From positions 1-26,307 of IMG/VR virus record IMGVR_UViG_3300022074_000324: a stretch of 26,307 nt of DNA; one strand, written 5' to 3'. Every line of letters starts with the position of its first letter. Positions within the stretch are counted from its first letter, which is position 1. The stretch comes from a virus. Under the pieces are notes generated by a model, which did no database searches, was not told the DNA's origin, and saw only the letters and a list, made by a program, of their open reading frames with translations. Made by a program: the position numbers and the translations under genes. Positions 1-26,307 of this stretch are shown piece after piece.

Positions 1-154
1 AGTCGGTTCCATCCGTGCAAGAATAATAGGTGGTGTTGCCATCACCTATTTGACTAAACGCCTCAAAACCACCAACTGCACCAGCAAGAGTATATGTGCC
101 AGTGCCTGTGGTGGCTGTTGTTTCTTTTACGCGGTCTTTCAGAACGAGTGCCAT
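1..154 (-). CDS. Virion structural protein, 5' part only (cut by window edge)
   Basis: The minus frame opens with ATG at 154 and reads MALVLKDRVKETTATT..., then TGTYTLAGAVGGFEAFSQI, and runs off the left edge after about 51 residues. The Thr/Gly-rich start (xDRVKETTxTTGTGTYTLAGA) is a pattern I recognise from tail or virion proteins of marine phages; a precise role cannot be given. The start overlaps the stop of the upstream gene as TAATG, which indicates translational coupling and settles the start. The protein is incomplete, so nothing can be said about its C-terminus or length. Confidence 0.75.
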   Translation of the reverse strand, partial: MALVLKDRVKETTATTGTGTYTLAGAVGGFEAFSQIGDGNTTYYSCTDGTD

Positions 155-582
155 TACTTTAACTCGATTGTAAGGTTCCCAGCATTGATACGAAAGATAT
201 CACCCGTAGCAATGGTCTTTGACGCATCTAACGCACCAATAAACAATATGTTGCCGCTACTTGCCGCATCAGCAATAAAAGCATGTGTCACAGTGTTGCT
301 TGTACCAGTAGAGGCGGCATACTCGATGTTCGCCGCGTTGGTAACTGTCTGTTGGTCAGTTGAGCCAGAAGCCAACGTCCAACTAGCCGCGTTAACCTGT
401 TGACGCGCATACGCACCAAAGGTTGCCTCTGTTACTGTGCCAGCTTCCGCATTGGATACGGCTGTTGCCAAGCCAACATAAATGCTGTTGCCCGGTGTGG
501 TAAATGAACTGGAGTTGTTCTTAAACAAGAAGTCAAGAATCTTGTTCTCCAGATATGTGGTTGCCGCGTTACTTGTTGCCAT
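154..582 (-). CDS. Small virion/tail protein (142 aa)
   Basis: The N-terminus (ATTYLENKILDFLFKNN, then a segment of the type xxIYVGLATAVSNAEAGT) and the end (NILFIGALDASKTIATGDIF, RINAGNLTI) match a widespread family of small phage tail/virion proteins whose members share the 'YLEN-LLDhlf / lyVgLht / GxLlfyGaLxtskxV-xGDxxxf-aGdLtv' layout. No enzymatic motif is present. A beta-rich, Thr/Ser/Ala-rich composition fits a particle surface or tail component. It is followed with a 1-nt overlap by the next virion gene. Family likeness is from memory; the exact position in the particle is unknown. Confidence 0.75.
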   Translation of the reverse strand: MATSNAATTYLENKILDFLFKNNSSSFTTPGNSIYVGLATAVSNAEAGTVTEATFGAYARQQVNAASWTLASGSTDQQTVTNAANIEYAASTGTSNTVTHAFIADAASSGNILFIGALDASKTIATGDIFRINAGNLTIELK

Positions 583-593
583 TGTAAAAACTC

Positions 594-1241
594 CTAAGTT
601 CTTGGCTTATTCGGTAAACCCCGTCTATATGCGTCACCGTTTTCTCTAGCTTCCGCTAAATCTTTTAGACGTTGCATTTCCTGCACAAACCTTTGTTCGT
701 ACAGTTGCATCATATCGGGTTCCCCCTTCATGTAAGTATACGCTTCTACAAGAGAACCGTAAAGTAGAGCGTTAGGGGCGTTCTCGCTCAACCATGAGGT
801 GCCAGTACCTGCACCAGCAGTTATGCTTGCTGGACGATAATAGTAGTGAAGTTCTACTGTATATGCTTGATTAGGTGTGGGGCTTAAAATAAAATTGTCT
901 ACGTCAAAAATAGCGTAATATTTTGGAGTGGCGTTTGCCCCTGCTTCATTATTATACTGTTGTATAAAATTAACATCTTTCAAAAGTAAAAAATTTTCAC
1001 TGCCCGAAGTAGTTATTTGCAGAGAAAAAGGCGCCAAATAATCAGATGGTACAGAAAGAAAAGAATCCGCAGCAGTCAGCGTTGATGTAGCGTTTTTACG
1101 AAAAAGCTCTAGATCAACTAACGTAAATATACGGTCTTCGGCAGACCTAATAAATAAAGGAAGATTACTTACAAAAGAAGTTTCAGTATACTCCGTATAA
1201 TCTTGTATAGCATCTTGCAATTGTGTGTATGTAAATGACAT
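594..1241 (-). CDS. Head-tail adaptor-like protein (215 aa)
   Basis: The protein starts SFTYTQLQDAIQDYTE, then has a helical segment (FIRSAEDRIFTLVDLELFR), a middle beta part and a C-terminal helix with YEQRFVQEMQRLKDLAEAR. The early segment 'IRxAExRIxrxldLexfR', followed by 'LPxDFLaP' (here VPSDYLAP), is typical of the phage adaptor proteins related to SU10 and T7-gp11-type connectors that sit under the portal ring. The ATG at 1241 overlaps the upstream stop as TGATG; an in-frame TTG one codon further up is less likely. A second adaptor-like protein lies at 2410-3078, so the two may form successive connector rings. Role inferred from fold-like motifs, not certain. Confidence 0.6.
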   Translation of the reverse strand: MSFTYTQLQDAIQDYTEYTETSFVSNLPLFIRSAEDRIFTLVDLELFRKNATSTLTAADSFLSVPSDYLAPFSLQITTSGSENFLLLKDVNFIQQYNNEAGANATPKYYAIFDVDNFILSPTPNQAYTVELHYYYRPASITAGAGTGTSWLSENAPNALLYGSLVEAYTYMKGEPDMMQLYEQRFVQEMQRLKDLAEARENGDAYRRGLPNKPRT

Positions 1242-1660
1242 CAATCAATCCTTAAAATACCGCTAGTAGCATCGGCAGTCGGCATCGTGATAGTAAAGGT
1301 AGAAGCGGTTGAACTTTGGTCGGACCCAAAGTCGTACACAGCAACAGCTTTATTCGATTTGCTACTATTATAGATTAATGCGCCTCTCGCAGTGATTGTT
1401 GAATTACTTATTGCTACATCGTTAAAGTCAACAAGGGCACTCGTGCCATCCGTGGTTGGAGCAACTACAGTTAGTGTTTCGCCGCCAGCAGTGTAACCAG
1501 TGCCGGAAATCTCGTTTGTAGTGCTATACGCAGTTGTAGACGCGCCCAGAGTAGCCACGTTTGTATACAAGGCGATCTTAAATGTATCAGTGGTGAAGTC
1601 GTGTTCTGCTTCAAAAAGTTCTTGCTTGAAACTTGTACACATAGCTGTGGTGATTGCCAT
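1241..1660 (-). CDS. Small virion protein (139 aa)
   Basis: The sequence contains TFKIALYTNVATLGASTTAY, then EISGTGYTAGGETL, then ITARGALIYNSS and AVAVYDFGSD, and ends in a TFTITMPTADATSGILRI pattern. This is a very common family of roughly 140-aa phage structural proteins with the 'FKiALYt-aatlgasttaYt-tnEv-GtGYtaGG' signature, usually encoded among tail or adaptor genes. No catalytic residues are apparent. Start ATG with SD-like AGGAGTAGA just upstream (revcomp of 1662-1672). It is translationally coupled to the adaptor-like gene downstream. It resembles the 154-582 protein in size, composition and overall pattern, so the two may be distant relatives. Confidence 0.75.
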   Translation of the reverse strand: MAITTAMCTSFKQELFEAEHDFTTDTFKIALYTNVATLGASTTAYSTTNEISGTGYTAGGETLTVVAPTTDGTSALVDFNDVAISNSTITARGALIYNSSKSNKAVAVYDFGSDQSSTASTFTITMPTADATSGILRID

Positions 1661-1669
1661 CTTCTACTC

Positions 1670-2410
1670 CTATAAGGTATTCACTCTGTAGCCCATGCCA
1701 CTATGGACTGAGCAATATGTATATAATGTTGGCGCACCTGAAGCTACAGTTATCTGGGTATACGCCCCAGAAGTGCCCGGAGTGCCCACAGTGGTTACGC
1801 CCGTGGTGTATTGTACACCTCCTCCGTGTGTTCCGTCTTGTGTTGTTGAAAAGCGAAGAGGATGCCCTGAATTACTAGCATCTGACTGGTCATAACGATA
1901 GGTGGAACCTTCATTTACATTCACACCAGAGACTCCCGGCAGTGTTCCGCTTTGATAATATTTGTTACCACTTCCGGGGTTAGCAACAGTAATGGTATAA
2001 GTCGCTGCTATTGGAGTAGATACGCTAACGGAAGGTGTTCCTGTAGCACCTGTCCCAAACACCCCCGTTAAGTTTGTAGACCCTGAAACAGGGCTAGTCG
2101 TTCCAGTAGGGACCATAACTCCCACTTTGCCAAACATTTTAGGAACGGGTATGTAGCGAAGAGTTGTTGTGTTGAAGGTAGGAAACCCAACAGTTACTGG
2201 AATTATATTGTTTGTATCAGGTCTAGCGTTTTTTAAAGATTCTGGATCAACCGCGTCTCTAACAGGCTCTAACTGCGGGTGTTTTTGTTCAAACTCATCT
2301 GGCCCTACCGCGGCACCCGTCCACTCAATCTTCATATCTCGGTAATCATAACGAAAACCGGACCTATCGGAGATAAAGTAAGAATGCTTTCCAGACGCAT
2401 ACCGAGCCAT
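1670..2410 (-). CDS. Virion protein with C-terminal cupredoxin-like domain (246 aa)
   Basis: Residues 1-95 form an N-terminal part (starting MARYASGKHSYFISDRSGFR) that I recognise as typical of marine phage structural proteins. It describes a particle-anchoring region with EWTG, DEFEQKHPQ and PVTVGFPTF. A Thr/Ser/Gly-rich linker (about 100-145) leads to a beta domain (about 146-246). There, H183 (SGHPLRF) and C233, H236, M239 (YTYCSVHSGMG) are spaced like the His...Cys-x2-His-xn-Met copper ligands of plastocyanin-type cupredoxins. Copper binding is an inference; similar 'YYCSxHSGMG' tails occur in other phage virion proteins and may be purely structural. The gene sits inside the connector/tail block and overlaps its neighbour's stop by one base. 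Confidence 0.65.
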   Translation of the reverse strand: MARYASGKHSYFISDRSGFRYDYRDMKIEWTGAAVGPDEFEQKHPQLEPVRDAVDPESLKNARPDTNNIIPVTVGFPTFNTTTLRYIPVPKMFGKVGVMVPTGTTSPVSGSTNLTGVFGTGATGTPSVSVSTPIAATYTITVANPGSGNKYYQSGTLPGVSGVNVNEGSTYRYDQSDASNSGHPLRFSTTQDGTHGGGVQYTTGVTTVGTPGTSGAYTQITVASGAPTLYTYCSVHSGMGYRVNTL

Positions 2411-3078
2411 TAGCTTACTCGTAAATACTGATAATAAGGTGTTACCTTAAAAGAAGACCTGTCGCGGTCTTCTGTGCGGGCTCTCTCAAATTCTTCTTCA
2501 TAAATGGCTTTTAGCATTTGAATGCGGTCAGGAGATCTTTTAAGGGCTATATAATACGCTAAACCTGCCGCTAAACACGGATAAAACCTGAAAGGCATGT
2601 CCATTGTATTTGTTAAATCATCCGCGTCATCCATTCTTACAAGCGCGTCATAGACAATAGTGTCTGTCGAGTTTTCAGGGGTAGAATAGAGGTATAGTTT
2701 AGGAATAACCTGTCTATCTAAGAAAAACTGGCTCGGGCGCCCCTCACTAGCTTTATTAGGAATGGTTAAATACCCGTCTCTGCTTAATCGAGAAAGTGTA
2801 ATATCTGAGCCACTTCTTCTACATACTAAAGAAAGAACGTCAATTACATCGGATCCTAAAAGGTAAGAACTCGTGCCTGCTGTTAAAGTCAAAGTGCGCT
2901 GTTTTATGGTCCATTGATTCAAACCACGATTAGCCCAATCTGCTAACAGCAAATTGAGCGATCGTTTTGCGGTGCGAGCATCGTATCCGGTTTTAAATTC
3001 GATGCCACACCGTTCAAAAGCTTCTTCAATGTAGTCGTCTACTTGAAGCTCAAAGTTTTTTGACCCAGAAGTTGCCAT
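2410..3078 (-). CDS. Head-tail adaptor/connector protein (222 aa)
   Basis: The N-terminal half is helical: DDYIEEAFERCGIEFKTGYD, then ARTAKRSLNLLLADWANRGL, NQWTIKQRTLTL. This is followed by a small beta part (SYLLGSDVIDVLSLVCRR), and a C-terminal helical region AAGLAYYIALKRSP with DRIQMLKAIYEEEFERARTE. That layout, especially 'AxRxLNlLlxdWxxrglnlWTi', is typical of phage head-completion/adaptor proteins of the P22 gp4 / T7 gp11 / SU10 type that join the portal to the tail. It precedes virion genes in the same operon. The start codon overlaps the stop of a 44-codon basic gene. Family placement is from motif memory. Confidence 0.65.
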   Translation of the reverse strand: MATSGSKNFELQVDDYIEEAFERCGIEFKTGYDARTAKRSLNLLLADWANRGLNQWTIKQRTLTLTAGTSSYLLGSDVIDVLSLVCRRSGSDITLSRLSRDGYLTIPNKASEGRPSQFFLDRQVIPKLYLYSTPENSTDTIVYDALVRMDDADDLTNTMDMPFRFYPCLAAGLAYYIALKRSPDRIQMLKAIYEEEFERARTEDRDRSSFKVTPYYQYLRVS

Positions 3079-3212
3079 TACTTCTTAACTTTCCCGCCTT
3101 TACGCATCATTTTCTTAGCTTTAGCCATACCGCCACCGCGCATCATCATAGGCTTTTTAGCTTTAGCTTTTGCGGCACCGCCACGCATCATTTTCTTAGC
3201 TTTTTTCATCAT
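3078..3212 (-). CDS. Tiny basic Met/Lys/Gly protein (44 aa)
   Basis: Below usual ORF cut-offs, but an open minus frame runs from ATGATG at 3207-3212 to a TAA overlapping the next gene's ATG. The product begins MMKKAKKMMRGGAAKAKAKK and ends KKMMRKGGKVKK. It is nearly all Lys, Met, Arg, Gly and Ala, with an internally repeated KAKKMMR unit (also visible as a DNA repeat at about 3103-3119 and 3183-3199). Its start overlaps the end of the upstream gene by 17 nt and its stop is coupled to the adaptor gene. Similar tiny 'KKAKKMMxGG' proteins occur between virion genes of marine phages. Nucleic-acid binding is plausible from charge alone; function unknown. Confidence 0.7.
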   Translation of the reverse strand: MMKKAKKMMRGGAAKAKAKKPMMMRGGGMAKAKKMMRKGGKVKK

Positions 3213-3768
3213 TTTTTAATTTCCTGTACAAATTGTTTCTTTTTTCATAGAGCTTCTCAGCCCCATAATATTTTTCACAAAGATTGTAATACCCCTTCAT
3301 TCTAAGCAAATCAGAGGATTCTTGCAACTTTGTCAGGCGTTGTAAGAATATCATAGCATATGGCGTCTTGACAGTCGATTCAAAGTCATCAGAGTCTAAA
3401 AGCTCATTACCCTCATCTTCCGGGTGAAACCCCATGAGAAACATATCTTTGTTTATAAAAAACCCGTTAGAAATAGCCTCATTTAATTGGTCTAGATATT
3501 CGTCCATTTCATCTATTGGCAAAGGACAAAAATCTATTAGAAGCACCACATCTCGTGTATCATCCCATTGAGAAACTAGCTTGTATAAATCCTGCCAGTT
3601 AGCGTCATACTTAAAACAAAAACCTACCCGGTTATCCTGCCATGCTTTTTTAGCATAGGGGCAGGCAGGTAGGTCGTTATAATATTCGTTAGAATGCTCT
3701 AATGCATGTGCAGACCATTCCCGGGTTTCCCGTATAATAGCCTGTTCAAGTTCAAAATCAGGTAACAT
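3196..3768 (-). CDS. Conserved phage protein of unknown function with CPYAKKAW motif (190 aa)
   Basis: The N-terminal third carries LEQAIIRETREWSAHALEHS, then DLPACPYAKKAWQDNRVGFC. The 'lPpCPfAkkAwxdnkv' motif (around residues 33-50) is one I recognise from unknown proteins of cyanophages and other marine phages. The middle has DVVLLIDFCPLPIDEMDEYL, and the C-terminus is a charged helical tail rich in Lys/Tyr/Glu. The two Cys around CPYAK and VGFC could be a redox or metal site, but that is speculation. It lies between two very basic small proteins in the late operon, so a virion or assembly role is possible. Confidence 0.6.
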   Translation of the reverse strand: MLPDFELEQAIIRETREWSAHALEHSNEYYNDLPACPYAKKAWQDNRVGFCFKYDANWQDLYKLVSQWDDTRDVVLLIDFCPLPIDEMDEYLDQLNEAISNGFFINKDMFLMGFHPEDEGNELLDSDDFESTVKTPYAMIFLQRLTKLQESSDLLRMKGYYNLCEKYYGAEKLYEKRNNLYRKLKNDEKS

Positions 3769-3775
3769 GTGCCCC

Positions 3776-4144
3776 TCAAAACTGCCGTACAGACCCCTTT
3801 GTACGCTTTCTTCTGCCGTTCATAACCTTTCCGCAACCTTTAGCAACCGCTGTACCAGCCACTGCTTTACCTTTGAAAGGACGCTTGACCGCACCTCCGT
3901 CGGCAAGGTTTGTAACCTTTGCGGCCTTTGTATTTGATACCACTGTCTTGCCTTTTGCTCCAGCTTTCTTCTTTTTTCTCGCTGTAGACGCTCTTTGAGA
4001 TTTTGAGAGGCTTCGCGCTTTTGAAGATGGTAGACAGCGGTCTGGGTTCTTTTTGTCTTTAGATGTACCGCACTCACCTTTGATATTGCCGGAACTGTCA
4101 ATTCTCACCCATTTCTGATCTCGCCACTTCTTTAACTCGCCCAT
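3776..4144 (-). CDS. Basic Lys-rich protein, conserved unknown (122 aa)
   Basis: Residues 1-45 contain KKWRDQKWVRIDSSGNIKGE, CGTSKDKKNPDRCLPSSKAR: a compact 'kWvrIdssG-i-g-CGtSkdkknPdRCLP' domain with two conserved Cys, known as a domain of unknown function in phages. It continues as a Lys/Ala/Ser-rich tail (SKSQRASTARKKKKAGAKGK) and ends with GGAVKRPFKGKAV and a KRTKGSVRQF tail. It is strongly basic throughout, disordered-looking in the tail, with no membrane segment. It overlaps the upstream gene by one base. The cluster of basic proteins at 3.1-4.8 kb suggests DNA- or head-interior-associated proteins; not proven. Confidence 0.65.
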   Translation of the reverse strand: MGELKKWRDQKWVRIDSSGNIKGECGTSKDKKNPDRCLPSSKARSLSKSQRASTARKKKKAGAKGKTVVSNTKAAKVTNLADGGAVKRPFKGKAVAGTAVAKGCGKVMNGRRKRTKGSVRQF

Positions 4145-4389
4145 TACTTTTTACCTTTAGATTTCTTAGCATAATTAGGGTCTTTACAATATTTAGACGC
4201 CGCCATGTTTGCATATGCTGAAGGATACGTATCAAAGGTACGTTTCGCCCATGCCTTCCCAGCAGGGCATATCTTTGAGCCTTTACTCTTACTACTGACC
4301 TTACCCCCTTTTCTAAAATAAGTGGGTTTTACAGGCTTTGATTGTGGGCCTGTGTTAATTTGACGACGCATTGATGAACGCGATATCAT
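4144..4389 (-). CDS. Small basic protein with conserved YPSAYANM motif (81 aa)
   Basis: The C-terminal half reads KICPAGKAWAKRTFDTYPSA then YANMAASKYCKDPNYAKKSK. The 'CPxGkaWAkrtFdtYPSAYANmaaskyCKdp' pattern with two Cys is conserved among small basic phage proteins of unknown function. The N-terminal half is Arg/Lys/Ser-rich without clear structure. The start ATG at 4389 has GGAGAGG eight to ten bases upstream (revcomp of 4393-4399), and the first 35 nt overlap the end of the upstream membrane-protein gene. No enzymatic motif is seen. Confidence 0.65.
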   Translation of the reverse strand: MISRSSMRRQINTGPQSKPVKPTYFRKGGKVSSKSKGSKICPAGKAWAKRTFDTYPSAYANMAASKYCKDPNYAKKSKGKK

Positions 4390-4558
4390 TTGACCTCTCC
4401 AATAAGTATTGTTCCCAAAGAGGTTTAACCATTTCCTCTACATTGGCAACTTTCTCATGTGTGACGGCAAGTTCTGTTTTAACATCAACCATGTTAACCC
4501 CTAACCAACCTAAAAAACCCAAGATAGCCGTAGCTAACAAAGTGTTTAAGTTTAACAT
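4355..4558 (-). CDS. Small membrane-anchored coiled-coil protein (67 aa)
   Basis: One hydrophobic segment (LLATAILGFLGWLGVNMV, about residues 6-23) is followed by a helical, heptad-like stretch VDVKTELAVTHEKVANVEEM. This N-in, single-TM plus periplasmic or cytoplasmic coiled-coil layout is common in phage lysis-associated or virion-associated small proteins. ATG at 4558 has GAGGT five bases upstream; a GTG two codons earlier (4564) is possible but worse placed. It overlaps the upstream basic gene by 7 nt. Function unknown; a spanin or holin-accessory role is only a guess. Confidence 0.6.
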   Translation of the reverse strand: MLNLNTLLATAILGFLGWLGVNMVDVKTELAVTHEKVANVEEMVKPLWEQYLLERSNDIAFINASSN

Positions 4559-4839
4559 TTCCACCTCTTTCTAGCTTGGCGTAACCTGCTATTAGGATCT
4601 TTAGCCGCTTTAGGAAACTTTTTCATTTGACCCGCGCTACGAGCACAAAAAGATTTGCGCCGTTTAGCTGCGGCAGACCCTTTTTTAACTTTTCCTGTAA
4701 CAGCCGTTTTTAGTTTGGACCCCGGATTTGCTTTACGATAAGCTTTTACTCCAGCCTTAGTCATTCCCGCCCCAGACTTTGTGGGACGGAAATTCTTTTT
4801 ATTCCGAGGCGGCATCTTAGCTTTTTTACGCTCTGCCAT
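4552..4839 (-). CDS. Basic DUF6321-like phage protein (95 aa)
   Basis: The core reads GAGMTKAGVKAYRKANPGSK then LKTAVTGKVKKGSAAAKRRK, SFCARSAGQMKKFPK, and the end is DPNSRLRQARKRWKC. The 'Glt-aGvkaYrrkNPGSkLktAVtgkvk-gskaakRRKSFCARsxGqmk' pattern matches the unknown family I know as DUF6321, conserved across marine phages. Very basic, two Cys, one at the extreme C-terminus. No RNA- or DNA-binding fold can be assigned by eye. It is the first of the basic-protein run when the operon is read in its transcription direction. Confidence 0.65.
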   Translation of the reverse strand: MAERKKAKMPPRNKKNFRPTKSGAGMTKAGVKAYRKANPGSKLKTAVTGKVKKGSAAAKRRKSFCARSAGQMKKFPKAAKDPNSRLRQARKRWKC

Positions 4840-4850
4840 TCGGGCCTCTT

Positions 4851-5123
4851 TTAGTTGTAAAACACAGTAGCCGCAGTGATATTAGTGAGAGTAGATATGT
4901 GAATATCACTCACACGGATGCCATTCGACGGTATGTTTACGGAGTGTGTCGTAGATGCGTTAAAGTCCAAATCTAGTACGGTAGAACCGCCGTTACCATC
5001 CGTGATGGTAAGGCGGGGTGTTCCAGAGCCTGTCTTTAACTGTATCTGACGAATGCGGGCAGGGCCAACAGACAAGGATCCTGTAGCCGTGATTCGCTTC
5101 GATTGTACATCAGAATCAGCCAT
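4851..5123 (-). CDS. Small virion protein (90 aa)
   Basis: Sequence begins MADSDVQSKRITATGSLSVG and continues PARIRQIQLKTGSG, LTITDGNGGSTVLDLDF, then a beta-rich end with IRVSDIHISTLTNITAATV. The pattern of alternating polar/hydrophobic residues with 'vkg.iTatG.l..GparIrgiqlk.gsgt' is typical of a small, beta-rich protein frequently found beside capsid and tail genes of cyanophages and related phages. GGGAG lies seven bases upstream of the ATG. Likely a particle decoration or tail component; no direct proof. Confidence 0.65.
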   Translation of the reverse strand: MADSDVQSKRITATGSLSVGPARIRQIQLKTGSGTPRLTITDGNGGSTVLDLDFNASTTHSVNIPSNGIRVSDIHISTLTNITAATVFYN

Positions 5124-5133
5124 TATAGACTCC

Positions 5134-5361
5134 CTATGCGGCGGCAGTTGCGCCTGTGTCTACGCGAATGTAATTTGTACCGTCGGAAAACACAAGGTTT
5201 CCTGTGCCATTACCAGATGACTCAGAAGCCTTTAGGGCGTCAGAGCAAAAAATAATGCGGCCTGTGCTATCAGCGGCGGCGGGAAGATCGGCAAAAGCTA
5301 TGCCTGTAGATTGGAACCCATTAGTAGAAATAATAGGACCTGAAAAGGTAGTATTAGCCAT
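5134..5361 (-). CDS. Small virion protein, MANTTFSGP family (75 aa)
   Basis: It begins MANTTFSGPIISTNGFQSTG, a signature I recognise from short structural proteins in marine phages ('MANttFsGPvrs.nGFq'). The rest (GRIIFCSDALKASESSGNGT, NLVFSDGTNYIRVDTGA) has the 'G.liFcSDa.....tG.lvfsdGtnwirvDTG' pattern seen at phage fibre or head-fibre trimer tips. The gene is the first after the terminator that follows the major capsid gene and is coupled in tandem to the 4851-5123 gene. Position in the particle is inferred. Confidence 0.65.
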   Translation of the reverse strand: MANTTFSGPIISTNGFQSTGIAFADLPAAADSTGRIIFCSDALKASESSGNGTGNLVFSDGTNYIRVDTGATAAA

Positions 5362-5426
5362 TTGTATCTCCTGTCGTGGCTAGTGTCAGCCGCACCATGC
5401 GGCTGTCAGGGATAATTCATTATACA

Positions 5427-5457
5427 ATAAAAAAGGGCGGCATGGAAGCCGCCCTTT
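5427..5457 (-). terminator. Rho-independent terminator after the major capsid gene
   Basis: A GC-rich hairpin (AAGGGCGGC paired with GCCGCCCTT, 6-nt loop) is followed on the minus strand by TTTTTTATTG. It sits 20-50 nt downstream of the capsid stop and would cut or attenuate late transcription at the point of highest demand. Confidence 0.85.
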
Positions 5458-5479
5458 GCGTTTCATGTGAAACAAATTT

Positions 5480-6385
5480 TTATGCGCCCGGAGTACCGAA
5501 CACTGAACGCCAATCAGAGACGCCAAAGCTGTAACGCTCACGCGCCTTAAAGCGCATGTTACCTGTGTCAAAATCACCTTCCATGGCAGTTTTGATAGGT
5601 GAGCGGTTAAACATCTTGAAGCCGTTAGGTGCGTCTGTCTTAATGAAAAACGCATCTGTGTCTGTCAAGAAGTGGTTTACCACCGCGCCGTCTGGGAGCA
5701 TACCCATGCTCTTCAGTGCATTAGCGTCGTTGTCGGCAGTGCCAGAACGTAGGTTTGAGTTAATTACACGCTCTGCAATAAACTGTAGTTCTTTTGGAAT
5801 TACAAGTTTCATGCCGCGAATAGCAACTTTTAAGCCACGCTCATCAGTAATTCCTGCAATGTCGATCAGCATCTGCTCGAGAGAAGTCTCGTTCAGGTCT
5901 GCGGCGACTGCCAGAATGTTTGACTGATTACCAGACAAAGATGGGTGTGCGTTTGAACACAAAGCCGCACCGTCACCAATTGGTGAGCCTGTGCTAAAGG
6001 CGTTGTTAAGGACAGACGCGGCTTTAATTTGCTTTGTCTGAGCCATTGAACGAGCCAATGCCTTTGTGTAGCGTGACGCAAGACGATCATAAAGATTGTC
6101 TTCAATTGCTTCTTCAGTGATTGAGAAAGCAAGTGCCACTGTTTCGTGTGCGTAACGAGCGGTGTATGTCTCTTGAGCATCGTCAAAAGTGATGGAAGTT
6201 CCTTCACCTTTAACCGGGGCTGTTGAGAAACCGCCGAGCATTACCTCTTCTTCGAAGGCGCGGTCAGATGACTCTTCTTCAAAGATTTCAGCATGTTCGT
6301 TTTCGTAACGGGTGTATTCCAGACCGAACAATGCGTTCAGACCCGGCTCTAGCTCTTTAGCTAGTTGTGCGCGAGAAATAGCCAT
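5480..6385 (-). CDS. Major capsid protein (301 aa)
   Basis: Begins with RAQLAKELEPGLNALFGLEY. The middle has ETYTARYAHETVALAFSITE, NLYDRLASRYTKALARSMAQ, then ITDERGLKVAIRGMKLVIPK, and the end is ARERYSFGVSDWRSVFGTPG. These motifs match the phage major capsid family related to Mu-like gpT / HK97-fold proteins, with normal length for it. The usual features are present: an N-terminal arm, the long helix with repeated basic/aliphatic residues around 98-125, and the strand-rich C-terminus. The neighbours fit: decoration protein, a small head protein and scaffold lie directly upstream, and a strong terminator follows. Confidence 0.92.
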   Translation of the reverse strand: MAISRAQLAKELEPGLNALFGLEYTRYENEHAEIFEEESSDRAFEEEVMLGGFSTAPVKGEGTSITFDDAQETYTARYAHETVALAFSITEEAIEDNLYDRLASRYTKALARSMAQTKQIKAASVLNNAFSTGSPIGDGAALCSNAHPSLSGNQSNILAVAADLNETSLEQMLIDIAGITDERGLKVAIRGMKLVIPKELQFIAERVINSNLRSGTADNDANALKSMGMLPDGAVVNHFLTDTDAFFIKTDAPNGFKMFNRSPIKTAMEGDFDTGNMRFKARERYSFGVSDWRSVFGTPGA

Positions 6386-6398
6386 TTTCTAAGTCTCC

Positions 6399-7046
6399 TT
6401 ATATGCCTGTAGACAACGAAGTTGTCTGTGAGGCCGAAGCCGCAACTGGCGCATTATGGTGGAAATTAAAGCGAACAATGAAGTTCACCCCCGCTGAAGC
6501 ATATTCCAGATTTGCAGTATCTGTAGTGATACCCTGAATACGCATAAGCAGTGTAGCTGTTGTAGCGGCAGTCGAGATGTCCAACTCAGTGGTCGCGCGA
6601 CCATTGTTTGTTGAACCGGACTGACCATTTGCCAGTGACACGTTTGCGAAAATGTCTGCCAGTGCAGTAGCACGGTCAGTCACGGTTTCGTCCGCGGCAC
6701 ATAAGAACAACTGGTTAGGGTTGTCAGCAACAAACGCCTTAATTGGGAAGTTTGTATCTACGCTAACATTGTTAGACCCGGGCCAGTAGTTTGAGAAAAC
6801 AACCTTTTTAGTGTTGCTGTCTACATATTCGACGCCCATAAGGACCCCAAGTGCTGGTACTGTACCACCATTCGCCGCACCAACGCGATCAATCAAACCA
6901 GTAGCCAGTGGAATTACTGGACCGTACTGAAAGATAGCATTAGTGTTGTTTGATGCGATCTCATATTGAGTCACACCTGTGGTGTTTGCACCCGCACCGT
7001 TGAGGCCAATTGGACGCAGACCAAAAGCAGTATCTTGGTTTGCCAT
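6399..7046 (-). CDS. Head decoration/structural protein (215 aa)
   Basis: Begins ANQDTAFGLRPIGLNGAGAN; the next part has EIASNNTNAIFQYGPVIPLA and ALGVLMGVEYVDSNTKKVVF, SNYWPGS. The 'afGlrPvg..Gga..tg.t.eY.I.sgy.t.if.GdpV' start followed by 'GvflGveY.ds.gk..fs.yWpgg' is typical of virion proteins placed next to the major capsid gene in marine phages. The C-terminus has a conserved aromatic/His patch (RFNFHHNAPVAASAS). Likely a head decoration or capsid-stabilising protein; the precise function is inferred from position. Confidence 0.7.
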   Translation of the reverse strand: MANQDTAFGLRPIGLNGAGANTTGVTQYEIASNNTNAIFQYGPVIPLATGLIDRVGAANGGTVPALGVLMGVEYVDSNTKKVVFSNYWPGSNNVSVDTNFPIKAFVADNPNQLFLCAADETVTDRATALADIFANVSLANGQSGSTNNGRATTELDISTAATTATLLMRIQGITTDTANLEYASAGVNFIVRFNFHHNAPVAASASQTTSLSTGI

Positions 7047-7068
7047 TTATTTTCTCCAATTTAAAGTC

Positions 7069-7554
7069 CTAGTTTTTAGGACCACCAAAGGTTACACGAG
7101 ATTGACGATCGGGTTTATTGATCGCCATAGTAGAGTGAGAATTTTCTCTCATCATATCATGGTCAACAGCCTCAATCTGATCCTGAGTCCTACCATCAAA
7201 GTAAGACTGCCTCTCAGCAACTGTTTCCAGAGGAATACGAGCGAGAATTAATCCGCCAACTCCAAACACACCAGCGTATTTTCCTGAATCCAAAACGGGA
7301 GCCTCGAAATCTGGATACTCATCTTGGCGAACTAATTCGTAGCCTTCGCGTAGACGGGCAGAAATATTTTTCTGATCGTCAAAGCCTCGAACCTCTGCTC
7401 TAATCCAACGATGCTTGTACCCATCGGGCGCAGGCGGTGCGTCTAGCATAGACGGGGGAGCCCATGGCTTTCGCCGTGTCTCTTTCTCCCTTGTCTTGCT
7501 AGCACGAGAGTTACGATCAATGCCTTCGGTTTTTGTAATTTCAATCTCGGACAT
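7069..7554 (-). CDS. Conserved head-region protein of unknown function (161 aa)
   Basis: Residues 1-35 are charged and Arg/Lys-rich (NSRASKTREKETRRKPWAPP). The core has GYKHRWIRAEVRGFDDQKNI, RLREGYELVRQDEYPDF and LILARIPLETVAERQSYFDG, and the tail ends RQSRVTFGGPKN. The 'Gy.hRWir.e..g.dD.kNv..Rl.eGyevVr..eyp' signature is frequent in small proteins encoded between scaffold and capsid genes of marine phages. Its function is not established to my knowledge. It may be an assembly or head-interior protein, since it is made with the scaffold from the same message. Confidence 0.6.
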   Translation of the reverse strand: MSEIEITKTEGIDRNSRASKTREKETRRKPWAPPSMLDAPPAPDGYKHRWIRAEVRGFDDQKNISARLREGYELVRQDEYPDFEAPVLDSGKYAGVFGVGGLILARIPLETVAERQSYFDGRTQDQIEAVDHDMMRENSHSTMAINKPDRQSRVTFGGPKN

Positions 7555-7559
7555 TTCAC

Positions 7560-8462
7560 TTACTCCTTTACGTACTTAGCATACTCATCAAGAGGAACAC
7601 CCAATTTCTTGGCTATTGCAACTTGCGAGGGGGTCAACTTGACCTTGCGGCGTCCAGAATTTTTTGCAGTCCTAGATGCAGAGGCCACCGTCTGAACGGG
7701 TCGAGAGCCTTGCTGACTGGATTTACCAAGCTTGTGCGAAAATTCTTCCGAAACACGCTTGTCTAATTCATTATAGTACTCATCACTGTTCGGGTCAAAC
7801 CCTTCGTTCTCAATAAGCCTTTTATGTATGCCAAAAGCCGCATAAGTCATCACTTCGTCTTTACCAAACCACGGATTACGCTCCGCCCAATCCTCTGCTT
7901 TAGGATCCGGCGTCACTTGCTGTTGCGGAGGCGCTTGTGGTTGAGGGATTTCTTGAGCGGGCGCCTGTTCGGCACGACGTTCCTGTTGAGCCTGTGCTTG
8001 GCGGGCTCTTTCACGAGCAAGGGTTAGTGAGGAAAGCTTTTCCTGCGCGTCCACCGCCGCATCAGTGTCCCCAATAGACATTGCTTGTCTAAGGGCATTC
8101 TTAGCCGCCTCAAGCTCACTTTCAACACGACCAGAGTATTCCTGCACATACCCTTGGTCTAATTTATCTAGACGAGCCTGAAGTTCAGTGGCTTCACGTT
8201 GCTTTGCCTCTGCATATTTAATAGCATCAGCTTCCCGTCGCTCTGCCTCGCGGCGTAGCTTTGTAAGCCTATCTATTCTTTTCTGAGATTCTGGTTTTTC
8301 TGGAGTAGATTCCGGCTCAACCTCGGGAGAAGCAGAGACTTCGGTGCTTTCCTCTTCAGGTTGCTCGATTTCAATTTCTACGGCGTCTTCCCGCGGCTCC
8401 GCCGCAAGGTTGTCGTCAGAGGTATTTTCATACCCCTTTTCTTCAGCGTTTTGATTATCCAT
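7560..8462 (-). CDS. Capsid scaffolding protein (300 aa)
   Basis: Residues 1-60 are acidic and disordered (Glu/Pro-rich). Residues 60-165 form a long predicted coiled coil (RIDRLTKLRREAERREADAI and following). A Gln/Pro-rich linker spans about 165-190. A compact C-terminal part includes WAERNPWFGKDEVMTYAAFG, FDPNSDEYYNELDKRV, and ends in a basic helix (SRTAKNSGRRKVKLTPSQVA). An acidic coiled-coil protein with a basic C-terminal capsid-binding tail directly upstream of capsid genes is the usual phage scaffold. SD GAGGA precedes the ATG by six bases. Confidence 0.85.
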   Translation of the reverse strand: MDNQNAEEKGYENTSDDNLAAEPREDAVEIEIEQPEEESTEVSASPEVEPESTPEKPESQKRIDRLTKLRREAERREADAIKYAEAKQREATELQARLDKLDQGYVQEYSGRVESELEAAKNALRQAMSIGDTDAAVDAQEKLSSLTLARERARQAQAQQERRAEQAPAQEIPQPQAPPQQQVTPDPKAEDWAERNPWFGKDEVMTYAAFGIHKRLIENEGFDPNSDEYYNELDKRVSEEFSHKLGKSSQQGSRPVQTVASASRTAKNSGRRKVKLTPSQVAIAKKLGVPLDEYAKYVKE

Positions 8463-8470
8463 TTTTATCC

Positions 8471-8908
8471 TCAGATGTGTAAAATGTCTTCAGGGTCCAT
8501 AATTTTAGCAAGAACTTCATCATCGTTTAAAATTCTTACTTCCCCGCCCTCAATCTTAAAGCGTGAACCTGCATACCTTGCGAAAATTACCCAATCCCCT
8601 TTTTTGCACCACATGCCCATAGGGAATTTTTGTTTATCTTCGTAAGCTAATGATCCTACTTTAAGGACGTATCCCACTTGCGTGGAAACTTCATTGTTTT
8701 CAATCACTTGATTAGGGAGATAAATACCCCCGTCGGTTTTGGACTTCCCTTTATACGGAAGAACCAATAAACGCCAACCCGTAGGTTCCGGCATTCTGTC
8801 CATAAGTGATTTATCAATAAGTGAGGGGTCAAGTACACGATCTGTAGACTTTACCCAAGGAGTAGACGGTGCTTCCGCGCCGTTTTCTGTTTCAACTTCA
8901 TCAGTCAT
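8471..8908 (-). CDS. GroES-like co-chaperonin (145 aa)
   Basis: Residues 42-140 follow the chaperonin-10 layout. There is an N-terminal strand PTGWRLLVLPYKGKSKTDGG and the mobile loop GGIYLPNQVIENNE. Then come VGYVLKVGSLAYED, the strand KKGDWVIFARYAGSRFKIEG and the C-terminal EVRILNDDEVLAKI. In GroES the mobile loop docks onto host GroEL; phage versions such as T4 gp31 replace GroES to fold capsid subunits. The 40-residue N-terminal extension, rich in acidic residues, is not part of the domain. Placement next to scaffold and capsid genes fits capsid folding. AGGAG seven bases upstream fixes the start. Confidence 0.88.
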   Translation of the reverse strand: MTDEVETENGAEAPSTPWVKSTDRVLDPSLIDKSLMDRMPEPTGWRLLVLPYKGKSKTDGGIYLPNQVIENNEVSTQVGYVLKVGSLAYEDKQKFPMGMWCKKGDWVIFARYAGSRFKIEGGEVRILNDDEVLAKIMDPEDILHI

Positions 8909-9098
8909 TTATTCGCTCCTGTTTTTCTAGCAGGCTCTTGAGTTCCTGTTCAATATATTCCAGACCATCTAGGTTTCCCATTAGCTGTCTGTAATGTTCC
9001 ATATCCTTTACACTGTTGTTAACCAAAAGCTCCGATATTTGGGTCTTTTTGTCTTTTACAAGTTTCAGAATAAACTGTGCAAGATTTATCTCATCCAT
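8901..9098 (-). CDS. Small coiled-coil protein, possibly leaderless message (65 aa)
   Basis: Charged helical protein: INLAQFILKLVKDKKTQISE, VNNSVKDMEHYRQLMGNLDG, LEYIEQELKSLLEKQERI. Short proteins of this kind are common in marine phage late operons; function is unknown. No SD sequence precedes the ATG. A predicted minus-strand promoter (TTGACA at 9133-9128, 17-nt spacer, TACATA at 9110-9105) would start transcription at about 9098, exactly at the start codon, which suggests a leaderless transcript. It may also be made from read-through of the upstream holin message. Overlaps the GroES-like gene by 8 nt. Confidence 0.7.
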   Translation of the reverse strand: MDEINLAQFILKLVKDKKTQISELLVNNSVKDMEHYRQLMGNLDGLEYIEQELKSLLEKQERIND

Positions 9099-9104
9099 AT
9101 AGGA

Positions 9105-9147
9105 TATGTACTAATTATTCTCGTACCTGTCAATCTTTTGACAGGTA
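9105..9147 (-). promoter_or_regulatory. Promoter overlapping a 10-bp inverted repeat
   Basis: Perfect inverted repeat TACCTGTCAA / TTGACAGGTA with a 4-nt loop at 9124-9147; each arm holds a TTGACA hexamer. The minus-strand -35 pairs with TACATA after 17 nt. No U-run follows on the minus strand, so it is a poor terminator there, and an operator/promoter reading is preferred. A similar palindrome with two TTGACA arms lies at 23531-23549 and a weaker one at 17522-17535. Confidence 0.55.
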
Positions 9148-9152
9148 TAAAT

Positions 9153-9533
9153 TTATTTTTTCTTAAACTTATCCAGACCCTTAATCCCCAGCGCGGCAGA
9201 TATTGTAAGGAATAGTAAATAGGTGTACCACTCTGGTAATTCATTTAAGCGGTCAAAGCCGTTTTTTACTACATTTTCCATGCCCGGGATGAAAACTAGA
9301 ATTACGGGAATTAATACAACTACCGTTACTATTTCATCCTTGAGTGAGGATTTTGTGGACTCCGCCATAATTAATTCCCACTTACTGTCGTGAGTGGCGG
9401 CGGTCTTCATTATTTCTGCTTTTGCTTCTGCCTCAGTTTGTGCAAGAGTAGCTTTCGCTTTTTGCTTGGATACTTGCCCCTCAACAAAAGACCCTGCCAA
9501 CGATGCGATAGGACCAATAAGAGCTTGAAACAT
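9153..9533 (-). CDS. Three-TM holin of gene-transfer-agent type (126 aa)
   Basis: Layout follows the GTA_holin_3TM family. There is an N-terminal amphipathic segment (MFQALIGPIASLAGSFVEGQ), an Ala/Glu-rich helix to about residue 45, then the signature KWELIMAESTKSSLKDEIVT (51-70). Hydrophobic segments follow at about 68-84 (VVVLIPVILVFIPG) and 103-119 (YTYLLFLTISAALGIKG), with a Lys-rich tail. Such proteins form the membrane lesion that releases gene transfer agents and phages of Alphaproteobacteria. SD GAGGAG lies six bases upstream, partly inside the preceding gene's last codons. It is the clearest lysis gene of the window. Confidence 0.8.
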   Translation of the reverse strand: MFQALIGPIASLAGSFVEGQVSKQKAKATLAQTEAEAKAEIMKTAATHDSKWELIMAESTKSSLKDEIVTVVVLIPVILVFIPGMENVVKNGFDRLNELPEWYTYLLFLTISAALGIKGLDKFKKK

Positions 9534-9536
9534 GAG

Positions 9537-9746
9537 TTACTCCTCAATAAAATCTAAAATTTCCCCGTTTAAAACCATTACCTTTAGTTCTTTACAAGAC
9601 CATTTCTCATCAAAATTATTTGTGTGCCCTACATTACGTTTTATTTTTCGGCGTACAGACAAACACTCGCCCAAAGATTTGTACGGGGTATACTCCGCCT
9701 TTTCCCCGCCGATTACCAATAATAAAACAAAAGTAAGTTCAACCAC
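9537..9746 (-). CDS. Small secreted two-cysteine protein (69 aa)
   Basis: Starts with a short hydrophobic signal-like segment (LTFVLLLVIGG). It is followed by EYTPYKSLGECLSVRRKIKR and, near the end, WSCKELKVMVLN. The 'PYkSL.eC...rrki ... w.CkelkV' pattern with two Cys is typical of small exported phage proteins near lysis genes. A second protein with the same plan lies at 17186-17389. Its position directly before the holin suggests a periplasmic role in lysis, for example spanin-like or regulatory, but no lipobox or clear second membrane segment is present. Confidence 0.6.
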   Translation of the reverse strand: MVELTFVLLLVIGGEKAEYTPYKSLGECLSVRRKIKRNVGHTNNFDEKWSCKELKVMVLNGEILDFIEE

Positions 9747-10131
9747 CGTTACGAATCTTCTCTAAATTTTCTTCTAGGTTTGTTATCCGCTTCTCATAGA
9801 ATTCTAGCGTTAGCTTCTGCTGCTGATCGTAGGGCGCTTTACCGCTCTCAATTTCGTTTTGTAACTTTTCTAGCTCGGTGGCTATATGCTCTATCAACAT
9901 AAACTGCTCAGAGTCGGCAGGCAGGCTACCCATTTCGCCGCGAGGCCATTTAATTCTAAACTCGGTGTTCTGCTCAAGGTCAGAGTTCATCATAGTGATG
10001 TTTGTCTCAATAGTGTTTAATCTAGCTGTTAGGCCAAAATACGCCCAAGTTGCGAGAGAGACAGCGCCCAGCATTGATATTATATTACGAAGCGGTAATG
10101 CTACCTCTGTATTTTCACTGACTCTTGGCAT
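9739..10131 (-). CDS. Single-TM coiled-coil protein of the lysis region (130 aa)
   Basis: A TM segment at about 14-35 (NIISMLGAVSLATWAYFGLT) precedes a helical domain. There, residues 59-78 read RIKWPRGEMGSLPADSEQFM, a conserved block I recognise from marine phage proteins next to holin genes. The remainder (LIEHIATELEKLQNEIESGK, EFYEKRITNLEENLEKI) is coiled coil. Function is not known; topology and position suggest a lysis accessory or membrane-anchored virion protein. It overlaps the upstream tiny TM gene by 17 nt and the next gene by 8 nt. Confidence 0.65.
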   Translation of the reverse strand: MPRVSENTEVALPLRNIISMLGAVSLATWAYFGLTARLNTIETNITMMNSDLEQNTEFRIKWPRGEMGSLPADSEQFMLIEHIATELEKLQNEIESGKAPYDQQQKLTLEFYEKRITNLEENLEKIRNGG

Positions 10132-10225
10132 TTTTAAACCTGTGCCTAAAGAACAAAATTAAGTTTACAAAAGTGTTTAAGGTAACCATCAACACTAACC
10201 AGTATTGTAATTCTACAGGCATCAT
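10115..10225 (-). CDS. Tiny membrane protein (36 aa)
   Basis: Short minus frame opening ATGATG at 10220-10225: the product begins MMPVELQYWLVLMVTLNTFV and ends NLILFFRHRFKNAKSQ. One hydrophobic segment (about 8-26) is flanked by an acidic N-side and a basic C-side, as in small single-TM phage proteins. It fills the only gap of this operon stretch and its ends overlap both neighbours (4 and 17 nt), as real genes here do. Function unknown; holin accessory is possible. Confidence 0.65.
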   Translation of the reverse strand: MMPVELQYWLVLMVTLNTFVNLILFFRHRFKNAKSQ

Positions 10226-10434
10226 TTTTTCTCGCTGTTAAGCCAGACTGCAAAAGCCCCCGTAAGGGCCCCTGTTACCGTTGCGGTCAATGCCGTAGCC
10301 TCTGCGGTTATCATTCCAGCATCGTGCGTATCCATGAACCATAAAAGAACATGAATATACATATAGGTCATCACCGCCATCATGGCACGAGGAAGTAATT
10401 TCCAAGCAAGGATTTTTTCAAAAGTCATACTCAT
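10222..10434 (-). CDS. Holin-like two-TM protein (70 aa)
   Basis: Two hydrophobic segments at about 15-34 (PRAMMAVMTYMYIHVLLWFM) and 43-65 (AEATALTATVTGALTGAFAV) end in WLNSEKK. The 'LPR.mm..mt.m...v..Wfm...d.t..ea.l...v.ga.tGaFavWlnhE' plan is common to small class II holin-like proteins of marine phages. Chosen start is ATG at 10434, overlapping the upstream TGA as ATGA; longer in-frame starts overlap the upstream gene by up to 52 nt. It may act with, or instead of, the three-TM holin. Confidence 0.65.
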   Translation of the reverse strand: MSMTFEKILAWKLLPRAMMAVMTYMYIHVLLWFMDTHDAGMITAEATALTATVTGALTGAFAVWLNSEKK

Positions 10435-10874
10435 AATGTTGTCAACCATAATAAAAAAACCAGTGCCCCTCCTACTAAACAAATCAGCGAAGAAATGAGT
10501 AATATATTAACAATTTCCTCTATTCGCTTCTGTCGTAACCTTTGTTCTTCCAACTTTTGTTTTCTAAGTTGTCCTTGAATGCGAATCACATCGTTCCAAG
10601 CGTTTATCCCATAGTTTGAAATCAAAAAATTACGAAGCTCGTCCTCCATTTTTTCCGCCTTTTTCTTAGCGGCATACGTTTCTAAAGCCTCTTCTTCAAT
10701 GCTTCCAAAGCGGCGGCTTTTAGCTTTCTCGTGAGAAGTCTTAACTGTTTGTATTGCTCCCATCCAGCGTCCAATGTCGCCCGCCATGGTTTCCAGTTCT
10801 CTGCCGTGTTTAAAACCCGCGCAAATAGCCGCATAGCTCGCCTGTGCGATTCCAATAGCTGTAATAGGATCCAA
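10431..10874 (-). CDS. Membrane protein with central coiled coil, TTG start (147 aa)
   Basis: Product begins (M)DPITAIGIAQASYAAICAGF, continues with GDIGRWMGAIQTV, a charged helix (EEEALETYAAKKKAEKMEDE), then YGINAWNDVIRIQGQLRKQK, and ends in a TM segment (about 123-146). This is a family of unknown function frequent in cyanophages and other marine phages, recognised by 'MDPvtAi..A...f.aik.Gf..Grdie.m.gdi.rWmgAi'. No in-frame ATG exists: the stop codon TAG lies five codons upstream of TTG at 10874, and the conserved N-terminus begins exactly at TTG. GGATGGA is the only SD-like stretch. Confidence 0.7.
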   Translation of the reverse strand: MDPITAIGIAQASYAAICAGFKHGRELETMAGDIGRWMGAIQTVKTSHEKAKSRRFGSIEEEALETYAAKKKAEKMEDELRNFLISNYGINAWNDVIRIQGQLRKQKLEEQRLRQKRIEEIVNILLISSLICLVGGALVFLLWLTTL

Positions 10875-10915
10875 CGTATATCCATCCTAAAAATCGAGCC
10901 CCCTCTTTGCTCTAC

Positions 10916-11110
10916 TTACTTGCACCCAGTGTAGCCCCCGCCCCTTTTGGCGGCGCCCATACCACGAGCAGTCATGCGACTCATTGTGGTAGGTATAGAA
11001 ACTTCCTTGGCTTCTCCATATGGAATACGGCCCTGACCATCGATCTCGGCGTAGGCGTTTGCTTTAGGTGCATCTTTAGGGGTGTTGGTTACGATTTTTA
11101 CTGCGCTCAT
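10916..11110 (-). CDS. Small conserved protein, GYTGCK C-terminus (64 aa)
   Basis: Contains KANAYAEIDGQGRIPYGEAK, then MSRMTARGMGAAKRGGGYTG and a final Cys-Lys. Gly/Lys-rich ends of the form 'RGmGaAkrGg-ytGC' are common in tiny phage proteins next to portal genes; function unknown. The ATG overlaps the portal stop as ATGA, so the gene is translationally coupled to portal synthesis. Confidence 0.65.
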   Translation of the reverse strand: MSAVKIVTNTPKDAPKANAYAEIDGQGRIPYGEAKEVSIPTTMSRMTARGMGAAKRGGGYTGCK

Positions 11111-13509
11111 TTTACGCTCCTTTGTTTCATAATTTCACGTTGCATACCTGCTTCAATACGCGCCGCAGTCTGCTCTTCTTGACTTTGAATGCGCTCGTCA
11201 AACTGGCGAGACTTATCTAACAAGGTTGCCTGCTTGATATCCAAAGTTCTATCTGATGCTTCCTTGTCATTCTGTTCTTTAAGGGCCTCTAACTGTAGCT
11301 CTTGTTCTTTGAGAGCCACTACAGGGTCCTGCTGACCTTGGCCTGAAATTTGGCGCCCTATTTCCTGAACAGACTGCAAGCCTTGAGCCATAAACTGTGC
11401 GGCTAAAGCATCCACTTGCATCTGTATTTCGGGTGGGATCTGCTGTTGACCTTCGATTCCCATCTGAGCCATAGCTTTCTCAACCGAATCAATTTGAACG
11501 TGTTGCATAACATGCTTCTGTACCCCTACGGCAACGGCAGGGTTAGCACCCACAAGTGGGGAAGAAGCAAATACAAGGTGCGCCAAGATATGAGACTCGT
11601 GGCTTTGGCCCGGAAACGCCTGTAGCTTAACGGCATCAAGGGCGTCCATATTTTCTTGGGCAGGGTCTTTTGGTACAGGCTGTACATTTTGCTCATTCTT
11701 CAGATACTTGTCGATGTCACGAACGCCAAGCGCCTCGTACATGTCACGATATACCTCATACATGTTATGCATTTGTGGCGCTTGCGCCGCTAACTGCATT
11801 TGTGTCTGAGCAAGTGCAATTCTCTGTGCTTGTGAAAACACGTTAGGATTAGACACAGGAATGACATCAATGCGGTCATCAAAATCCTCTGCCTTCACCG
11901 CAGAATCAACACCCTCAATGGAATACGGATATACTGGTGGCAAGCTCTCTGCCATAACACGAGACAAAAGCTTGAACTCGATTTTCATGGCATAGTGTAG
12001 GCGCTTATGCACTGCACTCATAACACGAGAGCCCTGTTCCATCAAGGCAATAGTGGTGCCTACAGCCGCCTGCTGGTTGCCGTCACCTACCTTCATGTCC
12101 GTAATAGTGGCGAACCTACGGCCCGCATCTACGACAAAGCCCAGAAGGCTGAAAAGAGTGTTATCAGGGCCTTTGAACGGCAAAGGCATCAAACTGTCCC
12201 GAATCGCGCCGCCCGGAGCGTCTACATCTCTAAATTCACCCGGTTGCAGAGGCTCATCATCGTCCCTGATCCGTAGTCCGCGGGCCTTGAAACCTGCTGG
12301 GAGGTTAGAAAGCGTCCCAGCATCAATCAATTGCCGTAAAGCAGAGGTCGCGGTCCGCGATAACCCGCCAATGGTATGAATTAAACCCAATCCGTAGAAC
12401 CCAAACCCCGGTAAAAACTTATAATGCACAAAATACTGAATTTTCTGCATGGTATCGTCATCTTCGCGGTAGTTTCTGCGTATCGAAAGCACCTGACCGT
12501 TGTCCTGCGACAAAGTTACGACATACGGAAGCTTGATTCCGGTTGGCTCACCGTCTTCACCAATGTCCTCGTACCCCTCAAGGTCCAAATCGACATGACA
12601 TTCAAGCATCGTACAATCATAGTCCACGGACCCCGGTTCCATGCCCGTGATTCTATCCAACTCATCGGTTACACTGTCTTCATCGCCCTGCTGTGGAAGC
12701 ACAGGGATGTCCCGATAGAAGCCCAAAATCTGTTTTTTACGCAAATCATTCAAACTCATACGCACGACATGCGTGATATTTGGGCAACTCTCTAAATCAG
12801 AGGTTTCATAGGGCACAACGAGGTTCTCCGCAGGGATGAATTTACTCACCGCGCGGTCAATACTCTCGTCATAGTAGACTTTCTTGAAGGTACTACCTGC
12901 TAATGGTAGATAAAACAGCATCTGATCCATGTCAGGAGTGTAATCTTCCATCACATTAGTAATGTAGTAATTCATAAAGTCCTTTACTCTCAGAGCTTGG
13001 TCGGACTTTGCGGCATCCCCAGACCCAACGATAGCAGTACGCACGGGTCCGCCCGCTGGCAACAACTCGTTAAAGGCTTGTGCCTGAAACTGCACCGCGG
13101 CCTCTGCCAATAATGGATGGGTGACTCCACTTGCTCCTCTGAAGGGCTCCGCTCTTTCGGAATAATTGAATCCCAGTAGTTCCAAACCGTTAGCGTAAGC
13201 ATCTTCCCAATCCTGTCTACTAGCTTTGTTAGCGTCAAAGTCGCTCATAAGTTCGCTTGCAACAGACCCTAAAATGCGATCATCCATGTCTTCTGCAAGA
13301 TTTGAATAAAAATCGCCCTCTGGAACCTCCCCCATAGGGTCAAAGTCAATGACAGCGCCGCCATCATCTTCCATTTCAACGTCAATGTCTTCAGCAATGC
13401 CCGATAAATCCAAAGTACCGGGAGCTTCAATCTCAACTTCCGCCATCAACTCCTCGGGGTCAACTTGCGGATTCTGGTTTTCTACCAGAGAGACGGGTGG
13501 TCTAGCCAT
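11107..13509 (-). CDS. Portal protein (800 aa)
   Basis: An acidic leader (about 1-65) is followed by a long portal core. It has RQDWEDAYANGLELLGFNYS, RAEPFRGASGVTHPLLAEAA, and FQAQAFNELLPAGGPVRTAI. Then come FKKVYYDESIDRAVSKFIPA, ENLVVPYET, YFVHYKFLPGFGFYGLGLIH and RFATITDMKVGDGNQQAAVG. A Gln-rich coiled-coil tail ends the protein (about 730-800). Order and size match large portal proteins of the P22-like type in marine phages. The dodecameric ring is the DNA entry vertex and docks terminase. GAGGAAG precedes the ATG; the gene lies between the small conserved genes 13509-13760 and 10916-11110. Confidence 0.9.
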   Translation of the reverse strand: MARPPVSLVENQNPQVDPEELMAEVEIEAPGTLDLSGIAEDIDVEMEDDGGAVIDFDPMGEVPEGDFYSNLAEDMDDRILGSVASELMSDFDANKASRQDWEDAYANGLELLGFNYSERAEPFRGASGVTHPLLAEAAVQFQAQAFNELLPAGGPVRTAIVGSGDAAKSDQALRVKDFMNYYITNVMEDYTPDMDQMLFYLPLAGSTFKKVYYDESIDRAVSKFIPAENLVVPYETSDLESCPNITHVVRMSLNDLRKKQILGFYRDIPVLPQQGDEDSVTDELDRITGMEPGSVDYDCTMLECHVDLDLEGYEDIGEDGEPTGIKLPYVVTLSQDNGQVLSIRRNYREDDDTMQKIQYFVHYKFLPGFGFYGLGLIHTIGGLSRTATSALRQLIDAGTLSNLPAGFKARGLRIRDDDEPLQPGEFRDVDAPGGAIRDSLMPLPFKGPDNTLFSLLGFVVDAGRRFATITDMKVGDGNQQAAVGTTIALMEQGSRVMSAVHKRLHYAMKIEFKLLSRVMAESLPPVYPYSIEGVDSAVKAEDFDDRIDVIPVSNPNVFSQAQRIALAQTQMQLAAQAPQMHNMYEVYRDMYEALGVRDIDKYLKNEQNVQPVPKDPAQENMDALDAVKLQAFPGQSHESHILAHLVFASSPLVGANPAVAVGVQKHVMQHVQIDSVEKAMAQMGIEGQQQIPPEIQMQVDALAAQFMAQGLQSVQEIGRQISGQGQQDPVVALKEQELQLEALKEQNDKEASDRTLDIKQATLLDKSRQFDERIQSQEEQTAARIEAGMQREIMKQRSVK

Positions 13510-13760
13510 TATACTTCCTCGTTAATAGGGGAACACGCACATCGTGGCGACATTCCTCGGATAAAAACAGGGGTGTCTTCCCCTACATAAGCCCCCACTA
13601 CATTATATTCCATAAACTCTATTGCATCGTCTAGGGTCATGCCATCCCTTTCCTGCAATATGTGTACGCACTTGTCCCAATCATAAGCAATCATTGTAGG
13701 GGACCCACAACGCTCTGCCGAACCTATAATTGCCCCGTCAAAACCTTCTGCCTTCATCAT
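13509..13760 (-). CDS. Conserved phage protein of unknown function (83 aa)
   Basis: Core: FDGAIIGSAERCGSPTMIAY, DWDKCVHILQERDGMTLDDA, IEFMEYNVVGAYVGEDTPVF. The pattern 'aiiGvaeRcG.p.vlvYd.dkciei L..rdGMs.eeA.Ef.efNv.GAyvGe.TPvf' is widespread in phages, with no known activity. I choose the ATG at 13760 because AAGGAGGAG lies six bases upstream; an ATG at 13778 is in frame but lies before that SD. Cys residues at the C-terminus (RCACSP) are notable. Confidence 0.7.
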   Translation of the reverse strand: MMKAEGFDGAIIGSAERCGSPTMIAYDWDKCVHILQERDGMTLDDAIEFMEYNVVGAYVGEDTPVFIRGMSPRCACSPINEEV

Positions 13761-13774
13761 AACATACTCCTCCT

Positions 13775-15739
13775 TCATTTCATATATTGGATAAACTCTG
13801 CGATTCCAGCCCTTACCGGACCGCCTTTTTCCATGTTTCGTGGGCTCTGGTCCGCGATCCGAGATAAGTTCTGCGGGGAAAACGGACCTTCGACCATTTC
13901 AGAACCGTTAAAGTACCTTACTTCAGCGCGAATGTTAGGCACACCAGAAGCCGCGGCTACCGCGGCACGAGTATTGCCCTCTAAAACATATGCCTGACCA
14001 AGATGATTTACACCAACTACAACGCGGTTACCCTTCTGGTCTGGGTCAAACCCTTCTTCTTTTACGGATGCCATAAGACGGTCAAACTTGGGGTCCCCCG
14101 CCATACGAGTTTCGTTCATCGCGCCGGGTAAGTCATTTACAAAAGAAGACGGTAGAGTAAAAGGCTTCTCGGCCTTAACCTTAAGGTTCGGTAAATCCAC
14201 GCCAAGAAGCGCGGTCTGCGGTCCGCGGAGGAAGTCATCTCCTTCAGGGCGCGTTCTTTCAAGGTACTCAATGTTTTCACGAGTGTAATCGTTATTACCG
14301 CGAGCTATGTCTGGGTTGTCTTGGTAAAATCCAAAACTCTTTACCTGTTGGTTTGAAGTGGACAGTCTACTTTCAGATAAACCCTTACCTATCAGGCCCG
14401 CAAAAGGAGCTATGCCCTCATCGTTGTACGCTTTCGCTTCTTCAAGAAGGTCGTCTCCATCTACGCGGTCAACGGCATCAAGCTCGTCCATAGATATGTC
14501 AGTGTCCCTCATCTCTTTACGGCGAGAAGCAACAGGGTTTAACAAAGCCTCGTCGGGGTTTTCAAAGCGGTTCTGTACTACACGGGCCTCTGTTTCGCCG
14601 TATATAGTTTCGTACAAATCTCTAGCTTTGGCCTCCAACACACGCTCATCTACTTCAGGGTATCGTTCCTGAAGCTGGTCAAAGATTTCTTTTGCACTAC
14701 CCCCACGAGGAAGTCCTTCAAGGTTTTGAACCCCGTGCTGCGCTTCATGTAATAACCTAGATTGAAAGGTTTTCGCGTCCCCGGTATCTTTTATGCCAAT
14801 CAAAGGAGCGCCTGTCGGGCTCTCGTCTGCATTCGCAAAGAACGCTTCTGGGGTCTTTTCAAAAGGGTTATTAAGATCTCTAGGTACAATCCTAATTACT
14901 TCGACGCCGCGCATTTCAGGATATTCGGTGTATAGCTCTTCAAAATCTAATACATCCTCCAACCGTGTTATCTTACTGACCGCAGGGTCTATATACAAAT
15001 CCCCTCTTTCAGTGAAAAAGCCTGTGGGGTTCCCTTCTTTTAAGCCAAACGCCGCGCCGGAGCCGTAGCTAATGGCTACTTCTCCAGCTACATTTGAATT
15101 TAGAGAAGAATTTTTTGTAGGTATTTCAAAACGAAACGCATCTACGTCAGACCCTAAAACGTCAGAATCAAAGAAAGCCTTATTTGCACGGAAAATATCG
15201 TCCTCACTCTTGCCCATAGCTCTCAAAGATTTTGCGGTGACTTCCCTAGCACTTCCTGTTTGTGCCCGTCTGCCCCCCATAATACCCAGAACAGTTGAGC
15301 CGTCAGGCGCGACCCGTGCGATAGATGCCGCTGTTCCGAGGGCCGTGGTCGCTGGTATACTAAGCGGGTCAAACCGCTCAACTTCGCCTGTCTCAGGGTT
15401 ATATGTCTCGCCACCAGCTAACGCGGTGCGTATTTGACGTTTAGGTAACTCTTCTAACTCTTCGCTGACCGCGGTAGCAATACCAGACGCTGTGCCAGTA
15501 GGGTCCTCAATCAAGCTTTTGAAAAAGTCTATGCCGCCAGAAACAATTGGAGGGGTCCCAAACTGCGGGTCCGAAACCTGCATTGGCGTTTCAGAATAGA
15601 TATACGCGCCGTCTACCTCTTGTGCGTCCACAGAATACGGTCTGTCCACTTGGTATGACATGGGCACCAAAGGAGATATAAGCTGTGAGATAAGTGGCGA
15701 GGTTGGGTCTACGGGTAATCCGGATTTTCGTTCAGCCAT
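13775..15739 (-). CDS. Polyvalent protein: HExxH metallopeptidase-like plus ParB-like domain (654 aa)
   Basis: Three parts are visible. Residues 1-150 are a linker-rich N-terminus with many short motifs. Residues about 200-400 form a domain with LLHEAQHGVQNLEG: HExxH at 331-335, and GETEAR at 381-386 as a candidate third metal ligand. This agrees with the 'large polyvalent protein associated domain' with zinc-peptidase look (LPD23-like). Residues about 540-615 carry DPKFDRLMASVKEEGFDPDQ and VLEGNTRAAVAAASGVPNIR, which is the ParB/Srx-type 'GnhRlaa' box. The C-terminus ends MEKGGPVRAGIAEFIQYMK. Such proteins are thought to be packaged and injected. It sits between terminase and portal; no enzymatic activity is proven. 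Confidence 0.75.
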   Translation of the reverse strand: MAERKSGLPVDPTSPLISQLISPLVPMSYQVDRPYSVDAQEVDGAYIYSETPMQVSDPQFGTPPIVSGGIDFFKSLIEDPTGTASGIATAVSEELEELPKRQIRTALAGGETYNPETGEVERFDPLSIPATTALGTAASIARVAPDGSTVLGIMGGRRAQTGSAREVTAKSLRAMGKSEDDIFRANKAFFDSDVLGSDVDAFRFEIPTKNSSLNSNVAGEVAISYGSGAAFGLKEGNPTGFFTERGDLYIDPAVSKITRLEDVLDFEELYTEYPEMRGVEVIRIVPRDLNNPFEKTPEAFFANADESPTGAPLIGIKDTGDAKTFQSRLLHEAQHGVQNLEGLPRGGSAKEIFDQLQERYPEVDERVLEAKARDLYETIYGETEARVVQNRFENPDEALLNPVASRRKEMRDTDISMDELDAVDRVDGDDLLEEAKAYNDEGIAPFAGLIGKGLSESRLSTSNQQVKSFGFYQDNPDIARGNNDYTRENIEYLERTRPEGDDFLRGPQTALLGVDLPNLKVKAEKPFTLPSSFVNDLPGAMNETRMAGDPKFDRLMASVKEEGFDPDQKGNRVVVGVNHLGQAYVLEGNTRAAVAAASGVPNIRAEVRYFNGSEMVEGPFSPQNLSRIADQSPRNMEKGGPVRAGIAEFIQYMK

Positions 15740-17189
15740 AATAAGCGCGTACCTGAGTATACTTTTCTTCGTCTATGTCCCAATCGTCTGTAGGTATAGA
15801 TACAAAGTTGCCTTGGCGGTATCTCATCAGCGCTTGGGTCATGCTATCAACAAGGTCATCATACTCTCCATTGGGAAATGCCGCAACTTCTTCGATAAGT
15901 TCGTCAGCAAAACTCTCGTCTGGAGCAAACACCATACCTGCCTCGAATAGGGGGGATACCGCATGTACCCGCGATACCTTGTCATTGCCCCGCGACGGGG
16001 TGAAGTTTACGACAGGAATGCCCATATTGCGTAATTCGTGAGTCAAAGGGGTCCCTGACGCTTTCGCCTCAATAATCACAGTTTCTGGTTCCCAAAACTG
16101 ATACTGCTCCCATGCAATCTGCTTGAGCTCTGGAAAATCCCACCGCCCCTTCTTACTGTCCAGCAATATCAACCCTCTGGGGCCCCCTATTTCTTCGGGC
16201 CTAAATACTCCCCATGTGGTTATGGCAGAGTAGTCAGCGGTTTCTTTCTTAGAAAAAGCGGTATCATAGCTCTGTATGACATACTCAAGATTGGGTACAT
16301 TGTCTTTCTCCCACCGTTGCCACCACTCCCGAGGGATAATCGCGTTATCGTCCCCGGTTGGGCGCTGCTGATACTGCGCGTTCCATTTTGACGGCGGGAT
16401 AGACGCCTTTACCTTCTCAAGGTCCTCTTGTGACCAAAACTCAGGCCATGTAGGCTCGCCATCGTCCATCAAAGCAGGGAGCTCTACTATCTCCCACTGG
16501 TCCGCTTTGGGGTCTTTACCCATCTGCTTGATAAGTTGCCCGGTTAAATCCTTCTGTGACCACCGCGTCATAACAAGAATAATAGAACCCCCCGGCTGTA
16601 GTCTCTGTCGGGGGCCCCCAGTGTACCAATCCCACGCATCTTCAAAACCATTATTAGACATAGCGGTCTGTTCCGAGTGAGGGTCATCAATGATAACCAA
16701 GTCACCCCCGCGACCAGCAAGATTTGACCCCACACCCACCGCATAGTATGTACCGCCCCGTGCCGTGTCCCAACGACCAGAGGCTTTACTGTCTGCCGAT
16801 AGCTTGGCTTCAGGAAATATTTCTGTGTAATCTTCGCGATCAAGAAGGTTCTTAACCTTACGACCAAAACCTACAGCAAGCTCCGTGGTGTGCGTTGCCT
16901 GAATAATTTTCATATTAGGATTTCGCCCAATAAACCATGCGGGCAAGAAGTTTGATGCAAACTCTGATTTGGTATGACGCGGCGCCATGTTGATAATAAG
17001 TCTCTTGAGGGACCCATCTGCCACCCTCTGAAACTTCTCTGCTATTATCTTATGGTGTTCGCCAGCAATGAATTCAGGCCACATAGCTTTTACAAAAGTC
17101 AGAAAGTCCCCTCTACAGGCTTCTATCCTGTCTAACTGCGCTAAACGAAGCTGTAGCTTAATGGCGCGATCTCTTGCATCATCACTCAT
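15732..17189 (-). CDS. Terminase large subunit (485 aa)
   Basis: ATPase part: Walker A-like MAPRHTKS at 68-75, Walker B LVIIDD at 164-169 (followed by PHSE), coupling motif MTRW at 207-210. Nuclease part: SYDTAFS (D309), VIIEAKASGTPL (E374) and GEYDDLVDSMTQA (D444/D445, D448), all three acidic positions of an RNase H-like nuclease. Length and order fit a canonical large terminase, the motor that packages DNA and cuts the genome. It overlaps the upstream gene by 4 nt and the polyvalent protein by 8 nt. The small terminase lies about 4 kb upstream, on the other side of a cassette block. Confidence 0.95.
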   Translation of the reverse strand: MSDDARDRAIKLQLRLAQLDRIEACRGDFLTFVKAMWPEFIAGEHHKIIAEKFQRVADGSLKRLIINMAPRHTKSEFASNFLPAWFIGRNPNMKIIQATHTTELAVGFGRKVKNLLDREDYTEIFPEAKLSADSKASGRWDTARGGTYYAVGVGSNLAGRGGDLVIIDDPHSEQTAMSNNGFEDAWDWYTGGPRQRLQPGGSIILVMTRWSQKDLTGQLIKQMGKDPKADQWEIVELPALMDDGEPTWPEFWSQEDLEKVKASIPPSKWNAQYQQRPTGDDNAIIPREWWQRWEKDNVPNLEYVIQSYDTAFSKKETADYSAITTWGVFRPEEIGGPRGLILLDSKKGRWDFPELKQIAWEQYQFWEPETVIIEAKASGTPLTHELRNMGIPVVNFTPSRGNDKVSRVHAVSPLFEAGMVFAPDESFADELIEEVAAFPNGEYDDLVDSMTQALMRYRQGNFVSIPTDDWDIDEEKYTQVRAYYG

Positions 17190-17389
17190 GTTAATTCACC
17201 CATATTACTTTTACATTTTTTAGTGGCGATTTTAAAAGGGGGCATATCCGGTGCCGTGTGTAGATACTTAGCTATCTCTTCTAAGCGAGCCTCACAGCGG
17301 GATAGAGTTTCATAGGGGCCCCTGACATCCCTTATATACATACACTCTGCTCTCCATGAAAAACATAGTAGTAATATCGCAGTAAACAT
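17186..17389 (-). CDS. Small secreted two-cysteine protein (67 aa)
   Basis: N-terminal hydrophobic segment (TAILLLCFSW) then the body MYIRDVRGPYETLSRCEARL, and near the end IATKKCKSNMGE. The spacing 'PYeTLsrCear...i ... kkCk' mirrors the 9537-9746 protein ('PYkSLgeClsvrrki ... wsCkel'), so they may be distant paralogues of a small exported family. GGAGAGAG lies seven bases upstream of the ATG. It is the promoter-proximal gene of the late operon. Confidence 0.6.
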   Translation of the reverse strand: MFTAILLLCFSWRAECMYIRDVRGPYETLSRCEARLEEIAKYLHTAPDMPPFKIATKKCKSNMGELT

Positions 17390-17429
17390 GATCTCTCTCC
17401 TAGAGTATATAAAAGCTTGTTGGAACCCT

Positions 17430-17435
17430 ATTATA
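17430..17435 (-). promoter_or_regulatory. -10 box (TATAAT) of the probable late promoter
   Basis: A perfect TATAAT on the minus strand lies about 40 nt upstream of the first late gene, but no TTGACA is at the right spacing. This suggests a promoter that needs a phage-encoded activator or an altered RNA polymerase for late expression. Direct evidence is only the hexamer. Confidence 0.4.
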
Positions 17436-17530
17436 TACTACTTTTCCCATATTCATAGCGTTTTTTTTATTATTGTTTGCGAAAAACATGGACCTTGACG
17501 TCGCCTGCACACCTAGCCCCCGTCAATTTT

Positions 17531-17559
17531 TTGACAGCCACGGTCAACCGTCTGATATT
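17531..17559 (+). promoter_or_regulatory. Possible rightward promoter facing the cassette block
   Basis: TTGACA at 17531-17536, 17-nt spacer, GATATT at 17554-17559 (four of six matches). No rightward gene follows, so it would make a non-coding or antisense RNA through the 17560-17940 stretch. Prediction by eye only. Confidence 0.35.
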
Positions 17560-17602
17560 ATTGAATAAATTAAGTTTGGCGGGGTACCTAAACAAGATCC
17601 GC

Positions 17603-17666
17603 GGTTCATGGATCACGCGGCGGCGGGCGCGGCAATCCTACCAGTAAACGCGGTAACCGGATCACG
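17603..17666 (+). repeat. Dispersed motif GGTNNNNGGATCACG, two copies
   Basis: GGTTCATGGATCACG at 17603-17617 and GGTAACCGGATCACG at 17652-17666 (49 nt apart) share GGATCACGCG. A third copy, GGTTCGCGGATCACG, is on the minus strand at 22438-22424, next to the TGTTACA array. Possible protein-binding site. Confidence 0.45.
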
Positions 17667-17786
17667 CGCCGCAGTACGCGGATCCCACTCATAGGTTTGA
17701 GAGGGGGCGAGCGCGGGCCGCTAGCCTTGTTTTATCGCGTTTTATTCTGTTTAGGTTATGGGATAGCGGCGGGAAATAGATCGCGC

Positions 17787-17831
17787 CCTATGGGCTTTAA
17801 ATCGCATTTAAGGCGCATTGCACCCCATAGG
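17787..17831. ncRNA. Nested inverted repeat, possible structured RNA
   Basis: Outer arms CCTATGGG (17787-17794) and CCCATAGG (17824-17831) enclose an inner hairpin built from TTTAAAT and ATTTAAG with a 3-nt loop. It lies downstream of the candidate rightward promoter. Could be a cis structure, origin element or small RNA. Confidence 0.3.
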
Positions 17832-17947
17832 TTGTATAAACTGGATCATGGTTAAAAACGGGCGTTCAAAAATAAATGGCGGTTTTATGCGGGTTTGAGG
17901 AATAGCAGCACAAAAGGCCAGGTTGTTACCTATGCGGGAAAAGGCAT

Positions 17948-17976
17948 AAAAAAACCCCGCCTTTTTACGGGCGGGG
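17948..17976 (-). terminator. Rho-independent terminator, copy 1 of cassette family
   Basis: CCCCGCC/GGCGGGG stem with an 8-nt loop followed by T7 on the minus strand, just after the 31-residue membrane peptide. The terminator and its flank up to about 17995 are almost identical to 19083-19126. Confidence 0.9.
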
Positions 17977-17995
17977 CTGGTTTGGTTTTGCGGGG

Positions 17996-18091
17996 TTAAT
18001 AACTGTAAACAATAATCACCCCAATCGCGAGATATAATGCTAACGCGATTAAAAAGAAAACCTGCAAGAATCGCAATATTTCCCCGATCAT
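17996..18091 (-). CDS. Tiny membrane peptide coupled to the gp88-like gene (31 aa)
   Basis: ATG at 18091 overlaps the upstream TGA as ATGA. The product begins MIGEILRFLQVFFLIALALY and ends LAIGVIIVYSY: one hydrophobic segment covers most of the chain. It ends shortly before a strong terminator, so it is the last gene of this message. Too short for usual gene calling; coupling and position make it credible. Function unknown. Confidence 0.65.
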   Translation of the reverse strand: MIGEILRFLQVFFLIALALYLAIGVIIVYSY

Positions 18092-18807
18092 GATTCCGCC
18101 CCTATATCGCCCGCAACGTGATGCCGGATAATTGCGTTGGCTGGCAATCCAGCTACAAACCGCCGCAATTTGTCGGAGTCGGACTCATTCTGATTCTGAT
18201 CGCTGGTATCCGTCCAGTGGATTCGCACATTGCCGCCGTCCGCGTAGCAACCGCCCGCCTTATCCGAATCACCCGCGGCCTTTTTTGCGGCGCCATGCGC
18301 GGTAAACAGGATTGCATAATCCCGATTTTGACGGGCGCAAAGTGGCTTCCCGTCCCCACACTGGGCGCAACCCCTGAAAGTATCCGGCAAGTATTCAGCG
18401 GGGCATCTAACAAGTTTAACGCCGTTAAAGCTTGCATGTTTTGGGTTGCCGTTTTTCTGCCAGTAAGAATCAGGAACAACCGAAACGGCGGGGATTTTGT
18501 TTTTTATTGCATCCACCGCGGCAGATATATTTGGCGCTGACCAGTTTATGGTAGTAGTTTTTTCGCTCATTAAATGCCGCCAGTGTAGCGGGGCAAAGTG
18601 GGAATAAGTAAAACTTTCCCCGCGGCGCGGTTTGGCTTTTAAAACGGCGTCCAAATATTCAAGATCGATCTTATCCGCCCCGCACCCTGACCCGTTCAAT
18701 TCGCATGTTTTGGGGCAAGTGTTAAACTTGTTAGACTTGCCCGCGCGGTATGTAACCGCGATTCCGCCTGTTTTATTTGCGCGGCTGTTTTCCACTGTTT
18801 TAAGCAT
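18088..18807 (-). CDS. gp88-like (DUF7227-related) cysteine-rich phage protein (239 aa)
   Basis: Motifs in order: GGIAVTYRAG, CPKTCELNGSGC (about 32-43), FTYSHFAPLHWRH, INWSAPNISAAVDAI, VSVVPDSYW, RCPAEYL, CAQCGDGKPLCAR, AILFTAHGAAKK, GGCYADGGNVRIHW, and IIRHHVAGDIG at the end. These are the motifs of the gp88/DUF7227 group found in phages and plasmids, with Cys clusters probably binding metal. The CYADGGNVR...HHVAGD block is at the C-terminus here, whereas in the form I know best it follows the first CPxxC; a permuted subfamily seems likely. Start ATG at 18807 overlaps the upstream stop (ATGCTTAA). An earlier TTG start is unlikely. Confidence 0.7.
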   Translation of the reverse strand: MLKTVENSRANKTGGIAVTYRAGKSNKFNTCPKTCELNGSGCGADKIDLEYLDAVLKAKPRRGESFTYSHFAPLHWRHLMSEKTTTINWSAPNISAAVDAIKNKIPAVSVVPDSYWQKNGNPKHASFNGVKLVRCPAEYLPDTFRGCAQCGDGKPLCARQNRDYAILFTAHGAAKKAAGDSDKAGGCYADGGNVRIHWTDTSDQNQNESDSDKLRRFVAGLPANAIIRHHVAGDIGAES

Positions 18808-19012
18808 ATTCAACCCCCATAAAATCAACCTGTGAATAAAACCCCATCTGCGCGGCCTTTAATACGTCCCGCGCTTCATCAATTGAATCAGGGCGATCAT
18901 AAAGATCAGTCATATAAAACTTGCCGCCCGTTTTAATGATTAAGCCTGATTCATCTCCCAGTGTCGGATGCTCAAAAAAACTAATTCCGTCGATATTAAA
19001 AAGCATGTTCAT
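18800..19012 (-). CDS. Small cassette protein of unknown function (70 aa)
   Basis: Sequence contains ISFFEHPTLGDESGLIIKTG, GKFYMTDLYDRPDSIDEARD and a Tyr/Val-rich end. No family recognised. The ATG has GGAG eight bases upstream within a leader shared with three other genes. It is coupled by an 8-nt overlap to the gp88-like gene, so both are made from one short message bounded by its own promoter-like leader and terminator. Confidence 0.65.
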   Translation of the reverse strand: MNMLFNIDGISFFEHPTLGDESGLIIKTGGKFYMTDLYDRPDSIDEARDVLKAAQMGFYSQVDFMGVEYA

Positions 19013-19056
19013 AACTAAAACTCCGTTTTGTTGGTTGGTATAAGATAAAGCCTATA
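19013..19056 (-). promoter_or_regulatory. Shared promoter/leader block, copy at 19 kb
   Basis: Minus-strand order: TTAAAA, 17 nt, TCTTAT (within CTTTATCTTATA), CCAACCAACAAAACGGAG, ATG. The core GCYTTATCTTATA and the CCAACCAACAA-GGAG leader recur at 21059-21116, and the leader part in weaker form at 20282-20300 and 23590-23600. It looks like a common early promoter plus ribosome-binding leader. Confidence 0.5.
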
Positions 19057-19082
19057 GAAAACTTTTAAAAAATGCAAACCAT

Positions 19083-19110
19083 AAAAAACCCCGCCTTTTT
19101 ATGGGCGGGG
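19083..19110 (-). terminator. Rho-independent terminator, copy 2 of cassette family
   Basis: CCCCGCC/GGCGGGG stem, T-run on the minus strand, placed after the DUF932 gene. The stretch 19083-19126, including the CTGGTTTGGTTTT flank, nearly repeats 17948-17995. Confidence 0.9.
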
Positions 19111-19132
19111 CTGGTTTGGTTTTTGGGGCTAT

Positions 19133-20281
19133 TTATGCGGCCTGTAAACTGGCCTTGCTTACCGCCTGCCAATTGGCGCGAGTCATGTTCAGAACGTCCC
19201 CGCCTAACTTTTGCCAGTCATCAACCTGATCGGCGGGCGCATTATGCGCGGCGGCGGTTACCGCGTTTAAGAGGGTTGCGCGGGAAATAGGCTTGTCGTT
19301 TTCATAGCCGGATTGTCCTATAGTATTGATCAAACCCTCTAGAATATTGCTGGTTTGCTTTTTAGGTATTCTCAAAACTTGCCCTAGCTGATCAACCGCG
19401 CCCTGCGTAAATGTCCCCTCGATTACATCGCTTGCCGCTTGTTTCATCTTTTCTAAAACTTCATCAAATGATTCGCGGCTAGCATATGCCCGCGTGATAT
19501 CTCGCATTTTTGCGGATAGGGCGCGATTATCAAGATCTTTTGCTTCCTCGGATAAAAGCCCCCATGTCTCAGAATCACCCCGCGCGGTTGTTATATGGCT
19601 TTTTCTGTGGCGGTTTTCTGTTTGCATCCCATTAAGACAGGCCAGCGTCCAATTGATCTGGAAAACCTGAACGGATCCATGCCCTGTTTCACTGTTAGAA
19701 ATGCCGAGCCCTAAAGCCATTATATCGCCGACGTTCGCGCCCTCACCTGTGATTGTTTCAGATTTAAATCTAGCGTACATGCGGCGGTCTGTAATATCGG
19801 CGTTTACAATTTTCCAGTTAGCGTCCGATTCCATCAGCTCCGGCAAAACAGACTGCAATAGATCGCTATTGTCATAGGTTTTAAATTTATCGGACAGCCA
19901 AGCCCGCGCGGATCCATGCGTGTCTGAAAACATGTGCGATCTGATCATACGGTTTGCAGGTTCTTTTTGCCAGATAGCATTAACCAGCTGATCCCAGTTT
20001 TCAGTGTAATTGTCGCGCAACCTGCGGGCGGTTCTGACGTCAATATTTGCATGGCTAGCAATTTGATCAAAAGCAACCCCATTTACCGCGAGATGTTTTG
20101 TTGGTTCGCCTTTATAGCCTTCCAGCACAATTTCGGATTTACGCCCCTCATTTTCGCCAATGGTGCGGAATTGAGCCTGATTGGTTGGCGCAATAAAATC
20201 CGCTTGGCGGGCTTCTTGATCTAAAACCTGTTGCATTAGGTTTTGCAGGGTGCGGCCTTCGTTTTCAATAATGGTTGTCAT
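19133..20281 (-). CDS. DUF932-family phage/plasmid protein (382 aa)
   Basis: Central motifs DTHGSARAWLSDKFKTYDNS, DLLQSVLPELMESDANWKIV and ADITDRRMYARFKSETITGE, GANVGDIMALGLGISNSETG, then VFQINWTLACLNGMQ are those of DUF932, a family spread by phages and plasmids and often near anti-restriction or replication genes; its activity is unknown. Residues 280-382 are a helical C-terminal part. I start at ATG 20281, nine bases after GGAG; an ORF extension of 22 codons upstream lacks such a site. The gene stands alone between its own promoter and terminator. Confidence 0.8.
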   Translation of the reverse strand: MTTIIENEGRTLQNLMQQVLDQEARQADFIAPTNQAQFRTIGENEGRKSEIVLEGYKGEPTKHLAVNGVAFDQIASHANIDVRTARRLRDNYTENWDQLVNAIWQKEPANRMIRSHMFSDTHGSARAWLSDKFKTYDNSDLLQSVLPELMESDANWKIVNADITDRRMYARFKSETITGEGANVGDIMALGLGISNSETGHGSVQVFQINWTLACLNGMQTENRHRKSHITTARGDSETWGLLSEEAKDLDNRALSAKMRDITRAYASRESFDEVLEKMKQAASDVIEGTFTQGAVDQLGQVLRIPKKQTSNILEGLINTIGQSGYENDKPISRATLLNAVTAAAHNAPADQVDDWQKLGGDVLNMTRANWQAVSKASLQAA

Positions 20282-20289
20282 TTTTAAAA

Positions 20290-20357
20290 TCTCCGTTTTG
20301 TTGATTGCGGGAAAAATTCCCTGCCCCATATATGGGCTTTTTCTCATACCATGTCAA
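20290..20357 (-). promoter_or_regulatory. Promoter and palindromic leader of the DUF932 gene
   Basis: TTGACA (20357-20352), 17-nt spacer, CATATA (20334-20329). The 12-bp palindrome CCCATATATGGG (20325-20336) covers the -10. A second palindrome, GGGAA-AAA-TTCCC, lies at 20309-20321, between -10 and the SD. Both are candidate operators. Confidence 0.6.
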
Positions 20358-20379
20358 ATAGAAATTTTAAAAAGTTTAA

Positions 20380-20403
20380 CCCCGCCTGATTTAACGGGCG
20401 GGG
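20380..20403 (-). terminator. Terminator-like hairpin, copy 3 of cassette family
   Basis: CCCCGCC/GGCGGGG stem (9-10-nt loop) followed on the minus strand by TTAAACTTTTT. Weaker U-run than the other two copies but the same stem, ending the 20417-21058 message. Confidence 0.6.
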
Positions 20404-20416
20404 CTAAGTTATGTTT

Positions 20417-20539
20417 TTACCATTTATGGTCTATTCGATTTATTCGCCTGACAGGTTTTATTTCATACTTACTGCGGGCTTTTTCGATATTGGTAGTGCC
20501 ATATAACAAGAAATGATAAAGTTTAATCAGAGCTATCAT
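20417..20539 (-). CDS. Possible tiny basic protein (40 aa)
   Basis: Minus frame starts ATG at 20539: begins MIALIKLYHFLLYGTTNIEK and ends KARSKYEIKPVRRINRIDHK plus Trp. It is basic, overlaps the upstream gene by 17 nt and ends before the terminator-like hairpin. There is no strong SD (GGGG ten bases upstream) and the family is unknown, so this is a candidate only. Confidence 0.45.
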   Translation of the reverse strand: MIALIKLYHFLLYGTTNIEKARSKYEIKPVRRINRIDHKW

Positions 20540-20711
20540 CTGAATATAACCCCTGTCTAACAAAATCTGCAAGCACACGCCTATTGTCTACTCCCTCTTC
20601 TAAGAGTTCTGTCAGCATGTAGCTTATGTTCAATAAACAATACTGTTCAAAGCAGTCGCGCATTTCTTCTACAACGGCTTTAATTAATTTTTCATCTGAT
20701 GTTTCACTCAT
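20523..20711 (-). CDS. Small acidic protein (62 aa)
   Basis: Product begins MSETSDEKLIKAVVEEMRDC and continues FEQYCLLNISYMLTELLEEG, with helix-rich, acidic composition and an SDDSSD end. No family recognised. ATG at 20711 has AGGAGG six bases upstream, placed inside the end of the preceding gene; the two overlap by 8 nt (ATGAGTGA). An ATG three bases earlier is too close to the SD. Confidence 0.6.
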   Translation of the reverse strand: MSETSDEKLIKAVVEEMRDCFEQYCLLNISYMLTELLEEGVDNRRVLADFVRQGLYSDDSSD

Positions 20712-20856
20712 CATCAACCTCCTCCACATCAAAGATCACATCCTTAATATGATCACCCCATGTTTCCTTTGTAGCTAACTCTTTTGCATCTTCGACGCTG
20801 TTAGCTTCGACATTAATCAGGTGATAAACCGTGACGTAAACCTTAAATTTAGGCAT
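20704..20856 (-). CDS. Small DpnD/PcfM-like protein (50 aa)
   Basis: Frame from ATG 20856 (GGAGG six bases upstream) to TGA at 20704, short enough to be missed by length filters. The product begins MPKFKVYVTVYHLINVEANS and continues VEDAKELATKETWGDHIKDV, ending in an acidic tail. The beta-hairpin-like start and 'A.S.edA.elA' middle recall DpnD/PcfM-type small proteins of mobile elements; weak likeness. Overlaps of 8 nt on both sides fit the operon style. Confidence 0.65.
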   Translation of the reverse strand: MPKFKVYVTVYHLINVEANSVEDAKELATKETWGDHIKDVIFDVEEVDDE

Positions 20857-21058
20857 TAGATTCCTCCACCCTATCTTTTAATTCACCGTGTTGCACCGCT
20901 TCTTCCAAGGATTTCTGGGCATTGAGAGTATCAATCAACTTTTCCCTGTTGTCCCAATCGTATGGCTCGGTAAGCTGTTCAACCAAATTGTCAATTGCTA
21001 CACGCACCGCGCAAGCCTCACCTTCTGTGAGAGTTAGTGTTACCAGTGATATCCTCAT
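20849..21058 (-). CDS. Small helical protein (69 aa)
   Basis: Contains LVTLTLTEGEACAVRVAIDN, LVEQLTEPYDWDNREKLIDT, LNAQKSLEEAVQ. Two predicted helices separated by a PYDWDN loop; the 'lT.gEa.av..ald.lie....' pattern is common in tiny phage early proteins, function unknown. First gene of a short leftward message. GGAG is seven bases upstream in the shared leader. Confidence 0.65.
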   Translation of the reverse strand: MRISLVTLTLTEGEACAVRVAIDNLVEQLTEPYDWDNREKLIDTLNAQKSLEEAVQHGELKDRVEESNA

Positions 21059-21116
21059 CTTAAATCTCCATTGTTGGTTGGAGCATATAAGATAAGGCTT
21101 ATATAGGAAATGTCAA
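21059..21116 (-). promoter_or_regulatory. Shared promoter/leader block, copy at 21 kb
   Basis: TTGACA (21116-21111), 18 nt, TCTTAT, then the CCAACCAACAA-TGGAG leader and ATG. Same order as the 19 kb copy; the -35 is perfect here. Confidence 0.6.
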
Positions 21117-21536
21117 GCTGAAAAAATCAGGCCAGTTTACAGGGGCGGGGGAATAGTGGGTTGGTTCTAACAACAAACCGCGTTCTGCAAGCTCTATTGC
21201 TTGGGCTCCCGTATATACAAAAACATCTGCATTTTTATTTTGCACAATAATATATGTGGGCGCGTGTTTATGCTGATTAAGCCACGATATTTGATGCGGG
21301 GATAATCTGACGGAATTTCCAGAAGTTGTTTTTAACTCTACAAAATAAAACTTTCCCTGTTCATCACAAACCAGTAAATCAGGAACACCAAGACTAGCCC
21401 AACTTTCGATGCGCGTGAATTTAACATCAGGCCGAAACTTTTTCTGTTGCTTCTTCAGCTTCTGGTAAAAGCTCGACTCCAGATTCTTTTTCTTCTTCTG
21501 GGTCGTTTGGCGTGATATTGATAATGGAAGATCCAT
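21099..21536 (-). CDS. VRR-NUC-like PD-(D/E)XK nuclease (145 aa as ATG-started)
   Basis: Core: FTRIESWASLGVPDLLVCDE (40-59), FYFVELKTTSGN (63-74), LSPHQISWLNQHKHAPTYII, then VFVYTGAQAIELAERG. G-V-P-D with D53 and E67-x-K69 are the PD-(D/E)XK catalytic pattern of VRR-NUC-type endonucleases, with E44 as the early Glu. The likely role is nucleic-acid cleavage in replication or packaging, next to terminase small subunit. The only ATG (21536) overlaps the small terminase by 110 nt and lacks an SD. A CTG start near 21482 (LESSFYQKL) would give 127 aa and fit family length better. Start uncertain. Confidence 0.7.
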   Translation of the reverse strand: MDLPLSISRQTTQKKKKNLESSFYQKLKKQQKKFRPDVKFTRIESWASLGVPDLLVCDEQGKFYFVELKTTSGNSVRLSPHQISWLNQHKHAPTYIIVQNKNADVFVYTGAQAIELAERGLLLEPTHYSPAPVNWPDFFSLTFPI

Positions 21537-22002
21537 GCTGTTCTTTTAATTCCTGTAAAGCCTTCTCAACTTCTTCACGGCTCATACTATCAATAGAACC
21601 GTGGCGAATTTCAGATTTAGTAATATAGATATTTCCCTGCGCTTGCCCGCGTCTATATTCTGCCTGTACCGCGGCTGAATAAGCCCCGTTATCGATAGCT
21701 AAGTCTCTTATCTTCTGCATATCCCGAACATGGCGGGCAAAAGTTATGCCATACTTCTCATCGAGCTCTGCTCTATAAGTTTTAATCGCGGCAACAACAT
21801 TAGGATGTTTAACAGGATTTGTTAGTTCAGAAGCTTTGACGTGTGCAGACCGTTCAGGATAGCCCGCATTAATAGCGGCCTGACGTTTAGTAATCATGCC
21901 GTCATTAGCCACAAATTCTTTTACGAATTTCTCTTGTTTCTGAGACAAAGGGGAATCAACAGTCTTTCTTGGCCTGCCTTTTCCACGTTTTGCGATTTTC
22001 AT
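21427..22002 (-). CDS. Terminase small subunit (191 aa)
   Basis: LSQKQEKFVKEFVANDGMIT, KRQAAINAGYPERSAHVKAS and ELTNPVKHPNVVAAIKTYRA are the 'L..kQe.FvkefV...g....AAi.AGYpe.sA...As.LlnP...p.V...i' helix-turn-helix start of Terminase_2-type small terminases. The middle helical part has GITFARHVRDMQKIRDLAID and AVQAEYRRGQAQGNIY. The acidic C-terminus probably binds the large subunit. It lies upstream of the cassette block, about 4 kb from terL. GAGGGCG lies six to seven bases from the ATG at 22002. Confidence 0.82.
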   Translation of the reverse strand: MKIAKRGKGRPRKTVDSPLSQKQEKFVKEFVANDGMITKRQAAINAGYPERSAHVKASELTNPVKHPNVVAAIKTYRAELDEKYGITFARHVRDMQKIRDLAIDNGAYSAAVQAEYRRGQAQGNIYITKSEIRHGSIDSMSREEVEKALQELKEQHGSSIINITPNDPEEEKESGVELLPEAEEATEKVSA

Positions 22003-22108
22003 TGTTTTCGCCCTCTTATATTGTTCTTATCCTCAAAATGTAGGTTATTTTCTTATTTTTGACAAGCGTAAGGGGAATTATTTATTGTTATCAGATACAT
22101 AACCATAA

Positions 22109-22134
22109 TGTTACACCTCTAAAATGGTGTAACA
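22109..22134. repeat. Inverted repeat TGTTACACC / GGTGTAACA
   Basis: Perfect 9-bp arms separated by 8 nt (TCTAAAAT), a typical dimer-binding operator or origin site. Confidence 0.65.
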
Positions 22135-22191
22135 CAAAAATGCTACAAAAATATTTTCTTAACTATCTGTTATATATACTAAATTCATCAA

Positions 22192-22218
22192 TGTTACATT
22201 TGTTACATTTGTTACATC
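22192..22218 (+). repeat. Three tandem 9-bp iterons TGTTACATT
   Basis: Units at 22192-22200, 22201-22209 and 22210-22218 (last unit ends in C), directly adjacent. Confidence 0.75.
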
Positions 22219-22315
22219 AAAAAAAAACGGAAAAAAACTTTTTTTTATTTTTTGAGCCATATACGGAGCTACAAATAAGAAAATACATATATTTGAAAGG
22301 GATATCTGTAACTTT

Positions 22316-22348
22316 TTTGGTTTTCAAAAGTGTAACAAAAGTAACACC
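22316..22348 (-). repeat. Opposite-strand TGTTAC-type sites
   Basis: CTGTAAC at about 22316, TGTAACA at 22331-22337 and GTAACACC at 22341-22348: reverse-orientation copies of the core of the iterons, on the far side of an A/T-rich stretch. Confidence 0.55.
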
Positions 22349-22423
22349 CCGCCCTGAAACAGGACGAGGTGCACTTAGAACCAACAAACAGAATAAAAGG
22401 AGATCTGCACTATCAACGTAGTC

Positions 22424-22446
22424 CGTGATCCGCGAACCGTCAAGCG
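22424..22446 (-). promoter_or_regulatory. TTGACG promoter-like element with GGATCACG motif
   Basis: Minus strand: TTGACG about 22446-22440, 17-nt spacer, TACGTT. The spacer contains GGTTCGCGGATCACG, the third copy of the dispersed motif. Weak -10; could drive the small terminase message through the iteron region. Confidence 0.3.
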
Positions 22447-22456
22447 TTTTTTTATA

Positions 22457-22717
22457 TCAATGCACCATTTCCTGCGGTTCGTCAGCCGCGGACTGTGCGA
22501 GTTCTTTCGCTACTTCCACCATTTCATCCACGCCATTTTCTGGCATAGACCTGTAGGCACATTCGAGTAGCACGGTTAATATTCCCAACAGTATGAGTGT
22601 TTCGTATTCCGCGCCTTTAGAATCCACATTTTCGGACAGTTGTTCTAGTGAGTTGATACCTATTTCGTACCCTGCGCTAAAATCAGCATGTTCCGTGGTC
22701 ACCGTATCGCTTTTCAT
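22457..22717 (-). CDS. Small acidic helical protein (86 aa)
   Basis: Contains ADFSAGYEIGINSLEQLSEN, YETLILLGILTVLLECAYRS and VDEMVEVAKELAQSAADEPQ. The middle stretch ETLILLGILTVLLECAY is hydrophobic and could be a buried helix or short membrane segment. Unknown family. The ATG overlaps the upstream TGA as ATGA. Confidence 0.6.
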   Translation of the reverse strand: MKSDTVTTEHADFSAGYEIGINSLEQLSENVDSKGAEYETLILLGILTVLLECAYRSMPENGVDEMVEVAKELAQSAADEPQEMVH

Positions 22718-23016
22718 CCTTGAAGAATCCTTGCCCAGTGTGCTTGTATTTCGGAAACCTTATCATGTGCTTCGCGTGAGCGTCCACCTTCGGAGAGTAT
22801 ATTATCGCAGTGAAGGTTAATGATCCGTTGTACGCGGTCCACGGCGTCTTTCCATTGGATACGTTCATCGAATACGGGTCCGACATGCCCGGCATTTTCT
22901 ATGAGGGCTGTTGTCATGTAATCCTCTTCGCTAGGGTAATGTGCGGTAGACATATAATCCCTTTCATTAGGGTATGATTTAAGTGGGTCTGCCCAGTGTT
23001 TTTTATTCATTATCAT
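22714..23016 (-). CDS. Small protein with repeated YPxExDYMxTA units (100 aa)
   Basis: Contains two near-repeats: YPNERDYMSTA and YPSEEDYMTTA (about residues 15-36), then IQWKDAVDRVQRIINLHCDN and a helical end. The repeat is also visible in the DNA as two CCCTAR-type stretches. Unknown function. The start may be ATG 23016 or the ATG two codons later; no clear SD. Confidence 0.6.
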   Translation of the reverse strand: MIMNKKHWADPLKSYPNERDYMSTAHYPSEEDYMTTALIENAGHVGPVFDERIQWKDAVDRVQRIINLHCDNILSEGGRSREAHDKVSEIQAHWARILQG

Positions 23017-23206
23017 TATCCATTTCTATTTCATCATCCATAACCACAAAGACTTGCACCCCTTCATCTTTCAGGTAGGACATAAATTCAACGCCGTCCA
23101 TGATACCTTCGCCTTCAAATATTATTTCAGCTTCTTTTTCTAGCTGTTTTTCTATTTTTTTATTCAGGTGGGGCTTAAAGTCAATAATTTTTGCGGTCAT
23201 ATCCAT
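23003..23206 (-). CDS. Small acidic protein (67 aa)
   Basis: TAKIIDFKPHLNKKIEKQLE then KEAEIIFEGEGIMDGVEFMS, YLKDEGVQVFVVMDDEIEMD. The opening 'akIIdF.ph' resembles short unknown proteins in early regions of phages. Overlaps both neighbours (10-14 nt). An ATG two codons later (23200, ATGA with the upstream stop) is an alternative start. Confidence 0.6.
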   Translation of the reverse strand: MDMTAKIIDFKPHLNKKIEKQLEKEAEIIFEGEGIMDGVEFMSYLKDEGVQVFVVMDDEIEMDNDNE

Positions 23207-23481
23207 CGCTCCAATTCATGTCGTTTATCATACGGGTGGAAAAATTTTGGTTGCCCCTCTTCTTTTATTTTAGCTGTAATGACGGGAGAAGCAACCCAGC
23301 CCTTTATACCTAAGTCAGACTTGCGGTTATATTCATTTGCGGCATTTTCCCAAAATTTGGCGTTTTGTGATTCGCCGTTCCATTCGGCTTCTTCTTGCCA
23401 ATAGCGGCACAACTTCATTGCCCCGTAAAGAGTAATCATGTCTCCCATTCGGGGAGTAAGAACGATTTTAGGAATTTTCAT
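23197..23481 (-). CDS. Small early protein of unknown function (94 aa)
   Basis: Product begins MKIPKIVLTPRMGDMITLYG and continues AMKLCRYWQEEAEWNGESQN, FWENAANEYNRKSDLGIKGW. ATG 23481 has AAGGAGGT seven bases upstream, so the 15-codon longer frame is not used. First gene of the leftward message starting at the divergent promoter. No family known to me. Confidence 0.65.
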   Translation of the reverse strand: MKIPKIVLTPRMGDMITLYGAMKLCRYWQEEAEWNGESQNAKFWENAANEYNRKSDLGIKGWVASPVITAKIKEEGQPKFFHPYDKRHELERWI

Positions 23482-23499
23482 TTTGACCTCCTTATAGGT

Positions 23500-23573
23500 G
23501 TGTTGTATATATGGGAGAAATAACATACTATGTCAAGTTTTTCTTGACAATATATACGACAAGCCTTAGTTAA
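23500..23573. promoter_or_regulatory. Divergent promoters sharing a TTGACA palindrome
   Basis: TGTCAAG (23531-23537), TTTTT, CTTGACA (23543-23549): perfect 7-bp inverted repeat. The left arm supplies TTGACA for the leftward genes (17-nt spacer to CATATA), the right arm TTGACA for the rightward ParB-like gene (-10 unclear, TAGTTA or GTTAAT). One bound protein could block both. Confidence 0.6.
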
Positions 23574-23608
23574 TAAGATATGAGTAAAACCAACTGGAGA
23601 TAGAAAAA

Positions 23609-24472
23609 ATGACTATGAACATTGAAATCAATAGTTTGAAAAAGCTTATTGATAAACAGCCTGAAGGCAGCAAAATTATAAACGTCACCCCAACAGTGGC
23701 GGAATGGGTTTTGTCCGGTTTAAATATTGGCAACCGTCCCGAAAAGCCTACTAAAATTATAGAATATGCCTCAGACATGTCTCGGAATAATTGGTCGTTA
23801 ACAGGGGAAGCGATTAAGTTTGGTTCTGATGGTTTGTTAAAAGATGGTCAGAATAGGTTGCTTGCCTGTGTGCGGGCTCAAACTTCATTTACAACACATG
23901 CTGTTTTTGGAATTGACCCTGCCACCTTTCATCACATGGACACGGGTAAGCCGCGAGGCGCGGACGATGTTCTGGCTATCATGGGCGTTCCTAATGCGGG
24001 TAAGATAGCGCGGGCTTTGAAAATGATTAAGGCTTTTAGAAACGGTAGAGCTACTACATCTGGCGTCATGTCAAACCAAGAAATTAAAGACATGTATTTG
24101 AAGTTTACGGATCATGATTTAATTCAGGAAGCACATAAGGCATCTAAACAGGTTTACAGTGTAATTAATTATCCTATGGGGCAGACCACTGCGCTTTACT
24201 ATCTTGCAACCAAAAACGGTGACGGGGAATTAGTAAAAGCTTTCTTTGAAGAGTTAAAAGGTAGTTATACTAAGGCGGCTCATGTGAAGTACCACCCACC
24301 GCGGCACTTGGCTACCACGCTTCAAGCTTGGAAGTTTGACCCCACCATTCAAGTAAATTCCTTTACATATAGTATTGCGCTGTCACGCAGTTGGTACAAT
24401 TATAAAAGGAACAAAAATAATTTAAAGCGGGACATGTTCATTAGAATAAGTGACCGCATGATGGAGATTTAA
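23609..24472 (+). CDS. ParB-like phage protein with DGQNR box (287 aa)
   Basis: Residues 1-120 hold the ParB/DGQHR-type layout: NIGNRPEKPTKIIEYASDMS, NNWSLTGEAIKFGSDGLLKD, GQNRLLACV (79-88), THAVFGIDPATFHHMDTGKP. The DGQxR box is shared by phage ParB-like and DndB/DGQHR proteins. The C-terminal 160 residues are helical with QTTALYYLATKNGDGELVKA and YHPPRHLATTLQAW. Role is unknown: DNA binding, nucleotide hydrolysis or anti-defence are all possible. SD GGAG nine bases upstream. It is the first rightward gene and is coupled to the next by TAATG. Confidence 0.7.
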   Translation: MTMNIEINSLKKLIDKQPEGSKIINVTPTVAEWVLSGLNIGNRPEKPTKIIEYASDMSRNNWSLTGEAIKFGSDGLLKDGQNRLLACVRAQTSFTTHAVFGIDPATFHHMDTGKPRGADDVLAIMGVPNAGKIARALKMIKAFRNGRATTSGVMSNQEIKDMYLKFTDHDLIQEAHKASKQVYSVINYPMGQTTALYYLATKNGDGELVKAFFEELKGSYTKAAHVKYHPPRHLATTLQAWKFDPTIQVNSFTYSIALSRSWYNYKRNKNNLKRDMFIRISDRMMEI

Positions 24473-24687
24473 TGACTGATTGGATGAATGCGGCGGATAT
24501 GACGCCCGAAGAGTTTAAAAAGTGTCTAGATGAGATGACAGATAGAGTTCATAATTTTCATAAGCATGAATCAAAACGTCCGTCTCGGTCTGACCGTTCT
24601 TACTTAACTACGGCACGGTTAGGGTTATCTAACCATATACGTCGCGCTAACCAAAGAGTTCCTACTCGCAACCAAAGACTGACTTAA
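24472..24687 (+). CDS. Small basic protein of ParB-like operon (71 aa)
   Basis: Acidic helical start (NAADMTPEEFKKCLDEMTDR) followed by an Arg/Ser-rich C-terminus (LTTARLGLSNHIRRANQRVP). GGAG is five bases upstream of the ATG, within the previous gene's end. Ends 17 nt before a terminator. No family recognised; the basic tail suggests nucleic-acid binding. Confidence 0.65.
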   Translation: MTDWMNAADMTPEEFKKCLDEMTDRVHNFHKHESKRPSRSDRSYLTTARLGLSNHIRRANQRVPTRNQRLT

Positions 24688-25094
24688 CTGTAGTAATTCA
24701 TGCACCTCTGCCAGCTTTTCTGGCAGAGGTTTTCTTCTTCAAAAGTAGAAAGTTTTAATCTTTTTGTCACAGAGTTTTTAAGGCAGTTAACGGGGATAAA
24801 CAAAACCCGCTCCCTTTCGTAGGATACCAATGCAACAATATCGCAATCTGAAGCAGACAGCGGCACTTTCTTCCCGCCCTTACAGGTGGCAAACTGGTAG
24901 CTTAAAGTTTTCTTACCATTGGCTTTTAGCTGGCTTGTCTTCACCTGTATTCGCCATAAGCGGTTATCGTATTCAGCCAGTACGTCACTACAGCCCATAT
25001 GTACAATATGGGCTGGAACATCCATTTTTAACAGGCGCGTGGTGCAAATATGCTCACCTATTTCGCCAACCTGTATATTTGATATTTTTTTCAG
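24684..25094 (-). CDS. PD-(D/E)XK endonuclease with probable CTG start (136 aa)
   Basis: From CTG at 25094 the product reads LKKISNIQVGEIGEHICTTR, continues LLKMDVPAHIVHMGCSDVLA, and the core EYDNRLWRIQVKTS. Glu in GEIGEH, Asp in SDVLAEY (D37) and Q50-V-K52 make the 'E ... D ... QxK' set of PD-(D/E)XK nucleases of the group-I-intron / Holliday-resolvase type. The first ATG (25025) would lose the N-terminal helix with the conserved Glu. Frame is open and GGGGA lies seven bases before CTG. A strong promoter starts just upstream. Next to an N6-adenine methyltransferase, it may be a restriction-like partner; inferred only. Confidence 0.65.
   Translation of the reverse strand: MKKISNIQVGEIGEHICTTRLLKMDVPAHIVHMGCSDVLAEYDNRLWRIQVKTSQLKANGKKTLSYQFATCKGGKKVPLSASDCDIVALVSYERERVLFIPVNCLKNSVTKRLKLSTFEEENLCQKSWQRCMNYYS
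24704..24735 (+). terminator. Rightward terminator, inside the nuclease reading frame
   Basis: Perfect 11-bp stem ACCTCTGCCAG/CTGGCAGAGGT with CTTTT loop, then TTTTC, ending the ParB-like message. The same bases code for NLCQKSWQRC of the leftward nuclease. Confidence 0.85.
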
Positions 25095-25126
25095 CGTTCT
25101 TTCCCCAAAAACGCCCCTTCCAAGTA

Positions 25127-25155
25127 ATTATGAACAAGTTTAAAAAGTTTGTAAA
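25127..25155 (-). promoter_or_regulatory. Strong sigma70-like promoter of the nuclease gene
   Basis: TTTACA (25155-25150), 17 nt, CATAAT (25132-25127): five of six matches in both boxes. Predicted start about 25120, about 25 nt upstream of the CTG and 95 nt upstream of the first ATG. Confidence 0.65.
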
Positions 25156-25263
25156 ATGAAGATTTTATGTAGATATGCCCACGAAGATTCCTCCGTACCG
25201 GAGGGATGGACGTTTAAAAAGCTTGGTGGGCACCACGGAGCTAATGGATATGGAGTGTTAACC

Positions 25264-25857
25264 ATGGCAGATAATAGAGAAAAGGATGATTTCTATCCGA
25301 CACCACCTTATGCAACTCAAGCGCTGATGAACCATTGTCCGTGGTTCGAGGGCGGTTTTATGCATGATTATGACTATGATTATTGGGAGCCTGCCTGCGG
25401 TGATGGTGCCATATCAAAAGTTTTAAAAGAAGCGGGCTGGCGCGTATATAGCACGGACTTAATTGACCGAGGCTATGGTGATGCGACAAATGTAGATTTC
25501 TTGATGGAAAGTAAGATGCGGGCACCGTGGATTGTCACCAACCCGCCTTACAAGTTGGCTAATGAGTTCGTGAAGCATTCACAATGGCTCGTGGACAGCG
25601 ATTCGGAAGCACATGGTCACGCTATGTTATTGCGGTTAGCGTTCCTTGAGGGGCAGAAGCGTTTCACTGAGATATTTTCACAGTTTCCCCCCAGCCATGT
25701 ATATGTGTTTAGTAAGCGTTTAACGATGATACGGGGCGATCACGACGAGGCGTGGTATGGTAGTGGCAAAATGGCGTTTGCGTGGTTTGTGTGGGAGCGT
25801 ACAGACAAGTACCACACTGCGGGGCACACTACAGAAATGCATTGGATAAACGATTAG
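25264..25857 (+). CDS. N6-adenine DNA methyltransferase (197 aa)
   Basis: DFYPTP at 9-14, SAM-binding EPACGDGAIS at 42-51, second strand STDLIDRGYG at 63-72, catalytic TNPPY (NPPY at 93-96), then MLLRLAFLEGQKR and FAWFVWER near the end. These are the motifs of small Dam-like N6-adenine methyltransferases; the target sequence cannot be read from the protein. I choose ATG at 25264 because GGAG is eight bases upstream; an in-frame ATG at 25156 adds 36 residues without an SD. Likely protects phage DNA against host restriction, possibly paired with the divergent nuclease. Followed by a terminator. Confidence 0.85.
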   Translation: MADNREKDDFYPTPPYATQALMNHCPWFEGGFMHDYDYDYWEPACGDGAISKVLKEAGWRVYSTDLIDRGYGDATNVDFLMESKMRAPWIVTNPPYKLANEFVKHSQWLVDSDSEAHGHAMLLRLAFLEGQKRFTEIFSQFPPSHVYVFSKRLTMIRGDHDEAWYGSGKMAFAWFVWERTDKYHTAGHTTEMHWIND

Positions 25858-25910
25858 GAGCGAGGATGTTTTGGGAACGGCAATGGTTAGCACTTTCCTC
25901 GCCCCTAATA

Positions 25911-25938
25911 AAAAAGACCGCTTATTGCGGTCTTTTCT
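25911..25938. terminator. Bidirectional terminator between convergent genes
   Basis: AAAAGACCGC / GCGGTCTTTT, perfect 10-bp stem with 5-nt loop and A/T runs on both sides, so it can stop the methyltransferase message and the leftward 25982-26242 message. Confidence 0.9.
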
Positions 25939-25981
25939 TTTATACGAGCCCTTTCCTTTTTTGGATGGGACTATTCGTAAT

Positions 25982-26242
25982 TTATACAGCGGCCTTGCTA
26001 ATTGACGGGCGAAGGGATTCTTGCGTTTTTGCATAAGGAGATTCCTCCTGCATTAAAAGAGAGGCTGTTACTCCCATGTTATACAACGCTTCTGTCATAG
26101 GATTGTCTGAAGCTTTGTCCCCCCGTCCTGTCATAAATACTTCTACAGGCTGAAGGCTTTTTGGGTGATAACTAACGGTAACCGCCATGCCCATGCCAAC
26201 ATCTTCTGTCACGCAGGGTCTACGGTTGGGTAAATCCAACAT
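25982..26242 (-). CDS. TSCPD-like small phage protein (86 aa)
   Basis: Sequence begins MLDLPNRRPCVTEDVGMGMA and continues VTVSYHPKSLQPVEVFMTGR, NPMTEALYNMGVTASLLMQE. The opening 'LPnRR.cvTe.v' followed by 'V.vsyhP...pvEVFl.grg' and 'alyd.gv.aSlLlQ' resembles the TSCPD domain found in small phage proteins and at the end of some ribonucleotide reductases; likeness by eye. GGAG six bases upstream picks ATG 26242 over the ATG four codons earlier. Unknown role. Confidence 0.65.
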   Translation of the reverse strand: MLDLPNRRPCVTEDVGMGMAVTVSYHPKSLQPVEVFMTGRGDKASDNPMTEALYNMGVTASLLMQEESPYAKTQESLRPSISKAAV

Positions 26243-26307
26243 ACATTTCTCCATTTTATAAATTTGATTCTAAAAGCATATATAGAAGTGCTGGTTCAGT
26301 CTATATA

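Follow-up and report, generated by a model that had tools for sequence, protein, structure and literature searches.

The DNA analysed here (the window, 26,307 bases at its full length) is a 26-kb fragment of a marine phage of the HTVC023P/HTVC027P type, a type with genomes of about 55-60 kb, and it carries none of the replication genes. Its large terminase subunit, TerL, shares 60% identity with the protein of Pelagibacter phage HTVC027P and 54% with its HTVC023P counterpart. A DNA similarity search of phage records gave no DNA-level match, and relatives were gathered by protein similarity. The region under study is an intergenic stretch (22003-22456) which separates the terminase small subunit gene, terS, from a small operon on the minus strand (22457-23526). 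The N-terminus of TerS contains a basic AT-hook-like stretch, KRGKGRPRK, which is found in varied forms in most relatives.

An earlier note on this DNA had described a cluster of TGTTACA-type sites in an AT-rich, gene-free stretch. Both parts of this description hold, since six of the seven TGTWACA words of the window lie within 22109-22337 and the AT content is 69% over 22003-22456 (75% over 22109-22348), with no supported gene. The intergenic region contains six TGTWACA words and eight GTWAC cores, numbers never reached in 5,000 dinucleotide shuffles (mean 0.15 and maximum 3 for the former, mean 1.2 and maximum 6 for the latter). The 9-bp inverted repeat was found as reported, with TGTTACACC at 22109-22117 and GGTGTAACA at 22126-22134, and so were three opposite-strand sites, TGTAACT, TGTAACA and AGTAACA, starting at 22307, 22331 and 22340. 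Three tandem units are indeed present (starts 22192, 22201 and 22210), but they are not perfectly identical as had been stated: the first two read TGTTACATT and the third TGTTACATC. The proposed symmetry around an AT core is also not what relatives preserve, the conserved layout being an A/T tract by the tandem triple and then the opposite-strand sites (Table 1). This tract holds an element, TATATGGCTCAAAAAATAAAAAAA, that is common to relatives.

A terminator-like hairpin, similar in close relatives, has a tail that reaches into the outermost iterons; it is likely to be the terminator of the small-gene operon. No Rfam match was obtained at 21900-22700, and a scan for sigma-70 promoters returned matches no commoner than in shuffled sequence. 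Cumulative GC skew, suggested earlier as a check for an origin, shows no turn at the array; because it follows gene direction genome-wide, it is uninformative on this point.

Table 1. Features of the array region and of its flanking genes (window coordinates).
Feature	Position	Strand	Remarks
VRR-NUC nuclease	21099..21536	-	gene after terS
Terminase small subunit, TerS	21427..22002	-	Terminase_2 / phrog_51; first gene downstream of the array
Iteron TGTTACA	22109..22115	+	left arm of the inverted repeat TGTTACACC/GGTGTAACA
Iteron TGTTACA	22128..22134	-	inverted repeat, right arm; opposite-strand site located between the triple and terS; layout kept in relatives
Tandem iteron triple	22192..22216	-	9-bp spacing; terS-strand reading TGTAACAaaTGTAACAaaTGTAACA
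A/T tract beside the triple	22217..22263	.	candidate unwinding element; longest pure A/T run 22239-22253
Site TGTAACT	22307..22313	+	
Iteron TGTTACA	22331..22337	-	
Site AGTAACA	22340..22346	+	
Terminator-like hairpin	22344..22372	-	13 pairs, GCACCTCGTCCTG-TTTC-AGGGCGGGGTGT, T-rich tail

Conservation of the array in related phages

A search at the same locus in relatives revealed that the array is present rather than absent: the stretch directly before terS contains at least five GTWAC cores (median 8) in 122 of the 135 distinct relatives compared. A tandem triple with 8-9 bp spacing was recovered from 98 of the 135 distinct terS-upstream regions. In 87 of these 98 relatives, an A/T-only run of at least 12 bases lies within the 45 bp before the triple, as compared with 4% of random 45-mers, and an opposite-strand site follows downstream of the triple in 97 relatives, mostly 41-43 bp on. 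Three relatives (L132, L044 and L115) have an array flanked by two outward-facing, mirror-image CTATATAGgctcAAAAAATAAAAAAATATTTTTT elements, resembling two divergent promoters.

The long relatives share a gene order, namely an SNF2 helicase (on the opposite strand), two Pam3-like genes, an archaeo-eukaryotic-type (AEP) primase with PriCT_1, a UvrD helicase, PolA, small genes, the array, terS, VRR-NUC, DUF7227, a phrog_1362-like gene, terL and the structural genes. The AEP primase, UvrD helicase and PolA genes stand together in an early operon, and the primase gene lies about 6-10 kb from the array. The other GTWAC clusters checked in long relatives are coding, for example Val-Thr codons of structural genes, and there is therefore one non-coding array per near-complete genome examined.

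Two distant relatives have, in the same neighbourhood, an array built from another word. In 023Pt_psg01 (L161:7520-7735), the corresponding neighbourhood contains 7 of the 10 TGGCACA words of a 25-kb piece, arranged in 9-bp steps, and in HTVC023P (L163:6436-6525) four CTAGGAAAA are found upstream of terS (4/4 copies).

Array spelling and the primase wing

The spelling of the sites switches array-wide between close relatives whose TerS N-terminal, DNA-binding domains are identical. One such domain is associated with CGTTACA in L044, L114 and L124, with TGTTACA in L115 and with TGTTACC in L131 and L133. TerS therefore does not set the spelling, and another protein must do so. For the CGTTACA class (L044, L132 and also G011) the contigs end before the primase, leaving the wing unreadable. 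The nearly identical phages G010 and G011 (PolA 99%, TerL 98%) carry TGTTACA and CGTTACA arrays, respectively.

A covariation scan was performed on 1220 variable columns from seven proteins (primase, UvrD, PolA, TerS, VRR nuclease and two small proteins) of 17 related phages. Arrays were classed from DNA alone, with class boundaries set after an initial inspection of the data. The scan used matched taxa; normalised mutual information computed on unequal taxon sets gave small-sample noise. The best columns for spelling were residues 483 (z 6.5) and 481 (z 6.0) of the primase, the next column reaching z 4.9, and no TerS column figured among the 15 best. Residue 483 also ranked first of 1574 columns in a family-wide scan.

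The primase is a protein of about 510 amino acids which comprises AEP and PriCT_1 only, the UvrD helicase being encoded by a separate gene. In AlphaFold2 (AF2) models its AEP core resembles a CRISPR-associated Prim-Pol (Foldseek E 1e-8) and its C-terminus forms a winged helix, the structural matches of which are all of middling Z. Solved structures searched with a primase profile gave no real match. Residues 481 and 483 belong to the wing of this winged helix, which differs between array types, and the models place them in the first wing strand, beside the recognition helix.

When the sites are read orientation-free as TGTWACX, with a leading T, Lys483 is associated with a C or T majority at X in 23/23 arrays and Arg483 with A or G, i.e. 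without a pyrimidine majority, in 12 of 13. Among Lys483 primases, Val or Ser at position 481 is paired with W=A (15/15), Leu or Gln with W=T (8/8). When the triples are read in a fixed frame, all four combinations are found: Val-Lys with TGTAACY, Leu-Lys with TGTTACC, Val-Arg with TGTAACA and Leu-Arg with TGTTACA. Near-minimal pairs are provided by G010 (MLLR, TGTTACA) versus L205 (TLLK, TGTTACC) and by L217 (RLLK, TGTTACC) versus G023 (TVLK, TGTAACY). The exceptions are an Arg group, G003, with mixed outer bases, a tie in G006, a triple in flipped orientation in L443 and Gln at 481 in G025. In the L264/L352 lineage (wing VVLAIKRRP), position 483 is Ala and no GTWAC core is found upstream of terS; the array of this lineage may use a different word.

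The rule was recorded before any new contig was retrieved, and it predicted 7 of 7 new arrays, most of which come from one close group; in a second batch, six further lineages were all consistent on residue 483. On a tree from which the winged helix was left out, a minimum of five changes was counted at residue 481 and of four at residue 483. In the well-supported independent pairs, the array followed the residue in nearly every random pairing, and since there are only three such pairs per residue a tree-based sign test cannot reach 0.05. Fisher values for the residue-spelling association range from 1e-6 to 1e-8 with relatedness ignored. Taken together, this covariation is that of a two-residue, two-base code, in which residue 481 appears to specify the middle base and residue 483 the outer base. 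The primase of the window's own phage, encoded off the contig, would be predicted to have Arg at 483 because six of the eight sites of its array end in A. Arg483 is likewise the prediction for primases of the CGTTACA class.

The array as a candidate replication origin

We propose that the array is a phage replication origin of the iteron type, bound by the phage AEP primase, and on the comparative sequence evidence we put the probability of this reading at about 0.8. An origin is most likely because site spelling and two amino acids of the primase tail vary together among related phages. The earlier note had left the choice between an initiator-binding origin and a master operator. The former is now favoured because the array has a single conserved place per genome, adjoins an A/T tract and covaries in spelling with the primase wing; the latter is disfavoured because dispersed operators would be expected, and none was found in the long relatives examined.

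The winged helix of the primase, through its recognition helix and wing, would bind several copies of the 7-bp iteron TGTWACX together, thereby loading the primase onto the array next to the A/T-rich tract. This tract would then open, and the primase would make the first primers for PolA, with the UvrD helicase of the same operon. Binding of duplex DNA by the winged helix, unwinding of the A/T tract and initiation of replication upon binding are thus the presumed steps of this scheme.

Several other explanations were weighed against such an origin. Chance clustering, to which a region of 69% AT might lend itself, is refuted for practical purposes, none of the 5,000 shuffles having matched the array and 122 of 135 relatives having conserved it. 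It is unlikely that the array serves as an operator by which the terS/late operon is switched, the regulator being a phage protein and perhaps the primase. Its position in the terS promoter region would suit this role, as would the promoter-like TATATA elements present at both array edges in L132-type relatives. However, no second cluster occurs at other promoters in the long relatives examined, where the others fall in coding sequence; moreover, 6-12 sites across about 250 bp together with a long A/T tract exceed an ordinary operator, and the protein that covaries is a primase rather than a regulator. The array may nonetheless have a double role, as origin and as terS operator.

Packaging sites (pac or cosB) are often located near terS. 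The array adjoins terS in nearly all relatives and TerS has a Terminase_2 helix-turn-helix, which are arguments for a packaging site bound by the adjacent TerS. This is nevertheless highly improbable, and a TerS-bound pac or cosB site was rejected given that identical TerS N-terminal domains accompany differently spelled arrays and that TerS columns are missing from the top 15. Furthermore, in 023Pt_psg01 and HTVC027P terS is encoded on the opposite strand and other genes intervene, and the array or partial array of these phages stands upstream of a different gene. Alternatively, the sites could be single-stranded starts recognised by the catalytic AEP and helix-bundle portion of the primase rather than duplex sites bound by its winged helix. 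The primase-polymerase of NrS-1 starts at 5'-TTTGGTTA-3' (PMC8718748), a sequence that shares GGTTA with GGTTACA arrays. We consider this quite improbable, since all primase columns were scanned and the covarying ones map to the C-terminal wing, not to the AEP/helix-bundle part, and since the sites are on both strands with strict spacing.

In the papers searched, no replication origin of HTVC023P-type phages is described, and the open literature searched for GTTACA iterons gave no earlier report of this array. Phages of this type are widespread in the ocean (PMC9599517). The pairing of primase and array provides a precise candidate origin together with its candidate initiator, with a rule that was upheld on later-fetched contigs. 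The repeated switches of origin spelling between nearly identical phages also raise the question of what drives them; in Vibrio satellites, the driver of origin switching is an origin-directed nuclease (PMC8263062).

GTTACA arrays elsewhere and known replication systems

Three tandem GTTACA words were found in at least 120 stretches of viral contigs. Among the matches listed, most of these stretches are dense arrays, and many of the fetched pieces are without an HTVC023P/HTVC027P-like primase. Phages unrelated to the HTVC023P/HTVC027P-like family (L399, L417, L423, L429, L436, L441, L447, L457, L488, L380 and others) have 6-17 cores per 350 bp, often beside VapE, DUF927/Cch, D5-PrimPol or NrS-1-like genes, and some proteins near such arrays end in a winged helix similar to that of the primase. 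Ten large proteins picked for their nearness to arrays include VapE, DUF927 with the Cch HTH_56, D5-PrimPol, NrS-1-like and Toprim proteins. Among the matches listed, 95 large proteins near 61 arrays comprise 12 with DUF5906 and 9 VapE, and terminases are also common. The link between the arrays and these replication proteins is a lead. We tentatively raise the possibility, which we regard as doubtful at this stage, that a portable origin-recognition module, made up of GTTACA-core iterons and a small C-terminal winged helix, is used by unrelated phage replication proteins, its hosts being AEP-PriCT primases, VapE, DUF927/Cch, D5-PrimPol and NrS-1-like proteins. If so, a compact wing code would allow the iteron spelling to be read from the protein sequence, and spelling switches would be frequent, perhaps as the outcome of conflict with origin-targeting competitors or parasites.

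The lambda O system and iteron plasmids have tandem iterons beside an AT-rich unwinding region, bound by a dedicated initiator which is not a primase. The present array is like theirs in having tandem iterons by an AT-rich region, but the repeats are unrelated. Origin recognition by a winged helix is known for the alpha protein of bacteriophage P4 and suggested for ORF904 of pRN1 (PMC4234260). P4 alpha is, like the phage protein studied here, a primase-containing replication protein, and its winged helix binds short origin repeats; it differs in having a Toprim-type primase fused to a helicase, whereas here AEP and PriCT_1 are accompanied by a separate UvrD, and the iterons here are TGTWACX. 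Because it lacks a fused helicase, the phage primase is not filed in the P4-alpha family and would only work like it. The pRN1 protein is an AEP primase with a C-terminal winged helix, as modelled for the phage primase, but it has a fused SF3 helicase, and its origin is a stem-loop without iterons (PMC4234260).

In SaPI Rep and SCCmec Cch2 it is the C-terminal domain that recognises the iterons of the origin (PMC7581432). The C-terminal duplex-binding domain of SaPI Rep and of SCCmec Cch and Cch2 (PDB 8tch, 5dgk) is winged-helix-like in structural comparison, as in the models of the primase. These initiators are helicases with an origin just downstream of their own gene, whereas the proposed initiator here is a primase whose gene is separated by about 6-10 kb from the array, which sits by terS. 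Covariation of initiator and origin is known for RepA of PLE, a Vibrio satellite, for which experiments prove that both must match; RepA_N domains are swapped there as whole modules and the iterons are about 30 bp long (PMC8263062), whereas the change here concerns two wing residues in an otherwise nearly constant protein and genome. What sets the phages studied here apart from these known systems is the combination of an AEP primase without a fused helicase, a distant array beside terS and a two-residue wing code.
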